Assembly: GCA_002699585.1 (NCBI GenBank)
Contig: PABP01000009.1
Coordinates: forward strand, 483,750-547,749
DNA: 64,000 nt
Origin: Anaerolineaceae bacterium
Lineage (GTDB): Bacteria; Chloroflexota; Anaerolineae; Aggregatilineales; Phototrophicaceae
Direction of reading: 5' to 3'
Part shown: positions 1-64,000 of the stretch, in pieces
Layout of the letters: the number at the start of each line of letters is the position of its first letter
Numbering within the stretch: position 1 is the first letter of the stretch
Notes under the pieces: model-generated
Seen by the model: only the letters and a program-made list of their open reading frames with translations
Database searches by the model: none
What the model was told of the DNA's origin: nothing
Translations under genes and position numbers: made by a program

Positions 1-750
1 CTTTTTACCGCTGAGCTGGAAGCTAGCCTGCGCAGTGGCGATATTGACTTCGCCGTGCACAGCCTTAAAGACTTGCCGACAGATGACCCTGATGGATTGA
101 CCATCGGCGCTATTCCGCAGCGTGCCGATCCCGCCGATGTGTTGGTCAGCCGTTCCGGCTATACGCTGGATACACTGCCACAGGGGGCGGTCATTGGCAC
201 CAGCAGCACGCGTCGTGCGGCCCAGTTGCGCAACTTCCGGCCCGATCTCCAGATGCACGACATTCGTGGCAACATCAATACCCGCGTCAAAAAAGGCCTC
301 GATTCGGATGGCCCTTATGACGCCATCGTGCTGGCCAAAGCTGGATTATCACGGTTGGGGATGGGCGACTTCATCAGCCAGATATTGCCATTTGACATTA
401 TGCTGCCTGCACCAGGGCAGGGCGCGCTCGGCGTCCAGTGCCGTGATGACGAGCAATCGTTAAGTATCCTTGGCCAGATACAGCATGCACCCACAACGAC
501 CGAAGTCACAGCGGAACGCGCTTTTCTGGCGGCGCTGGGCGGCGGTTGTTCTGTTCCGGTAGCGGCTTATGCGCTCAAGCAGGTTGACGGCTCCTATCTG
601 TTGACAGGTCGCGTCAGCTCGCCCGATGGCCAGTCGCAGATTACGGTCGAAATCATTTTTGCGCCAGATGACGCTGCCCAGGCAGGGGCCACATTAGCCC
701 AGAATGCGATAGCCCAGGGGGCCGATGCGCTATTGGGAACAGCCCTATGA
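1..750 (+). CDS. hemC: Porphobilinogen deaminase (hydroxymethylbilane synthase), 5' partial
   Basis: Polymerises four porphobilinogen units into hydroxymethylbilane in heme synthesis. The reading frame is open from base 1 and gives 249 residues. The family is usually about 300 long, so roughly 50-60 N-terminal residues lie outside the window. Visible motifs are DFAVHSLKDLPT at the left edge, GTSSTRRAAQLR, and the cofactor-attachment loop GGGCSVPVAAYA, whose Cys (bases 547-549) carries the dipyrromethane primer. The GTG at 55 is an internal Val, not the start. The stop overlaps the hemD start by four bases (ATGA), so the two are probably translationally coupled. Confidence 0.96.
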   Translation, partial: LFTAELEASLRSGDIDFAVHSLKDLPTDDPDGLTIGAIPQRADPADVLVSRSGYTLDTLPQGAVIGTSSTRRAAQLRNFRPDLQMHDIRGNINTRVKKGLDSDGPYDAIVLAKAGLSRLGMGDFISQILPFDIMLPAPGQGALGVQCRDDEQSLSILGQIQHAPTTTEVTAERAFLAALGGGCSVPVAAYALKQVDGSYLLTGRVSSPDGQSQITVEIIFAPDDAAQAGATLAQNAIAQGADALLGTAL

Positions 751-1541
751 CCCAGGTGTTACGTGGCAAGGCCATCGTCAATACACGCGCTTCACATCAG
801 GCGAGCGATTTTGACCTGCTCATTCGTGAACGGGGTGCTGTACCGATTGCCTATCCGTGTATCGCCATCGTACCGCCCGATGACACGACGGAACTCGACG
901 CCGCACTCAAGCAGCTCAATGCAGGTGGCTTCGACTGGCTGGTGCTGACCAGCGCCAACACCGTCTATAGCTTGGCCCAACGCCTACATAAGCTCGACTT
1001 GATGCTAACGGGCAAGTTCAAAGTGGCGGCGGTTGGTCCTTCCACAGCGGAGGCGGCGCAAGCACAGCTTGGCTTGCAAGTCGACCTTGTGCCTGATGAC
1101 TACATTGCGGAATCTTTGGGTCAGGCATTGATAGAGCAAGGCGGCGAGCGCGTTTTTCTGCCGGAATCGGCCATTGCGCGTCCTAATCTCAAAGATATGC
1201 TCATGAGTACCGGGGCAGAGGTCGTCGCAGTGGATGCCTACCAGACCGTGTGTGGCTCCGGCGGTGTCGACTTGCCCGCGATGCTGCATCAGGGAGAGGT
1301 CGATGTGATTACATTTACTAGCTCATCGACCGTTGATGGCTTCGTTGAGCGCTTGAATAAAACAGGCAGTGGCTTATCTGCTCTTGGCGATGCCCGAATC
1401 GCCTGTATTGGCCCCAAAACGGCCCAGACAGCCAGCGAACATGGGCTGCCAGCGGCCATTGTGCCCGATGACTACACGCTCGTTGGCCTGTTGGATGCCA
1501 TCGAAAAGGAATTTACGAAGCAGTTTGGAGGCGTATCATGA
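747..1541 (+). CDS. hemD: Uroporphyrinogen-III synthase
   Basis: A 264-residue protein that cyclises hydroxymethylbilane to uroporphyrinogen III. HemD sequences diverge widely, so the call rests on length, position between hemC and hemB, and typical stretches: an N-terminal NTRASHQA, LVLTSANTVYSL in the first lobe, and DVITFTSSSTVDGFVE followed by IACIGPKTAQTA in the second lobe. It overlaps hemC by ATGA at its start and hemB by ATGA at its end, as expected inside a co-translated operon. A cytoplasmic enzyme with no visible abnormality. Confidence 0.92.
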   Translation: MTQVLRGKAIVNTRASHQASDFDLLIRERGAVPIAYPCIAIVPPDDTTELDAALKQLNAGGFDWLVLTSANTVYSLAQRLHKLDLMLTGKFKVAAVGPSTAEAAQAQLGLQVDLVPDDYIAESLGQALIEQGGERVFLPESAIARPNLKDMLMSTGAEVVAVDAYQTVCGSGGVDLPAMLHQGEVDVITFTSSSTVDGFVERLNKTGSGLSALGDARIACIGPKTAQTASEHGLPAAIVPDDYTLVGLLDAIEKEFTKQFGGVS

Positions 1542-2596
1542 CGGTTATTGAACAGCCGGAAGCCCAGCTTACACATCAGCACTACCCTTATCGCCCGGTG
1601 CTGCGCGGCAGACGTCTGCGCCTTTCGGAACCCCTGCGGCGCATGGTCCAGGAAACGGTCCTCACGCCTTCCGATTTCATCTATCCGCTGTTCATACGTT
1701 CCGGCGAGGGCATCAAGCGACCGATTGCCTCGATGCCCGGTCAGTTCCAGTGGTCGATTGATACGGCCATCGACGAAGTCAAAGCCGTCGCTGAACTGGG
1801 TGTTCCCGCTGTGATCTTATTCGGCATCCCCGATGAAAAAGATGCTTGTGGCACCGATAATTACAGTCCCAATGGCATCGTTCCCAGCGCCATTCGCGCC
1901 ATTAAAGAGGCCGTACCGGATATGATCGTCATCTCCGATATGTGCTTCTGTGAGTACACCGATCATGGCCACTGCGGCATCATCAATATGCCCGATCACG
2001 AGCATTACACGCCCAAGCTGCCCCAGGGCTACCTGCTGAACGATCCCACCCTGGACCTACTCGGTCAGGCGTCGGTGGTGCATGCTCAGGCTGGTGCGGA
2101 CATCATTGCGCCGTCGGGTATGATCGACGGTATGGTCGGCGCGATCCGGGCAGCGCTGGATGGCGAAGGTTTTGACCATATCAGTATCATGAGCTATGCC
2201 GCTAAGTACGCCAGCGGCTTTTATGGTCCCTTCCGCGATGCCGCCGAAAGTCCGCCGCAGTTCGGCGACCGCAGCCAGTACCAGATGGACCCGGCCAACA
2301 AGCGCGAAGCCATGAAAGAAGTCGCCCTCGATGTGGCCGAAGGGGCCGATATGCTCATGGTCAAGCCGGCTTTGCCCTACCTGGACATCCTGGCGGCAAT
2401 CCGTGCGCAGTACAATTTACCGACAGCCGCCTATCAGGTCAGCGGCGAGTTTTCTATGATGCACGCTGCCGCTGAACGTGGCTGGATTGATTTGCCACGC
2501 GTGGCGATGGAAAGCTTGACGAGCATCAAACGCGCCGGGGCCGATATGATATTGACCTATTTTGCCAAAGACGCGGCGACCTGGCTAAACGACTAG
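1538..2596 (+). CDS. hemB: Porphobilinogen synthase (delta-aminolevulinate dehydratase)
   Basis: Condenses two 5-aminolevulinate molecules to porphobilinogen. The protein has 352 residues. It shows the zinc-binding Cys cluster DMCFCEYTDHGHCG (Cys136, Cys138, Cys146), placing it in the Zn-dependent class instead of the Asp-rich Mg-only class. The two active-site lysines are in SYAAKYASGFYG (Lys223) and MLMVKPALPYLD (Lys276, the Schiff-base residue). The N-terminal arm with RGRRLR and LTPSDFIYPLF is typical. It starts four bases inside hemD. Confidence 0.97.
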   Translation: MTVIEQPEAQLTHQHYPYRPVLRGRRLRLSEPLRRMVQETVLTPSDFIYPLFIRSGEGIKRPIASMPGQFQWSIDTAIDEVKAVAELGVPAVILFGIPDEKDACGTDNYSPNGIVPSAIRAIKEAVPDMIVISDMCFCEYTDHGHCGIINMPDHEHYTPKLPQGYLLNDPTLDLLGQASVVHAQAGADIIAPSGMIDGMVGAIRAALDGEGFDHISIMSYAAKYASGFYGPFRDAAESPPQFGDRSQYQMDPANKREAMKEVALDVAEGADMLMVKPALPYLDILAAIRAQYNLPTAAYQVSGEFSMMHAAAERGWIDLPRVAMESLTSIKRAGADMILTYFAKDAATWLND

Positions 2597-2639
2597 TCAG
2601 CTTCTTCAGCCGCATATATAGACGATAACGCATATAGAA

Positions 2640-3731
2640 ATGGACACGACTGTGACACCTGATACAACAAATCGCGATGCAGCCAATACCCATTCCCTGA
2701 GCAACAGCCGCTTTTTGCGAGCCTGCCATCGCCAGCCCGTGGATGCCACGCCCATCTGGTTGATGCGTCAGGCGGGGCGCTACATGAGCGAATACCGTTC
2801 ATTGCGCGAAAAATACACCATTCTGGAGATCATCAAGACGCCGGAATTGGCTTGTGAAGTGACCATGCAGCCGATCAACGCTTTTGACCTGGATGCGGCC
2901 ATCATCTTCGCCGATATTTTGCCGCCGCTGGAAGGCATGGGTCTGCAACTGGAATTCGTTAAGGGCGAAGGCCCGGTGATTCATAACCCGGTGCGTTCGT
3001 CGGCTGATGTTGATAATCTGCAAGTCCGGCCACCGCAAGAAGCACTCTCGTTCACACTGGATGCGATTAAACTGGCCCGTAATGAACTCGACAGTCGGGG
3101 TATTCCGCTGATTGGCTTCAGTGGCGCACCCTTCACACTGGCTAGCTATGCCATTGAAGGCGGCAGCAGCAAGAATCGCCTGCACGTCAAAGGCATGATG
3201 ATGGGCGATCCAACTGCGTGGCATAACTTGATGATTAAGCTCAGCGAAGTCGCTGGTAACTACTTGCTGGCACAGGCTGAGGCCGGGGCGCATGTCTTGC
3301 AGCTATTCGATAGCTGGGTAGGCGACCTCAGCCCGGATGACTATCGTCAATATGTGATGCCCTACAGCCAACATGCGATTGATATTGCCAAACAGTCCGG
3401 CGTGCCTGTGATTCACTTTGGCACCAATACCAACGGCATGCTCGACCTCATCCGCGATGCGGGTGGTGATGTTATCGGTGTGGACTGGCGCATTCGCCTG
3501 GAAGATGCCTGGAACCTGCTCGGTGACAAAGTGGCCATTCAGGGCAACCTGGACCCGGTAGCGCTGTTTGCTCCGTGGGATGCCCTCAAAGCGCGCACCC
3601 AGCAAATCCTTGACCCGGTGAAGGGCAAACCAGGGCATATCTTTAACCTGGGACACGGTATTTTGCCCAACACGCCCGTTGATAATGTCCGGCGGCTGGT
3701 TGATTTCGTTCATGAATATACGAGCAAATAG
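2640..3731 (+). CDS. hemE: Uroporphyrinogen decarboxylase
   Basis: Decarboxylates uroporphyrinogen III to coproporphyrinogen III. The protein has 363 residues. The signature PIWLMRQAGRYMSEYR lies at residues 38-53, and GFSGAPFTLASYAIEG and FDSWVGDLSPDDY are also typical. The 43-base gap after hemB is the widest in the operon. The ATG at 2640 has no clear ribosome-binding site and gives about 20 extra polar N-terminal residues, so a start slightly further in is possible. hemG follows after 3 bases. Confidence 0.96.
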   Translation: MDTTVTPDTTNRDAANTHSLSNSRFLRACHRQPVDATPIWLMRQAGRYMSEYRSLREKYTILEIIKTPELACEVTMQPINAFDLDAAIIFADILPPLEGMGLQLEFVKGEGPVIHNPVRSSADVDNLQVRPPQEALSFTLDAIKLARNELDSRGIPLIGFSGAPFTLASYAIEGGSSKNRLHVKGMMMGDPTAWHNLMIKLSEVAGNYLLAQAEAGAHVLQLFDSWVGDLSPDDYRQYVMPYSQHAIDIAKQSGVPVIHFGTNTNGMLDLIRDAGGDVIGVDWRIRLEDAWNLLGDKVAIQGNLDPVALFAPWDALKARTQQILDPVKGKPGHIFNLGHGILPNTPVDNVRRLVDFVHEYTSK

Positions 3732-3734
3732 GCT

Positions 3735-5195
3735 ATGACAGTTACAAGCACACCGACGCAAGTGCGTCAGCGTGTCGTCATCATTGGTGGCGGCATTTCT
3801 GGCCTGAGTGCGGCCTGGTATCTCCAAAAACAAGCCAAAGAAGTCGGTATTGCTCTGGAATATACTGTACTGGAGCAGGGCAATCGCTGGGGCGGCAAAG
3901 TCCTGACGGAGCACGTTGAAACCGACGAGGGCCAACCCTTCGTCGTTGAAGCTGGCCCGGATTCGTTCATCACCCAAAAACCCTGGGCCTTGCAGCTTGC
4001 GCGGGAACTGGGCCTGGAAGACCAACTTTTGGGCACCAACGACCATAAGCGCAATACCTATGTGCTGTCCAAAGGTAAACCTGTCGTGCTGCCGGACGGC
4101 GTCATGCTGATTGTGCCCACCAAATTCATGCCCTTTGCGCTCTCACCGCTGATTTCGCCCCTGGGTAAGCTGCGCATGGCAATGGACCTGTTTATCCCGG
4201 CCAAGACCGACGATGAAGATGAAACCCTGGCCGAGTTCATCAAACGCCGCCTGGGCGACGAGGCCCTCGACAAAATTGCTGAGCCGCTCATGTCGGGCAT
4301 CTACAACGCCGATGCCGACAAGCAGAGCATCATGGCAACGTTCCCGCGCTTCCGCGCCCTGGAAAAAGCGCATGGCAGCCTGACCAAAGGCATGCTGGCC
4401 AGCCGCCGCAATCGACCTGCACCCAAACCCGGTGCCAAAAAGACTTCGGTCTTTATGTCGCTCAACAAGGGTACCAACGCCCTGATTGATGCCATTGTTC
4501 CCAAGCTTAAAGGCGAACTCTGGCTGAATACGCAGGTGGTCGAAATCAAGCAGTCTGAAGACAGCAGCTTTGCCATTGCCCTGGGCGATGGCAAACGATT
4601 GACAGCCGATGCGGTTATTGTGGCTACGCCTGCTTACGTCGCCGCTGACCTTCTGGGGGACTTGTCATCTAACGCTGCCAAAACCCTACGCCAGATCCGT
4701 TACGTCAGCACCGGGACCATTTCATTTGCTTTCAAAGAGACGGATATTCCTAAGCCACTAAACGGGTTTGGTCTCGTTGTGCCATCCAGCGAAAACAAGC
4801 CTTTTAATGCCATTACCATCTCATCGACCAAGTTCGACCATCGTGCGCCACAAGGTTATGTGCTGATGCGCGCCTTCTTCGGTGGCTCGCGCAGTCCGCA
4901 GTCCATGCAGTTGGACGACGATGCGCTCTATGATACGATTCGTCATGAGCTGCGCACGATTTTAGGCATCGAAGCCGAGCCGCTTTTCCATCGCATTTAT
5001 CGCTGGTGGAACGCCAACCCGCAGTATGACATCGGCCATCTGGACCGTGTAGCAGCTATTGAAGCCGCTTTGCCCAAGGGCCTGTATGTGACAGGCAGTC
5101 CCTATCGTGGCGTCGGCATGCCGGATTGCGTGCATCAGTCGCAGCAAACGGTAGAAAAACTCTTAGCGAATCTCAAAGAACGGCAGGTTAGTTGA
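3735..5195 (+). CDS. hemY: Protoporphyrinogen oxidase (HemY/PgoX type flavoprotein)
   Basis: A 486-residue FAD enzyme that oxidises protoporphyrinogen IX, or coproporphyrinogen III in the alternative coproporphyrin route. The N-terminal dinucleotide-binding motif [17 protein letters not shown] is at residues 14-30, followed by GGKV and EAGPDSF, which are typical of the family. The C-terminal FAD contact [16 protein letters not shown] is present. This oxygen-dependent class implies an organism that meets oxygen. No hemN, hemF, hemQ or hemH lies in the window, so which route is used cannot be told from here. The stop overlaps hemL by one base. Confidence 0.92.
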
Positions 5196-6493
5196 TGGAT
5201 ACCAGCAAGTCGGAAACCCTTTTTCAGCGCGCACAACAAGTCATTCCCGGTGGTGTGAACAGCCCGGTACGCGCCTTTGGCAGTGTCGGCGGCACGCCAC
5301 GTTTCATCGAGAAGGGGCAGGGCGCATATATCTGGGATGCTGACGGCAACCGTTATATTGACTATGTGCTCTCCTGGGGGCCGCTGGTGCTAGGTCATGC
5401 TTTCCCGGCTGTCGTCGATGCCATCCAGCAGACCGCTGCCAACGGCACCAGCTATGGCGCACCGACTGAACTGGAAAATCAGCTTGCTGAACTTGTTATT
5501 GATATTGTGCCATCTATTGACATGATCCGTTTCGTCAACAGCGGCACAGAAGCTTGTATGAGCGCCCTGCGTCTGGCCCGCGCTTATACAGGCCGCGAAA
5601 AGATCATCAAATTCGCAGGTAACTATCATGGCCATGCAGATATGTTGCTGGTCCAGGCGGGCAGCGGTGTGGCCACCTTCGGTCTGCCGGATTCCCCTGG
5701 TGTGCCCGGTGGCACCACCGCCAATACCCTGATTGCTCCCTACAATGATCTGGATGCCGTCCGCAACCTGTTTGAGGCCAATCCCGATTCGATTGCCGCC
5801 GCCATTGTGGAGCCAATCGCCGCCAATATGGGCTTTGTTCTGCCGGATGATGGCTACTTGCAGGGCCTCATCGACCTGTGCCACGAGTACGGCGCACTGC
5901 TCATCCTTGACGAAGTGATGACTGGGTTCCGCGCTTCCATAGGTGGCGCACAGCAAGCCTTCAATCTCGACCCAGACATTACCACCCTGGGCAAAGTCAT
6001 CGGTGGTGGCCTGCCTGTTGGGGCCTATGCGGGCAAACGCGAGATTATGCAGCACGTCGCCCCGGTTGGGACCATGTACCAGGCCGGGACGCTCTCCGGC
6101 AATCCACTGGCGATGGCCGCCGGGCTGGCGACCCTCACCGAACTGAGGCGCGAAGGTGTCTTTGAGCAGATCGAGAGCCGTGCGATTCAACTGGCTGAGG
6201 GTATCCGCGCCGTCATGGCTGAGTTCGATGTGCCTGCTCAGGTCGGGCAGGTGGGGACTATGTTTGGTTTCTACTTCCTGACGCAACCCCTGGCTTCCAT
6301 TCATGATTATGCGTCAGCCAAGAAATTTGCCGATACCGACCGCTATGCGCAGTTCTTCCACGGCCTGCTTGAAGAGGGCGTTTATCTCGCACCCAGCCAG
6401 TTTGAAGCCGGATTCCTCAGCAGCGCCCATACAGAAGACGACATCGATTACACGCTGGCCGTCATGAAATCGACCCTGGCGAGTATCATCTAG
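5195..6493 (+). CDS. hemL: Glutamate-1-semialdehyde 2,1-aminomutase
   Basis: Makes 5-aminolevulinate from glutamate-1-semialdehyde by PLP-dependent amino transfer (the C5 route). The ATG at 5195, in TGATG overlapping the hemY stop, gives 432 residues; the in-frame TTG at 5192 is less likely. Motifs are [15 protein letters not shown] at the N-terminus, [16 protein letters not shown] for phosphate binding, [12 protein letters not shown], and [16 protein letters not shown] with the PLP lysine at 267. It is the last gene of the heme run and is followed by a hairpin at 6517-6541. hemA is presumably upstream of the window. Confidence 0.97.
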
Positions 6494-6516
6494 AACCACT
6501 TGTCTGAAATGAGTCC

Positions 6517-6541
6517 AAGAGATGCCTTTACGGCATCTCTT
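6517..6541 (+). terminator. Hairpin ending the heme operon
   Basis: A perfect 10-bp stem, AAGAGATGCC (6517-6526) against GGCATCTCTT (6532-6541), with a 5-base loop. It lies 24 bases after the hemL stop. The T-rich tail is short and interrupted (TGATTT), so it may be a weak terminator. Confidence 0.6.
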
Positions 6542-6596
6542 TGATTTAGAGATGTTGTAGACAACTGCTGTGGCGCGTTCGTGATAAAATCCTGTA

Positions 6597-7121
6597 ATGG
6601 CTCACAGATATGACTTGAGAACAATGAACGACGATCTCAACCTCTCGCAATACTCAACCTCTGCACTCTTGCGCATGCATGGCGCATTGCTAAGCGAGCT
6701 TAGAAGTCGAGGCGTATTACGATCCGAGAATAACCCGACTGGCGATTATGCGGAGTATTTATTTTCGCGGGCATTTGGGTGGACTCTCGAAACGAATTCA
6801 CGGTCAGGATATGATGCGATAGACAGTGATGGCATTCGTTACCAGATTAAAGGTCGTCGGTTGGCTCAAAGGAGATCGAGACAACTATCATTTATCCGCA
6901 ATCTAGACTTGAAGCCTTTTGATTTCTTAGCAGGTGTGATCTTTGATGCTGACTTCTCGGTGATTCGGGCTGCATTAGTCCCCGTCGATGTTGTAAAGGA
7001 GCAATCTCGATTCGTTGAGCATGTCAGAGGTTGGCAATTATTCTTAAAAGATTCGATTTGGGATGTGCCTGGTGTCATAGATGTCACCGATGATCTGAAG
7101 CGTGCTGAAAAGGCTCTTTAG
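6597..7121 (+). CDS. PD-(D/E)XK-like nuclease-fold protein, function unknown
   Basis: 174 residues, or 165 if the ATG at 6624 is used. Neither start has a convincing ribosome-binding site. The core GDYAEYLFSRAFGW, then GYDAIDSDGIRYQIKGRR, fits the PD-(D/E)XK layout: a helix Glu, a strand Asp and a QxK in place of (D/E)xK, the variant seen in Mrr-like enzymes. No partner methyltransferase or helicase is adjacent, so a restriction role is not supported. By eye it is more AT-rich than the flanking hem and AKR genes and stands alone, which hints at later acquisition. It could equally be a non-catalytic member of the fold. Confidence 0.6.
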   Translation: MAHRYDLRTMNDDLNLSQYSTSALLRMHGALLSELRSRGVLRSENNPTGDYAEYLFSRAFGWTLETNSRSGYDAIDSDGIRYQIKGRRLAQRRSRQLSFIRNLDLKPFDFLAGVIFDADFSVIRAALVPVDVVKEQSRFVEHVRGWQLFLKDSIWDVPGVIDVTDDLKRAEKAL

Positions 7122-7173
7122 CTCTATTCTGTCTTTGGACCGAGCCATTCAGTCCACTCTTATAGGGGCATGT

Positions 7174-7191
7174 TAGACTATAACAAGTCTA
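7174..7191. promoter_or_regulatory. Inverted repeat upstream of the aldo/keto reductase gene
   Basis: TAGACT (7174-7179) and AGTCTA (7186-7191) form a perfect 6-bp inverted repeat with a 6-base spacer, 45 bases before the reductase start. The size suits a dimeric regulator, but no regulator gene is adjacent and no promoter was firmly placed. Confidence 0.25.
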
Positions 7192-7236
7192 GTTACACTT
7201 ACTCGTCAGCTAAGCTTATCAAGAGCAGGATGAAAT

Positions 7237-8070
7237 ATGACTTTAACCATAGATAGTACCGTGACCTTGAATAATGGCGTCGAGATGCCGCTGTTTGGCC
7301 TGGGCGTATGGCGATCTGGCCAGGGCTCTGAAACTGAGAACGCTGTCAAATGGGCTTTGGAAACCGGGTATCGGGCGATTGATACCGCCGCACTCTATCA
7401 GAATGAAGCCGAAGTTGGCAAAATCGTCAAATCGGGCATTCGCCCACGTGAAGAGATTTTCGTCACCAGCAAAGTTTGGGTCGATAATTTGAGCTACGAA
7501 GGTACCAAAGCCGCTTTCGATGACAGCATGGAGCGCCTTGGCCTGGATTACGTGGACTTGTATCTGGTGCACTGGCCAGTGAATGACTGGCAAGGTGCAT
7601 GGCGTGCCCTGGAAGAAATCTACGAAACGGACCGCGTGCGTGCCATCGGCGTCAGCAACTTCCTGGTCCATCATATGGAAGAACTGCTATCAATTGCCAA
7701 GGTACGCCCGGTCGTCAACCAGATTGAATACCACCCATACTTGCAGTCCAAAGACCTGCATGCCTACTGCAAAGGGCAGGGCATCCCGTTGACAGCCTGG
7801 GCGCCCATCATGAAGGGGAAAGTCCTGGATGTGTCGGAACTGGTCTCAATCGGCGAAAAATACGGCAAAACAGCCGTTCAGGTGACGCTGCGTTGGATGC
7901 TGCAAACGGGTGTGATTACGATCCCCAAGTCCGTTCACAAAGGGCGTATTGAAGAGAATGCCGACCTGTATGATTTTGAACTCAGTGCTGAGGACATTAG
8001 CGTGATTGATGGCCTCGACCAGGGGAATGAAGGCCGCATTGGTATCCATCCCGATGAATTTGGCAAGTAG
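7237..8070 (+). CDS. Aldo/keto reductase (AKR5-like)
   Basis: A 277-residue NADPH-dependent carbonyl reductase of the aldo/keto reductase superfamily, related to 2,5-diketo-D-gluconate and methylglyoxal reductases. The catalytic tetrad is visible: Asp49 in AIDTAALYQNE, Tyr54, Lys79 in VTSKVW and His112 in LVHWPV. The cofactor-binding IPKSVHKGRIEENADLYDF is near the C-terminus. The physiological substrate cannot be deduced. It is a monocistronic gene, with a palindrome before it and a strong bidirectional terminator after it. Confidence 0.93.
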   Translation: MTLTIDSTVTLNNGVEMPLFGLGVWRSGQGSETENAVKWALETGYRAIDTAALYQNEAEVGKIVKSGIRPREEIFVTSKVWVDNLSYEGTKAAFDDSMERLGLDYVDLYLVHWPVNDWQGAWRALEEIYETDRVRAIGVSNFLVHHMEELLSIAKVRPVVNQIEYHPYLQSKDLHAYCKGQGIPLTAWAPIMKGKVLDVSELVSIGEKYGKTAVQVTLRWMLQTGVITIPKSVHKGRIEENADLYDFELSAEDISVIDGLDQGNEGRIGIHPDEFGK

Positions 8071-8096
8071 CCGATACGGCCAGCAATAGTCAAACA

Positions 8097-8123
8097 AAAA
8101 AGCCCTCATCATGAGGGCTTTTT
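8097..8123. terminator. Bidirectional terminator between AKR and copper chaperone genes
   Basis: AAAAAGCCCTCA (8097-8108) pairs with TGAGGGCTTTTT (8112-8123) around a TCA loop. A-run and T-run flank both sides, so it can end transcription of the reductase on the plus strand and of the copper chaperone on the minus strand. Confidence 0.88.
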
Positions 8124-8140
8124 GCTTTAGAAATTATGTG

Positions 8141-8350
8141 CTACGCTTGCGCTGGCGGATATTCGATCTCTGTCAGTGCGGCGACGATCTTGTCCCAGGT
8201 GGCTGGTTCGCTGTATTCCACCGTGACCATCTTGCTATCGACTTCGCCCTTCACAGCCGCAATACCTTCAAGGTCGTTTAGCTCGTTTTCAATCGCGCTG
8301 ACGCAGCCGCCACAACCAATATTCGGAACCTGGAAAACTTTCTTTTCCAT
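8141..8350 (-). CDS. Heavy-metal-associated (copper chaperone-like) protein
   Basis: A 69-residue single HMA domain with the ferredoxin-like fold pattern. The metal loop is NIGCGGC with Cys13 and Cys16; the usual GMxCxxC has Ile-Gly in place of Gly-Met. The start at 8350 is chosen because AGGAGAA lies 7 bases ahead of it; the frame stays open upstream to 8380. Likely role: cytosolic Cu(I) carrier or buffer. No P-type ATPase is adjacent. A CsoR-like operator lies about 45 bases upstream, which supports copper control. Confidence 0.85.
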   Translation of the reverse strand: MEKKVFQVPNIGCGGCVSAIENELNDLEGIAAVKGEVDSKMVTVEYSEPATWDKIVAALTEIEYPPAQA

Positions 8351-8393
8351 GGGAATTTCTCCTGAAAATAGGGTATGCAATGCTCCTATAGCA

Positions 8394-8412
8394 TATACCC
8401 CCAGGGGTTTAT
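8394..8412 (-). promoter_or_regulatory. CsoR-like copper operator
   Basis: TATACCCCCAGGGGTTTAT (plus strand) is a G/C-tract pseudo-palindrome of the kind known for CsoR-family repressors (ACCCC/GGGGT flanked by A/T). It sits just upstream of the HMA gene and 76 bases from the divergent pentapeptide gene. No csoR gene is in the window. Confidence 0.5.
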
Positions 8413-8487
8413 TGTAAAGGGATGCCAGTCACGGAAAATCCATGCTGCATGGCATGTACAGGTATGGGCCAACAAGGAGTAGAAAGA

Positions 8488-9228
8488 ATGGATTTATTGA
8501 GTGCAGTTGCCGCTGGTAAGCGACTGTTTCGCCGCCAAACCCTCGAAGATGCTGACTTGCGCGAGGCTGATTTGACCGATGTCGTCATCAAGCATTCGAC
8601 CTTCACCAACTGCGATTTTCACCGGGCAAACCTGATCGGATGCCGTCTAGAAGATTGCACGTTCGTTAATTGCCGCTTTAGTGACGCCGACCTCAGCGAA
8701 TGCCAGTTTACACGCTGTACATTCTATGCGCCGGATCAACCGTGCAGTTTTGTCCATGCGGATGTGCGCCACAGCAAATGGGAAGAATGCGATGTGCGCC
8801 TGTGTACATTTGAGAAGGCCAAATTCCTGCGGGCGTACTGGCATCAGGTCAACGCGACCGGGGCTATCTTCTTTAGAACAGAGTTCCAGCGGTCAGTGAC
8901 TTTCAAGGAATGTAACTTCAGTCTAGCCGATCTGCGGGATGCCGATCTGCGCAAATGTGACCTCAGCAAATGCGATTTTTCCCAGGCTGATCTGCGCGAA
9001 GCCCAACTGAAAGAAGCCAACCTGGTGACGTGTAACTTCGCCGGAACCAACATGATCCATGCACAGATACAGGGCGCGGATTTACGGGGTGCGAATATCG
9101 CCAGCTTCGATGTGCGTCAGCTTGATATGACCGATGTTAAGCTGTACGAGGCCCAGACCAAAGACATTGCCAAGGGGTTGGGCATCAAGCTCTTTGAGCA
9201 TCCTTTATTGGCTTCTGAGGATATGTGA
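8488..9228 (+). CDS. Pentapeptide-repeat protein
   Basis: 246 residues built almost wholly of A(D/N)LxX-type repeats, such as DADLREADLTDVV, NCDFHRANLIGC, LADLRDADLRKCDL and KEANLVTCNFAGTN, which predict a right-handed quadrilateral beta helix. Cys is often at the repeat turn. The start at 8488 is preferred because AAGGAG lies 8 bases ahead; the frame is open back to 8422. Some such proteins (Qnr, MfpA) mimic DNA and protect gyrase, but the sequence shows nothing specific for that role. It could be any soluble scaffold. Confidence 0.88.
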   Translation: MDLLSAVAAGKRLFRRQTLEDADLREADLTDVVIKHSTFTNCDFHRANLIGCRLEDCTFVNCRFSDADLSECQFTRCTFYAPDQPCSFVHADVRHSKWEECDVRLCTFEKAKFLRAYWHQVNATGAIFFRTEFQRSVTFKECNFSLADLRDADLRKCDLSKCDFSQADLREAQLKEANLVTCNFAGTNMIHAQIQGADLRGANIASFDVRQLDMTDVKLYEAQTKDIAKGLGIKLFEHPLLASEDM

Positions 9229-9274
9229 TATAACCTTATCGGCAATTACAGACTAATTGGATTTGGAATCATAC

Positions 9275-10225
9275 ATGCTGGAATTGGGTGGTGTTCTCGT
9301 TGGATTGGTGTTGCTATTTTTTGGTGGGAATTGGCTGGTAGAAGGTGCATCGCGGTTAGCTAGGTCATTAGGTATTTCACCTCTGGTTGTTGGACTGACA
9401 GTCGTTGCGTTGGGTACATCCGCGCCGGAACTATTGGTCAGTTTGAGTGCTGCACTGAGTGGCTCATCCGACATTGCTGTGGGCAATGTGGTTGGTTCCA
9501 ACATCGCGAATATTGGCTTAATTCTGGGTGTGAGCGGCCTGATCTTTCCCATCAGTGTTCATGTCGATCTTCTCAAGCGGGAGATCCCGATCATGCTGGT
9601 TGCGACGGTGGTAGCGGTCATCATGTTCCAGGATGGTCAGATCAGCCGACTTGATGGCATCATTCTCGTGTCGGGATTGATCGCTTTTATTAGCTTCATG
9701 ATCGTATCGGCTCTGCGGGACCGTCAGATTCAACATGATCCTGAAGAAGAGCAGCGTCTGCATCCGGCAAACGTCAATCGCAGAGTCGAAGTCTTGCGAT
9801 TTTTGCTTGGATTCGCAGTGCTCGCCATTGGTGCTCAGGTCACTGTAGGCAATGCGACCCAACTGGCGCGTAACTTGGGCATTAGCGAACTGGTCATCGG
9901 CATCACCCTGATTTCGATTGGCACGTCACTCCCAGAATTGGTGACATCGATGATTGCCGCTTTCAGCAAAAATAGTGATATCGCCATTGGGAATGTGGTT
10001 GGCTCCAATATCTTCAACCTACTGGCGATTCTAGGTATTACATCAGTGGTCCAACCCATCAACGTCAGCCCACAGATAGCGGGTGGCGAAGCCCTGATGA
10101 TGCTTGGTTTTAGCCTTTTGCTGGTGCCGTTTGTTATCAATCGTGTTTTAGGACGCAGGGAGTCTTTTGTTTTTCTGGTTGCATACGTGCTGTTCACGAT
10201 TTACGCGATTACGATTGCAGGCTAA
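9275..10225 (+). CDS. Calcium/sodium antiporter (CaCA family, YrbG-like)
   Basis: A 316-residue inner-membrane cation:cation exchanger. The two inverted alpha repeats that define the family are clear: VVALGTSAPELLVS with SDIAVGNVVGSNIANIGLIL (residues about 43-86), and ISIGTSLPELVTS with SDIAIGNVVGSNIFNLLAIL (about 213-255). A polar loop around residue 160 separates the two halves of roughly five membrane helices each. The ATG at 9275 is chosen over the TTG at 9257. It converges on queG, with the last 4 bases overlapping. Confidence 0.94.
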   Translation: MLELGGVLVGLVLLFFGGNWLVEGASRLARSLGISPLVVGLTVVALGTSAPELLVSLSAALSGSSDIAVGNVVGSNIANIGLILGVSGLIFPISVHVDLLKREIPIMLVATVVAVIMFQDGQISRLDGIILVSGLIAFISFMIVSALRDRQIQHDPEEEQRLHPANVNRRVEVLRFLLGFAVLAIGAQVTVGNATQLARNLGISELVIGITLISIGTSLPELVTSMIAAFSKNSDIAIGNVVGSNIFNLLAILGITSVVQPINVSPQIAGGEALMMLGFSLLLVPFVINRVLGRRESFVFLVAYVLFTIYAITIAG

Positions 10226-11355
10226 TGGCCGAGTAACGCCTTTATTTCTTGATGTGCCTCGCTGTCATCTTCGTTGTCCATGTGATGGCTTAGCGTAGAA
10301 GTCGCAGCGCTGGCATCGAGTTGATATAGCGCCCACGCCGCATGACCCCGCACCAGCGGTTCGCTATCTTGCAGCAGATTGCGCAAAATGGGCACAAAGG
10401 TATCGTCACCGCTGTTACCCCCCGCGATACAAGCATTGCGCACCAGCCGTCGCCGCTTGATGCGCACAATGGGCGACTGAGCATAGCGCTCCTTGAAATC
10501 AGCTTCGGTCAGCCTCAGCAGTTCCTCCAGCCGGGGTGCGATGGTCGATAAGTCATCCGGTGGCGCTTGCTTGAATTTGGGGCTAAAGCGCTGGAAGGGG
10601 CACACATCCTGGCAGACATCACAGCCATAGACCCAGTTGCCAAATCGGGGCCGCAGGTCGCGGTCGATCCAGCCTTTATTTTCTATCGTGTGGTAGCTGA
10701 TGCAGCGGCGAGCGTCCAGCACGCGTGGCTCCGGGAAAGCATCGGTGGGGCAGGCGTTCAGGCAGCGTGTACAGGTCCCGCACATCGTCGCCTGGTGGGG
10801 TTCATCATAAATATCAACTGCCAGCGGTGTGATGATTTCCCCCAGGAAGAAGTTGCTGCCCCGGCGCGGGTGGATCAGCATGGTATTTTTGCCGATGAAG
10901 CCCATGCCTGCTTGTTGGGCGTGGCTGCGCTCCAGAATTGCCCCGGTATCGACATACACGCGCTGATTGACTTGCTGGCTGGCCTCTTTCTGTAACCATG
11001 CACTGAAAATCTCTAGTTGTGGCTGCATGACATCGTGATAGTCCAGCCCCCAGGCATACATGGCGATACGCCCGCGTGTGGGGTGGTTGAGCACACTTTC
11101 CGGTACGATCTCCTGCCCATAATCCAGTCCAACCATGATGAGCGTCTGCGCATCTGGCACAATGGCGCCCAGGTCTTCGCGCCGAATAACGCGGTCAGGA
11201 CGGGCCATGTAGCCCATATTGGCGTGCATCCCCTGGTTGATCCAACGCTTATAGGCGGCAAGTGTCGGCGAGGGCGCCGCGCGCGTGATTCCCACCAGGT
11301 TGAATCCCAGGTCGAGCGCTTTGCTCTTGATGTTGGCTGCGGAGAGAATAGTCAT
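10222..11355 (-). CDS. queG: Epoxyqueuosine reductase
   Basis: 377 residues. A cobalamin and [4Fe-4S] enzyme that reduces epoxyqueuosine to queuosine at the tRNA wobble position. The proton-donor motif YVDTGAILER contains Asp136. Iron-sulfur ligands are in CGTCTRCLNACPTDAF (Cys192, 195, 198, 202) and CDVCQDVCPF (Cys245, 248, 252), with a further Cys at 218. The C-terminal 80 residues (RNACIAGGN, LRNLLQDSEPLVRGHAAWAL) form HEAT-like repeats, as in the long QueG type. With tgt at 27768-28880 it indicates queuosine modification. Confidence 0.95.
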   Translation of the reverse strand: MTILSAANIKSKALDLGFNLVGITRAAPSPTLAAYKRWINQGMHANMGYMARPDRVIRREDLGAIVPDAQTLIMVGLDYGQEIVPESVLNHPTRGRIAMYAWGLDYHDVMQPQLEIFSAWLQKEASQQVNQRVYVDTGAILERSHAQQAGMGFIGKNTMLIHPRRGSNFFLGEIITPLAVDIYDEPHQATMCGTCTRCLNACPTDAFPEPRVLDARRCISYHTIENKGWIDRDLRPRFGNWVYGCDVCQDVCPFQRFSPKFKQAPPDDLSTIAPRLEELLRLTEADFKERYAQSPIVRIKRRRLVRNACIAGGNSGDDTFVPILRNLLQDSEPLVRGHAAWALYQLDASAATSTLSHHMDNEDDSEAHQEIKALLGH

Positions 11356-11528
11356 AAGGCTTTCTTCATAGATACAAATATGACATATACGAGTCTGAGA
11401 GTGGCATCTGGCGTGGTGATATTACAGCATGGTATGGTCTGATCTTGTTTATCGAAGCGGTTGCAATGTGGCTATATAATCAGCACAGGGCAGCAAACGA
11501 CCGCTGAATACAAGCAGGAGCGCTTTGC

Positions 11529-12368
11529 ATGGATGTTGCATTCTGGCAAAAAATTGTTGATTCATATTATCAACTGCCCCCGGACAGCAACTTGATCGAT
11601 CTGACATCTGAGTTGATGCAGCACCTGGGCGCCAGCGATCCACTGCTGCGCGATACTTACGCCTATAATATTCTCTCACGCTGGATCACCCTTTACGATT
11701 ATCACACGCCCGATGAACTGCGCCAAATGATCGATTGGCTGCTGCCGCGCTTGCAGCATAATCTTGGCAGCGTGGATGACGATAGCGTCTTTGAGCGCTC
11801 CTATGCTGCGCTGATTCTGTCGCTGATTGCCTACCGCGATACGCGCACCTCGTTTTTAGAAACGGAAGAGATGCATGAACTCATGCGCATCGGCTGTGAA
11901 TACTTGCTGTACGAAGCCGATAGCCGCGCGTATGTGCCCGGTAAGGGCTGGGCCAATGCCTATACCCATGCTGCTGATTTCTTGCGCTTCCTGGTTTACA
12001 GTCCGCTATTGGCCCCCAACGAGCAGATGATCGTGCTCAATACGGTCGCCAAAAAAGTCATGACGCCTGTAGAAACAGTCTACCTACACGATGAAGATGA
12101 CCGTTTTGCGCGGATTGTGGTGGCTGTTCTGCGCCGGGATGAGGTCATGATGACCGATCTAATCTCCTGGCAAAAGCAGTTCGTAACCTGGCGGCAGGAG
12201 CATCCCAAGCCGGAATCCTACGAATTGTCGTATCATGCCACCCATCAGAACATCAAAATGTTCCTTCGGGCGCTACTATCCCAGGTCGAACTCATGGAAT
12301 ATTTGCCGCAGGTGGCGCATGAATTTTTACCGTCCCTGTTGGAGACAGTACGGCCCTTTACGTTGTAG
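11529..12368 (+). CDS. DUF2785 family protein
   Basis: 279 residues, predicted all-helical and cytosolic. Stretches typical of the DUF2785 family are present: SDPLLRDTYAYNILSRWI near residues 37-54, DDSVFERSYAALILSLIAYRD around 97-117, and YVPGKGWANAYTHAADFLRFL around 138-158. No catalytic motif is evident and the family function is unknown. TATAAT at 11475-11480 may be its -10 box, but a matching -35 is not apparent. It converges with the glycosyltransferase gene, overlapping by 11 bases. Confidence 0.8.
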   Translation: MDVAFWQKIVDSYYQLPPDSNLIDLTSELMQHLGASDPLLRDTYAYNILSRWITLYDYHTPDELRQMIDWLLPRLQHNLGSVDDDSVFERSYAALILSLIAYRDTRTSFLETEEMHELMRIGCEYLLYEADSRAYVPGKGWANAYTHAADFLRFLVYSPLLAPNEQMIVLNTVAKKVMTPVETVYLHDEDDRFARIVVAVLRRDEVMMTDLISWQKQFVTWRQEHPKPESYELSYHATHQNIKMFLRALLSQVELMEYLPQVAHEFLPSLLETVRPFTL

Positions 12369-13608
12369 CTGATTGTGTCGCCTTGAGGATCAACTCGGCG
12401 GCTTTGGCGGGGCCACCCAGGCTGGCCATTTGCTCAGCGAAGCGCTGGCAGTTCTCGACCACCCAATCCGCTTCTGCGAGTGCTTTTGTGCCTTCAAACA
12501 ACTGGCCCTGACGTACATCATGCGCTGTCAGATTCAAGCCGAGTTTGGATTGGGCCACGCGCCGCGCCTGGATGCGCTGATCGGCTGCATGAGGGACTAC
12601 GATCTGCGGCACGCCCTGTACAATTGCGTGATGGGTCGTGCCCATCCCGCCATGATGGATCATCAGGCGGCTACGTGGCAGCACATGCTCAAAAGGTGCC
12701 CAATTGACCAGCCGCGTTCCACCGGGCAGCGCCCGTTTGAGTTCGACCTTTTTCTCCGGCTCAATCGGATGCCAGCCGATGGCCACAATAGGCAATAATC
12801 CCGCGCGGGCCGCTGCCTGCGCAGCCCAACTGAAAAAACCCAGATCTCCACTAAAAATCGTGCCCAACGTAATCAGAGCAAGCGGCTGCTCCTGCGGAAT
12901 ATCGTTCAGCCAGTCTGGCGCAGGCGATGTCGGCTGTGGGGCCGTGCCGCCAACATGCCGCGTTTGCAGCAGCATATGCGCTGCTTCGCCCATATACCAT
13001 TGTGACGTGAAGTAAGTGATATGCAGCAGTGGGCTGATGATCGATGGGGCGGTCCCTTTGCTGAAGTTGACGCCCTCTAGCCCGAACTGCTCAAACAACC
13101 CGAACAGCCGCTTCTGGCTGTCGCTGCTGAGGGTACGCTGCACCGGGAACAGTGAATTTTCATCCAGGGTGCCCTGGGCTGGCCACCCGGCGACGATCAA
13201 CGGCACGTCCAGTTTTTCCGCTGCCAGCGCTGCCGCGCTCAAAAACGGGTCGATGACCATCGCGTCTGGCTTGCCAATCTCGTCCGCGAGCTGCAGCAAG
13301 CTCTCGACGCCCTTGGTCACCAGATCAACGCTCATCCACGTATCCAGCGCCCGTGTATAACGCAGCATGACCGCTTCCTGCGGCGACAACTGCGAGAGAT
13401 CGGGCGCAGGCGGCGGTGGCCATAGCCAACCAGTATGTTCAATGGCGTTGAAAGCTAGGTCGTGCGCGGCGATGGCATCCGCCAATGGCGCTTCGCTTAC
13501 CCAGGTGACATCATGTCCCCGGGCTTGCAGAACTTTTGCCGTTTTTAAGAAGCCGCCCCAGTCGGTATGGCTGTACAGTGGGGCAGAAACAAACCAGAAT
13601 GTGGCCAT
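12358..13608 (-). CDS. MGT-type glycosyltransferase (UDP-glycosyltransferase fold)
   Basis: A 416-residue GT-B enzyme. The N-terminal lobe begins MATFWFVSAPLYSHTDWGG. The C-terminal donor site reads LMIHHGGMGTTHHAI, then VPQIVVPHAADQ and RRVAQ, the classical pattern of family 1 transferases that glycosylate small lipophilic acceptors or sterols and carotenoids. The start at 13608 is used because GGAAAC precedes it and the extension to 13725 would overlap the upstream gene in another frame. It lies 13 bases after the TPR gene on the same strand, so the two probably form an operon. The acceptor is unknown. Confidence 0.87.
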   Translation of the reverse strand: MATFWFVSAPLYSHTDWGGFLKTAKVLQARGHDVTWVSEAPLADAIAAHDLAFNAIEHTGWLWPPPPAPDLSQLSPQEAVMLRYTRALDTWMSVDLVTKGVESLLQLADEIGKPDAMVIDPFLSAAALAAEKLDVPLIVAGWPAQGTLDENSLFPVQRTLSSDSQKRLFGLFEQFGLEGVNFSKGTAPSIISPLLHITYFTSQWYMGEAAHMLLQTRHVGGTAPQPTSPAPDWLNDIPQEQPLALITLGTIFSGDLGFFSWAAQAAARAGLLPIVAIGWHPIEPEKKVELKRALPGGTRLVNWAPFEHVLPRSRLMIHHGGMGTTHHAIVQGVPQIVVPHAADQRIQARRVAQSKLGLNLTAHDVRQGQLFEGTKALAEADWVVENCQRFAEQMASLGGPAKAAELILKATQSATT

Positions 13609-13621
13609 AATCGTTTCCGAA

Positions 13622-15760
13622 TTAGGTATTGTCAGTGAGCCAGCTTGCATTCGCCAGCGGGATGCTGTGGCGCTCAGCCAATTGGGAAGCATGTTCCCAA
13701 TCCGTCTGCGCCGCTTCACGATCATCCTCTACGGCGTGGGCATGGCTGCGTGCGCGATAGGCACGCGCCTGTTGTGTCGGTGACTGGGCTTGTTCCGCAA
13801 ACTTGAGCACATGGCCCAGATTATCAATGGCACTGGCAGCTTTGCCGCGCTCGATCATAATTTGCGATTGCAGCAGCATCACCTCGATCAGCGCGCCCAG
13901 GTTGCGATATTCGCGCGCATTCTTGAGGACTTTTTGCAACAAAGGCTTGGCCTCATCGTAGCGACCTAGCTCGACCAGGGCATGCGCCCGGTCTGTTTCG
14001 AAGTCCGGCGCCCCGTTTAGCTTCTTGGCGTTATAGGCCGCTTCGAACTGGGCCAGTGCCGCTGACCAGTTGCCGAGCGAGGCTTCTATCGCGCCTTGTA
14101 CCGCTGCTAGTTCACCACCATCGGCATCCGGCTTGGCTTGTTCAATTTGCTCGCGTGCCAGGTCAGGACGCTTGGTTTTCGCCAGCATATTCGCATAGTC
14201 AAGGTGGGTTTGTGCCGCTAGTATCTTTGACTTGTCGTCGCCCTGAACCAGCTTAAGTGCTTCATCGAAGAAGGCATCTGCGGAGGCAATGTCCCCACGC
14301 CGACCATAGAGCGTACCGGCCAGCCGCAGCGCGCGCTGGCGAATGGTGGGGTCCTGAATCGAGGAGAGCAGCAGCAAGGCATCATCGACAGAATGCAGGG
14401 CATCCCCAGGCCGACCTGTCTGCGCGTATTGCTCTGCGATTTGTACCAGCAACTGCACCGATAGCACCTTATCACCGGATAGCTTGGCGATTTGCTGGGC
14501 GGATTTGAGCGCATCAATGGCTTGCTCTGTCTGGAATTGCTGGAGATAAGCCTGGGCTATCAGTCGATGAATAGCTATCGATTCGGTATCAGATCCTTTA
14601 TTTTCCGCATGGACCTTTAGGGCCTCGGTCAATGTCTGGATGGCTGTATCGTACTGCTGCTGGTCCATCTCAGCTTCCGCCTGACGGATGTGTTCCATAG
14701 CCGGGTTCGCTTCGTCAGCTTCATCGCTTGCCGACGGGACCATCGGCGCAACGATGGGTTCAGGGGGTTCCCGTGTCGGGTCATCCAGCGATTGTTTCGC
14801 TTGTTCGAGTTCGCGCTGGGCCTGGGCGATACGCGCTTCGTCTTCCAGAGTGCGCGCATGGGTCAGTGCCAGTTCTGCGGCATCGCGCGCAGTCGCTGCC
14901 TCGCCGACCTGTAGCGCCGATTGGCTGTATTCCAGCAACGCATCGACATATACGGTTGATGAAGACGGCTCTTGTTTGAACAGCTTAAAGGCGGTCTTGT
15001 AAAATTGATGGGTGGTCGCGTAATCGCCGATTGCATAAGCATGTTTGGCTAATCGCATCGCCGTTAAGCGACGATACGGAATATGTTTTTCTTCGCTGGC
15101 TTGCTGATAAGCCGCGCGCAGCAGCGTCATGACCTCGCTGGTATCTTCCAGGTCAATCAATGCATCGGCCAACCGAATCTGGAAATAGGGCAGCAATTCG
15201 GTGTCGCCGCTTTCATATAGCAGCTTGATCGCCTCTCGCAGCAGCCGTACCGCATAGCCACTGTTGTTCTCTATGAGGTAAATATCTGCCAGATGCCCCT
15301 GTGCGCGGCCCTGCGCACCCTGTGATTGGATGGTTTCCGCATGGCGACGGCCCTGTTCGTAGAGGTTGCGCGCTTCTTCATAAGCGCTACGTCCCTGGGC
15401 CAGCAACCCGCGCGAGATCAACGCATACGCCAGCGGGGCACGATGTTGCGTTCGCTGCGCCTTTGATTGCACATCGCTCAGTACCTTCTCGGCCTTGTCG
15501 AACTCGCCCTGTGCCATCAGCACATCCGCCTGATGTAGCAAAACCTCGGCTTCACCAGTGGCATCCATCTGGGTCTGGGCAATACTCAGGGCATTTTCAA
15601 AATGGCGCATCGCGACATCATAAGACTCGCTGTATTGGGCCTGCCGTCCGGCTTCCAGCGCTTGTTCTAGCTCGCTCCCGGACTTATGGGGTGATGACGG
15701 GCTACTGTCTTCATCCTGTGCGCCACTTGCCCATTTGATAAAACGGTCTAACCAACTCAT
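13622..15760 (-). CDS. Large tetratricopeptide-repeat protein
   Basis: A 712-residue protein made of many TPR helices, for example in residues 30-330 and 340-690 (Y.eA...ye.al..a patterns, LERALEA-like arrays). Two TPR blocks are separated by an acidic, Pro-rich linker around residues 320-350. No signal peptide or membrane segment: it begins MSWLDRFIKWASG. It is likely a protein-interaction scaffold. The ATG at 15760 fits this start; the open frame continues up to 15919 but runs through the promoter. Upstream gene of a two-gene unit with the glycosyltransferase. Confidence 0.85.
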   Translation of the reverse strand: MSWLDRFIKWASGAQDEDSSPSSPHKSGSELEQALEAGRQAQYSESYDVAMRHFENALSIAQTQMDATGEAEVLLHQADVLMAQGEFDKAEKVLSDVQSKAQRTQHRAPLAYALISRGLLAQGRSAYEEARNLYEQGRRHAETIQSQGAQGRAQGHLADIYLIENNSGYAVRLLREAIKLLYESGDTELLPYFQIRLADALIDLEDTSEVMTLLRAAYQQASEEKHIPYRRLTAMRLAKHAYAIGDYATTHQFYKTAFKLFKQEPSSSTVYVDALLEYSQSALQVGEAATARDAAELALTHARTLEDEARIAQAQRELEQAKQSLDDPTREPPEPIVAPMVPSASDEADEANPAMEHIRQAEAEMDQQQYDTAIQTLTEALKVHAENKGSDTESIAIHRLIAQAYLQQFQTEQAIDALKSAQQIAKLSGDKVLSVQLLVQIAEQYAQTGRPGDALHSVDDALLLLSSIQDPTIRQRALRLAGTLYGRRGDIASADAFFDEALKLVQGDDKSKILAAQTHLDYANMLAKTKRPDLAREQIEQAKPDADGGELAAVQGAIEASLGNWSAALAQFEAAYNAKKLNGAPDFETDRAHALVELGRYDEAKPLLQKVLKNAREYRNLGALIEVMLLQSQIMIERGKAASAIDNLGHVLKFAEQAQSPTQQARAYRARSHAHAVEDDREAAQTDWEHASQLAERHSIPLANASWLTDNT

Positions 15761-15811
15761 AGGGGTTGTATCCGGTCCATGATAACGGTAGGAGTATGAT
15801 ACTATCCTGTC

Positions 15812-15840
15812 ATTGTAGCGATGAATTGCGCGCTTGACGA
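15812..15840 (-). promoter_or_regulatory. Candidate sigma-70-like promoter of the TPR/glycosyltransferase unit
   Basis: On the minus strand, TCGTCA (15835-15840) and TACAAT (15812-15817) are 17 bases apart. This places transcription start about 45 bases before the ATG at 15760. Confidence 0.45.
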
Positions 15841-15889
15841 TACCTACCGTGCAGTCACAGCGCGTAATGAGCAAGTTGCTTAAATGGCA

Positions 15890-15915
15890 AAAGGCACACC
15901 AGATGGCGTGCCTTT
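15890..15915 (-). terminator. Terminator of glutamate dehydrogenase gene
   Basis: AAAGGCACACC (15890-15900) pairs with GGCGTGCCTTT (15905-15915) with one mismatch around a 4-base loop. On the minus strand it is followed by TTGCCATTT. It lies 64 bases past the gdhA stop. Confidence 0.65.
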
Positions 15916-15978
15916 GCACAAGGGGAGTTACATAAGCTTAGGAGAGTTAGCTTAGAAACAATGGCTTGTTAAGTACCA

Positions 15979-17256
15979 CTAGGGATAGAAACCACGCGTC
16001 TGAATGGCTTCACCAACGCGCTTGATGGCCGTGACCTGGGCGGCTGTACGCATATCAATCTGGTGCAGTTCAGCATTGGCCTGGACCTGCTTGTAGGCTT
16101 TAGCCATGATGCGCTGGAGCCGATTGAGCACTTCGTCTTTGTCCCAGAAGAAGGCTTGCATGTCCTGTACCCACTCGAAGTAGGATACGATCACGCCGCC
16201 AGCGTTCGCCAGGATGTCCGGCACGACGTGGATACCGCGATCATTGAGGATGTCATCGCCGTCGGGTGTCGTTGGACCATTCGCACCTTCGACCACATAG
16301 CGTGCCTTGACATCATCCGCATTGTCACGATGGAGTTGGCCTTCCATCGCTGCTGGGATCAAGACATCGCACGGGGTCGCCAGCAATTCTTCGTTGGTGA
16401 TATTTTCAGCGCGTGGGAAGTCCAGCACGCTGCCACGTTCGGCAGCAAATGCAATCACCGCCGGAATATCCAGCCCACCTGGATTATAAATACCGCCGTC
16501 AATGTCGCTGACAGCCACCACGCGGTAACCCAGTTCATGAGCATACAATGCCGCGTTTGACCCCACATTGCCGAAGCCCTGCACCGCAATATCGATGCGA
16601 CTGGGATCGTCTTCGCCATGTGTATGTAAGCTGGCTTCCATCGTGATGATGACGCCGCGCCCGGTGGCTTCTGTACGGCCTTCACTGCCGCCGACGCTCA
16701 TCGGCTTACCCGTAACAACTGCCGGGACCGAGTAGCCGACGGTCATGCTGTACGTATCCATGAACCAGGCCATCACCTGAGAATTGGTGCCCATATCTGG
16801 CGCTGGAATGTCCGACATCGGGTTGACTAGCGGTAGCAATTCAGAAGCATAACGACGTGTCAGGCGTTCCAGTTCACCGGTGCTCAGGGTGCGCGGATCA
16901 ACAACCACGCCACCTTTGGCCCCGCCGTAGGGAATATTGACCAGGGCACTTTTCCAGGTCATCCACATCGCCAGGGCGCGTACTTCGTCGAGCGTGACAG
17001 CCGTGCTATAGCGCAGTCCACCTTTTGATGGGCCGAGTGCCGTATTATGGTGCACGCGGTAGCCCGTAAACATTTCGATTTCGCCCGTGTCGCGGCGTAC
17101 CGGGAAGTTCACCGTGAATTCACGACGCGGATAACGCATGTAATCAACCAGGCCCTCATCATAATCTAAGTAGCGGACGGCCCGATTGTATTGAGAAATG
17201 GCGGTTTCGTAAGCATTTAAGTGTTCATGAGTTCTTTCAGGAATTGCTACAACCAT
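15979..17256 (-). CDS. gdhA: Glutamate dehydrogenase (Glu/Leu/Phe/Val dehydrogenase family)
   Basis: 425 residues, reversible oxidative deamination of glutamate to 2-oxoglutarate. Visible residues: substrate Lys78 in GPSKGGLRY, Lys102 in MTWKSALVNIPYGGAKGG and catalytic Lys114 in the same stretch, and the Rossmann motif VQGFGNVGSNAA at about 225-236. The short bacterial/archaeal hexameric type. The ATG at 17256 is preceded by AGGAGG about 10 bases upstream, so the longer frame to 17352 is rejected. NAD versus NADP use was not determined. Monocistronic, with a 401-base divergent control region. Confidence 0.95.
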   Translation of the reverse strand: MVVAIPERTHEHLNAYETAISQYNRAVRYLDYDEGLVDYMRYPRREFTVNFPVRRDTGEIEMFTGYRVHHNTALGPSKGGLRYSTAVTLDEVRALAMWMTWKSALVNIPYGGAKGGVVVDPRTLSTGELERLTRRYASELLPLVNPMSDIPAPDMGTNSQVMAWFMDTYSMTVGYSVPAVVTGKPMSVGGSEGRTEATGRGVIITMEASLHTHGEDDPSRIDIAVQGFGNVGSNAALYAHELGYRVVAVSDIDGGIYNPGGLDIPAVIAFAAERGSVLDFPRAENITNEELLATPCDVLIPAAMEGQLHRDNADDVKARYVVEGANGPTTPDGDDILNDRGIHVVPDILANAGGVIVSYFEWVQDMQAFFWDKDEVLNRLQRIMAKAYKQVQANAELHQIDMRTAAQVTAIKRVGEAIQTRGFYP

Positions 17257-17657
17257 TTGATGGATGCCTCCTAAAGGCACATGTCTAATTTCCAACAGTA
17301 TACGTCTTAAGATGTTAACGAGATATATGGATTGTGTAAAAGGTCCATACAATGAACGCTTTTAATTGTGTAATGTGCATAAGTCTGATTTTCTTAGAGA
17401 ATGCCCTGATTCAGACATGTTTTCATGCAATTCTTGGGGGAAATTCTCAGTATTTGGAAATTATGCGGTTGTAGGAAGCGCAAATTTACACGGAAAGACC
17501 GACTTTGTGAAACGCATTACAAGCCAATAGACACATGTAATGTAAGTTGCAAGAAAATTCCGTGAAAATTACACAAACGATCTATTGTGGTTCATAATGG
17601 GTCAGAATGCCCTATCATCCAGAACAAGGTCATCACTAGGAGTGTTTAGCGCCAAAA
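17257..17657. other. Divergent control region between gdhA and the sulfotransferase gene
   Basis: 401 bases without a gene. It holds the gdhA ribosome-binding site (AGGAGG near 17266-17271), the candidate gdhA promoter at 17312-17340, and three copies of TTGTGTAA or its complement at 17332, 17366 and 17569. It is AT-rich in the middle. No small ORF or RNA gene was recognised. Confidence 0.6.
17312..17340 (-). promoter_or_regulatory. Candidate gdhA promoter overlapped by a TTGTGTAA motif
   Basis: On the minus strand, TTTACA (17335-17340) and TAACAT (17312-17317) are spaced by 17 bases. The -35 box lies within a TTACACAA element (17332-17339) that recurs at 17366-17373 and 17569-17576, suggesting a regulator site. 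Confidence 0.45.
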
Positions 17658-18392
17658 ATGAATTATTTTGTATGTGCATCACACCGCAGCGGCAGCACAT
17701 TATTGTGCGAAATGCTTGAGCAAACAGGTATAGCTGGCATGCCAGGGGAATACTTTATGCATTGGCAGGGGCGTTCTCATGAGGGATGGTCACTTGATGA
17801 CTATCCTGCTTACGTGCAGCGTCTCGTCACCGAATTGCAGACACCCAATGGCGTATTCAGTGCCAAAGTGATGACAGGCGATGATGGACTCGGCGGCGTT
17901 GTACGGCGCATCCAAGCGCACGAAGCCTATGCATCATTGTGTGATGCTGAGGTCATGGAGCATTTCTTCCCCAATGCCCGCTATATCTATCTGACGCGCC
18001 GCCATAAGGTCGCGCAAGCCGTTTCCTGGTGGAAAGCGGCCCAGAATGACATCTATCATCTACGTGACGATGAAAAAGCGCCAGAGGCACCACTAGAGTA
18101 CAAATTCGATGCGATCAACTACCTGCTGGGAGAAATCATTATCGAGGAAAGTGCTCATCAAGCCTTCTTCGATGCGGTCGGCGTCGTGCCGATGACGGTT
18201 GTTTACGAGGATTTCGTTCAGGATATGCAAGGCACACTCACACGCATTCTGGACTATCTCGACGTACCGCTGCCAGAAGACTATGAGTACAAGCCTTCGC
18301 CATTAAAGAAAATGGCCGATGCGCTGTCCGAAGAGTGGATACAGCGCTATCGGCAGGAGATACAGGCAGATTGGCAGACGATCCGTTGGTAG
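17658..18392 (+). CDS. Stf0-type sulfotransferase
   Basis: 244 residues. The N-terminal CASHRSGSTLLCEML (residues 6-20) is the 5'-phosphosulfate loop that binds PAPS; GMPGEYF follows as in Stf0 (trehalose 2-sulfotransferase) proteins. A 3'-phosphate-binding YIYLTRRHKVAQAVSWWKA is near residues 110-128. The C-terminal SPLKKMADALSEEWIQRYR is also typical of that group. The acceptor could be trehalose or another sugar or lipid; this cannot be decided from sequence. The adjacent uvrA on the opposite strand ends 1 base away and is unrelated. Confidence 0.88.
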   Translation: MNYFVCASHRSGSTLLCEMLEQTGIAGMPGEYFMHWQGRSHEGWSLDDYPAYVQRLVTELQTPNGVFSAKVMTGDDGLGGVVRRIQAHEAYASLCDAEVMEHFFPNARYIYLTRRHKVAQAVSWWKAAQNDIYHLRDDEKAPEAPLEYKFDAINYLLGEIIIEESAHQAFFDAVGVVPMTVVYEDFVQDMQGTLTRILDYLDVPLPEDYEYKPSPLKKMADALSEEWIQRYRQEIQADWQTIRW

Positions 18393-18393
18393 G

Positions 18394-21300
18394 TTAATCG
18401 CCTGCGAGCTGCTTCAGGTTGATATAAGGTTGCAAGAAGCGCCCTGTATGGCTTTCCGGTACCTGGGCGATGTCCTCCGGCGTGCCTGTTGCGATGACCA
18501 TGCCACCGCCATTACCGCCTTCGGGACCCATGTCGATGATGTGGTCGGCTACCTTGATGATGTCCAGGTTGTGTTCGATGACCACGACCGTGTTGCCATT
18601 ATCGACAAGTTGTTGCAGCACGTCAATCAGCTTCTTGACATCAACCGCGTGCAGGCCCGTACTTGGCTCATCCAATATATAAAGGGTTTGCCCGGTGGCT
18701 CGTTTGCTCAACTCCCGGCTGAGCTTGATGCGCTGGGCTTCGCCACCACTCAGCGTTGTCGCGGATTGACCAATGCGGATATAACCCAGACCAACCGCGG
18801 CCAGTGTTTCCAGCTTGCGCATAATCTTAGGCTGATTCTCGAAGAACGTCAGCGCTTCGTTGACGGTCATACTGAGTACATCGGCGATGCTCTTGCCGTG
18901 ATAATGAACTTGCAGCGTCTCGCGGTTGTAGCGCGTCCCATGACACACTTCGCAATCGACGTAGACATCAGGCAGGAACTGCATCTCAATACGGATCAGG
19001 CCCTGGCCGCCACAGTTTTCACAGCGTCCACCTTTGACATTGAAGCTAAAGCGCCCGGATGTATAACCGCGTATCTTGCTCTCCGGCAATTGTGCGAACA
19101 ACTTGCGAATGTCATCGAACATCTTGGTATACGTACCTGGGTTGCTGCGCGGTGTGCGTCCAATCGGGCTTTGGTCGATATTGATGACCTTGTCAATGTG
19201 TTCGATGCCTTCGATGGACATATGTTTGCCGGGGCGCTCGCGGCTGCCATTGATGACCTGAGCCATCTTGTTATACAGCGTATCGACCACCAGCGACGAT
19301 TTGCCACTGCCGCTGACGCCCGTGACGCAGGTCATCAGACCCAGCGGGAAGCTGACATCGACCTGCTTGAGGTTGTTTTCTTCCGCGCCGCATACCGTGA
19401 GCAACTGGCCATTGCCCTGGCGTCGCTCGGTGGGTGTATCAATTTTGAAGCGGCCTGATAGATAATCTCCGGTAGCGCTGCCGACGACTTCCATCACCTG
19501 CTCCGGCGTACCTTCTGCGACAACCTTGCCGCCCAGTTCGCCCGCGCCTGGCCCCAGGTCGATGAGCCAATCCGCATGGCGCATGGTATCTTCATCATGC
19601 TCCACGACCAGGACTGTATTGCCCAGGTCACGCAAGCCGACCAGCGTGTTAATCAGCCGCCCGTTATCGCGCTGATGCAGGCCAATTGAAGGTTCATCTA
19701 GCACATACAGCACGCCTGTCAGGCGGCTGCCGACCTGGGAAGCCAGACGGATGCGCTGGGCTTCGCCACCACTCAGCGACCCCGCTGAGCGCGACAGTGT
19801 CAGGTAGTTCAGGCCGACATCATTCAAGAAGCCAATACGGGCCTGGAGTTCGTTCAATATCTGGAAGGCGATCTGCTGGTCACGGTTGTTGAGTTCCGCT
19901 TCCAGGCCCTCATCACCGCGCAGGGACGCGATCCACTGCACCAGCTCGCTAATGGGGAACTCGGAAATCGTATGAATGGTCTGTCTGGCAATCGTCACCG
20001 CCAGGGCTTCCGGGCGCAGACGTTGCCCGCCACATGTCTTGCAGGGCACTTTGGTCATGAAGCCTTCGATGCGCTCGCGCATAGCGTCGCTGTCCGTTTG
20101 CTGGTGTCGGCGCTCCAGGTTCTTGACTACGCCCTCAAAGCGCGTTTGATACACGCGCACATTGCCGCGCTTGTTGATGTAGCGCACGTTGATCTTCTGT
20201 TTGCCGAGGCCATACATGAAGATGTCTCGTTGTTTCTGGGTTAGGTCGTTCCACGGCTTGTCCAACGGAATCTTGAATTCCTCAGATAGCGCCTGGAAGA
20301 CGTTCCATGTCCAGCTATTCTTTTCTTCGATATTCCAGCCGTTGGCATCAATGGCGCCATCACGGATGCTCTTGGTGCCATTGGGTACGATCATCGACGG
20401 ATCAACCTGCAAGCTAAATCCAAGCCCCTGGCAGTCTGGGCAAGCGCCGCGCGGCGTATTGAAACTGAACAGGCGCGGTTCTAAATCTGGGAAGCTGCCG
20501 TGTCCGTTAGGGCAGGCTAGATGCTCGCTATAGAGGATGTCTAGCGGGTTGTCGCTGTCGGTGACATCGTTTATCGTGATGCGACCATCGCCCAGTTCCA
20601 GCGCTGTTTCGATGCTGTCCGTCAGGCGTGTCTCGAAGGCCTGGGCTTCATCGGGGTCTTCGTTGCTGCGGATGACCAGACGGTCAACCACGGCTTCAAT
20701 ATTGTGGATGACATAGCGATCCAGCTCGATATTTTCTTCTAACTCTCGGACTTCGCCATTAACCCGCGCCCGCACAAAACCCGATTTTTGCAATTCTTCA
20801 AGGACTTTGGTGTGGTTGCCCTTCTTGTTGGAAATCACCGGGGCCAATATCTGCACCCGGCGGCCTTCTTCCATCGACATGACCGCATCGACGATCTGCT
20901 GGGCGCTCTGGGCTTCCAGTTCGATGCCGCAGGTCGGGCAGTGGGGTACACCAATACGCGCATACAGCAGACGCAGATAGTCATAGACTTCTGTGACGGT
21001 GCCGACTGTTGAGCGCGGGTTGCTGCTGACGCTCTTCTGGTCGATGGAGACTGCTGGACTGAGGCCTTCGATCTGGTCCACATCCGGTTTTTCCATCAAA
21101 CCCAGGAACTGCCGTGCGTAGGCGCTCAGGCTCTCGACATAACGTCGCTGGCCTTCCGCAAAGATGGTATCGAACGCCAGCGAGGACTTACCCGAACCGG
21201 ATAAGCCTGTGATGACGACCAACTGGTCGCGCGGGATATCGACATCGATATTCTTTAAATTGTGCTCGCGTGCACCTTTGATGCTGATTTTATCGGGCAT
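18394..21300 (-). CDS. uvrA: Excinuclease ABC subunit A
   Basis: A 968-residue DNA-damage sensor of nucleotide excision repair. It has two ABC ATPase modules: Walker [12 protein letters not shown] at residues 32-42 and [10 protein letters not shown] near 655, and signatures [13 protein letters not shown] and [13 protein letters not shown]. Zn-finger Cys clusters are seen in CPTC (about 99), CPDCQGLG and CENCGGQG...CEVCHGTRY. Length and domain order are normal. No uvrB or uvrC nearby. Its promoter carries an inverted repeat at the transcription start. Confidence 0.98.
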
Positions 21301-21325
21301 TAGGGGAGGTCCCGTGTCAAATTAT

Positions 21326-21381
21326 ACAGATGGAGTTGTGACTCATCTGTTCTATTATAGCCATCCATTTTTAACTGGCAA
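21326..21381 (-). promoter_or_regulatory. uvrA promoter with inverted-repeat operator candidate
   Basis: On the minus strand, TTGCCA (21376-21381) and TATAAT (21354-21359) with a 16-base spacer form a good sigma-70-like promoter. Directly over the expected start lies ACAGATG (21326-21332), 11 bases, then CATCTGT (21344-21350), a perfect 7-bp inverted repeat. Confidence 0.55.
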
Positions 21382-21554
21382 TGGTCTCGACTAAAACCTG
21401 CATAAGAAGTGTATAAGGATTGTGCTTCTAGATGTCTTTGGAAGAATATTTTCATTTTCATTGCATCCGTTGTTCATCTGTATCTCATGATACTTAGCAT
21501 AATCAATAGTTAGGACTCAAAAATATTATCTATCGAAAGCAAATGTAGAGCAAG

Positions 21555-22031
21555 ATGACTGAAAGGCATGTCCCAACCTCAGATGAAATCGCCGAGATGG
21601 CTGTTAGAATTTTCCCGCTTATGGGTCGCCTGATGGAAGCGCGCATGCGTGTAACCGAACGTGGCTTTGGGATGTCTCCAGTTCACTTCCATGTGCTCAA
21701 CATGATTGACCATCAGCCACACACGCTGAACGAGATTGCTGATAGGCAAAAGATCTCCTCGGCGTCGCTCTCGCGCTCGGTGACTGTCATGGAAGAGCGT
21801 GGATGGGTTAACCGGGATCGCTCAACCGAAGATCGACGTGTGGTCTATATCAGTATCACGCCCAGTGGGCATAAGATTTTGCGTGACATTGAAGATCGCT
21901 CGCGAGATTATCTCGTGTCGTCATTCGAGGGACTATCTGATGATGAGCGTACAGAGTTGATGCGTGGCCTTGATATCTTAATTGGCGCGTTCTCAGATTC
22001 GCTAACTCGGCTGCCATCTGACGAAGACTAA
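21555..22031 (+). CDS. MarR-family transcriptional regulator
   Basis: 158 residues with the winged-helix core: LNMIDHQPHTLNEIADRQKISSASLSRSVTVMEERGWVNR around residues 50-90, followed by the wing DRSTEDRRVVYISITPSGHKIL with the conserved Asp-Arg pair. Terminal helices for dimerisation flank it. It lies 100 bases ahead of an ABC drug exporter on the same strand, so it probably controls that transporter, though an effector cannot be named. A palindrome (CCACTG...CAGTGG at 22062-22079) in between could be its target. Confidence 0.9.
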   Translation: MTERHVPTSDEIAEMAVRIFPLMGRLMEARMRVTERGFGMSPVHFHVLNMIDHQPHTLNEIADRQKISSASLSRSVTVMEERGWVNRDRSTEDRRVVYISITPSGHKILRDIEDRSRDYLVSSFEGLSDDERTELMRGLDILIGAFSDSLTRLPSDED

Positions 22032-22091
22032 TTCTCAAATAGACTGATTTTTCTTCCAAAACCACTGTTTGGCCAGTGGGTCAACTTAAAT

Positions 22092-22120
22092 TTGTCATGT
22101 TCCGTCTGTCGTAGTGATAT
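22092..22120 (+). promoter_or_regulatory. Candidate promoter of the ABC efflux genes
   Basis: TTGTCA (22092-22097) and TGATAT (22115-22120) are separated by 17 bases, 12 bases before the ATG. The palindrome CCACTG/CAGTGG (22062-22079) lies just upstream. Confidence 0.4.
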
Positions 22121-22131
22121 GAGAGGGTGTT

Positions 22132-23106
22132 ATGAAAAATCGAGAAATCGTTGCAGAGAATTTGGTCAAGCAGTTCACAGATTTTACAGCTGTGGATGAT
22201 GTCTCATTCAGAGTTGAGTCCGGTGAGGTGTTTGGCTTCCTTGGGCCGAATGGTGCGGGTAAGAGCACAACGGTCAAAATGTTGACGACATTGCAACTGC
22301 CAACCAGCGGCGATGCGACTGTGGGTGGTTATGACATCATCAAAGAAGCCGGGAAAGTCCGCCGGATTGCCGGAGTAGCCCTCCAGGAAATCGGCCTTGA
22401 TCCGCTGATGAAATCTATGGAACTGCTGACGATTCAGGCCCAGTTGTATGGCATGTCCCGTAGTGATGCCCGCAAAAGGGCAGAGAACCTGTTACAGCTT
22501 GTCAAACTCGACGATGTTACGGATCGCCCAGTGGGTAAGTATAGTGGCGGCATGCGTCGTCGGCTCGATCTGGCGCTGGCGCTGGCACATCAACCGGAAA
22601 TTTTGTTTCTTGATGAACCCACGACGGGGTTGGACCCCGCTAGCCGCCGCGATGTCTGGACGGAAGTGCGCCGCCTCAATCGTGAGCAGGGCATGACCAT
22701 CTTCCTGACGACCCAATACCTCGAAGAAGCCGATGAGCTAGCGGATCGTATTGCCATCATCAATCGCGGCAAGATCGCTGCCGAAGGCACGCCGGAAGAA
22801 CTCAAGGCGTCGCTGGGTGGGGAATCCATCAACGTGACGTTTGCCAGTACGTCACAATTGGAGCAGGCCGAAAATTATCTGGGTGATATGGCCGATACCA
22901 TGCAGCGTGATCGCAATACGCTGCGTTTGTACCTGCCGAAAGCGGCAGCCGCTATTCCCGCTGTCGTCAATCGCCTGCAAAGCAACAACATTGACCCCGA
23001 ATCACTGACGTTGACCCAGCCATCGCTAGATGACGTTTTCTTGAAAGTCACAGGTCAGGCCTTTGATGCCGAGGGCACAGCGCCAGCAGAAGCTGAAGTC
23101 GCTTAA
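22132..23106 (+). CDS. ABC transporter ATP-binding protein (DrrA-like)
   Basis: 324 residues. Walker A GPNGAGKSTTVK at 38-49, signature YSGGMRRRLDLA near 139-150, Walker B LFLDEPTTGLDP, and the switch His replaced by Gln in FLTTQYLEEADELADR, as is usual in the DrrA daunorubicin-exporter subgroup. The C-terminal 90 residues form the DrrA accessory domain (SLTLQPSLDDVFLKVTG-like; here SLTLTQPSLDDVFLKVTG). It energises the permease encoded 36 bases downstream. Likely exports a drug or lipid. Confidence 0.94.
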   Translation: MKNREIVAENLVKQFTDFTAVDDVSFRVESGEVFGFLGPNGAGKSTTVKMLTTLQLPTSGDATVGGYDIIKEAGKVRRIAGVALQEIGLDPLMKSMELLTIQAQLYGMSRSDARKRAENLLQLVKLDDVTDRPVGKYSGGMRRRLDLALALAHQPEILFLDEPTTGLDPASRRDVWTEVRRLNREQGMTIFLTTQYLEEADELADRIAIINRGKIAAEGTPEELKASLGGESINVTFASTSQLEQAENYLGDMADTMQRDRNTLRLYLPKAAAAIPAVVNRLQSNNIDPESLTLTQPSLDDVFLKVTGQAFDAEGTAPAEAEVA

Positions 23107-23142
23107 TTGATCGCACAATACACGGATTAAGGAGAAAATAAC

Positions 23143-23973
23143 ATGGATACACTTGCAGGCATTGGGAACGTATCGGTCCGTCGTGAGCGCGTCCGCGAGA
23201 CACGTATGCCACTCTGGCAACAGATCACTATGCTCGCTTGGCGCAGCCTGGTCGTGACATTACGCACCCCGGCAGTTGTGATTCCATCGCTGATTATCAG
23301 TGTCTTTTTCCTGCTGGTCTATGAGGCGACACTGGGTGATGCGGCTAACTTCTTCCTGTCTGGGCAGAGCTACCTGGGCTTTATTCTACCGCTGTCGATT
23401 GTTAGCGCCGCACTCAGTGGCGCAGGTACAGCTGGGCAGGCAATTGTTCGCGACATCGAAAATGGCTACTTTGACAAGCTCTTGCTGACACCTGTCAGCC
23501 GGGGGGCAGTGCTGCTTGGCCCGATGATTGCCGGTGCCATCGTACTGGTTTTGCAGACTGGTCTGGTAACGATAGTTGGTCTTTTCATGGGCCTGGACCC
23601 AGCTACGGGCATCGTTGGCCTACTGACTATGCTGTTGTTCGCACTGCTGCTGGGGATCGCGTTTGCTGGCTTTACGGTTGGCATTGCCCTCCGCTCTGGC
23701 AATGCTGCCGCGACGCAGGGTGCTAGCTTCTTGTTCTTCCCCCTTAGCTTCTTGACAGCGACTTTCGTACCTGTCGATCTGCTCAGTGGGTGGATCAAAA
23801 CAGCCGCTGTCTACAATCCTATCACCTATATTCTGGAAGCTATGCGTACCCTGCTAAACACGGGTTGGGACGCGGAAATCATGGCACGCGGTTTTGCCTC
23901 TATCCTGTTGATGGCGGCTATCACCTATACGTTTGCTATCTTCAGTCTCCGGGCACGTGTTCGCCGCAAGTAG
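23143..23973 (+). CDS. ABC-2 type permease (DrrB-like)
   Basis: 276 residues with about six membrane helices after a 35-residue cytosolic N-terminus. The ABC-2 pattern includes YLGFILPLSIVSAALSGAG, DIENGYFDKLLLTPVSRGAV (the cytosolic coupling loop) and FPLSFLTATFVPVDLLSGW. It pairs with the ATPase upstream; RBS AAGGAG precedes the ATG. The unit ends in a strong hairpin at 24004-24031. Confidence 0.93.
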   Translation: MDTLAGIGNVSVRRERVRETRMPLWQQITMLAWRSLVVTLRTPAVVIPSLIISVFFLLVYEATLGDAANFFLSGQSYLGFILPLSIVSAALSGAGTAGQAIVRDIENGYFDKLLLTPVSRGAVLLGPMIAGAIVLVLQTGLVTIVGLFMGLDPATGIVGLLTMLLFALLLGIAFAGFTVGIALRSGNAAATQGASFLFFPLSFLTATFVPVDLLSGWIKTAAVYNPITYILEAMRTLLNTGWDAEIMARGFASILLMAAITYTFAIFSLRARVRRK

Positions 23974-24003
23974 AAACATACAGCGCCATAGCATATCAAC
24001 GAA

Positions 24004-24031
24004 AAACGGGACACCATAAGGCGTCCCGTTT
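24004..24031. terminator. Bidirectional terminator
   Basis: AAACGGGACACC (24004-24015) pairs with GGCGTCCCGTTT (24020-24031), one mismatch, loop ATAA. It serves the ABC permease gene on the plus strand and the DUF3048 gene on the minus strand. Confidence 0.8.
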
Positions 24032-24053
24032 ATGTTTCCTAGGCAATCACTAT

Positions 24054-25448
24054 TTAGTCGTGTGACGGCAGGTCAATCGGCGTGGGTGAGGGCGTCTGTG
24101 CCATGATAGTGGCTGTCGCGACCATATCCGCTTGCTGTTCGCTGATGGTCACATCGCCAAAGCCGCGCACGACTTCAATCCAGGTGCGGCCCGGTTTCAG
24201 CATGATCGGGATGTTGTTGCCATACAGCAGTTGCAGGGCTGTACCCGGTTCGCGGTTCTCGCGTCGCCAGAAGCCTTGCCAGAATTCACCATCGCGGGCG
24301 ACATAAGCATAGTTCTGGTCCCAGAGTTGGATTTCCAGCGATTCGTAGCTGGCCCCTGGCGGGAACAGGTCAGGCCGCCGTTCATGCGGTACGACGATGA
24401 CGACCACGTTATCAACCCATAGTTGTTCGCCGGTGGCGGCATCCAGATGCGGCACGCTGTCTGTATAGCGCAGGTAACGACCTGTTGCCTCGTCATACTG
24501 CCAACGTGCATCGGTCTGGCCATACCAGTTGATGAAGATGTCCTCGGCGGGGCTACCATCTGGGTTGGGTGTGTCGCTGAAGGCGAAGCCGCGTGCTTGC
24601 CAGCCTGTATTCGCACCCTGACGGGTAGCGGTTTCCCACATTTTGTCCGTATCGCCGAACAGCGTGTGCTCAAACGGGTAGCCTTTTTCACGCAGGGATT
24701 CATCGCGGCAGAAACCCGTGTCTTCGCAGCCGTGTCCAATCGACGGTGACAGCAGTTGATAATCGAAGAAGCCTTCGCCCAGGAATAATTGCTGGATCGG
24801 TTCACTGGTGCCGGAATAAGCCAGCAGCGCCCGGTACATGGTCGATAGCTCCATGTCCATCAGGCGGCCACTACGGATCGATCCCACTCGGCCCGGTGAC
24901 TGTGACCGGAAAATGGCCGCGAAGCGGGTGACGCCACCCTCAGCTTCATATTCATAGACAATATCGGCGCTGTTGATGCCATACTGTGGGCGCACAATCG
25001 GCGGATAGTTGCTGATCTTGACGATCATGTTACGCCGTGATTGGGCCGCTTCATCCGGGTAGGGCAGGCCCGTCAGTGGGTTGACGCCTTCCGGGTACGA
25101 ATACGGACCCACAGGGGTCGGCGTGGGCGATGGCGTGTCCGTTGGTGTTGGTGTAATAGTCGGCGTATTGGATGCTGTTTCGGTAGCTGTTGGCGTCAGC
25201 GTCGCGCTGGGGACCAATGTCGGTGTATTGGTTGGCCCTTCCGGCGTATTGGTCGCGAATAGTCCGCCGCCACTGCTGCTTTGAGTAGGGGCAGCTGTTG
25301 CGTCGCCAGGTGCGCCGCTGGTCGGTTGTGCCGTGCTGGATGAAGGTGTGTTGGTGATGAACTGACCATTAACAGGCTGGGTATCTACTTGCGCCAGCCC
25401 GACCAGCATAAAAAGGACAAGCGCGAGTGTTAAGACGAAGTTGCGCAT
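24054..25448 (-). CDS. Secreted DUF3048 (YerB-like) protein
   Basis: 464 residues. An uncleaved or cleaved N-terminal signal helix (residues 5-20) without a lipobox Cys, then a long Thr/Pro/Ser-rich linker (about 30-112) rich in TPT repeats that probably spans the envelope. From about residue 122 the DUF3048 domain begins with NPLTGLPYPDEAAQSRRNM, then YGINSADIVYEYEAEGGVTRFAAIF and VGSIRSGRLMDMEL. The Bacillus homologue YerB is a lipoprotein of unknown function. Monocistronic. Confidence 0.88.
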   Translation of the reverse strand: MRNFVLTLALVLFMLVGLAQVDTQPVNGQFITNTPSSSTAQPTSGAPGDATAAPTQSSSGGGLFATNTPEGPTNTPTLVPSATLTPTATETASNTPTITPTPTDTPSPTPTPVGPYSYPEGVNPLTGLPYPDEAAQSRRNMIVKISNYPPIVRPQYGINSADIVYEYEAEGGVTRFAAIFRSQSPGRVGSIRSGRLMDMELSTMYRALLAYSGTSEPIQQLFLGEGFFDYQLLSPSIGHGCEDTGFCRDESLREKGYPFEHTLFGDTDKMWETATRQGANTGWQARGFAFSDTPNPDGSPAEDIFINWYGQTDARWQYDEATGRYLRYTDSVPHLDAATGEQLWVDNVVVIVVPHERRPDLFPPGASYESLEIQLWDQNYAYVARDGEFWQGFWRRENREPGTALQLLYGNNIPIMLKPGRTWIEVVRGFGDVTISEQQADMVATATIMAQTPSPTPIDLPSHD

Positions 25449-25674
25449 AGGCTCCTCATGAGTTAAAGCTCATTTCAATAATCCGCGTCACTGGAAGATG
25501 CGGACGATAGGTTGTGTTTGTACACGTATGGTTTGGTGCGTGCCGAGGCGTAGTATAGGGGCCTGTTCATGGATTGCACAGGGCGTTCCCATAGGACAAA
25601 GGTATAATATAGGGTAGTCGTAGGCATTTTTGCCGAATGTATTACTGGAAATAACCTTAGAGGGAGTATTTACA

Positions 25675-26538
25675 GTGGCAAAGCGATTGCTACTTTCTTT
25701 TGCACATCCTGATGATGAGAGCTTCGGTATGGGTGGGACCATCGCCCGTTATGTAAATGAAGGCGTGGATGTCTCGTTAATCTGTGCGACTGATGGCGAT
25801 GTCGGTACCATTCCTGAAGACATGCAGGGACAGTACGATACCATCCGTGAATTGCGACTGGCCGAGCTTGAATGCGCATCCCAAAAACTGGGCTTTAGCC
25901 ATGTCGCTACCTTTGGTTACCGTGACAGCGGCATGATGGGCAGCGAGAGCAATGAAGACCCCAAGTGCTTGTGGTATACCTGGCAACACGACCCCGACCA
26001 CGTCGTCAAGCAGGTGGTCGATGTCATCCGTGAGCTAAAGCCGCAGGTCGTCGTGACGTTCAACCAATATGGTGGCTATGGCCATCCCGATCATATCGCC
26101 ATTCAGCAGGCGACCGAAAAAGCCTTTGATCTAGCGGGCGACCCCAGCTACACCGCCAGCGATAAGCCGCCGTACCAGCCGCAAAAACTTTACTATACAG
26201 GCATGCCTGAAATGGCTTTGCGTGTGATGCTCTTTTTCATGCGGTTGCGCGGCAAAGACCCGCGTCGTATGGGCGTCAATAAAGACATCGACTTCCAGGC
26301 GGTGGTCGATAACGTGGAACCCATTCATGCCCGTATCGATGTCAGCAAGTACATGGATACCTGGGAAGAGGCCAATGCTTGTCATCGCAGCCAGGGTGGT
26401 GGCCTCAACTCACGCTTCCCGCGTTGGTTGCAGAAATTGTTCACCAGCAAGCAGGGCTACACGCGTGTCCGTCCTTCCCCGAACGGGTCCAGTTCAATTG
26501 AGCAGGACTTGTTCCTCGGCGCTAAAGTAGATGACTGA
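25675..26538 (+). CDS. PIG-L family deacetylase
   Basis: 287 residues from a GTG at 25675, chosen because AGAGGGAG lies just upstream and the PIG-L core begins at once. Metal-binding AHPDDESFGMGG has His11 and Asp14; the third ligand lies in GYGHPDHIAI (His137, His140). The family removes acetyl groups from GlcNAc conjugates (MshB, BshB, GlcNAc-PI). The substrate here is unknown; no other thiol-biosynthesis gene is in the window. Followed after 11 bases by a small membrane protein gene. Confidence 0.9.
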   Translation: MAKRLLLSFAHPDDESFGMGGTIARYVNEGVDVSLICATDGDVGTIPEDMQGQYDTIRELRLAELECASQKLGFSHVATFGYRDSGMMGSESNEDPKCLWYTWQHDPDHVVKQVVDVIRELKPQVVVTFNQYGGYGHPDHIAIQQATEKAFDLAGDPSYTASDKPPYQPQKLYYTGMPEMALRVMLFFMRLRGKDPRRMGVNKDIDFQAVVDNVEPIHARIDVSKYMDTWEEANACHRSQGGGLNSRFPRWLQKLFTSKQGYTRVRPSPNGSSSIEQDLFLGAKVDD

Positions 26539-26549
26539 GCCGTACCCGC

Positions 26550-26945
26550 ATGGCACACAAACGCCCCGCCGAGCAAATTGATCGCCTGTTAGATGCAGTT
26601 GAGCATATTCGTGCGGGGCAGCAGCATTTAGCTCGCCCCTTGTTGCAGCAGCTCATCCGCGAAGATAGCGATTTTGAGGATGCCTGGTTGTGGATGAGCG
26701 TTGCTGTCGATGAGGTCGATCAGACTGTTGTCTGTCTGGATAACGTCCTGCGCATCAATCCCAAAAATGACCATGCAGCCCTGGCATTGGCCCGCTTACA
26801 AGCCGAAGACATGGTCGATGAAAAACAGCGGCGACGTTTGCGTTCGCTGCGCGATGGGTTTCTGATGCTGTTCTGGTTACTGGCCGGGGGTATTTTACTG
26901 TCGCTGTTTCTGTGGTTTATGGTCGGCATGCAAGCGCTCGCTTAA
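26550..26945 (+). CDS. Small TPR-like protein with C-terminal membrane anchor
   Basis: 131 residues. The N-terminal 95 form helical repeats (LLDAVEHIRAGQQHLARPLL, FEDAWLWMSVAVDEVDQTVVCL, NPKNDHAALALARLQ) resembling a TPR pair. Residues about 107-128 (LMLFWLLAGGILLSLFLWFM) are a single membrane helix, so the repeats likely face the cytosol as in tail-anchored proteins. It probably shares a transcript with the deacetylase. Function unknown. Its last 4 bases overlap the convergent PstS-like gene. Confidence 0.75.
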   Translation: MAHKRPAEQIDRLLDAVEHIRAGQQHLARPLLQQLIREDSDFEDAWLWMSVAVDEVDQTVVCLDNVLRINPKNDHAALALARLQAEDMVDEKQRRRLRSLRDGFLMLFWLLAGGILLSLFLWFMVGMQALA

Positions 26946-27757
26946 TCAATCAGCGGAATGTACTTCTGGCTGACAGTTGCCTGACCATCTTCGCTCTGGA
27001 CCCAACTGACGAATGCCGCCAAGGGTGCTGAGGGTTCCTCTGGCCCGACGATGAAGATCGTAGACCGCAGCGGGTAGACCTGATCACCGATGGTTTGCGT
27101 TGTGGGCATGATGCCATCTATGGATAGTACCTTGATGCTGCTGTCAAGTTGACTGAGGGGTGCGTAGGCAATGCCGTTGATGTCCTGGACGACGCGTTGA
27201 ATAGAGGCTTCGGTCGAAGGTACGATTTGTGCATTCGGGCTGGTCACGCGCTGGCCCATCACCAATCGGTCGAACTCCTCGCGAATAGCCGCGCCTGTTT
27301 CTCGACTGTACAGTGTGATCGGGTTTGCCGTACCGCCGACATCCACCCAGTTCATGATGAATCCCTGATAAATCTGCCGGAACTGTGATGTGGTCAGGTT
27401 GTCGATACTGTTCTGGGGATGCACAACCGCCACAATGCCATCCAACGCCAATGGGGCTGACCATAAATTGGGGTCATTAGGCCGATGGTGACTGACAAAG
27501 TAAACGGCGTCATCTTGGGATGTGCGTGCCACCAACTGGCTGTAAGGCGCGCTGTCGAACACAAACGTTGTATCGGGGCTGCTGTCAGCATAATGACTTA
27601 ACAGATCTTGTACCAGATCAGACGTATTAGGCGTGGCAAAGAGCAGTTGCACCGTCGCCGTAGATGCCACGGGGGTTGCTGTTTGCATCTTAGGACTGCA
27701 TGCGGCCAACGCAACGATGGCTGCTGTAGCAAGGGCAAGGCGCGTCTGCTTAAACAT
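26942..27757 (-). CDS. PstS-like substrate-binding lipoprotein
   Basis: 271 residues. The signal MFKQTRLALATAAIVALAAC ends in a lipobox with Cys20. The mature part resembles phosphate-type (PBP-like) binding domains: SHHRPNDPNLWSAPLALDGI, then IVAVVHPQNSIDNLTTSQFRQIYQG and ITLYSRETGAAIREEFDRLV. No pstC/A/B genes adjoin it, so it may be a stand-alone sensor or orphan binding protein. It begins 10 bases after tgt on the same strand. Confidence 0.83.
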   Translation of the reverse strand: MFKQTRLALATAAIVALAACSPKMQTATPVASTATVQLLFATPNTSDLVQDLLSHYADSSPDTTFVFDSAPYSQLVARTSQDDAVYFVSHHRPNDPNLWSAPLALDGIVAVVHPQNSIDNLTTSQFRQIYQGFIMNWVDVGGTANPITLYSRETGAAIREEFDRLVMGQRVTSPNAQIVPSTEASIQRVVQDINGIAYAPLSQLDSSIKVLSIDGIMPTTQTIGDQVYPLRSTIFIVGPEEPSAPLAAFVSWVQSEDGQATVSQKYIPLID

Positions 27758-27767
27758 ATCTATAGGA

Positions 27768-28880
27768 TTATCGTGGACCGAGATAACGCTTCAAGAATGA
27801 ATCAGTATACTGGGCCAGACGGCCTTCAATGATCGCCTGCCGCATATTCTGGACATGGGTGATTAGGAACGCAATATTGTTCAGGCTGAGCAAATGGTAA
27901 CCCAACAACTCTTTGGCCACCATCAAGTGACGCAAATAAGCCCGGCTGAAGTTCTGCGAATAGCTCTCAAAGCCGTCATCCACGATCACAGGTCGCTCAT
28001 CCTCTTTGAAGCGAGCGTTCTTCATGTTGACGCGCCCATCAAACGTGAAGGCCGCTCCGTGACGCGCCAATCGCGTCGGAATCACACAGTCAAAAATATC
28101 GATGCCGCGCGTGATGTCTTCGCACAGGTCATCCGGGTCGCCGACGCCCATCAGGTAACGCGGGCGGTCATCTGTCATAAACTGTAGCGTTTGTTCGAGG
28201 GTGGCATACTGCTCGGCTTTTGTTTCACCGACAGCTAATCCCCCAATCGCGTAGCCTTTCAAATCCAGTGACTGAATAAACTTGGCCGATTCTTCGCGCA
28301 AATCTGGGAAGACACCACCCTGTACGATGCCAAACAGGGCCTGTTTGCTGTCATCAGGATGGGCTTCTCGGCAGCGTGCAGCCCAGGCATGCGTCCGTGC
28401 AACCGCCTTTTCGACCGTTTCGCGGTCGGTGGGCGGCGGGCACTGGTCAAATGCCATGATGATGTCGGCGCCTAGTGCTTCCTGGATAGCCATCGAGCTT
28501 TCCGGCGTCAGGCGATGTTGGCTGCCATCAATATGGCTGCGGAACGTGACACCTTCGTCGTCAATCTTGTTGATTTGTGTCAGGCTGAATACCTGGAACC
28601 CGCCGGAATCCGTCAGAATGGGACCATCCCACTGCATGAATTCATGCAGGCCGCCCATCTTCTGCACCAGGTCTTCGCCAGGGCGTAGATGCAGATGATA
28701 GGTATTGGCCAGTACCAGACTGGCATGGAGTTCGTGGAGGTCGCGTGGGGGGACTGCTTTGACTGTCGCTTGCGTCCCGACGGGTGCAAAACATGGGGTC
28801 GGGATATCCCCGTGTGGGGTGTGCAAAATACCCGCACGAGCATGACCATCTGTGGCGATGATTTCGAATTCAAAGGCCAT
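27768..28880 (-). CDS. tgt: tRNA-guanine transglycosylase lacking the zinc site
   Basis: 370 residues from the ATG at 28880. Exchanges guanine for preQ1 at tRNA position 34. Catalytic features are intact: Asp91 in TDSGGFQVFSL, FDQCPPPTD (Asp145), VQGGV, GGLAVGE, and the nucleophile region GIDIFDCVIPTR. The usual C-terminal zinc motif CxCxxC plus His is absent: the aligned residues are Gly303, Glu305, Ser308 and Asn334, inside the otherwise conserved VDDGFESYSQNFSRAYLRHL and LLSLNNIAFL. Stability without zinc would need other packing. Linked functionally to queG. Likely start of a unit with the PstS-like gene. Confidence 0.9.
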   Translation of the reverse strand: MAFEFEIIATDGHARAGILHTPHGDIPTPCFAPVGTQATVKAVPPRDLHELHASLVLANTYHLHLRPGEDLVQKMGGLHEFMQWDGPILTDSGGFQVFSLTQINKIDDEGVTFRSHIDGSQHRLTPESSMAIQEALGADIIMAFDQCPPPTDRETVEKAVARTHAWAARCREAHPDDSKQALFGIVQGGVFPDLREESAKFIQSLDLKGYAIGGLAVGETKAEQYATLEQTLQFMTDDRPRYLMGVGDPDDLCEDITRGIDIFDCVIPTRLARHGAAFTFDGRVNMKNARFKEDERPVIVDDGFESYSQNFSRAYLRHLMVAKELLGYHLLSLNNIAFLITHVQNMRQAIIEGRLAQYTDSFLKRYLGPR

Positions 28881-29082
28881 AATTGCCCCTGCGTTGGAAG
28901 TAATTTCGTGCAATTATAGCACAATGCTTGTCATTCAACGTCCGAGGGCTTAACGTTATATCACATAGGTCCACTTACAATAGGATTGTGGCACGGATTG
29001 TCATGGGTGTTACAGTCGGATGGCATTAGGCGCACCCTACACACTGTAGACATTTACTATCAAAGATGCGATACGGTACCTT

Positions 29083-31635
29083 ATGATAAGTCTCTATGAT
29101 TTCCTAAATGCAGCGAATGGCCAGCTCTTTGGTGAACCTGCGGCGCAGCTATTCACCAATTTTAGCCTTGATCCGTATTTGGCTGATGAATCCGATCTGT
29201 TTGTGGCCCTGCAATCCGAGCGTGGCAATAGTCATGACTACATCGCGGAAGCCATTCGGCGGGGTGTTGCTGGCGTCGTCTGTACCTACCCGCCGGATTG
29301 CGAAACGGATGGCGTTTCGGTCATCATGGTTCGCGATCCGTTCGATGCGATGATGGCCTGGTCGCGTTTTGTTCTGAAGAAATACCAGCCGCATATCGTT
29401 GCCATAGCCGGTTCCTGCTCCAAATCCGTAACAGCCCAGGCGACGACACTCCTGCTAAAACAGACCCACCAAGTGCATCGCGGCAGCATCAATACGACAG
29501 GTCGCCTCAATTTGCCGTTGTCTATTGCGGGTATGCGGCCCGATGATGAATATCTCGTTATCAAACTGGACGTAGAAAAACCCGGCGATATGGCCGCGAT
29601 GCTCGATGTCATTACGCCGGAAATTGCCATACTCACGCATATCGATTGCCACCATCCAGCCGCTTTCACTGACTGCGATCAGTACGTGCAGGAGATGCAA
29701 TCGCTGGTGGAAGCAGTCTCGGAAGAGGGGCTTGTCGTCCTCAATATGGACGATACTCGTGTTGCGCCGCTGATAGATGTCGCCCAGGCGGAAGTGCGTA
29801 CCATAGCGATGGAAGCCTTCGGCACAGATTTGATGGCCTACAACATCCTGCCAGACATCGCCCGCACAGGCTTTGACCTGCGCTATGGCAGTGAGCGCTA
29901 TGTCGCGCGTTGGATTCCATTATTGAGCAAGTTGCACCTGTATAGCGCACTGGCTTCGCTGGCCGTTGCCCTGCATGCCGGCCTCCCCATTGATGCCGGT
30001 TTGCGTGCCCTCACGAAACTGAAGCCGCTGCCGGGGCGCATATCACCGTTGCGGGCCAAAGAGGGCGCTATCGTCATTGATGACTCCTACGCCGCCAATG
30101 TTCTCAGTACAGAAGCAGCCCTAATGTGGCTCAAAGACATCAAGTACGACCATCAGGTGATGGTCATTCTGGGTGAGCTAGACGACCATTCTGAACACAG
30201 TCAGGTCGCTCATCGCAATGTGGGCAAAGAAGTGGCCGATGTGGCCGATGTTCTTATTACCCTGGGTGGGGAAGCTGCCCAGGCGGCGCGCTCAGCCATT
30301 GATCATGGTATGGATAGCAGTCGCGTTTTTACGGCATATAGCTGGGAAGAAGCCGTCAGCTTTGCCCAGCATTATGGTATGAGCGAAAATGACATTATCT
30401 ATGTCAAAGGCGGGCGGCTGGCACGCATGGAAACCGTTGTTCGTGCCCAGTTGGCGGATAAATCCGACGAAGTATATACCGTGCGCTACGTTCCCGATGA
30501 AGCCGACAAATCCACCTCACCAACACAATCACTGTTCCCAAGTTGGGTCGAGGTCGATACCGATACCATCGCCAACAATATCCAGATCATTAAATCCATG
30601 CTGGCTGATGATGTGGCGCTGTGTGCGGTCGTTAAAGCCAATGCCTATGGTCATGGGGCGGTTTCAATTTCTCGTATAGCAGCTTCCAATGGTGCCGATT
30701 ATCTGGCGGTCGCTTCCATTGCGGAAGCGCTGGAACTGCGCGACGCGGGTATTAAGTTCCCGATATTGGTGTTGACCTATACGCCCCTCCACGCTATCCG
30801 ACAGGCGGTACGGGCCAATTTGACCGTCACCGTCTTTGATCTGGAACAGGCCCGTGCTTATGATCGGGCGGTGCGCGATATGAATACCCCCCTAAAGTAT
30901 CAGGTTAAGATTGATACAGGCATGGGGCGGCTCGGTGTCTTGGTTGATGATGCGCTGCACATGTTCCGCTATCTGGATGCCCTCAGCCATCTGGAATTAG
31001 AAGGTATCTATACGCACTTCTCGGTTGCCGATGAAGACCTCAGCTACACGAGCGATCAGGCTTTCGCTTTCAAACGCATTGTCCAGGCGGTACGCGCCAG
31101 TGGCTTCTCATTCAAATACGCGCATGCTGCCAATTCCGCTGGTATGCTGCAAGGCCCGGATTTTCACTTTAATATGGTGCGACCGGGTATCGTGTCGTAT
31201 GGCGTCACGCCGGCCCCACACATGGCCTTGCCCGATGGTATTCGGCCTGCGCTTACGTGGAAAACGACTGTTTTGCAGGTCAAGACGCTGCCGCCAGGGC
31301 ATGCGGTTGGCTATGGCAATGCGTACCATACCAGCGAAGCTGAAAAAATCGCGATTCTGCCAGTGGGTTACGCCGATGGCCTGCGCCGATCCCCGCGTAG
31401 CTGGAAAGAGGTGTTGATCAGGGGGCAGCGTGCGCCTTTAGTTGGCCGCGTCAGCATGGAAAAATGCGCTGTCAGCGTGCAGGAAATCCCTGGTGTGACA
31501 GCCGGTGATGAAGTGGTTTTATTGGGTCAGCAGGGTGATGATGCCATCACAGCCGATGAAATTGCACACTGGCTGGGCACCATCAACTACGAAGTACTGA
31601 CCAGTGTGCTGCGCCACGTCCCGCGCAAAGCTTAG
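29083..31635 (+). CDS. MurF-like ligase / alanine racemase fusion
   Basis: 850 residues. Residues 1-480 follow the Mur ligase MurF order: an N-terminal UDP-binding part, a central ATPase domain, and a C-terminal domain with DDSYAANVLSTEAALMWL and YVKGGRLARMETVV. The P-loop reads GSCSKS (110-115) where MurF has GSxGKT, and the metal/substrate motifs after it are altered. From about 485 onward it is alanine racemase: PLP Lys518 in VVKANAYGHG, KIDTGMGRLG, and YADGLRR. The racemase looks functional; the ligase half may be inactive or altered. MurF-Alr fusions are known in Bacteroidetes. Confidence 0.88.
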   Translation: MISLYDFLNAANGQLFGEPAAQLFTNFSLDPYLADESDLFVALQSERGNSHDYIAEAIRRGVAGVVCTYPPDCETDGVSVIMVRDPFDAMMAWSRFVLKKYQPHIVAIAGSCSKSVTAQATTLLLKQTHQVHRGSINTTGRLNLPLSIAGMRPDDEYLVIKLDVEKPGDMAAMLDVITPEIAILTHIDCHHPAAFTDCDQYVQEMQSLVEAVSEEGLVVLNMDDTRVAPLIDVAQAEVRTIAMEAFGTDLMAYNILPDIARTGFDLRYGSERYVARWIPLLSKLHLYSALASLAVALHAGLPIDAGLRALTKLKPLPGRISPLRAKEGAIVIDDSYAANVLSTEAALMWLKDIKYDHQVMVILGELDDHSEHSQVAHRNVGKEVADVADVLITLGGEAAQAARSAIDHGMDSSRVFTAYSWEEAVSFAQHYGMSENDIIYVKGGRLARMETVVRAQLADKSDEVYTVRYVPDEADKSTSPTQSLFPSWVEVDTDTIANNIQIIKSMLADDVALCAVVKANAYGHGAVSISRIAASNGADYLAVASIAEALELRDAGIKFPILVLTYTPLHAIRQAVRANLTVTVFDLEQARAYDRAVRDMNTPLKYQVKIDTGMGRLGVLVDDALHMFRYLDALSHLELEGIYTHFSVADEDLSYTSDQAFAFKRIVQAVRASGFSFKYAHAANSAGMLQGPDFHFNMVRPGIVSYGVTPAPHMALPDGIRPALTWKTTVLQVKTLPPGHAVGYGNAYHTSEAEKIAILPVGYADGLRRSPRSWKEVLIRGQRAPLVGRVSMEKCAVSVQEIPGVTAGDEVVLLGQQGDDAITADEIAHWLGTINYEVLTSVLRHVPRKA

Positions 31636-32318
31636 GAGCCGTTCAGCACGCTCTCTAGGTCCTGCACAATCAATTCGCGGTCGGTACCGAAAGCGTATTT
31701 GCGAATCCATTCGCGGTCAGCATCCAGCAGGAACATGCTGGATGTGTGGTCGACGCTGTAGTTACCGTTTTCGTCCGGCTCCCCGTGGACGAAGCGCACG
31801 CCATAGTCGGCCCCGATGCGCCGCACATCTTCCGGGTCGCCTGTCATGCCGACTGCAAAATGATCCACCTGGCGCACGTCAAAATAGTTGGCGAGTGCTT
31901 CTGGTGTATCGCGGTTACCATCCACGCTGATGAAGACAAACGTAACGTCGTCGCCTTGATCGCCCAGGGCGTCGTACATAGCGCGTGCCTCGCCAAGCGT
32001 GATCGGACAAATATCCGGGCAGTTGGTGAACCCAAAGAACAAAATGGTGGGCTGTTCCGGCAGATCATACAGGCTGAGTGGGTCACCATCGGTCCCCGTT
32101 AATGTGAAATCAGGCATCTTTCGCGGCGGGTCAATGGGTTCGACACCTGTGAAATCATCCTCTTGCTCAAAGCTGACGCCACTGGGGATGTCTTCACTAG
32201 GTGATGCTGTTAATTCTCGACCGACGATATAGCCCCCAAGCAGCAAAATCGCGCCAATGAGCACGATCAACAGCAGGGTTAGCCAGTTGGGTAGGGCGAT
32301 GCGATTTTTTTCTGCCAT
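31632..32318 (-). CDS. SCO1/SenC copper-binding protein
   Basis: 228 residues. One N-terminal membrane helix (about 12-32) anchors a thioredoxin-fold domain outside the membrane. Copper ligands are Cys100 and Cys104 in FGFTNCPDICPITL and His191 in SVDHTSS. SCO1 proteins deliver copper to or reduce the CuA site of cytochrome oxidase; no oxidase genes are in the window. The start at 32318 is chosen so that the anchor follows directly. Its end overlaps the convergent MurF-Alr gene by 4 bases. Confidence 0.92.
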   Translation of the reverse strand: MAEKNRIALPNWLTLLLIVLIGAILLLGGYIVGRELTASPSEDIPSGVSFEQEDDFTGVEPIDPPRKMPDFTLTGTDGDPLSLYDLPEQPTILFFGFTNCPDICPITLGEARAMYDALGDQGDDVTFVFISVDGNRDTPEALANYFDVRQVDHFAVGMTGDPEDVRRIGADYGVRFVHGEPDENGNYSVDHTSSMFLLDADREWIRKYAFGTDRELIVQDLESVLNGS

Positions 32319-32363
32319 GACTTTTGTTCTTTTGAGATTGGTTTGTGAGGATTTTAACAAAAA

Positions 32364-32398
32364 GAGTGGATGTGAGTATAGGGCATTCACATCCACTC
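32364..32398 (-). terminator. Terminator of the esterase gene
   Basis: A perfect 12-bp stem: GAGTGGATGTGA (32364-32375) with TCACATCCACTC (32387-32398), 11-base loop. On the minus strand it is followed by TTTTTGTTAAAA. It lies 41 bases after the esterase stop. Confidence 0.85.
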
Positions 32399-32438
32399 CT
32401 AACGTATGACGTTGAATCCTCCGTGCAGGCGGTTGTCT

Positions 32439-33533
32439 TTAAAGCTCTGTTGCTTTCAACGCTTTGATGAACAACTCCGACCACATGATGAAGTCGTGTC
32501 CGCTGACGCGCGTGTGGAACCAGACCTGCGCACCGGCATTGCTGAACTGTTCAACGATCTCGGAAGCATTCCAATGGAAGCCTTCTTCCAAAGTCCCGGC
32601 GACCACGAAGTAATCCACCGTCGGATCGACGGTATTGGATAGCGACCTCAGCGGATTCATACCGGGGGAGAAGGGGAATGCGTGCGCATACAGGTCGCTA
32701 TGGCGTAGGCCCATTGCTGCGGCAAAAACGCCGCCGTTGGAATAACCAAAGACGATACGGTCCTCACGTTGGGTCGATACCGCATAGTGATTCTCGACCC
32801 ATTGGCGCACTTCCTGGGTGAAGAACGCCTCGTGCTGCTCAAAGCGCGTTTGACTTATCCCTGGCAGGTATTCCTCAGCGCGATATTCGCTGGAATGTAC
32901 GCCCACCAGGATGATCGATGGCAGCGACTTGCTCAAAATGGCGGCTTCGACATAATGGGCAAAATTGGCGACAGACTGGCCATCGGCACTATAGACGACC
33001 GGATAAGTCTGGTCATCACGATAGTAGGGCGGCAGATAAACCGTAATCGACCGCTTTTCTTCCAATGCCGTGCTGAACAGCTCAATCTGATGCAGTGTGC
33101 CCTGTAACTGTTGGACGCGCGGTGTCGGCGAGGGTGCATCCGGCCCCCGCCAAATGTCAAAGCCTTCCGTGAACTGGTTATCAACGACCAGCTTATAACT
33201 GAGGACAGCTTGCCTCAGCTCAGGAATGCGCACGGTCAGCGTCCATAGATCGCTGTTATCCATGCGCCTCAAAGGCTCTTGCAGGCTGTAGTGCAGCCAG
33301 ACTTGCTGAGCATAGCCCTGATAGACGAACATCAGCTTATCGCCATCGGACCACACAGCTTGCTGTCCGCCAGCCAGATGTGTGAGTGCAACCAGCGGGT
33401 CTATCGGCTCATCGACAATGCACCAACTATGATCGGGTGCAGGGCAAATGGGCGAAGACGGTAACGAGGCTTCCGTATGCGGCACAGCGATGAACATAGC
33501 GATCAGAAAGAGCACTGTGAATCGAAATGGCAT
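32439..33533 (-). CDS. Secreted esterase (enterochelin-esterase/PF00756-like)
   Basis: 364 residues. An N-terminal signal peptide (about 1-22) is followed by a small beta domain like that preceding Fes-type esterases (residues about 45-140), then an alpha/beta hydrolase. The nucleophile Ser265 sits in VFGYSNGG and the probable catalytic His346 in VSGHDF. Related to enterochelin esterase and esterase D domains; substrate unknown. A Cys pair (30, 38) near the N-terminus may form a disulfide. Its promoter region contains a palindrome at 33569-33588. Confidence 0.85.
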   Translation of the reverse strand: MPFRFTVLFLIAMFIAVPHTEASLPSSPICPAPDHSWCIVDEPIDPLVALTHLAGGQQAVWSDGDKLMFVYQGYAQQVWLHYSLQEPLRRMDNSDLWTLTVRIPELRQAVLSYKLVVDNQFTEGFDIWRGPDAPSPTPRVQQLQGTLHQIELFSTALEEKRSITVYLPPYYRDDQTYPVVYSADGQSVANFAHYVEAAILSKSLPSIILVGVHSSEYRAEEYLPGISQTRFEQHEAFFTQEVRQWVENHYAVSTQREDRIVFGYSNGGVFAAAMGLRHSDLYAHAFPFSPGMNPLRSLSNTVDPTVDYFVVAGTLEEGFHWNASEIVEQFSNAGAQVWFHTRVSGHDFIMWSELFIKALKATEL

Positions 33534-33567
33534 CGTCGTATCCTCTTAGACTCATCTCTTAAATCAC

Positions 33568-33596
33568 AGTAAACCAGATTCTGTTTACAGACACAA
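33568..33596 (-). promoter_or_regulatory. Esterase promoter candidate overlapped by a palindrome
   Basis: On the minus strand, TTGTGT (33591-33596) and TTTACT (33568-33573) with 17 bases between. GTAAAC (33569-33574) and GTTTAC (33583-33588) form an inverted repeat over the -10 and spacer, as a repressor site would. Confidence 0.35.
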
Positions 33597-33607
33597 GCAT
33601 TCGGTCG

Positions 33608-33636
33608 TTGCATGAGCCGTTCAGCTTCGCTACAAT
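33608..33636 (+). promoter_or_regulatory. Promoter of the gcv operon
   Basis: TTGCAT (33608-33613) and TACAAT (33631-33636) with a 17-base spacer. Transcription would start near 33643, just ahead of the riboswitch. Confidence 0.65.
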
Positions 33637-33656
33637 GGGTAAACTACGCCATAACA

Positions 33657-33754
33657 TAGAGAGCGTCTTGATGACCGCCGAAGGGGCAAGCGTCGGATAA
33701 AAATCCCCGATGTGAAACTCTCAGGCAAAAGGATGTGTTATGGTGCCGTCTCTG
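33657..33754 (+). ncRNA. Glycine riboswitch (single aptamer)
   Basis: The conserved glycine-aptamer core is visible: CCGCCGAAGGGGCAA at about 33675-33689, then a variable hairpin arm, then AAACTCTCAGGCAAAAGGA at 33715-33733. An outer helix can form between AGAGA (33658-33662) and TCTCT (33749-33753). Only one aptamer is seen, not the usual tandem pair. It precedes glycine cleavage genes and an intrinsic terminator, so glycine most likely turns the operon on. Confidence 0.9.
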
Positions 33755-33775
33755 AAGACAGACTTTGTTAACAGG

Positions 33776-33805
33776 GCACACAGCTTTGCGCTTGTGTGCT
33801 TTTTT
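33776..33805 (+). terminator. Intrinsic terminator of the glycine riboswitch expression platform
   Basis: GCACACA (33776-33782) pairs with TGTGTGC (33793-33799), with a further GC/GC pair inside, followed by TTTTTT (33800-33805). It lies about 22 bases after the aptamer and 90 bases before gcvH. Confidence 0.85.
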
Positions 33806-33896
33806 ATTCCATGCTTTGCTTATAGCAGAGCCTACTATCAGGCTTTATTTTGTAACCGTTTTTGATTGTGCATCTGTACCGTAGAGGAGTATTCGC

Positions 33897-34289
33897 ATGG
33901 CAGACCTGAAATACCCTGAAGACTTGAAGTATGCAGAAAGTGACGAGTGGATCCGTATTGATGGCGATGAGGCCGTCGTTGGCATCAGCGACTTTGCCCA
34001 GGATGCCCTCAATGACATCGTCTACATTGAACTCAAAGAAGTTGGCGAAGTCATCGAAGTCGGCGAGCCGTTTGGTGAAGTCGAATCTGTAAAGGCTGCT
34101 TCCGAATTGGTGCTGCCAGTCAGCGGCGAAATCATTGAAATCAACAGCGATCTGGAAGACGATCCCGAAGTTATCAACGCCGATCCTTACGGTGCAGGCT
34201 GGATGGTCAAAATCAAGATCACCGATGATAGCAATCTGGCCAAGTTGATGGACGTCGAAGCCTATAAAGCCTTTAACGAGGATCGCTAG
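33897..34289 (+). CDS. gcvH: Glycine cleavage system H protein
   Basis: 130 residues, the lipoyl carrier of the glycine cleavage complex. The lipoylated Lys66 lies in EVESVKAASELVLPVSG, with ASEL typical. RBS GAGGAG lies 9 bases ahead of the ATG. First gene after the glycine riboswitch; gcvPA follows 94 bases later. Acidic and of normal length. Confidence 0.97.
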   Translation: MADLKYPEDLKYAESDEWIRIDGDEAVVGISDFAQDALNDIVYIELKEVGEVIEVGEPFGEVESVKAASELVLPVSGEIIEINSDLEDDPEVINADPYGAGWMVKIKITDDSNLAKLMDVEAYKAFNEDR

Positions 34290-34383
34290 TTCGCCGGTCC
34301 TTATCCCCGAACGCTGTATTGGCTGGTTCGTGTGCTTGATGCCTGCGGACCAGCACTTTGATTAGTCATAAAGGTGTAACGCG

Positions 34384-35718
34384 ATGGGATACATCCCGCA
34401 TACGGAGGTCGAGCGCCAGCAGATGTTGGCTGCGATTGGCGTCACGACCATCGAAGATCTATTTGATGCCATACCCGCTTCGCACCGCTTCCCCAAGCTC
34501 AATATGCCCCCGGCCATGAGCGAAATGGAAGTTGCGGCGGAGATGCAAGCCCTGTCAGAAGCCAATGAACACGCGGGTGACTTCGCTGTTTTCCGCGGAG
34601 CCGGGGCTTATCATCATTTTGTACCCTCCGTAGTGAACCATATTTTGCTGCGTGGCGAGTTCTACACAGCCTACACACCCTACCAACCGGAGCTTTCCCA
34701 GGGTACGTTGCAGGCGACCTACGAATATCAGAGCATGATGTGTGCCTTAACTGGCATGGACGCCGCTAACGCCAGCCACTATGACGGTGCGACCAGCCTT
34801 GCGGAATCGGTGACGGTTGCGGTGCAGGTCGGGCGTAAGCGCAATAAAATCGTGCTTAGCCCTGGTATTAACCCGCAATATCGTGAAGTTGTGCGAACCT
34901 ATCATCAAGGCCGTGGCCTGGAAATCGTCGGTGATGAAGCCGATGCCGACCTGGCCGCACTGGCTGAAATGATCGATGAGCAAACGGCGATGGTCGCTAT
35001 CGCTTACCCGAACTTCTTCGGCCAGATTGAAGATGTCAGCGCCCTGGTGACAGCCGCCCACGATGCGGGTGCGCTGGTGGTGTTTGTGGCTAACCCGATG
35101 ATGCTGGCTCTCTTCAAATCACCTGGCGAACTTGGCGCAGATATCGTTGTGGGTGATGCGCAACCGCTGGGCGTACCCATGGGGTATGGTGGCCCTTATC
35201 TGGGCTTCTTCGCCACCAAGACCAAGTACGTGCGCAAAATCGCTGGCCGTATCATCGGCGAAACAGTCGATGCGGATGGCAAAAAAGCCTATGTCATGAC
35301 CCTGCGCCCCCGTGAGCAGGATATCCGCCGTGAGAAGGCCAGCAGCAATATCTGCACCAATCAGGGCTTGATGGCGCTGGCGGCGTCGGTCTATCTGGCG
35401 CTGATGGGTCGCAATGGGCTGCGTAAAGTCGCCCAGTTGAATTATCATAAGGCGCATTATGCTGCCGACCAGATCGACCAGATTGATGGCTTCAAGGTGT
35501 TACGTAGCAATCCGTTCTTTAACGAATTCATGGTCAAGTGCCTGATGCCAGTCGAAGCGGTCAACAATGCCCTGATTGGTGAGGGTATCGTCGGTGGCTA
35601 TGACCTCGGCAAAGACTATCCGCATCTGAAAGACCATATGCTGCTGTGCGTCACTGAAATGAACAGCAAAGAAGAAATCGACGCGCTGGTCGATGTGTTG
35701 AAAGGGCTGGCCTCATGA
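34384..35718 (+). CDS. gcvPA: Glycine dehydrogenase (decarboxylating) subunit 1
   Basis: 444 residues, the N-terminal half of the split P-protein. Typical stretches: MGYIPHTEVERQQMLAAIG at the start, FRGAGAYHHFVPSVV, FYTAYTPYQPELSQGTLQ and the C-terminal LLCVTEMNSKEEID. It forms the active P-protein with GcvPB. The stop overlaps the gcvPB start by ATGA. No clear RBS is seen before the ATG. Confidence 0.97.
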   Translation: MGYIPHTEVERQQMLAAIGVTTIEDLFDAIPASHRFPKLNMPPAMSEMEVAAEMQALSEANEHAGDFAVFRGAGAYHHFVPSVVNHILLRGEFYTAYTPYQPELSQGTLQATYEYQSMMCALTGMDAANASHYDGATSLAESVTVAVQVGRKRNKIVLSPGINPQYREVVRTYHQGRGLEIVGDEADADLAALAEMIDEQTAMVAIAYPNFFGQIEDVSALVTAAHDAGALVVFVANPMMLALFKSPGELGADIVVGDAQPLGVPMGYGGPYLGFFATKTKYVRKIAGRIIGETVDADGKKAYVMTLRPREQDIRREKASSNICTNQGLMALAASVYLALMGRNGLRKVAQLNYHKAHYAADQIDQIDGFKVLRSNPFFNEFMVKCLMPVEAVNNALIGEGIVGGYDLGKDYPHLKDHMLLCVTEMNSKEEIDALVDVLKGLAS

Positions 35719-37229
35719 CCGTTGCTACCGAAACGAAACAGGACGTGCTGGAACCCCTCATCTACGATTTGAGCGTACCCGGTCGCACTGGCGTTAATCT
35801 GCCCGATTGTGATGTGCCGGAAACACCTCTGCCGGATGATTTGCTGCGTGACGACCTCAAACTACCGGAAGTCGGCGAATTGCAGGTGGTGCGTCACTTT
35901 CTCAAGCTCAGCCAATTGAACTATTCGATTGATAAGGGCTTCTACCCGTTGGGGTCCTGCACTATGAAGTACAACCCCAAACTCAATGAGGATATGGCTC
36001 GCTTGCCTGGGTTCGCGTTACAACATCCGTTATCTGATGAAGCCGGTTCCCAGGGTGCTTTGGCGCTGATGTATCAATTGCAGGAATGGCTGGCAGAACT
36101 CAGTGGTTTTGAAGCCGTGAGTCTGGCCCCGGCAGCCGGGGCGCAGGGTGAATTTTCTGGCATCCTGATGATCCGCAACTATCATCTGGATCGCGGCGAT
36201 TCCGAGCGCACCAAAATTCTGGTTCCCAACAGTGCGCATGGTACCAACCCCGCCACTGTGACGATGGCAGGCTTTGACGTCATCGAACTGCCATCTGACG
36301 ACAAAGGCAATGTTGATCTGGAAGCCCTGCGCACAGTCTGCAAGGAAAAAGGCCCACAGATCGCTGGCATGATGATTACCGTGCCCAGTACGCTTGGCCT
36401 CTTTGAGGCGCATATCTTGGATGTCATCGAGATTGTGCACGAAGCGGGCGGCTTGATGTACATGGACGGGGCCAACATGAATGCCCTGATGGGGCAGGTC
36501 AAGCCCGGTGAACTGGGCTTTGACGTGATGCACTACAATCTGCACAAGACCTTCAGCACACCGCATGGTGGTGGTGGCCCTGGCAGTGGCCCGGTTGGCG
36601 TCGGCGATAAGCTCAAACCCTTCCTGCCCGGACCTATCGTGGAAATCACTGAGGAACCGACGGAAGACGAGGAAGCGCCCGTATATGGCTTCAAAATGCC
36701 GGAAAAATCCATTGGCCGGATGAAAGCCTTCCACGGCAACTTTGGGATGCACGTCCGCGCCTATGCCTATATCCGCATCTATGGCGGTGAGGGTCTGCGC
36801 GAGGTCAGTCGTCATGCGGTCCTGAATGCCAATTATATCCGTGCCCAACTGCTGGATACCTACAAAGTGCCGTACCCGCGTTACTGCGGCCATGAATTCG
36901 TGCTGGAAGGTCGTTTCCCAGAGGCCGAAGGCATTCATGCGCTCGACATCAGCAAGCGCCTGATGGACTATGGCTACCATCCACCCACGAATTACTTCCC
37001 ACTGATTGTGCCGGAAGCGCTGCTGATCGAGCCGACTGAGACGGAAACCAAAGACGAATTGGATGGCTTCATTGATGCCATGAAGCAAATCGCGGAAGAA
37101 GCCCGTAATGATCCCGATTTGCTGCATGACGCGCCGCATACAGCTCCCGTCAAGCGCCTGGACGAGGTGAAAGCAGCCAAAGACCTGATTCTGTGCTGCG
37201 CGCCAGCTTTGCCATCTGTCGGCGACTAA
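35715..37229 (+). CDS. gcvPB: Glycine dehydrogenase (decarboxylating) subunit 2
   Basis: 504 residues, the PLP-binding half of the split P-protein. PLP Lys278 lies in MHYNLHKTFSTPHGGGGPG; FYPLGSCTMKYNPK and PNSAHGTNPATVTM are characteristic. It decarboxylates glycine and passes the aminomethyl group to GcvH. It is the last gene of this operon: gcvT is not here but fused to glyA at 40227-43364, and lpd is not in the window. A perfect hairpin follows at 37258. Confidence 0.97.
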   Translation: MTVATETKQDVLEPLIYDLSVPGRTGVNLPDCDVPETPLPDDLLRDDLKLPEVGELQVVRHFLKLSQLNYSIDKGFYPLGSCTMKYNPKLNEDMARLPGFALQHPLSDEAGSQGALALMYQLQEWLAELSGFEAVSLAPAAGAQGEFSGILMIRNYHLDRGDSERTKILVPNSAHGTNPATVTMAGFDVIELPSDDKGNVDLEALRTVCKEKGPQIAGMMITVPSTLGLFEAHILDVIEIVHEAGGLMYMDGANMNALMGQVKPGELGFDVMHYNLHKTFSTPHGGGGPGSGPVGVGDKLKPFLPGPIVEITEEPTEDEEAPVYGFKMPEKSIGRMKAFHGNFGMHVRAYAYIRIYGGEGLREVSRHAVLNANYIRAQLLDTYKVPYPRYCGHEFVLEGRFPEAEGIHALDISKRLMDYGYHPPTNYFPLIVPEALLIEPTETETKDELDGFIDAMKQIAEEARNDPDLLHDAPHTAPVKRLDEVKAAKDLILCCAPALPSVGD

Positions 37230-37257
37230 GCTATCTTCCATAACTCCATAGAATGCA

Positions 37258-37287
37258 AACAGAGCCACTCATCAGAGTGGCTCTGTT
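37258..37287. terminator. Hairpin after the gcv operon
   Basis: A perfect 13-bp stem, AACAGAGCCACTC (37258-37270) with GAGTGGCTCTGTT (37275-37287), loop ATCA. The T-tract is short on either side, but it lies between convergent genes and fits a bidirectional terminator. Confidence 0.75.
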
Positions 37288-37324
37288 CGATTTGGCTAAG
37301 TTATATCAAATGGTATCGCGTCAA

Positions 37325-38038
37325 TTACTCAGGCTGGGGCAACCAGTTGATGCTGGCACCATCAGTGACGAAGACCACTGTGTAGACATCATACTCTTCC
37401 GGCAGTTCACTGCTGTACACCAGGCTGATGACATCCTGAGGATTCATCATGGAATGTGACATATCATTGCTCATGTCATCTGACATATCGTCAGTGGTAT
37501 CCATGTCGTCAGTGCTTTCCATAGTGGCTTCCGGCGTAGCGTCCATTGCTTCAGCAGTAGGTTCCATACCTTCGACGGTCGGTTCCATGTCCGTGCCTTC
37601 CGGCGTCAGCGTTTCCATATCATCTGGAACAGCTTCCATACCGCCGGACATGTCCGTTTCGCCCATGGTTTCTGCTGGCACGATGTCGATGTCATACATG
37701 GGGGTCGCCATGTCGTTGTCTTCGATGTAGCTCAAAGACGGTTGCACGGTACCGCTTACGGATGCCTGAGCACCTTTATAGATGTTGGTGTCAATGTTTG
37801 AACTCAGGTTGACAACCAGCACAGCATCATCATCCAGTGCGGCGCCCTCACTCAGGACGAAAATACGCGGGCTGATGAACTCACGTACATGACCTTCGAG
37901 AGTCACAGTTTGGCCATAATATTCATCCGTGCCGGTGATGGTTTCCAGGGTCAGACCTTCATCTTCCTGGGCTGCAACGACACCTACGAAGGCCATTACC
38001 ATAACGGCCATGACTAAAATACGAAAATGCTTAAACAT
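37325..38038 (-). CDS. Secreted protein with Met/Asp/Thr-rich segment, unknown
   Basis: 237 residues. Signal peptide at 1-23 (hydrophobic core VMAVMVMAFVGVV, AxA-like end). Residues about 28-120 look like an OB-like beta domain (QTVTLEGHVREFISPRIFVL, ASVSGTVQPSL), similar in pattern to exported DUF-type nucleic-acid or metal OB folds. Residues about 125-205 are low complexity, rich in Met, Asp, Glu, Thr and Pro (TPEGTDMEPTVEGMEPT, DDMSDDMSNDMSHSMM), and could bind metal ions. The last 30 residues return to ordered sequence. No family recognised. Confidence 0.65.
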   Translation of the reverse strand: MFKHFRILVMAVMVMAFVGVVAAQEDEGLTLETITGTDEYYGQTVTLEGHVREFISPRIFVLSEGAALDDDAVLVVNLSSNIDTNIYKGAQASVSGTVQPSLSYIEDNDMATPMYDIDIVPAETMGETDMSGGMEAVPDDMETLTPEGTDMEPTVEGMEPTAEAMDATPEATMESTDDMDTTDDMSDDMSNDMSHSMMNPQDVISLVYSSELPEEYDVYTVVFVTDGASINWLPQPE

Positions 38039-38231
38039 AATGTCTATCTCCTTGCGAGCGGCGTTGAGGCCGCCGTGTGCAGATTGACCTTACTATGTCA
38101 AAGCGACCTGTTTCCCCTGTGAGTTGAACATAAACATTACAAATGATATTTCATTCTGCTTTCATATTGCCATCATGTGCCTTGATATGCTGAACGTTTG
38201 TCCATGTTTTAGCCTCTCCGGGCGATCTGAA

Positions 38232-38260
38232 TTGACTTGGCACGAGCCTTAGTCTAATGT
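38232..38260 (+). promoter_or_regulatory. Promoter of the RCK membrane protein gene
   Basis: TTGACT (38232-38237) and TAATGT (38255-38260) are 17 bases apart, about 50 bases before the ATG at 38311. Confidence 0.55.
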
Positions 38261-38310
38261 CATAGCATGGGTCGTTGCAGTTCATTAGACATCGTAATAG
38301 GAGCAGGGCT

Positions 38311-40149
38311 ATGAGCCTGGAGTATCAACGGGTTGTGCCCCAGGGGGCCAATATTTTCGAGCGTACCTGGCGGCGTGTGCGGGCATTTTCGATAAGCCTG
38401 CGGCGTTTGCTTGCGCGTTTGCTTTTTCCCCTGGCTCTGATTCTCATCGCGGTGCTAGTTTATCTCGTCTTGCTTAACCCGCTAGAAGACACCCCCAGAG
38501 ATCCACTGCAAGCGATCTTATTTGTGCTTGAACTCATGAGCCTGGAAGCGGCGGATACTTTGCCAACTCATCCGGCGATTATCATTTTCTGGCTGGCGAT
38601 GCCTATTCTGGGGCTGATTGTCCTGGGCAGTGTTGTCGAAGCAATCCTATTTTCCAGCGGGGTTAATCTTAATCAGGAGCAGCGCGACCTGTGGGAAGAG
38701 GCGATGGCATCGACCTTTCGCAATCACATTGTTGTGTTCGCACTTAACGACCTCAGTCGTCATGTGATTGCTGAATTGGCCCGTCGCAATTATCCAGTTG
38801 TGTTGATTACATTTGCTTTGTCGCGCAATGATGACAATTGGCTTAGCCGGAAGGGCATTCCATCCTTGGTACGCTCACCACGCGATATTCGTGATGGCCT
38901 GGAAAAAGCGGGGGTTGCCAATGCACGCTCCGTCATTATCGTCACACACAATGAAGATGATTCAGACATCGACATGAACGAGGTAAATACCATTGTCGCG
39001 CGTCACGCGCGGGAAATTAATCCCAATGTCGCCATTATTGCGCGCATCAAAGACCCGACCTACGCGCGATTACTAAGACGGAAGCAAGTCGAAATCATAC
39101 CGAGCGTTTCCGAGCTGGCCGTCTGGTCTTTTATCGGTGCAGTGTATGATCTGGCCATCAGCCAGCCGATTGTTATCGCCGAGTCAACCAGTGCCTCGGA
39201 ACCCAACTTCATTGTAGAAATTCCGGTGACATTAGGCAGCGTGCTTTCGACCATGCAGATATTCGACGTTGAGGCCGATGGGGCTGACGTCATGCTGCAC
39301 CGGCCTGAAGGGGAACACGGTCGCCTGATTATTCCGCCACCTACCGACAAAAGCATCCAAGCGGGTGACGAGATCATTATCTTCGCCCAGCAGCATACCT
39401 TGCGCCACTTGATTAGCCTCAATCGTGCGGCAGACCAACCCATGCGCCATGTCCTGGTCGCTGGGATGAATAACCTGGGCTTTTTTATCACATTGGCGCT
39501 GCTTGATATTGGCGTCCATGTGCATACGTTAGATAGCCACCTGGGCGCAGAAGAAGTCTCGTCACGCATCATGAATATGCGGAATGGGCGCAACGGCGGT
39601 GTGCACCTGGGCCATGAATGCGGCCCACAATGGACGCGACAGATGCTCTACAGTGCCGATGTCGATAATGCCCAGGCGTTGGTCATTTGTAGCGATTATG
39701 ATCCTGAAAACTTACGCTTGGCCTCGGTCGCCAATGAAACCATCGGCAATGGCCTGCGTGTCGTTGCCCGCATTGGCCGCGATTCTTACCGCGAGTTGTA
39801 TCGTGAATTAGACATCGATGCGCGCTTATTCCGTTTGTCGCAGGTGGGGGCAAGTCCCTTCTTGGATGTCGCCGTTGGCACGGAAGTCAGCCCGATTGAG
39901 TTCAACTATGAAGATGAGCAGTATCAGCTTGTCACGCTCAAGTTGTCGCAGCGCTTCTTGGCCAGTCATCCGCGTTGGCAGACCGTTCGCGACTTCCAGA
40001 ATCGCTCGCAGACGGACATCGTGCTGCTCAGTAAACCCGGCCAGTCGGCGGATGTTCACCCCGAAGGGCACCTTAACCTACAAGCCGATGACACCATCGT
40101 GCTATTCGGCCCTGCTGCAACCATTCGTCGGCTAGTTGATGCCAACTGA
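38311..40149 (+). CDS. Two-helix membrane protein with two RCK (TrkA-like) domains
   Basis: 612 residues from the ATG at 38311, preceded by AGGAG. Two membrane helices (about 37-56 and 88-114) frame a 30-residue loop in which no TVGYG-type potassium filter is visible. Two Rossmann domains follow: HIVVFALNDLSRHVIAEL (from 139) and HVLVAGMNNLGFFITLALL (from about 378); neither has a canonical GxGxxG. Each has a trailing TrkA-C-like part. The plan resembles CASTOR/POLLUX-like or Kch-type proteins. It may be an ion channel of altered selectivity or a membrane-bound nucleotide sensor. Confidence 0.8.
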   Translation: MSLEYQRVVPQGANIFERTWRRVRAFSISLRRLLARLLFPLALILIAVLVYLVLLNPLEDTPRDPLQAILFVLELMSLEAADTLPTHPAIIIFWLAMPILGLIVLGSVVEAILFSSGVNLNQEQRDLWEEAMASTFRNHIVVFALNDLSRHVIAELARRNYPVVLITFALSRNDDNWLSRKGIPSLVRSPRDIRDGLEKAGVANARSVIIVTHNEDDSDIDMNEVNTIVARHAREINPNVAIIARIKDPTYARLLRRKQVEIIPSVSELAVWSFIGAVYDLAISQPIVIAESTSASEPNFIVEIPVTLGSVLSTMQIFDVEADGADVMLHRPEGEHGRLIIPPPTDKSIQAGDEIIIFAQQHTLRHLISLNRAADQPMRHVLVAGMNNLGFFITLALLDIGVHVHTLDSHLGAEEVSSRIMNMRNGRNGGVHLGHECGPQWTRQMLYSADVDNAQALVICSDYDPENLRLASVANETIGNGLRVVARIGRDSYRELYRELDIDARLFRLSQVGASPFLDVAVGTEVSPIEFNYEDEQYQLVTLKLSQRFLASHPRWQTVRDFQNRSQTDIVLLSKPGQSADVHPEGHLNLQADDTIVLFGPAATIRRLVDAN

Positions 40150-40167
40150 CGCTTGTGGCCCAACAAA

Positions 40168-40197
40168 ATAGGCGGAACGCAATTGCGCGCCGCCTAT
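40168..40197. terminator. Bidirectional terminator
   Basis: ATAGGCGG (40168-40175) pairs with CCGCCTAT (40190-40197); the loop contains a second small palindrome (GCAATTGC). AATTTTC follows on the plus side. It separates the RCK gene from the convergent glyA-gcvT fusion. Confidence 0.7.
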
Positions 40198-40226
40198 AAT
40201 TTTCTTAGCTAGAGGGTACGAAAACG

Positions 40227-43200
40227 CTATTTCGGGAAGCGCCGCAGCACGGTAACGGCCTCTGGCATGACTGCCCGATCCCCGAATTTCATATTGCTCA
40301 ATGGACGGACCTTGGCTCGTTCAGAGCCAGCGAATACGGCAAGCTGTGTATTGCGCTTGTGGTTGCCTAGCTTGACCAGTGCCTGACCCAATTGGTAGCC
40401 TTCGCTATCAATGCTGCAACTGGTGACAATGCCGACCACGCGGCCCTTGTCATCGACGAGTGGGTCGCCCTGATGGGCTGGCCGTGCTCCCTTGTTCTCC
40501 ATCCTGAAGCGCACAATCTGCGAGTCACGGGCCGTATCGCGGGCAATATAGGCCGCTTTACCAACAAACCAGGGCTTGCTGAACTTGACGTAGCTGCCCA
40601 TGCCTGCTTCCGAAGGGATCATATCGTGTGGTCCGGCCAATTCATGGCCATAGAGCGGCAAACCCGCTTCGATGCGCAGGCTGTCACGCGCTGCCAAACC
40701 ACAGGGAACAGCTCCAGCTTCAATGAGTGTCGTGAACAGGGCTTCGGCTTGGTCAGGGTGCGGGAATACCTCGAACGCGACCCGTTCGCCTGTGTAGCCC
40801 GTCCGGGAAATCAATAGATCAAAGCCGCCGATTTCCGCGCGCATGATGCCCGCCCAGGGCAGGGCCTTCAGCGCTTTGAGGTCGGCTTCGCTGCCACCCA
40901 ATGATGTCAGAATCTCCAGGCTCTTGGGGCCTTGCAGCGCGATGTCCACCCTGCGATCCGCGCCGGAACCGGGATCGCGCAGGTCACGCAGTTCAAACGG
41001 TGCTGTCTCGACTGTGCGCCCCGGCATGTCCGGGTCAATGCATACCTGACCCTCTTTGATAGCATTCAGCCAGGCCCAGTTCTTGTCGTTGTTAGACGCA
41101 TTGACCACAATGAAGAAGTGCTCATCGCCCAGCCTGTAGATCATCAGATCATCGTGCGGGACGCCGTCGGTATCCAGCAAGAACGTATAGTGTGAACGAC
41201 CATTTCTCAGCAAATGCACGTTATTGGTCGTGACCATGTTGAGGAAGTCCTCAGCGCCGGGGCCAGTTGCCTCGAACACGCCCATATGCGTCACATCGAA
41301 CAGGCCCGCGCCGTTGCGCACCGCCAGATGTTCGTTCATGACCTTGTCGTACCACAGCGGCATGTCATAGCCTGCGAATTCGCCCATCTTCGCGCCCAAT
41401 TGCAGATGAACGTCGTGCAGCGGGGTCGTCAGCATTTCGGTCAGTTCCGGCTCTGTGAACTCGAAACTGGGTAGGGCATTGCCAACGGGTCCGGCGTAAT
41501 TTTCACCATTCTTGCCGATGAAATAGGTCTTGTCGCTGTAAGGAGCATCCGCTGATTTAGAAAGATTCTTCTCCGTCTCACCGATGTATTTGACGGAAAC
41601 GGGGCCGGGTGCGGTGATGTACGGGTCGCTCTCATCGAAGATGACGAAATTGTCCGACAGTGAACGCAGCCATGCCGCCACACGGGCCGGGTTATCGGCC
41701 ACATGCAGTTGATAGGTATCCTTGCTGATGCGCTCTACGATGCCGGATGCCATCAGACTGCCATCGGCTTCTAGTAACAGGGTCGGCTGTTCGTCGCCAT
41801 CAGCCAGGGCTGCTACATCGCTGGTCAATGCCAGGTCGAGCAGGCGACCCGCGTTTTTGCCACTCACAGCTAAGGTCTGACCCGTATTGCTGTAGGCATC
41901 ATCCAGATAGAAGAAATGTGGGTAGCCATCGGCTTCTGCATCGGTGTCGATGCCGATGCTATCGACCAGATCACGAATCGCAATTTTCGCTTGCTGGAAG
42001 GTATCAAACGGCAGACGGGCACGCGCTTCGTTGCGTTTGGTCGTGGGCATGCTGTAGGGCACGCAGGCTTGCAGTACATCCGCGATGATGGTCGCCAGCT
42101 TGTCGATTCGGGCTTCGTCAAAGCCACGCTGGGTGATCCAGGGCGTGCCCAGGCGAATGCCGCTCGGACGCAGGGCGCTGGTATCGCCGGGGATGGTCTG
42201 TCGGTTGCCGACCACGCCGATCAGGTCCAGGATGCGCGCTGCCATATCGCCACTGAGTGCCGTGCCGTCCGGCCCAACAACAGTCGAGCAGTCGACCACG
42301 ATCATATGCGAATCGGTGCCTTTGTAGACCACACGCAGGCCGCGTTCATCCAGCTTTTGCCCTAGTCGCCGTGCATTAGCGACTGTCTGGTGCTGCAACT
42401 GTTTGAATTGCTCCGTCTGGGCGAAGCGCAGCGCGACCGCTAATCCGGCGACGCTGTTCATATGGGGGCCACCTTGCTCGCCAGGGAAAACGCCGCGATC
42501 AATTTTGGAGGCCAGATCTTTGTGATGGGTGATGATGACCGCTCCGCGCGGACCATTGAGCGTCTTGTGCGTGGTGAAGGTCACAATATCCGCGATGCCG
42601 ACCGGGTTCGGGTATGCACCAGCGGCGATCAACCCAGCGAAGTGGGCCACGTCGGCCATCAAATAGGCGCCAGCGGCGTCAGCGATCATTTTATAGGCTT
42701 CCCAATCTGGGGCCAGCGGATAGCTGCTGTAGCCGCCGATGACGATCTTGGGTTTGTGTTCTAGCGCCAACTGCATCATGGCATCGTAATCGAGCGCTTC
42801 TGTTTCCGGGTCGATGTGATAGGCCACAATGTTGAATAACTTACCCGCCCGGTTGACGGGAGCGCCGTGGCTCAGGTGGCCACCGTAGGATAGGTTCATA
42901 CTCAGGATGGTATCGCCCGGTTGCAGCAGAGCGGTATAGACCGCGCTGTTAGCCGGTGCGCCCGATAGCGGCTGCACATTGACGTACAGATCATCGGGAC
43001 CATACGGGGCCTGGGTGAACAATTCAGCCACGCGCCGCCGCGTTAATGCCTCGACCAGATTGGCATACTCGGTGCCTTTGTAATAGCGATCATCGCTGTT
43101 ACGCCGAAAATCACCCAACTGGCGATCATAGTCGAGCAGTTCACGCTCGGTCATCTTGCGCGTTTTTTCGGTCGGGTAGCCTTCAGCATAGATATTATGG

Positions 43201-43364
43201 AAAGCGGAACCGACAGCTTCGCGCACGGCTTCTGGCACGGTACTCTCAGAAGGGACCATAATGAGCGTACGGGCTTGGCGCGCAGTTTCGTGACGAATTA
43301 ACTCGGCAACATCAGGGTCGAGTTCGTCTAGCTCTCCCCTGAACAAGTAATCATCTTCGGTCAT
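40227..43364 (-). CDS. Serine hydroxymethyltransferase-aminomethyltransferase fusion (GlyA-GcvT)
   Basis: 1045 residues. Residues 1-440 are serine hydroxymethyltransferase, with PLP Lys267 in FTTHKTLNGPRG, VQPLSGAPANSAVY and GGYSSYP. Residues about 644-1045 are the glycine cleavage T-protein, with LFDVTHMG, DGVPHDDLMIYRL (catalytic Asp region), and a C-terminal RVGIVTSC-type barrel (here GRVVGIVTSC). Between them, residues about 497-568 resemble a degenerate copy of the GcvT N-terminal part. Both enzymes interconvert glycine and methylene-tetrahydrofolate, so fusion may channel the C1 unit. It completes the cleavage system whose H and P genes lie 3-6 kb away. Confidence 0.94.
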   Translation of the reverse strand: MTEDDYLFRGELDELDPDVAELIRHETARQARTLIMVPSESTVPEAVREAVGSAFHNIYAEGYPTEKTRKMTERELLDYDRQLGDFRRNSDDRYYKGTEYANLVEALTRRRVAELFTQAPYGPDDLYVNVQPLSGAPANSAVYTALLQPGDTILSMNLSYGGHLSHGAPVNRAGKLFNIVAYHIDPETEALDYDAMMQLALEHKPKIVIGGYSSYPLAPDWEAYKMIADAAGAYLMADVAHFAGLIAAGAYPNPVGIADIVTFTTHKTLNGPRGAVIITHHKDLASKIDRGVFPGEQGGPHMNSVAGLAVALRFAQTEQFKQLQHQTVANARRLGQKLDERGLRVVYKGTDSHMIVVDCSTVVGPDGTALSGDMAARILDLIGVVGNRQTIPGDTSALRPSGIRLGTPWITQRGFDEARIDKLATIIADVLQACVPYSMPTTKRNEARARLPFDTFQQAKIAIRDLVDSIGIDTDAEADGYPHFFYLDDAYSNTGQTLAVSGKNAGRLLDLALTSDVAALADGDEQPTLLLEADGSLMASGIVERISKDTYQLHVADNPARVAAWLRSLSDNFVIFDESDPYITAPGPVSVKYIGETEKNLSKSADAPYSDKTYFIGKNGENYAGPVGNALPSFEFTEPELTEMLTTPLHDVHLQLGAKMGEFAGYDMPLWYDKVMNEHLAVRNGAGLFDVTHMGVFEATGPGAEDFLNMVTTNNVHLLRNGRSHYTFLLDTDGVPHDDLMIYRLGDEHFFIVVNASNNDKNWAWLNAIKEGQVCIDPDMPGRTVETAPFELRDLRDPGSGADRRVDIALQGPKSLEILTSLGGSEADLKALKALPWAGIMRAEIGGFDLLISRTGYTGERVAFEVFPHPDQAEALFTTLIEAGAVPCGLAARDSLRIEAGLPLYGHELAGPHDMIPSEAGMGSYVKFSKPWFVGKAAYIARDTARDSQIVRFRMENKGARPAHQGDPLVDDKGRVVGIVTSCSIDSEGYQLGQALVKLGNHKRNTQLAVFAGSERAKVRPLSNMKFGDRAVMPEAVTVLRRFPK

Positions 43365-43524
43365 GTACCAACTCGTTTCTGTAAGGCGGACTCAACTCGG
43401 ATTATTCTAACACTGACCGCTGATTGCGTATACCTCAGTCACTGCATTTGTCACACCATAAAAAGCATTCCACTGACTATAGAAAAAGCTCACCTAATTT
43501 ACAGACAGAGGTCATCAGGTTCTT

Positions 43525-43553
43525 TTGACAAGTTCATAAGGAACACTTAAAAT
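43525..43553 (+). promoter_or_regulatory. Strong promoter of the EF-G-like gene
   Basis: A perfect -35 TTGACA (43525-43530), a 17-base spacer and TAAAAT (43548-43553). The ATG is about 100 bases further on, leaving a leader of roughly 98 bases in which no known RNA motif was seen. Confidence 0.75.
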
Positions 43554-43657
43554 TCTTAACATCCTTAGCATGCGGACTTCCGTTATCGGTTGTCCCATGT
43601 TCCCTCGGATTAATGCCACATCGAAAAATGAACTTTTTGTCAATTGGAGGCCACACT

Positions 43658-45739
43658 ATGAAAGAGTATGCGAGCGATAAAATCAGGAACATTGCTTTGG
43701 TCGGGCACCAGAGTAGTGGTAAAACTTCCCTGGTTGAAGCGCTCTTATTTAATTCTGGCGCACTGTCTCGGCTAGGAAAAATAGAGGAAAAGAATACCGT
43801 CAGCGATTGGGAAGACGAAGAAAAAGATCGTGGCCTGTCGCTGTCGACTTCTCTGGTGCCCGTTGAATGGAACGATTACAAAATTAATTTGCTGGATGCC
43901 CCCGGTTTCACCGATTTCCAGGGCGAGATGAAGAACGCCATTCGCGTTGCAGATTCTGTCGTGGTGGTGGTTGATGCCGTTCAAGGTGTCGCTGTGGGTA
44001 CCGAACTGGTCTGGGAATACGCGCGCGTGTTCCATCAGCCCATTATCGTGGTTGTGACCAAGCTCGACCGTGAAAATGCCAGTTTTGAGACGACATTGGC
44101 AGATCTCGAAGCCAGCTTTGAAGACTATAAGTTTGTCCCGGTGACCATCCCGATTGGCAAGGAAGCCGATTTCAAGGGCGTCGCCAACGTCTTAACAGAA
44201 AAAGCCTATTTCGGCACAGGTGAAGATCGTGCGGATTTACCCGCTGACATGAATGACGAGGTCGCTGAATACCACGTCAAGTTGGTAGAAGCCGCCGCCG
44301 AGGCTGATGACGAACTGATTGAAAAATACTTTGAAGAAGGCGAACTGACCTTTGATGAAGTCCGTGAAGGCATGCGTAAAGCCTCCCGTAACCATGAACT
44401 CCTGACTGTACCCGTCTTCTGCGTCTCTGGTACGCAAAACATCGGCACCATCCCGCTCTTGGAAGCGATGATCGCTTATGCCTCACCGCCATCTGTACGG
44501 CGCGTGGGTGTTATGCCCAAAGACGGTGGCGAAATGTCCTACTTGCTGCCGCCGCAAACCGATGACAAGCCGCTGGCTGCCTATGTCTGGAAGACGACGA
44601 CCGACAAGTATGTGGGGACACTCAACTACTTCCGCATCTTCGATGGCACCATCAGCGCGGACAGCCGCAACATTAATGCGACAAAAGATGTTGAGGAACG
44701 TTTCAACAGCTTGTTCGTGATGCGCGGCAAAGAGCAATTACCCATCAAACGCTTGCATGCGGGTGACATTGGCGTGGTTGCTAAGCTGAATGAAACATCA
44801 ACCGGCGACACCTTCGCTGATAAACAAACAGACTTTGAAATTGTCAAACCGGATTTCCCCACGCCGCTGTACAGTGTTTCTTTGACCCCCAAGACCCAGG
44901 CCGACAGCGCCAAAATGGGGACTATCCTCACCAGCCTATGCGATGCCGACCCCACGCTGCGCTGGCGTCAGGATGCGGATACCAAAGAGGTCGTTCTAGA
45001 AGGCATGGGCAACGTGCATATTGATGTGACGATCAACCGTGCGGCGGCCCTTGGCGTAGGCATTGATACGCATATGCCGCGTATCCCGTATCGTGAAACC
45101 GTCACCAAAGAGCGCGAAGCGACCCATCGCCATAAGAAGCAATCCGGCGGTGCGGGCCAATTTGGTGAAGTCAGCCTGCGCGTGATGCCCATCGAGGAAG
45201 ATGAATTTGTCTATGAGACGAACATCTTCGGTGGTGCGATTTCGCAGCAGTTCCTGCCATCGATTGAAAAAGGCATCCGTCAGGTGCTTGAAGGTGGCGT
45301 CATTGCCGGGTACCCGGTAGTGCAGGTTAAGGCTGTCGTCTTCGATGGCAAAGAACACCCGGTGGATTCCAAAGATATCGCTTTCCAGGTTGCAGGCCGA
45401 GAAGCATTCAAAGAGGCCTTCATGAGTGCCGGCCCGGCTTTGCTCGAACCAATCATGGATGTGGCAATCACGATCCCGGAAACGATGATGGGCGACATCA
45501 TGGGTGATCTCAACCAGCGTCGTGGGCGCGTCCAGGGTATGGATAGCGTCGGTACCAAGAGCATTATCAAAGCCCAGGTTCCGCTGGCGGAGATGATGCG
45601 TTACGGCAATGACCTTCGTTCGATGACAGGTGGACGCGGTATCTACATGATGGAATTCTCGCACTACGAGCGCGTGCCATCTCACCTTCAGGACGATATT
45701 ATTGCACAGTCACAGCGTCCTGAAGCTGAAGAAGCCTAA
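43658..45739 (+). CDS. Elongation factor G-like GTPase (EF-G paralogue)
   Basis: 693 residues from the ATG at 43658, with RBS GGAGG. All five EF-G domains appear present. The P-loop is GHQSSGKTSL (17-26); switch I contains RGLSLSTS in place of RGITI; the G3 motif is DAPGFTDF, so the catalytic His of DTPGHVDF is Phe84; G4 reads TKLD, not NKMD. These changes are typical of the FusA2-like group, whose members differ from the main translocase. The C-terminal part keeps GRRGRVQGM-like sequence (here NQRRGRVQGM). Probably an auxiliary ribosome-associated GTPase. Monocistronic. Confidence 0.9.
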   Translation: MKEYASDKIRNIALVGHQSSGKTSLVEALLFNSGALSRLGKIEEKNTVSDWEDEEKDRGLSLSTSLVPVEWNDYKINLLDAPGFTDFQGEMKNAIRVADSVVVVVDAVQGVAVGTELVWEYARVFHQPIIVVVTKLDRENASFETTLADLEASFEDYKFVPVTIPIGKEADFKGVANVLTEKAYFGTGEDRADLPADMNDEVAEYHVKLVEAAAEADDELIEKYFEEGELTFDEVREGMRKASRNHELLTVPVFCVSGTQNIGTIPLLEAMIAYASPPSVRRVGVMPKDGGEMSYLLPPQTDDKPLAAYVWKTTTDKYVGTLNYFRIFDGTISADSRNINATKDVEERFNSLFVMRGKEQLPIKRLHAGDIGVVAKLNETSTGDTFADKQTDFEIVKPDFPTPLYSVSLTPKTQADSAKMGTILTSLCDADPTLRWRQDADTKEVVLEGMGNVHIDVTINRAAALGVGIDTHMPRIPYRETVTKEREATHRHKKQSGGAGQFGEVSLRVMPIEEDEFVYETNIFGGAISQQFLPSIEKGIRQVLEGGVIAGYPVVQVKAVVFDGKEHPVDSKDIAFQVAGREAFKEAFMSAGPALLEPIMDVAITIPETMMGDIMGDLNQRRGRVQGMDSVGTKSIIKAQVPLAEMMRYGNDLRSMTGGRGIYMMEFSHYERVPSHLQDDIIAQSQRPEAEEA

Positions 45740-45773
45740 GCACCAGTTTGCGTCACAGTACAAGTCACAAAAT

Positions 45774-45809
45774 AAAAGCGGGATGCTCATCAGGGCATCC
45801 CGCTTTTTT
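45774..45809. terminator. Bidirectional terminator between EF-G-like gene and ftsH
   Basis: AAAAGCGGGATGC (45774-45786, one leading A mismatch tolerated) pairs with GCATCCCGCTTTT (45795-45807), followed by TT. It serves both convergent genes. Confidence 0.9.
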
Positions 45810-45824
45810 AGGTGTCAGGCTGGC

Positions 45825-48149
45825 TTAGTTGTCTTTGCCTTCTGATGAACCGTTTTCTTCGTTGTTATGATCGCGCTTGTTCTGGCGACCCTCGCTATTG
45901 TTGCCAAACAGGCTGTCGAACAGCGGATGGGCCGTGGGTACATTGCGCCCGGATTCGTTCGGTTTGGGCGGTGCGCTCGGCCTGGACGGTGCCTCCTGCT
46001 TGGGAGCCTCCTGCTTAGCTGGCTCAGTCGGCGCATTGGCCGATGGATGCGGCTTGCGCGTGGGTGGCGCTTTGCGCGGCTGCTCGCTCCTTGACTGAAC
46101 CGGCTCCCGGTCGACCGGAGAATCGGTGGCTTTGGTTTCAGCCCGTTCCGGCTCTCCTGGCGCATCTTCAGGATGTGGTCCCGCTTCTATGGGAACGGGT
46201 GGCACACCGTCTTTCATATGGTCAAGCAGTTCGGCTGCCTCAACAGTGCGCTTATCCTGCAAACCCAAGATCTCCAGGAATTCGTCCCGTTCCAGGACCT
46301 CACGGTCCAGTAGGGCCTGGGCAACATTTTCCAAGTCTTGGCGGTGTTCCGCCAGCAGCGACTTGGTGCGCTTGTAAGCTGTTTCCACGATGCGCCGCGT
46401 TTCCGCGTCGATCTTGGCGGCAGTTTCTTCGCTGTATTTGCGCCCTTGTGATAGCGAGTACCCCAGGAACGGCTGCGATTCGTCATCGCCGAAGTTCATC
46501 GGGCCGATGGCATCGGTCATACCGAATTGTGCGACCATATTGCGGGCAAGACTAGTTACACGCTGTAAGTCGTTTGATGCCCCGGTCGTAATATCGCCAA
46601 AGACGATTTCTTCGGAAACACGTCCGCCTAGCAAACCATCAAGATAAGCTTCGATGCGCTTGCGAGAAATATTGCGGATATCCTCATCGGGGGCGTAAGC
46701 TGTGATGCCCAATGCCTGCCCACGGGGTGTAATCGTAACTTTGAGAACCGGGTTGCTCAGGGGTGTAAATGCCGATACCACCGCGTGGCCCGCTTCGTGG
46801 TACGCGACAACGCGCCGTTCTTCCAGATTAGACAGCGGCGGACGTTCGTTACCCAGGATGATGCGCTCAAAGGCATACGAGAAGTCGCTCTGGTCGATGC
46901 GCCGTTTATTGTCACGGGCCGCTTTCAGGGCGGCTTCGTTGGCCAGGTTGGCGATGTCCGCGCCGGAGAAACCAACTGTTGCACCCGCCAATGAAGAGAG
47001 GTCAACGCGGTCAGCTAGCGGCTTGCCGCGCGTATGGATCTTGAGGATTTCCCAACGGCCATTACGATCGGGCAGGTCTACTGTGACCTGACGATCAAAA
47101 CGGCCAGGGCGCAGCAGCGCCGGGTCGAGCACATCGGGTCGGTTGGTAGCTGCCATGACGATAACCGTCGCTGATTGGTCGAAACCGTCCATTTCTGCCA
47201 GCAACTGGTTGAGCGTTTGCTCGCGCTCATCGTTACCACCACCCAGGCCAGCACCACGCTGGCGACCGACAGCGTCGATCTCATCAATGAACACGATGCT
47301 CGGTGAATTTTCCTTGGCTTTGTTGAACAGGTCACGGACGCGCGACGCACCTACACCAACGAACATCTCGACAAATTCCGAGGCGGCGATGCTGTAGAAA
47401 GCAACGTTGGCTTCGCCAGCGACGGCACGCGCCATGAGCGTCTTGCCCGTCCCTGGAGGGCCAACCAGCAGCACCCCGCGCGGGATACGCGCACCCAGCG
47501 AAATATACTTATCCGGGTCGCGCAAAAAGTCGACCACTTCGACCAGATCGCGTTTGGCACTGTCCTGGCCTGCTACATCATCAAAAGTGACGCGCGGTAA
47601 ATCGGGATTGTACTCGCGCGCCTGTGAGCGCCCAAAGCCAAAGACGCCGTTCATCTGCCCCTGCGCACGGCGTGTCATCCATAAGAAAAAGCCCATAATG
47701 AGCAGCAGCGGCAGGAACGTAATGAAGGCTTGCAGCAATACGGGTATTTCCGGCGGGGCGATACCCTCCACAAGCGCACTTGGATTATTCTCTTGGAGCA
47801 GTGTGTTCAGCTCTTCGGCTGTGCCGGGGGGTAGCGATGTAGAGAAGTTCGTCACGCCCCTACCATCAACGACGACGTTGCCTCTAAAGGTGCCGCGTGC
47901 TACAAGACCCGTGGTTTCGATCTCAATCGCTCTGATGTCTGTAATGTTTTCGCGTACAACAGAGTAGGGGAGTTCGGTGCCTTCTATGCCATCGCCAAAC
48001 AACCCACTCCCGGTGACTGAAAGCAGCCACAGGAAGAAGAACGTCAGCCCCCCAATCAACACCCATCGTTGCCAGTCTGGTTGCTGTGGCGGCTGAGGGT
48101 CTGTGTTGTCGGGGCCGGTGTTATTCGGGTTTCGATTGTCAGGTTGCAT
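45825..48149 (-). CDS. ftsH: ATP-dependent zinc metalloprotease FtsH with long C-terminal tail
   Basis: 774 residues. A membrane AAA protease: an N-terminal Asn/Pro-rich cytosolic stretch, membrane helices at about 29-48 and 136-158, AAA domain with Walker [12 protein letters not shown] (230-240) and Walker [12 protein letters not shown], and protease motif HEAGH at 451-455 with the third ligand Asp in [11 protein letters not shown]. After about residue 650 comes a disordered tail of about 120 residues rich in Pro, Lys, Glu and Ala, longer than in most FtsH. Degrades membrane and short-lived cytosolic proteins. Confidence 0.97.
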
Positions 48150-48272
48150 TCAATTAAGTTACCTTGGAACATAACTATTGGGGTCATTATAGCTTAATTC
48201 GTATTAGAATACTGCTAGCAATAGTGGAGCAGACGCTGAGACAAACGGTAGCATTCGTCGTCTGGTGACCAT

Positions 48273-48301
48273 TTGAGATTGTTGACCGCTGCCCGTATAA
48301 T
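48273..48301 (+). promoter_or_regulatory. Promoter of the unknown gene at 48330
   Basis: TTGAGA (48273-48278), a 17-base spacer and a perfect TATAAT (48296-48301), about 22 bases before an AGGAAG ribosome-binding site. On the other strand, TATAAT at 48186-48191 may be the -10 of ftsH. Confidence 0.7.
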
Positions 48302-48329
48302 GTGTGCACGAAGGTTAGGAAGTTGATAT

Positions 48330-49232
48330 ATGAATTCAGACAAGCCGGGTAAAGGGCAGCAACCGACAAAGAAATCCGCTGAGGCACCACTGCCAGATGA
48401 TGCCACTATCCCCAGCCGCGCCATTGACGATACGGCCTCTATCTTGAGTGCCTGGGATACCCCGGAAGAAGCATCCAAGCAGACGCCTGCTGCTGATGCC
48501 CAGCCCAGGGTCATCATGCCGACAGAAAATAATGATCAGCATGGCGATCAGACGGTGCCGCGCCAACCAATTGCGCGCCAGCAATCTCGTGCCATTCAAA
48601 AGTCGAGTACAATCTTGCCGACGACCACACCGCGCTTGATTGACTCGCAGGCCATGCCGACAGTGAATCCCAATGTGGCCATGACTCATGCTGGCGACGA
48701 ACCGCCCTGGACTTTGCAGCAATTCTTCGATGGCGAAGTAGACCTCGAACTGGAATTGGGCAAACGCTTCCCCAAGATGCCCATGATGGCCCGTATCAAA
48801 TTTCGGGAAGTGGGTACGCATTCCAAAATTCACTCGGCGACACTTTCGACGCAGGATGGCAGCGCCGGACTGACAGTCGATGTCGACCCCAAAAATAAAT
48901 ATATGCAAATGTCCTTCACCATCGAATCCATGATTACGTTACGTTTCATGCTGGTATCGCTCAGCAGCATGGACCGTGAGCGCTGGTTGGACTTGATGCA
49001 GCGTGAGCAGGGAGGCTTGGCCTTTTTGTGGGGGCCTGACCGTTGGCAGAGCGATTATATTATTTGCCTCGGTCGCAAATACTTTACCAATATGTATGCT
49101 TTTTCGCCCAACAATTTCGAGGCGGGTGTCCGTATGACGCCGACCGTCTCCCAGGAATTGCTCGATTGGCTGGATCGCACCTGGCAGCTAGAAGCACCCG
49201 ACGAAAACCCGCCAACGCTGTTAACCTGGTAA
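48330..49232 (+). CDS. Protein of unknown function with disordered N-terminus
   Basis: 300 residues. The first 125 are polar and low complexity (KKSAEAPLPDDATIPSR, ASKQTPAADAQPR). From about 130 a compact domain begins: PPWTLQQFFDGEVDLELELGKRFP, then ARIKFREVGTHSKIHSATLS, FTIESMITLRFMLVSLSSMDRERW and AFLWGPDRWQSDYIICLGRKYFTNMYAFSP. No signal peptide or membrane helix. No family was recognised; it may be lineage-specific. Own promoter, divergent from ftsH. Confidence 0.72.
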   Translation: MNSDKPGKGQQPTKKSAEAPLPDDATIPSRAIDDTASILSAWDTPEEASKQTPAADAQPRVIMPTENNDQHGDQTVPRQPIARQQSRAIQKSSTILPTTTPRLIDSQAMPTVNPNVAMTHAGDEPPWTLQQFFDGEVDLELELGKRFPKMPMMARIKFREVGTHSKIHSATLSTQDGSAGLTVDVDPKNKYMQMSFTIESMITLRFMLVSLSSMDRERWLDLMQREQGGLAFLWGPDRWQSDYIICLGRKYFTNMYAFSPNNFEAGVRMTPTVSQELLDWLDRTWQLEAPDENPPTLLTW

Positions 49233-49270
49233 TGGCCAATCAATTCGTAGGGCTGTAGCATCGCTACGTC

Positions 49271-49290
49271 CGGTATATGCCGCTTTTTTT
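49271..49290 (+). terminator. Possible weak terminator
   Basis: CGGT-ATAT-GCCG (49271-49282) forms a 4-bp stem followed by C and TTTTTTT (49284-49290). A second small hairpin, GTAGC-ATC-GCTAC, precedes it. The short stem makes this uncertain. Confidence 0.35.
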
Positions 49291-49434
49291 GATATACGTA
49301 TAAATCGGCAAACGGCGTAACACGTCCTTTGTGGTTTGCCTGATAACCTGCTGAGAATACCCTTTCGTGTCTTTCTGTCGATGGGCGTCCGTGTTACAGT
49401 CAAGCCAATCTTTGCTGAACTAGAAAAGCCATCC

Positions 49435-51501
49435 ATGAACCGCCTGAAAAACGAAACTAGCCCCTATCTGCTGCAACATGCGGATAATCCTGTTGATTGG
49501 TATGCCTGGGGGGAAGAAGCCCTGGCTGCTGCCCAGGCGCAGGATAAACCCATTCTCCTGAGCGTGGGCTATAGTGCCTGTCACTGGTGCCATGTGATGG
49601 CCCATGAGAGCTTTGAGCATGAACCCACCGCCGCTATGATGAACGAGCTGTTCATCAACATCAAAGTAGACCGCGAAGAACGCCCTGATGTGGATGCCAT
49701 CTATATGCAGGCGGTCCAGCGCTTCAACAATGGCCAGGGCGGCTGGCCCATGACCGTCTTCCTCATGCCTGACGGCAAACCCTTCTATGGCGGCACCTAC
49801 TACCCGCGTGAATCGCGCTACGGTATGCCCTCATTCCAGCAGGTGATGCAGGCTGTTCACGATGCCTATACCAACAAACGCGATGACCTCACGGCCCAGG
49901 CTGATGAAATGGCTAACTATCTGGATCGCACCGCTTTGAACATCGGCGCGGAAGATGATGTGTTCCAGCCGGATCTGCTCGACAAAGCGGCGGCGGGCCT
50001 TATGGCCCAGTTCGATGCCATCAATGGTGGACTGGGCGGCGCGCCCAAGTTCCCAACGCCCGTGAACCTGGTCTATTTGCTGCGCCATCATGTGCGTACA
50101 GGCGACAAGCAAGCTCTGCATGTCGTCACCTATACCCTCAAGAAGATGGCGCGTGGTGGCATCTATGACCAGATTGGTGGCGGTTTCGCTCGCTACAGCG
50201 TCGATGCCCAATGGCTGGTCCCACACTTTGAGAAGATGCTCTACGACAATGCCCAACTTAGCCGCCTGTATCTGCATACCTATCAGGTGACTGGCGACGC
50301 ATTCTATCGGCGTGTTGCTGAGGATATTTATGATTACATCCTGCGCGAGATGGCCGCTCCCGAAGGTGGCTTCTACAGCGCGACCGATGCCGATAGCGAA
50401 GGCGAGGAGGGCAAATTCTTCGTCTGGACCATCGACGAAGTACGCGAAGCCCTCGAACCCCTGGCCGAGGACCTGCCCAATGCGGCTGACATCGCCATTC
50501 GCTACTATCGCATGTCGCCCGGTGGCAACTTTGAAGGCAGCAATATCTTGCATGTGCCCGATGATCCCAAAGTGGTCGCTGATGACCTGGGCTTGTCCAT
50601 CGAGGAATTGCAATCGGCCTTAGCTCAGATTAATGATCGCCTGTATGCTGCGCGAGCCATGCGCGTGCATCCCGGCCTGGATGACAAAATCCTCACTGCC
50701 TGGAACGGCATGATGCTGGCTAGCTTAGCTGAAGCCGCCCGTGTGCTCGAACGCGAAGATTATCTGGTTGCAGCGGAACGCGCCGCCGACTTCCTGACTG
50801 GAACCATGCTCACATCGGGCAATCGCCTGCTACGGACCTACAATCAGGGAGATGCGCGGTTGAATGGCTACCTGGAAGACTACGCCTATGCAATTGACGC
50901 TCTGCTGGAAATGTACCAGTCCACGTATTTAGAGAAATGGTTCGTCCTGGCGCGCGATTTAGCCGATGTGGTGCTGGATCATTTCGCAGCCGAAGATGGC
51001 GGTTTCTTCGATACCAGTGACGATCATGAAGCCCTTATCGTGCGCCCGCGCACGCTGCAAGATGGCGCGACAGCCAGCGGTAACAGTGCTGTATCTGTAC
51101 AACTTTTACGCTTGGCCGCTTACACAGGTGATGCTCGTTACGAATCCGCTGCGCGGTCCTATCTGCGCCAGATAGTGCCCTTGATGCAGCAATACCCGCA
51201 GGCAATAGGAGAGGGCCTGTCTGCCGCGGATATGCTCATCAGTGGCCTCGCAGAAGTGGCTATTGTTGGCAACCCGGTCAAAGCTGAAACAAAAGCTTTG
51301 TTACAGGTCGTACGTGGGACCTACTATCCCAATGTGATTACAGCCCTGGCGCGTCACCCGGTCGATGGTGAAGATACCATCCCGCTCTTGAGCTACCGCA
51401 CCCTGCGTGATGGCCAGCCAACGGTTTATGTCTGCCGAAATTTCGTCTGCCAGATGCCAGTGACCACACCACAAGCAATGGCTGATTTGCTGAAGCAGTG
51501 A
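49435..51501 (+). CDS. DUF255 thioredoxin-domain protein (YyaL/SPATA20-like)
   Basis: 688 residues. The N-terminal thioredoxin-like domain carries [19 protein letters not shown] with Cys49 and Cys52; it is followed by an (alpha/alpha)6 barrel resembling N-acylglucosamine 2-epimerase or glycosidases ([28 protein letters not shown]). [17 protein letters not shown] at residues 6-22 is the family hallmark. The start at 49435 is the ATG that leads straight into this motif; the frame is open to 49336. Biochemical function of the family is unsettled. Confidence 0.92.
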
Positions 51502-51580
51502 GCTTGTCAAAATCTTATTGATCTTATGGATGCTCGTTCATCAGGCGGCATCCCTGTTATAGAAACGCTGGGTTATTGCT

Positions 51581-52159
51581 ATGTCCATTCGTAAAGACAA
51601 GCTTCTTGTCGTCGATTTAGAAGCGACTTGTTGGGAAGGCTATAATGCGCCTGCTGGCCAGAAGAACGAAATCCTTGAAATTGGTGTCTGCCTGCTGGAC
51701 CTCGAAACCTTCAAAATTAGCGCCAAGCGTAGCCTGCTGATTACGCCTACAGAGTCGGTCATCAGCCAGTTTTGCACTGAACTGACCTCTATCACGCCGG
51801 AGTTGGTGGAAGCTGAAGGGATGCCCTTTGAAGCAGCCTGCCAGATTCTGGAAAAAGAGTATGACAGCCGCAATCGCATGTGGTCTAGTTGGGGCGCATT
51901 CGACCGCGACATCTTCCGTAAGCAGTGCAAACGCCGCAATGTACGCTATCCCTTCAATCCGAAGCATGCCAACCTCAAGCGCGTCTATATGGACGCGACC
52001 GGTGAGCGTGTCGGCTTACAACGTGCGCTGCGGGCCTATGATGTGACTTTCTCCGGGCAGGCTCATCGCGGCCACGATGATGCATACAATACGGCTGTCC
52101 TCCTCGGTTTACTGTTAGAAGAAGTCGGCCTCAACCTGCTGCGTCGGCGTGGCCTTTAG
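51581..52159 (+). CDS. DEDDh 3'-5' exonuclease (KapD/ERI1-like)
   Basis: 192 residues. Catalytic acidic residues: Asp12 and Glu14 in VVDLEATCWEG, Asp108 in SSWGAFDRD, and His162 with Asp167 in AHRGHDDAYNTAVLL. The spacing and NEILEIGVCLLD fit the ERI1/KapD branch that trims RNA 3' ends; DNA is possible. KapD of Bacillus was named for an effect on sporulation, which need not apply here. Single domain, probably cytosolic. Confidence 0.9.
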   Translation: MSIRKDKLLVVDLEATCWEGYNAPAGQKNEILEIGVCLLDLETFKISAKRSLLITPTESVISQFCTELTSITPELVEAEGMPFEAACQILEKEYDSRNRMWSSWGAFDRDIFRKQCKRRNVRYPFNPKHANLKRVYMDATGERVGLQRALRAYDVTFSGQAHRGHDDAYNTAVLLGLLLEEVGLNLLRRRGL

Positions 52160-52232
52160 TCGTCAAACGCGGCTTCTCATGATATACTGAGGTCTGTTGT
52201 GACCTCTTAACACGAATGGAATTTAGCACCCA

Positions 52233-53564
52233 ATGCAAAAACAACTAGAAAATGGCTTTATTCTGCGGTCGCTGAGCGAAGGTATCGCCAGCGATGCCGA
52301 ACAATTGCCCGTTCATTATCGGGATGTCTTCAAGGATGAGGGCGAAGATTTTGCGGAACGCCTGCTTCCCTGGACGCAAGACCTCATTGAGCGCCACCCG
52401 ACGACTACCAAAGATGACATCTGGGTCGTGGTCGATCCAGAAGCCGATGAGAAGGTCGTCTCCGCTGTGCTGTTGATCCCGCAGACATGGCGCTATGGCG
52501 ATGTTTTGCTCCCGGTCGGCCAGATTGAACTGGTTGCCACCGACAAAAATTACCGCCGTCGTGGTCTCATTCGGGAACTGTTCAAAGTGGCGCATGCCCG
52601 TTGTGAGGAACTCGGCCACATCATGACCGTGATCGGCGGCATCCCGAACTATTATCGTCAGTTTGGTTATGGTATGACGGTTGACATGGGTACGCGCCAG
52701 ATAGTCCCTTTCAAGGGCATCCCACCGCTAAAGGATGACGAAACGCCGAAGTTCACTCTCAAAGTCGCTAACGAAGCCGATATTCCTCTGCTGATGGAAT
52801 TCGATGATTATCAGGCGCGTCACTTCACAAATTTGTCCGTTTCTTACAACGAATCCGAATGGCGTTACGACATCGCCGGTAAGCACAAGGATTCCCCCTG
52901 GTCGCATTTTGTCCTGCTCATCATGAACACCGACGATGAACCTGTTGGCTACGTGACCATCCCCATGACGATGGGTGATGAAAAGCGAGTAAATGTCGTA
53001 TCGTATGTGGTCGGCGAGAAAAGCTCCTACCTGGCGACTTTTATGGATGTCATGCGCGGCTTGGATACATACGCTGCGGAAACCTGGCCGGAACAGGGCT
53101 TATATGGTGCGGCTTTTTCTGCGGGCGTGCCGCAAGCTGTGGACGAAGTGGCCAACCAGATATTCGGTGTCGCTGTCTGGAACTTCCCTTATGCTTTTTA
53201 TGTGCGCATCCCCGACTACGTGGCCTTTTTGGAAAGCATCAAGCCGCAGCTTGAAAGCCGCCTGGAGGGATCAGCCGCCAATGCCTATACTGGTGACCTG
53301 ACCATCGGCTTTTACACCCGGAAGTATCTTAAGCTGGTCTTTGAGCAAGGTAAGATTGCCAGTATTGAGATGCTTGACGCCGAGGACAGCTTCCATCCGA
53401 ATGCGCAGTTCCCATACGAAACATTTTCCAGTGTGTTGATGGGCTGTCGCACCGTTGCTGAACTGAATCATATTCATACGGATGTGGCTTCCAACAATAC
53501 GGTTCGCACCCTTTTGAACATCATGTTCCCAATCAGGCGTCCGTCTATTAGCTTGTTGGGCTAG
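52233..53564 (+). CDS. Eis-like GNAT N-acetyltransferase
   Basis: 443 residues. The N-terminal GNAT domain shows VGQIELVATDKNYRRRGLIRELFKVAHARCEELG, with the acetyl-CoA loop RRRGLIR around residues 108-114, then GIPNYYRQFGYGM. A second GNAT-like half and a C-terminal SCP2-like region (GDLTIGFYTRKYLKLVFEQG) follow, as in Eis (enhanced intracellular survival) proteins. Substrate unknown; some Eis enzymes acetylate aminoglycosides. The next gene starts 18 bases later, so they may be co-transcribed. Confidence 0.85.
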   Translation: MQKQLENGFILRSLSEGIASDAEQLPVHYRDVFKDEGEDFAERLLPWTQDLIERHPTTTKDDIWVVVDPEADEKVVSAVLLIPQTWRYGDVLLPVGQIELVATDKNYRRRGLIRELFKVAHARCEELGHIMTVIGGIPNYYRQFGYGMTVDMGTRQIVPFKGIPPLKDDETPKFTLKVANEADIPLLMEFDDYQARHFTNLSVSYNESEWRYDIAGKHKDSPWSHFVLLIMNTDDEPVGYVTIPMTMGDEKRVNVVSYVVGEKSSYLATFMDVMRGLDTYAAETWPEQGLYGAAFSAGVPQAVDEVANQIFGVAVWNFPYAFYVRIPDYVAFLESIKPQLESRLEGSAANAYTGDLTIGFYTRKYLKLVFEQGKIASIEMLDAEDSFHPNAQFPYETFSSVLMGCRTVAELNHIHTDVASNNTVRTLLNIMFPIRRPSISLLG

Positions 53565-53582
53565 TACCAAGAGAGCCATGCC

Positions 53583-54107
53583 ATGAGTCGATACGATCAT
53601 CCTATGCAAGCCCGCCAGGGCGACCAGGACTATTTTAAATCGGTGCTGGTGACGGTGGTGGGCAGTGCCTTTGCTGCTGCCGGGTATCATCTGGCAGATG
53701 AACCCATGCAGTGGTTGGGTGGTCGTTATCGCTTTATCAAGCCGCTTGAGGGTGGCTGGCAGGCGATCATTGAGTTCCAGGTGTTGGCCTATACTGACAA
53801 TGCCTACACAGGCCAGCAGCCCAGCCGCTTCCGGGTGACGCTCATTCGCAGCGATCAACCCGCTGGCAAACCCAGCAACCATCCTGACTATTTGCATCGT
53901 ACCCTCAGCCAACTGGTGGTGGGCGATTTTGGCGTGGCCATTTTGCCTTCAGCCGAACATTGGTGGCTGTTCAGCGATACAACCAGCCTGGGCAATGCGT
54001 TAGCGGAAGCCGGACATCTGGCCGTTGGTTATGGGATTCCCTGGCTCCAAGGTGATCTTTCCCCAGATGATGCCAGGGGCGCGGCTGATGACCCATCGTC
54101 GGCATAA
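53583..54107 (+). CDS. Protein of unknown function
   Basis: 174 residues, no signal peptide or membrane helix. It shows alternating beta-type stretches (RYRFIKPLEGGWQAIIEFQVL, SRFRVTLIRSDQP) and a region rich in aromatic residues (AEHWWLFSD). The last 25 residues are acidic and flexible. Likely co-transcribed with the acetyltransferase gene upstream. No family recognised. Confidence 0.65.
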   Translation: MSRYDHPMQARQGDQDYFKSVLVTVVGSAFAAAGYHLADEPMQWLGGRYRFIKPLEGGWQAIIEFQVLAYTDNAYTGQQPSRFRVTLIRSDQPAGKPSNHPDYLHRTLSQLVVGDFGVAILPSAEHWWLFSDTTSLGNALAEAGHLAVGYGIPWLQGDLSPDDARGAADDPSSA

Positions 54108-54188
54108 CGGTGGGCGGTTAGCATTGACAGAGTGAAGGCCCTCTACGCATAATGCCTCTGAGCTGATTCACAGTGAGCAGAGACCTGC

Positions 54189-56738
54189 ATGGACCATTCG
54201 TACCGTATTCGTATCTTCCTGGCGGCTATTCTCATCACGGTGATGAGCGCCTGTAATCTCAATGCAACTGAGGGCCTCCCAACGGCTGATGCTGAAAATA
54301 TCATCTATGTGACGGCTACCGTGCCGTTACCCACAGCCGACGCTGATGGGGTCATCTATATCACGACCACGCCATCTGGGAGTGGCGATGTGCAGGTGGT
54401 CAACGACGCTCCGACCGCCGTATTGCCATCAACAGAACTCGCCCCGACTGACGTGCCCGAAGCCACGCCAACTGTTGACCTGGCCCAGGTCGATCAACAG
54501 GTCGCTGAGGCCGAGCGCTTCTTTGACAACGGTTATTTTGAAGAATCCGTAGAGACATTCAAAGCGGTCGTCGCTCAGAGTGGCGTCGTGCCCAATGACG
54601 TCCGTGCGGAAGCCGCCCTCAATCTGGGGCAGGCCGCTCTGCGAGAGGGCTTGTTCCAGGATGCCGTAGACGCATTGACCGTCATCATCGACCAGATACC
54701 TGATGATTTGCGCGTGGCCCAGGCTTATTTCCTGCGTGGCGATGCCTATTCCGGGCTGTCGCTGTGGCAAAATGCCATCGCCGACTACCAGCAATATTTG
54801 TCGCTGCGGCCCGGTCTGGTCGATAGTTACGCCTACGAGCGCATCGGCGATGGTTTCTTAGCCGAGGGCGATCTCAACGCGGCTTTAACCAGTTATGATG
54901 CCGCCATCAGCGCCGGACGCCTATTGGTCCCGGAACTCATCCTGCGTGAAAAATTGGCCCAAATCTATATCAACAATGGCCGATATGCCGATGCCATTGC
55001 CCAGTACGATGCCATCCTGGCCGTGTCACAGTTGGCGAATTATCGCGCGTCTATTGAATTTGCTGCTACTCAGGCCTTGCTCCAGGCGGGTGACACCGAG
55101 AATGCACTCATTCGCGCCCGCCTAATCTTTAATAATTATCCGCAGACTGCCCAGGCTTACCCGGCCATGCGGCTCTTGATTGACAACGGCGCTGACATTG
55201 ATGGTTGGCAGCGCGGACAGGTCAATTACTACTATGGTGACTATACCGGGGCGATTGAAGCCTTCAACGACTATTCATCCTCGCATTTGCTGGATGCCAT
55301 TCCCGACGAGTTATATTTGCTCCTGGGCTTGTCTTACCGGGAAATTGGTAATCCCGATGCGGCCGTCGTCGCTTTCCAGACATTGATCGAACAGTACCCG
55401 CAGAGTGCTTTGTTTGGTGATGCACTGCTGGAACAGGGCCGCACGCGCTTTTTGTCCGGCGATATTCCGACAGCCATAGAAACCTATCTGGGTATTGCCG
55501 ATACGTACAATTATTTGGATGCGGCTGCTTCTGAAGCGCTCTGGCGTGCTGGCTACTTGTTCGGCACCAATGGCGATCCGCAGAGTGCCCGCGAGACCTT
55601 CACCCGCTTGGCGACTGAGTACCCCGATAGCGAATGGGCCGCCAATGGCCTGACGCTAGCGGCTTCGGCTGCTGTGACCGCTGAACAGTGGGACGTCGCT
55701 GAGAATCTATATGGGCGCATTGCTAGTCTGGCGCGTGGTGATGAACAGGCCGCCGCCTACTTATGGGTAGGCCGACTGGCGGAGCAGCGCGGCGATGCCA
55801 CCCAGGCCGATGAAGCCTATAACTTGGCGATCCAGGCTGCACCCGATAGTTACTTCGCCCAGCGTGCCCAGGACATCCGCCTGGGGCAGGTGCCCTTTAC
55901 CCCACCGGATCAACTTCAATTTGAGTTTGACGAAGTGGCAGGCCAAGCGGAATCCGAAGCGTGGTTGCGTCAGCTTTACCAGCCGGAAGAAACGGGCAGT
56001 CTGTCGCAGCTATCGCCCACACTGGCAGAGGACCCGCGTCTGATTCGGGGCAATGAACTGGCTGCTTTGTCGCTCTATGACGAAGCCGAAGAAGAGTTCT
56101 CAGCGCTTCTGGATGAACTACGCGCCAACGGGGATGCCATCGGCTCGTATCAGATGGCCATTTATCTGCGCGACCAGGGCTTACACCGCATGTCGATTGT
56201 GGCCGCTGCTGATGTGATCGTGACGGCAGGCGTCGGCACCTTGGATGCCCCGGCCTATATCGCTCGTATGCGCTACCCGGCCTATTACATTGACCTGATT
56301 ATGACCGAAGCCCGTGACCGCTTCGGCATTGATCCTTTGCTGATGCTCGGTTTGATTCGCCAGGAGAGCCTGTTCAACGAACACGCGATTAGTGCAGCCA
56401 ACGCCTACGGCCTGACGCAGGTCATCCCCAGCACGGGCCAGTACATCGCTGACAGCCTCGGTATGCCTGATTGGCAGACCAGCGACCTCATTCGTCCCTA
56501 TCTCAGCATTCGGTTTGGGGCCTTCTATTTGGAAGAGCAGTTGCGCTTATTTGAGCAGAGTCCAGCGCCGGCGCTGGCGGCCTATAACGGTGGCCCTGGC
56601 AACGCACTCGACTGGAATGCACTTGCAGGTGGCGAAATCGACCTGCTGCTGACGACCATCACCTTTGATGAAACGCGTAGTTACGTGCAACGCATCTACA
56701 GCCACTATAATATTTATCGTGCGCTGTACGGTGGATAA
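54189..56738 (+). CDS. TPR-containing lytic transglycosylase lipoprotein (Slt-like)
   Basis: 849 residues. The signal peptide ends in a lipobox with Cys22 (ITVMSAC). A Thr/Pro-rich linker (about 25-90) is followed by many TPR-like helices through about residue 670, and a C-terminal SLT domain: GLIRQESLFN with catalytic Glu726, AYGLTQVIPSTG, and AALAAYNGGPGNA-like (here PALAAYNGGPGNALDW). It cleaves peptidoglycan glycan strands at the outer face of the membrane. Its presence implies a murein wall. Ends with a strong terminator. Confidence 0.93.
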   Translation: MDHSYRIRIFLAAILITVMSACNLNATEGLPTADAENIIYVTATVPLPTADADGVIYITTTPSGSGDVQVVNDAPTAVLPSTELAPTDVPEATPTVDLAQVDQQVAEAERFFDNGYFEESVETFKAVVAQSGVVPNDVRAEAALNLGQAALREGLFQDAVDALTVIIDQIPDDLRVAQAYFLRGDAYSGLSLWQNAIADYQQYLSLRPGLVDSYAYERIGDGFLAEGDLNAALTSYDAAISAGRLLVPELILREKLAQIYINNGRYADAIAQYDAILAVSQLANYRASIEFAATQALLQAGDTENALIRARLIFNNYPQTAQAYPAMRLLIDNGADIDGWQRGQVNYYYGDYTGAIEAFNDYSSSHLLDAIPDELYLLLGLSYREIGNPDAAVVAFQTLIEQYPQSALFGDALLEQGRTRFLSGDIPTAIETYLGIADTYNYLDAAASEALWRAGYLFGTNGDPQSARETFTRLATEYPDSEWAANGLTLAASAAVTAEQWDVAENLYGRIASLARGDEQAAAYLWVGRLAEQRGDATQADEAYNLAIQAAPDSYFAQRAQDIRLGQVPFTPPDQLQFEFDEVAGQAESEAWLRQLYQPEETGSLSQLSPTLAEDPRLIRGNELAALSLYDEAEEEFSALLDELRANGDAIGSYQMAIYLRDQGLHRMSIVAAADVIVTAGVGTLDAPAYIARMRYPAYYIDLIMTEARDRFGIDPLLMLGLIRQESLFNEHAISAANAYGLTQVIPSTGQYIADSLGMPDWQTSDLIRPYLSIRFGAFYLEEQLRLFEQSPAPALAAYNGGPGNALDWNALAGGEIDLLLTTITFDETRSYVQRIYSHYNIYRALYGG

Positions 56739-56761
56739 GTCTGCAGAGAGACTTGAATACA

Positions 56762-56787
56762 AAAAACGGCCTACGTGGGCCGTTTTT
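56762..56787. terminator. Bidirectional terminator
   Basis: AAAAACGGCC (56762-56771) pairs perfectly with GGCCGTTTTT (56778-56787), 6-base loop. It separates the lytic transglycosylase gene from the convergent response regulator gene. Confidence 0.92.
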
Positions 56788-56810
56788 ATTTCTATATGAG
56801 GTGCGGGAAC

Positions 56811-57188
56811 TTATGCACTCACTTGTGATAGGATCGACCGCACTTTGGCGACCAGGTCATGATGCAAAATCGGCTTGGGCAGGTAATCATTGGCACCTGC
56901 ATCCATGCCCCGCATAACGCTCTCTGCATCACCGCGTGCGGATAGAATCAACACCGGGGTTTCGCGTGTTTCCTGGCGCTCACGGATCACGCCGCACAAT
57001 TCAATGCCATCCATACCGGGCATCATCACGTCCAGAATAATCAGATCGGGCACATTCTGGTCGAGCGTGGCAAGCGCAGCTTTTGCATCTTTGGCCTTCA
57101 GGACGTTGAAACCGCCGCGCTCCAGCATAATACCGATGAGCGTCAGAGCACCAATTTCATCGTCTACAACCAAAACATTCTTTTTCAT
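56811..57188 (-). CDS. Single-domain response regulator (CheY-like receiver)
   Basis: 125 residues, a receiver domain only. Acidic pocket Asp9/Asp10 in VLVVDDE, phospho-acceptor Asp53 in LIILDVMMPGMDG, Thr/Ser in LILSARGD, and Lys in LPKPI. No output domain, so it signals by protein contact. The start at 57188 has GGAGG 6 bases ahead; the frame to 57209 is rejected. No kinase gene lies nearby. Confidence 0.93.
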   Translation of the reverse strand: MKKNVLVVDDEIGALTLIGIMLERGGFNVLKAKDAKAALATLDQNVPDLIILDVMMPGMDGIELCGVIRERQETRETPVLILSARGDAESVMRGMDAGANDYLPKPILHHDLVAKVRSILSQVSA

Positions 57189-57696
57189 CCAAGCCTCCAT
57201 GCAGTCCATAGTTCAGGCTGCATTGTTCGGGTTCTCAATCTAGGTCCATTTCAGCAGATGGACATCACTTAATCAATCGTTGATCTCTATTTACTATAAT
57301 CTCTCATACCTTGCACAATAATTAAGAAACGGCACTTGTGCAACGGATTCCCATCAATTTCGTATCATAACGTAGGACATTACAATATTGTATCAGCTTG
57401 CTATCATTTGCAAGTCATTCTACAGGGGGTTCCTTGCAGATGCCCAACAAAGGTAAGGCCCTCATGACCTTTGACAGGCGTAAGTTTGTTCAATGCCTTG
57501 CGGACGTATCCCCCAGTCTTTAGGGGTTGAGTGGGTTGATGCAGATTGTTAATATTTCTATGGCATACTCTTGCTATATCTTCTTGTGTTTTGAGGCGCT
57601 TTCAATACCACGAGCATCACCCATAAACACAACTTAGCTAGCAATGCCAACCTACGGGGGATTGTTAATCACAGTAGCCTGACAAAGGAAAATATC
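57189..57696. other. Long divergent intergenic region
   Basis: 508 bases with no supported gene. A possible response regulator promoter lies on the minus strand (TATAGT box near 57293-57298). A 7-bp inverted repeat CAAAGGT/ACCTTTG occurs at 57448-57473. The right third is AT-rich and presumably holds the ABC exporter promoter, but none was firmly placed. No tRNA, riboswitch or small ORF with RBS was recognised. Confidence 0.55.
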
Positions 57697-58632
57697 ATGG
57701 GTTCACCTGCCATTGTTGTCGAAGACGTTACCAAGTCCTACGGCGATTTCCGTGCAGTGGATCATCTCTCTTTTGATGTGCAAAACGGCGAGATTTTTGC
57801 GGTCCTCGGCCCTAACGGCGCAGGCAAAAGCACGACGATCCGTATGATTCTCGACATTATTAAACCTGATACAGGCCGTATTGCGGTGCTGGGCGGTCCG
57901 ATTAATGCTGCTCGCAAAAATCGCATCGGTTACTTGCCTGAAGAACGCGGCCTATACACAGGCGTTCCCGTTTTGGAAATGATGTCTTATCTAGGCCGCC
58001 TAAAGGGCCTCTCGCGCTCAGAAGCGCGTTCGCGCTCTATGGCTATTCTGGAACGCCTGGAACTGGCCGACAATGCCAAAAGCAAAGTCAGCGAACTGAG
58101 TAAAGGTATGCAGCAAAAAGTTCAGTTTGCTGTAACGGTACTGCATCAGCCGGAACTCATCATTATCGATGAGCCGTTCTCCGGCCTGGACCCGGTCAAT
58201 CGACTGGTTATCAAAGAACTGTTGCTGGACTTCCGCAATGGGGGTGGGGCTATAGTCATGAGCACCCACCAGATGAACCAGATCGAAGAAATGGCTGACC
58301 GCATGCTGATGATTAGTCATGGTCAGCAAAAGCTCTACGGCCCGGTGGAAGAAATCAAAGAGCGGTTCGCCAAACATGCCATCATTGTCGATGGCAAAGG
58401 TGATTGGGCCAAGGTTCCCGGCGTCACATCGGTAGAGCCGGCTGGTAATGGCCGCAATGGCGGTAAGTTGCTCAACCTTGCGCCGGATGTCACCAACGAT
58501 GCTGTCCTGGCAGCGATGGCCCAGGACAAAACACTTGAGATCGACCGCTTTGAGCGCGCTGTCCCCAGCCTGGACGAAATCTTCATCCAGGTTGCAGGTG
58601 AACACGCCACAGTCGATCAGCGTGTAGGTTAG
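57697..58632 (+). CDS. ABC transporter ATP-binding protein (NatA-like)
   Basis: 311 residues. Walker A GPNGAGKSTTIRM at 38-50, signature LSKGMQQKVQFAVTV, Walker B LIIIDEPFSGLDPVN and switch His in VMSTHQMNQIEEMADR. The C-terminal 80 residues form the extension seen in NatA/EcsA-like exporters (EIFIQVAGEHA at the end). It precedes two ABC-2 permease genes on the same strand by 8 bases. The pair of different permeases suggests a heterodimeric pore. Confidence 0.93.
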   Translation: MGSPAIVVEDVTKSYGDFRAVDHLSFDVQNGEIFAVLGPNGAGKSTTIRMILDIIKPDTGRIAVLGGPINAARKNRIGYLPEERGLYTGVPVLEMMSYLGRLKGLSRSEARSRSMAILERLELADNAKSKVSELSKGMQQKVQFAVTVLHQPELIIIDEPFSGLDPVNRLVIKELLLDFRNGGGAIVMSTHQMNQIEEMADRMLMISHGQQKLYGPVEEIKERFAKHAIIVDGKGDWAKVPGVTSVEPAGNGRNGGKLLNLAPDVTNDAVLAAMAQDKTLEIDRFERAVPSLDEIFIQVAGEHATVDQRVG

Positions 58633-58640
58633 GGGGTATC

Positions 58641-59897
58641 ATGTCAAACATACTGACAGTCGCCCAGCACGAATTCTGGTCGGTGCTGCGCAAACGGTCA
58701 TTCCTGTTTACGATGATCGGTGTGCCCCTCTTTTCGATTGCGATGATGATCCTTGTCGTGTTCATTCAGCTCAACGTCGCCGAAAGTGGAACGGTTGATA
58801 TCAACCGACTGGGATATATTGATCTGTCGGGCGTTCTGGCCGATGAAATCGAAAAACCGGATAACTTTACAATCTATGCAAGCCAGGATGCCGCATCAAC
58901 TGCCCTGGAAAACGACGAAATTGATGCGTATTTCGTCGTACCAGAGCTTTACATGCGTACAGGCCAGGTCTCGCTGTATGCACTGGGTTCCGTCCCTGAA
59001 GACGTTCAGTCCGAAATTGAAGCTTACATCAGCGAAAATCTGCTGGCCAATCTGGATCAAGAAACGACGCTACCACAAGATCGCCTGCGCAACCCGGTCG
59101 ATATGGCCGTCTATCTGGAAAGCTCTGGTCGGGAAATCACCCAATCGGGTTTTGCTGGCTTGATCATGATGCCGATGGTTTACACGTTCGTCTTCATGTT
59201 TGCTCTGCAATTCTCTGGCACGTTCCTGATGAGCAATGTCGCTGATGAGAAGGCCAATCGCATCATGGAGATCCTCATCACCAGCATCACACCAACGGAG
59301 CTACTGGGTGGTAAGTTGCTAGGCCTGGGACTGATTGGTCTGCTGCAAATCCTGGTATGGGCGGTGGTCGGCGTTGTGATCGTACTCATCGGCCAAAGTC
59401 AGAACATAGAAGCGTTATCGGCCATCACCTTCCCGGTCGATGTCATGCTGATAGGCTTGCTATTCTTCCTGCTGACCTACTTCCTATATGCCAGCATCCT
59501 GGCAGGTGTAGGCGTGGTAGCTGGTTCTGAGCAAGACAGTCGGCAAATTGCTGGTTTGTTCATCATTCCGATCATTTTGCCGTTTTTCTTTGTCGTGCAG
59601 TTTATGGGCGATGCCAACGGCACTGTGCCAACCATTTTGACGCTCATTCCGTTTACATCGGGCACCTCAATTTTGCTGCGGATGGTATTTACGGCTGTCC
59701 CCGCATGGCAAATTCTGGTGAGCATTGCGTTGCTACTGATATCGACAATCATCATTGTCTGGGCATCGGCCCGTGTCTTCCGTTGGGGCATGCTGCTCTA
59801 TGGTAAACGTCCGGGAATCATGTCGATTTTGCGGGCTATCACAGGCCGTGTGGAAGCCGGTTCACTGGCGCGGTCATCGAAAGGGGCACGGTCATGA
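58641..59897 (+). CDS. ABC-2 type permease (NatB-like), first subunit
   Basis: 418 residues. Helix 1 at about 22-42 (SFLFTMIGVPLFSIAMMILVVF), a large extracytoplasmic domain (about 45-165), then five helices. The coupling stretch VADEKANRIMEILITSITPTELLGGKLLGLG is the NatB/YhaP-type hallmark. Overlaps the next permease gene by ATGA. Confidence 0.92.
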   Translation: MSNILTVAQHEFWSVLRKRSFLFTMIGVPLFSIAMMILVVFIQLNVAESGTVDINRLGYIDLSGVLADEIEKPDNFTIYASQDAASTALENDEIDAYFVVPELYMRTGQVSLYALGSVPEDVQSEIEAYISENLLANLDQETTLPQDRLRNPVDMAVYLESSGREITQSGFAGLIMMPMVYTFVFMFALQFSGTFLMSNVADEKANRIMEILITSITPTELLGGKLLGLGLIGLLQILVWAVVGVVIVLIGQSQNIEALSAITFPVDVMLIGLLFFLLTYFLYASILAGVGVVAGSEQDSRQIAGLFIIPIILPFFFVVQFMGDANGTVPTILTLIPFTSGTSILLRMVFTAVPAWQILVSIALLLISTIIIVWASARVFRWGMLLYGKRPGIMSILRAITGRVEAGSLARSSKGARS

Positions 59898-61183
59898 TTA
59901 ACAATACATTTCAGGTCTTCCTGTACGAAATCCAGCGGAACATCCGCCGCAAAGGGTATATCTTTACGACATTCCTTATACCGCTGCTGATCTTTGTGGG
60001 TATGTTCCTGTTCAACACACTGGCTATGGAAGGCAGTAATGATGGTGAACCAGCCATCGACCCCAACGACATCGTGGCGCAGTTTGAAGACATCAACGTA
60101 GCTGGGTTCGTTGATCTGGCGAGTGTGATTGATGCGGTGCCGGATTCGCTGGCGGATCGCATGGTACGCTTCCCGGATGAGGAAACAGCGCGCTCTGCGA
60201 TGCAAGATGAAGCTATCGATGTCTTTTACGTCATCCAGCCGGATTATCTGGAAACAGGCGAAGTCGTCTTACACTTGCCTGGTTTGCAGCTCAACCTGCT
60301 CAATGATCAACCGATTGAACTGTTGATTGAGCGCACGCTGGCGGGTGACATCGACAATCAAACCCTGCGGCGCATTCGCAACGCGGCTAGCTTCCAGGAG
60401 TTCAATCTGGAGCGTGACGCCGAAACAGACACCGCCTCGCGCGAGGATGCCGATTTCCTGATGGTCTATGTCTTTACCATCGCCTTCTTGCTGTCGCTGT
60501 TCATGACCAATGGTTACCTGATGACCAGCGTCATCGAAGAGAAGGAAAATCGCCTTATCGAAATCCTGATGAGTACGCTGAGACCGTTTGAGTTGCTCGC
60601 TGGCAAAATCATGGCGATGGGCGTGCTGGGTTTGTTGCAGATGGTAATCTGGTTTGGTGGAATGTTTTTGGCACTGCATGTCGCCGTCACGCTGCCTGCC
60701 TTCCAGAACATACCTGTCCTGCTGAACTTGCAAGTGCGCTGGCACATCCTGCCTACCTTGATCCTGTACTTCGTGGTTGGCTACATGCTCTTTGCCGCCA
60801 TGTATAGCGCGGTCGGGGCTATATCTGGCAGCATGCGCGAAGGCCCACAATATGCCGTGATCTTTACGCTGCCAGCCGTACTGCCGTTCTACTTCTTCGC
60901 GCTGGTGTTGGAGTCCCCGAATGGGCCGCTGCCTGTGTTCTTCAGCATGTTTCCGATCACAGCGCCCATTGGCATGCTTATGCGCCTGAGCGTGGTTGAC
61001 GTGCCCTTGATAGAGATTATCATCAGCCTGGTGCTGCTGGCACTGACGGCAGTCGCTGCCATGTGGATGGCGGGTCGCTTATTCCGTGTTCAGGTCTTAC
61101 TGGCCGGGCAGACGCCCAAGCTTTCCGAGCTGCCGCGTATGATCTTTGGTGGGCGCAGTAACGGCCAACCGAAGGCCGCATGA
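59894..61183 (+). CDS. ABC-2 type permease (NatB-like), second subunit
   Basis: 429 residues, paralogous to the preceding permease: helix 1 at about 20-40, an extracytoplasmic domain to about 180, then VIEEKENRLIEILMSTLRPFELLAGKIMAMG and more helices. Translational coupling by ATGA overlap. The substrate is not known; NatAB of Bacillus exports Na+, others export peptides or drugs. The operon ends in a strong terminator. Confidence 0.92.
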   Translation: MINNTFQVFLYEIQRNIRRKGYIFTTFLIPLLIFVGMFLFNTLAMEGSNDGEPAIDPNDIVAQFEDINVAGFVDLASVIDAVPDSLADRMVRFPDEETARSAMQDEAIDVFYVIQPDYLETGEVVLHLPGLQLNLLNDQPIELLIERTLAGDIDNQTLRRIRNAASFQEFNLERDAETDTASREDADFLMVYVFTIAFLLSLFMTNGYLMTSVIEEKENRLIEILMSTLRPFELLAGKIMAMGVLGLLQMVIWFGGMFLALHVAVTLPAFQNIPVLLNLQVRWHILPTLILYFVVGYMLFAAMYSAVGAISGSMREGPQYAVIFTLPAVLPFYFFALVLESPNGPLPVFFSMFPITAPIGMLMRLSVVDVPLIEIIISLVLLALTAVAAMWMAGRLFRVQVLLAGQTPKLSELPRMIFGGRSNGQPKAA

Positions 61184-61220
61184 CATTGGGTTACATCGGC
61201 TAGGAATATACTCTAGAAGC

Positions 61221-61254
61221 AAAAGGGACGCTCATAGTCGAGCGCCCCTTTTTT
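61221..61254. terminator. Bidirectional terminator
   Basis: AAAAGGGACGCTC (61221-61233) pairs with GAGCGCCCCTTTT (61240-61252), one mismatch, loop ATAGTC, T-tract to 61254. It lies between the ABC permease genes and the convergent glgP. Confidence 0.88.
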
Positions 61255-61279
61255 GATTGTGCTGATTGTCTGCGTTGCC

Positions 61280-63847
61280 TTATGCCCAGGTGATGAGGTT
61301 CGGCTGGAATGAGGTATGCAGATAGTCGTGATAGGGTAGCACGCGTACGGAGACGCCCAGTTCGCCAGTGACGTTGAACTTGTGCTCGCCCTTAAAAGTA
61401 TAGACGTCGTCGCCGTTTTCTTCGACCAGCGCCATATCGACGCTTTCGCCCTCAACAATGTTGCCGCGGGTATCTAGCCCACCATAGTAAACCTGGACCC
61501 GCACGTTCTCTGGTTTCAGGTTGCCCAGGCGTACCTTGGCTGTGACATCGCCTTTGGACCCCACTTTGACTTCTTTGACGTCAATTTGGACGTCGTCGAT
61601 AGCGACTTGCTTCCAGTTCTCAGGTAGCTCATGGCGCCAGCGGGCGAATGTCAGCGCGTTGCTGATGCCCGGTTCCAGCATCTTGGTGATGCGCTCAAAG
61701 TTGGGGATATAGAACTGGTCCGTATACTGCTGCACCATACGGTACGTCGTGAAGAATGGCGCCAGGGTGCGCATCCCAGACTTGATCATAGCGATCCACT
61801 CACGGGGCAAGCCATCACGGCCACCGCTGTAGAACTTGGGAATGATGTCGTTTTCCAGCACATTATACAGGGCTTCGCCTTCGATGCGGTCCTGGACTTC
61901 AGCTTCTTCCGGTGGGTATTCTTCGCCATTACCAATCGCCCAGCCAACTTCGCTGGAATAGCCCTCGTCCCACCAACCATCAAGGATACTGAAGTTGAGA
62001 CCGCCATTATAAATGGATTTCATGCCGCTGGTGCCGCTGGCTTCTTTCGGACGACGTGGGTTGTTGAGCCAGACATCGGCCCCTTGTAGCATGTAGCGCG
62101 CCACGTTCATATCGTAGTTCTCTAAGAAGACGATGGCATGGCGGAACTCCGGCATGCGCGATACAGAGACAATCTCACGAATGAGTTCTTTGCCGCCTTT
62201 ATCGTGCGGATGGGCCTTGCCCGCGAAGATGAACTGCACCGGGTGCGTCGGGTGGTTGACCAACTCGCGCAGGCGGTCCAAATCACGGAAGAGCAGGGTC
62301 GCGCGTTTGTAGGTAGCAAAGCGACGGGCAAAGCCAATCGTCAGCGCATCCGGGTTGAGGACCTCATCCGCATTGGCGATTTCTGACGGGCTGGCACCGC
62401 GCCGGATAAGCTGCATCTTCAAACGACGGCGGGCAAAAGCGACCAAGCGCTCACGACGACGTTCGTGTGTGCGCCACAACTCGGCGTCTGGCACGCGGTC
62501 AATCGCTGACCAGTTTTCCGGGTTGCTATCGTCGGTGCGCCAGGACGGGTCCAGGTAGCGATCCAGCAAGGTCGCCATCTCACGGCTGATCCACGTCTGG
62601 ACGTGAATGCCGTTGGTGATGGCCCCAATCGGCACTTCCTGCACGGGGACGCCGGGGTACAGCCATTGCCACATGTCACGGCTGACAACGCCATGCAGTT
62701 GGGCAACGCCGTTCGCGCCATAGGACATACGCAGTGCGAAGACAGACATGGAGAACAACTCATAATCGCCCATGTTTTCGCGGCCCAGGTCGATGAATTG
62801 CTCGCGGCTCAGGCCCAGTTCGCGCATATAGTCAGTGAAGTGCTCATCAATCAGGTCGAAGCCGAAGCGCTCCAGGCCAGCCGGAACGGGCGTATGGACC
62901 GTAAAGCATGTGCTGGCTGCAATGATTTCCTGTGCTTCCGGGAAGGTGATGTTCTGTTCGCGCATCAAATTACGGATGCGTTCCAGGCTCAGGAATGCCG
63001 AGTGGCCTTCGTTCATATGGCAGACATCGGCCCGTAAGCCCATCGCTTCCAACGCACGGATGCCACCGATACCCAGCACAATCTCCTGGCGGATGCGGGT
63101 GCGGCGGTCGCCACCATAAAGGCGGTCGGTCAGGCTGCGGTCCTCATCACGCGGATTTTCCGGGATATTGGTATCCAGCAAATACAGCGATATGCGCCCA
63201 ACTTTGACTTCCCAGATTTGGCAATAAAGCTTACGCCCAGGCAGCGGCACATCAATGAGAATCGGCTCGCCTTTGCTGTCGGTGACGACCTTCAGCGGCA
63301 GGTGAGAAAAGTCATTGATGGGGTACATCTCTTGTTGCCAGCCATCTGCATTGAGATACTGCTGGAAGTAACCCTCTTGATACAGCATCCCGACGCCTAC
63401 TAGCGGCAAGCCCAGGTCACTGGCACTCTTGAGATGGTCGCCTGAAAGAATACCCAGGCCGCCAGAATAATTCTGGAAGCACTCGGTGATGCCGAACTCC
63501 ATCGAGAAGTAAGCGACGAGTGGTTTCTTGGGCAGGTGGCCATATTTCTTGTTGTACCAGGTGTTTTTATCGCTCATATAAGCGTCGTACTGGGCCAGAG
63601 TACGTTCGAGGTTGGCCATGAAGGCTTGGTCGTTTTTGACTTCGTCCAGTCTGTTCTGGCTGATGTCGCCGAGCACACGCACCGGGTTGTGGTACGTGGC
63701 TTCCCACAGGTCGGGGTCTAGGCGGCGGAACAAGCTGATGGTGTCGTGATCCCACGCAAAACGCATGTTGTATGCGAGTTCTTCCAGGCGGGATAGCGAC
63801 TTTGGCAGCTTGGGCACGACATGGACAGTCGCCACAGGTTTCACCAT
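61280..63847 (-). CDS. glgP: Alpha-glucan (glycogen) phosphorylase
   Basis: 855 residues, phosphorolysis of glycogen or maltodextrin to glucose-1-phosphate. It belongs to the GlgP type with an N-terminal DUF3417-like domain (KSLSRLEELAYNMRFAWD). The GT35 core has VAYFSMEFGITE, NYSGGLGILSGDHLKSASDL, NEGHSAF and the PLP lysine (about residue 610) in KEASGTSGMKSIYNGG. A C-terminal beta domain of about 100 residues follows (VKVGSKGDVTAKVRLG). No other glycogen genes in the window. Confidence 0.96.
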   Translation of the reverse strand: MVKPVATVHVVPKLPKSLSRLEELAYNMRFAWDHDTISLFRRLDPDLWEATYHNPVRVLGDISQNRLDEVKNDQAFMANLERTLAQYDAYMSDKNTWYNKKYGHLPKKPLVAYFSMEFGITECFQNYSGGLGILSGDHLKSASDLGLPLVGVGMLYQEGYFQQYLNADGWQQEMYPINDFSHLPLKVVTDSKGEPILIDVPLPGRKLYCQIWEVKVGRISLYLLDTNIPENPRDEDRSLTDRLYGGDRRTRIRQEIVLGIGGIRALEAMGLRADVCHMNEGHSAFLSLERIRNLMREQNITFPEAQEIIAASTCFTVHTPVPAGLERFGFDLIDEHFTDYMRELGLSREQFIDLGRENMGDYELFSMSVFALRMSYGANGVAQLHGVVSRDMWQWLYPGVPVQEVPIGAITNGIHVQTWISREMATLLDRYLDPSWRTDDSNPENWSAIDRVPDAELWRTHERRRERLVAFARRRLKMQLIRRGASPSEIANADEVLNPDALTIGFARRFATYKRATLLFRDLDRLRELVNHPTHPVQFIFAGKAHPHDKGGKELIREIVSVSRMPEFRHAIVFLENYDMNVARYMLQGADVWLNNPRRPKEASGTSGMKSIYNGGLNFSILDGWWDEGYSSEVGWAIGNGEEYPPEEAEVQDRIEGEALYNVLENDIIPKFYSGGRDGLPREWIAMIKSGMRTLAPFFTTYRMVQQYTDQFYIPNFERITKMLEPGISNALTFARWRHELPENWKQVAIDDVQIDVKEVKVGSKGDVTAKVRLGNLKPENVRVQVYYGGLDTRGNIVEGESVDMALVEENGDDVYTFKGEHKFNVTGELGVSVRVLPYHDYLHTSFQPNLITWA

Positions 63848-63938
63848 GATTTGAAAGGCTCCCTAAATCGATTTACAAGGTCAATGTGGATTGGCAGGTT
63901 GCGGCATTTTGCATATGCGGCTGCACAACCCTACGTCT

Positions 63939-63966
63939 AGAATAGCTTGGAATGACCCTTTGACAA
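63939..63966 (-). promoter_or_regulatory. Candidate glgP promoter
   Basis: On the minus strand, TTGTCA (63961-63966) and TATTCT (63939-63944) with a 16-base spacer, roughly 85 bases before the ATG; GGGAGCC precedes the start codon. Confidence 0.5.
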
Positions 63967-64000
63967 CAGGAGAAAGTTAAATTCGGTGTACATTTACCAA

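Follow-up and report, generated by a model that had tools for sequence, protein, structure and literature searches.

Serine hydroxymethyltransferase (SHMT, GlyA) and the T-protein of glycine cleavage (GcvT) are folate enzymes that in most organisms are two distinct proteins. They are coupled in leaf mitochondria during photorespiration and in engineered reductive-glycine pathways, and any such coupling naturally raises the question of whether methylene-tetrahydrofolate (methylene-THF) is handed directly by T-protein to SHMT. Dimethylglycine oxidase/dehydrogenase and the sarcosine oxidase alpha subunit likewise contain a T-protein domain fused to a partner, with a one-carbon unit going to THF, and in dimethylglycine oxidase/dehydrogenase an internal cavity has been described through which the intermediate is channelled (PMC5082570). 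No description of an SHMT-GcvT fusion appeared among the papers listed in searches of mostly open literature; the fusion may quite possibly be on record already, for instance in protein-database annotations.

The window (the whole 64,000-nucleotide stretch of DNA analysed here) contains such a fusion (Table 1). The unbroken frame of 1045 codons, Lys267 and Asp738-Asp739 of the GcvT half are as the initial annotation held. The frame begins with ATG and has no internal stop, both halves are recognized by Pfam and NCBIfam profiles, Lys267 sits within TTHKTL, and Asp738-Asp739 sit within DDLM. The annotation stands as far as the SHMT and GcvT halves are concerned, but overlooked a third, degenerate GcvT-like unit between them. 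The fusion is very probably a bifunctional housekeeping enzyme with both T-protein and SHMT activity, having arisen as SHMT-GcvT-GcvT, with the middle GcvT now a spacer or docking domain. As judged from sequence, both sites are present, the two are sole canonical copies, the fusions belong to one clade, the middle copies form a graded series, and the middle is under constraint; the enzyme activities, the duplication, local transfer and the role of the spacer are what we infer.

Table 1. Features of the fusion gene and the gcv operon (window positions; aa, residues of the fusion protein)
Feature	Position	Strand	Basis or remark
GlyA-(remnant GcvT)-GcvT fusion gene	40227..43364	(-)	1045 aa + stop; ATG start
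SHMT (GlyA) part, aa 1-470	41955..43364	(-)	profiles, alignment, fold
28-aa SHMT insertion, aa 65-92	43089..43172	(-)	alignment; typical of fusion clade
PLP lysine K267 codon	42564..42566	(-)	alignment
Middle domain, aa ~486-600, degenerate GcvT half-domain	41565..41909	(-)	profile and structure comparison
aa 601-642, containing KTYFIG	41439..41564	(-)	comparison with longer middle copies
Full GcvT (T-protein), aa 643-1045	40230..41438	(-)	profiles, fold; active-site signature intact
D738-D739 codons	41148..41153	(-)	alignment
Glycine riboswitch aptamer (RF00504)	33646..33746	(+)	upstream of gcvH
gcvH	33897..34289	(+)	Pfam, NCBIfam
gcvPA	34384..35718	(+)	Pfam, NCBIfam
gcvPB	35715..37229	(+)	Pfam, NCBIfam

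The N-terminal half resembles stand-alone GlyA (PF00464/NF000586) in fold, PLP lysine and active-site residues, and most likely acts in THF-dependent serine/glycine interconversion. It scores 409.6 bits with Pfam SHMT (cut-off 27; two stretches, the best at aa 92-427) and 432 bits with the NCBIfam model NF000586 (cut-off 335), and its modelled fold matches SHMT structures, to which it is 40-46% identical over about 400 residues, with Z 35-37.5 over 385-427 residues at rmsd 1.6-2.2 (Z 37.5 with 6ymd). Residues Y59, E61, Y95, H163, D238, H241, H266, K267, R273, N387 and R404 are present, the PLP lysine and the catalytic Tyr, Glu, His and Arg presumably having the roles that they have in the E. 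coli enzyme. Alignment A1 comprised 50 of 60 scanned loci (ten were dropped as truncated, near-duplicate or unrelated), A2 comprised 43 of those 50 rows (the other seven, in which long insertions separate the two halves, were dropped), and A3 every second row of A1. The SHMT and GcvT active-site columns are invariant in all 51 aligned fusions, including K267, Y59, E61, Y95, H163, D238, H241 and R404, except for position 389, which we take to be a folate-site Asn in other SHMTs; it is Gln in 25 of 51 fusion rows, that of the window among them, and this counts against a bifunctional enzyme. Unlike GlyA, the fusion has the insertion at aa 65-92, a site occupied by just 2 aa in 11 of 14 stand-alone SHMT-family rows, and carries a remnant and a full GcvT unit C-terminally.

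The C-terminal half has the full fold of stand-alone GcvT (PF01571/TIGR00528) including the C-terminal domain (Z 45.5 with 1wos, 351 of 361 residues, rmsd 1.7), and H-protein-dependent aminomethyl transfer is its most likely predicted function. Pfam GCV_T gives 274.1 bits in two stretches (the best at aa 649-923), TIGR00528 gives 260 bits (cut-off 236), and NF001567 is passed narrowly (304.9 bits, cut-off 300). D739, which we take to be the catalytic Asp and which a hand count on the alignment places opposite Asp96 of the Thermotoga T-protein, is accompanied by H693, M694, N755, R854, Y857, E860, R893, E899 and Y905, and the HM-DD-N-R-Y-T-E-R-R-E-Y signature is shared with the stand-alone GcvT proteins L123-L125 of relatives. 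The half differs from these and from 1yx2 by an insertion of about 20-25 aa around aa 779-803, and from stand-alone GcvT by its position behind SHMT, apart from the gcvH-gcvP operon.

The source genome is a 42-contig draft, 96.2% complete, from which about 4% may be absent. Separate glyA and gcvT genes together with an inactive half of the fusion, the situation named in the initial annotation as contrary to its reading, were not what this genome held: searches with the protein and both Pfam families found no separate canonical copy of either gene. The other matches are a divergent SHMT-like protein (266 bits, below the cut-off of 335, without Y59 and E61) and a GcvT-type protein above the YgfZ cut-off and assigned to YgfZ; on this sequence evidence the fusion is the genome's only canonical SHMT and GcvT. 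The gcvH-gcvPA-gcvPB operon does lack gcvT, as had been noted, its three genes being consecutive on the plus strand. No glycine riboswitch precedes the fusion at gathering score, either in the window or among nine loci (the window's own and eight relatives); the four matches among the relatives are all upstream of gcvH. This lack of the riboswitch that precedes gcvH counts against a bifunctional enzyme, as does the presence of gcv genes within 5.5 kb downstream of the fusion in just 11 of the 41 loci whose available sequence reaches that far or farther; tight linkage to gcvP as a general rule was rejected on the same figure.

In the mechanism proposed for the bifunctional enzyme, the T half would take the aminomethyl group off lipoyl-GcvH, itself loaded by GcvPA/PB, and yield 5,10-methylene-THF and ammonia, while the SHMT half would interconvert methylene-THF plus glycine and serine plus THF. 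A single gene would thus provide both canonical enzymes, neither having another source in the cell, and would serve the gcvH-gcvPA-gcvPB operon. Because both folate sites share one polypeptide, THF and methylene-THF could shuttle locally, and methylene-THF might plausibly be transferred directly between the sites. With the P-, H- and L-proteins, the net reaction might convert two glycines into serine, CO2 and NH3, run backwards, or turn serine into glycine and a one-carbon unit. The earlier proposal that this occurs within one polypeptide went too far: to decarboxylate glycine, the cell still requires GcvPA/PB and lipoyl-GcvH, the products of separate genes (33897-37229).

A survey of GlyA-GcvT fusions across the phylum, which the initial annotation had suggested, found no fewer than 67 genomes with the fusion among the 400 sampled, and six with a split form (hand count; matches reach down to about 292 bits). 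A scan with exact peptide words of the query, which reaches near relatives only, placed SHMT and GcvT in one frame at 58 of 60 loci. The SHMT and GcvT trees were built from selected rows, 52 in one tree and 48 in the other; in the SHMT tree, fused and split SHMTs group together, apart from stand-alone SHMTs (99*). Of 61 surveyed genomes (55 of the 67 with the fusion and the six split ones), 55 have no other SHMT-family gene above cut-off, and all have the GcvP and GcvH families (10 and 13, respectively, of 14 controls). One genome (G070) encodes another high-scoring SHMT beside a fusion whose T signature is intact, which counts against a bifunctional enzyme, as do the six split genomes of clade f3, in which SHMT and GcvT have returned to being separate genes; two of the six have them on different contigs. 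Covalent linkage is dispensable, since these f3 genomes carry both enzymes as separate genes. Their persistence favors a weaker form of the bifunctional reading, to which we give slightly better than an even chance: two independent enzymes on one chain, the fusion fixing only stoichiometry and co-expression and folate passing via the bulk pool. Against it, the fusion has been retained across many families while the neighboring genes differ; the spacer is constrained, the middle remnant being under purifying selection (median dN/dS 0.225, compared with 0.114 for the SHMT part and 0.121 for the GcvT part); and the AlphaFold2 model of the whole fusion (pLDDT 89.1, pTM 0.85) suggests by its pTM a defined arrangement of the domains. 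A stronger form seems rather unlikely, namely a folate-shuttling machine in which the non-catalytic half T-protein seats the T half on SHMT and one polyglutamated THF swings between the sites, so that serine is made from glycine with methylene-THF unreleased; the retained half T-protein would then possibly still touch folate.

A T half without T-protein chemistry, attached to SHMT just to bind folate or to regulate it, is very improbable for the window, whose fusion keeps the full motif and whose genome yielded no further canonical GcvT. Such a state apparently exists in f49 and in G113, in which the T-site residues are gone, but these possess a separate high-scoring gcvT. Among the 61 genomes, in a survey of matches above about 140 bits, only G094, G142, G182 and G113 have a separate gcvT exceeding 300 bits (all but that of G142 were inspected, as L123-L125). 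The T halves of the fusions in these four genomes reach 165-193 bits and no longer have H, M, D or N residues of the motif. The separate gcvT of G113 lies directly upstream of gcvH-gcvPA-gcvPB. Decay of the T half where a separate gcvT exists supports real T-protein work in the other fusions, including that of the window. In another f49 genome (G206), a GcvT-like protein of 392 aa is encoded separately, and the T half of the fusion has diverged and is cut by a contig end. Many f2 genomes encode other GcvT-family proteins of about 400 aa and about 210 bits, and the two inspected (one from f2, a similar one from f8) keep the Asp pair and lack the His-Met motif; the fusion is therefore less surely the sole T-protein in f2.

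The middle unit (aa ~486-642) is a second, eroded copy of GcvT, which lost the Asp pair and had its second half deleted. Profile comparison with GcvT gives a probability of 98.6 (E 8.6e-16), T-proteins top the Foldseek matches of the segment alone, and structural alignment gives VIA Z 11-14. Just 112 residues can be aligned, over a span of 1woo that runs from 50 to 275; about half of the domain is therefore missing. KTYFIG probably represents what is left of a strand that reads (S)KPYFIG in full-length middle copies, the intervening stretch having probably been deleted. The equivalents of D738/D739 are A539/S540; none of 51 aligned fusions has Asp at the first position, and four have it at the second. 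In three relatives (L109, L111, L165) the middle copy is longer, and in two of these it retains the Asp pair; the ancestor was therefore probably SHMT-GcvT-GcvT, and under the bifunctional reading a single such origin would have been followed by loss of the Asp pair and second half from the middle GcvT, which would survive as a folded spacer or docking domain staying with SHMT. These longer copies, like the profile and structure matches, argue against a linker peculiar to this lineage with a chance resemblance to GcvT, which is highly improbable even though the unit evolves faster than either the SHMT or the GcvT part, lacks the Asp pair, and shares its place in several relatives with other insertions that lengthen the SHMT-GcvT gap, so that a fuller middle copy cannot be read from the length of the gap by itself. 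The GcvT tree puts both middle copies and decayed T halves on long branches, with middle copies apart from their own C-terminal copies, and was therefore given no weight for or against duplication. The unit resembles YgfZ/COG0354, Iba57 and other GcvT-fold proteins in being a GcvT fold with another role, COG0354 being an Fe/S-cluster protein formerly annotated as GcvT (PMC3223725); unlike YgfZ and Iba57 it is half a domain within a fusion, and by structure it is no nearer to them than to T-proteins.

Erroneous joining of two genes during assembly or binning, conceivable in a window from a draft, has a negligible likelihood and is ruled out by the identical architecture of many independent assemblies, several of them single-contig, and by the single frame at nearly all scanned loci.

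A large bacterial group thus has both sites on one chain, the fusion has apparently been undone in one clade, and one of its halves has been allowed to decay where a separate gene exists. The natural fused, split and half-dead versions are a ready set for a direct test of transfer, the graded series displays a duplicated catalytic domain dwindling to a conserved spacer, and the fusion is a possible part for one-carbon engineering. In the dimethylglycine and sarcosine enzymes the T-protein domain is paired with an FAD enzyme that is the source of the carbon unit; here the partner is SHMT, which would itself consume or make methylene-THF.

The initial annotation had described an unbroken frame of 1045 codons joining serine hydroxymethyltransferase (SHMT) to the glycine cleavage T-protein (GcvT), and reading of the open frame bears this out; Lys267 and Asp738-Asp739 lie where it had placed them in the translated sequence, and each half scores above the curated NCBIfam cut-offs (432 versus 335 for SHMT; 304.9 versus 300 and 260 versus 236 for GcvT). 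Pfam assigns aa 92-427 to SHMT and aa 649-923 to GCV_T, with a second stretch for each. From an alignment of 51 fusions AlphaFold2 builds a confident model (pLDDT 89.1, pTM 0.85); its T half superimposes on the solved T-protein 1wos (Z 45.5, 351 residues, rmsd 1.7) and its SHMT half on the solved SHMT 6ymd (Z 37.5, 412 residues, rmsd 1.7). All 51 fusions agree at 21 of the 22 alignment columns read in SHMT and GcvT; the exception is position 389, where 26 have Asn and 25, the window among them, have Gln. The clade is marked by a 28-aa insertion in the SHMT half (aa 65-92): of the 106 rows of fused or split forms, in which the window counts twice, 104 have this length, one has 27 aa and one 5 aa, versus 2 aa in 11 of 14 stand-alone SHMT rows and 1, 7 and 16 aa in the others.

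Features of the window around the fused gene
Feature	Coordinates	Strand	Remarks
SHMT-GcvT fusion gene	40227-43364	-	1045-aa frame, no interruption
gcvH-gcvPA-gcvPB	33897-37229		downstream of the glycine riboswitch
Glycine riboswitch aptamer RF00504	33646-33746	+	58 bits, ahead of gcvH
Second fused gene, MurF-Alr type arrangement	29083-31635	+	850 aa; fuses the middle and C domains of a Mur ligase with the two alanine racemase domains
237-aa frame	37325-38038	-	between gcvPB and a TrkA-like gene; C-terminal part rich in Met, Thr and Asp; no Pfam match

No separate canonical glyA or gcvT was found in the window's own genome, a 6.7-Mb assembly of 42 contigs with 96.2% completeness, where only two further matches to these families occur. 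The first (locus L002, positions 473-2817, minus strand; contig C28) is an SHMT-like PLP protein of 442 aa, 31% identical and below the NCBIfam cut-off, which lacks the Tyr and Glu of the SHMT active site, directly adjoins a DUF1152 protein and is perhaps an SHMT-derived aldolase or transaldolase; the second (L003) is above the YgfZ model cut-off. No other SHMT-family gene above the cut-off is present in 55 of 61 genomes with the fused or split form, and among the six that have one (G000, G017, G070, G113, G338 and G358) it scores as canonical only in G070. The sole-copy picture is less clean for GcvT: genomes of family f2 (e.g. G109 and G327) possess GCV_T-domain frames of about 810-880 aa, two in these genomes, as well as GcvT-family paralogues of about 400 aa (about 210 bits, such as L121), and both L121 and a similar protein of family f8 (L122) keep the Asp pair with the His-Met motif absent.

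A separate gcvT above 300 bits occurs in four of the 61 surveyed genomes (G094, G142, G182 and G113), each of which has a fused T half of much lower score (165-193 bits) with key residues lost. The T-protein active-site signature is retained in the separate genes of the three of these genomes that were read. Three of the four genomes, all of family f49, are related, and the cases are therefore two independent ones rather than four. In the other aligned fused or split T halves the signature is kept, except that positions 666 and 759 vary, Val753 is Ile in L032, Arg854 is His in L107 and L115, and some rows are cut at contig ends. The simplest reading of these sequences is that the fused T half would perform T-protein work where a separate gcvT is absent. 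The separate gcvT of G113 stands directly ahead of gcvH-gcvPA-gcvPB, an arrangement not seen in the operon of the window; the SHMT half of the G113 fusion has likewise lost residues, and two other SHMT-family genes are present. The G113 fusion (L114), its active-site residues gone from both halves and separate genes being present, is possibly a retained pseudoenzyme.

The middle unit between the two enzymes contains a partial GCV_T domain (aa ~497-576, residue numbers approximate after conversion; 34.5 bits), and profile-profile comparison of 44 middle segments with 26 fused T halves gives a probability of 98.6 (E 8.6e-16). Modelled alone (pLDDT 85.6), it has T-proteins as its top Foldseek matches (1yx2, E 2.9e-7), and in VIA comparisons it reaches Z 11-14 with T-proteins, dimethylglycine dehydrogenases, sarcosine oxidase and YgfZ/Iba57. 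Its 112 residues aligned to 1woo span residues 50-275, so that roughly half of the GcvT domain is gone; the first Asp of the pair is present in none of 51 fusions and the second in four. Longer middle copies occur in three relatives: in L109 (a 1252-aa frame; 135 bits against the fused T half of the window) and L111 (67 bits) with the Asp pair retained, and in L165 with the pair gone and the second half eroded. In 98 fused frames SHMT and GcvT are separated by 168 to 355 aa (median 178); in some of the longer cases the extra length is due to other insertions rather than a fuller middle copy. Both the C-terminal copies and the long middle ones have an insertion (window aa ~779-803) that is absent from the stand-alone GcvTs (L123-L125). 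We infer an internal duplication giving an SHMT-GcvT-GcvT ancestor, the middle copy of which then eroded; owing to the long branches of the middle copies, the GcvT tree speaks neither for nor against it. On dN/dS the middle segment is not simply decaying (median 0.225, maximum 0.63, 35 pairs; SHMT median 0.114, 36 pairs; GcvT median 0.121, 33 pairs), with several pairs near synonymous saturation and the pairs not strictly independent.

The initial annotation had proposed a survey of such fusions across Chloroflexota. By hand count among 400 genomes spread evenly over the phylum (completeness 80% or more), one frame spans both enzymes in at least 67: at least 43 of the 58 of the window's class and at least 24 outside it. 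Five surveyed genomes are cut at contig ends or ambiguous, and seven of the window's class have no match in the fusions' range among the matches listed. Six genomes of family f3 have an SHMT-plus-middle protein of ~600 aa and a separate GcvT of ~400 aa, the two genes being adjacent in four and on different contigs in two; the seventh member, G276, is fused. In a quick SHMT tree with midpoint root, one branch (99*) parts fused and split forms from stand-alone SHMTs, and the split forms are nested among the fusions beside that of G276; they therefore look like a later fission, at a point that keeps the middle unit on the SHMT side. The phylum is taken to be Chloroflexota, since 57 of 58 fused loci are titled as Chloroflexi or a subgroup of it. 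The remaining one (L053, 60% identical to the window's fusion) is on a 770-kb contig labelled Pleurocapsa minor, a cyanobacterium, and is probably from a mislabelled Chloroflexota bin.

The gcv operon of the window, as initially annotated, has no gcvT; it is convergent with the fusion, 3 kb away. An RF00504 element also precedes gcvH in four other loci (L055, L088, L090 and L092), and a riboswitch search of the window found none at the fusion. In 11 of 41 relatives' loci with at least 5.5 kb of downstream sequence, gcv genes lie downstream of the fusion, convergently in 10. All 61 genomes with the fused or split form have members of the GcvP and GcvH families, as do 10 and 13, respectively, of 14 control genomes. 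We infer that glycine regulates the P and H proteins, and that production of the T-protein, being coupled to the constantly required SHMT, does not depend on glycine.

The mechanism proposed for the fusion follows from what is established for each enzyme family: the T half would convert aminomethyl-lipoyl-GcvH and tetrahydrofolate (THF) to methylene-THF and ammonia, and the SHMT half would combine methylene-THF with glycine to form serine, or catalyse the opposite reaction. THF could plausibly be exchanged locally between the two sites. A precedent is dimethylglycine oxidase/dehydrogenase, in which, according to PMC5082570, a T-type folate domain receives a channelled intermediate; the split clade of family f3 shows that such exchange is not obligatory everywhere. 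No NCBIfam model for a joint SHMT-GcvT protein is among the window's matches, and none of the papers listed by full-text searches aimed at the fusion describes it. SHMT and GcvT are well known separately and T-domain fusions are known as a kind, of which the SHMT-GcvT combination is a variant.
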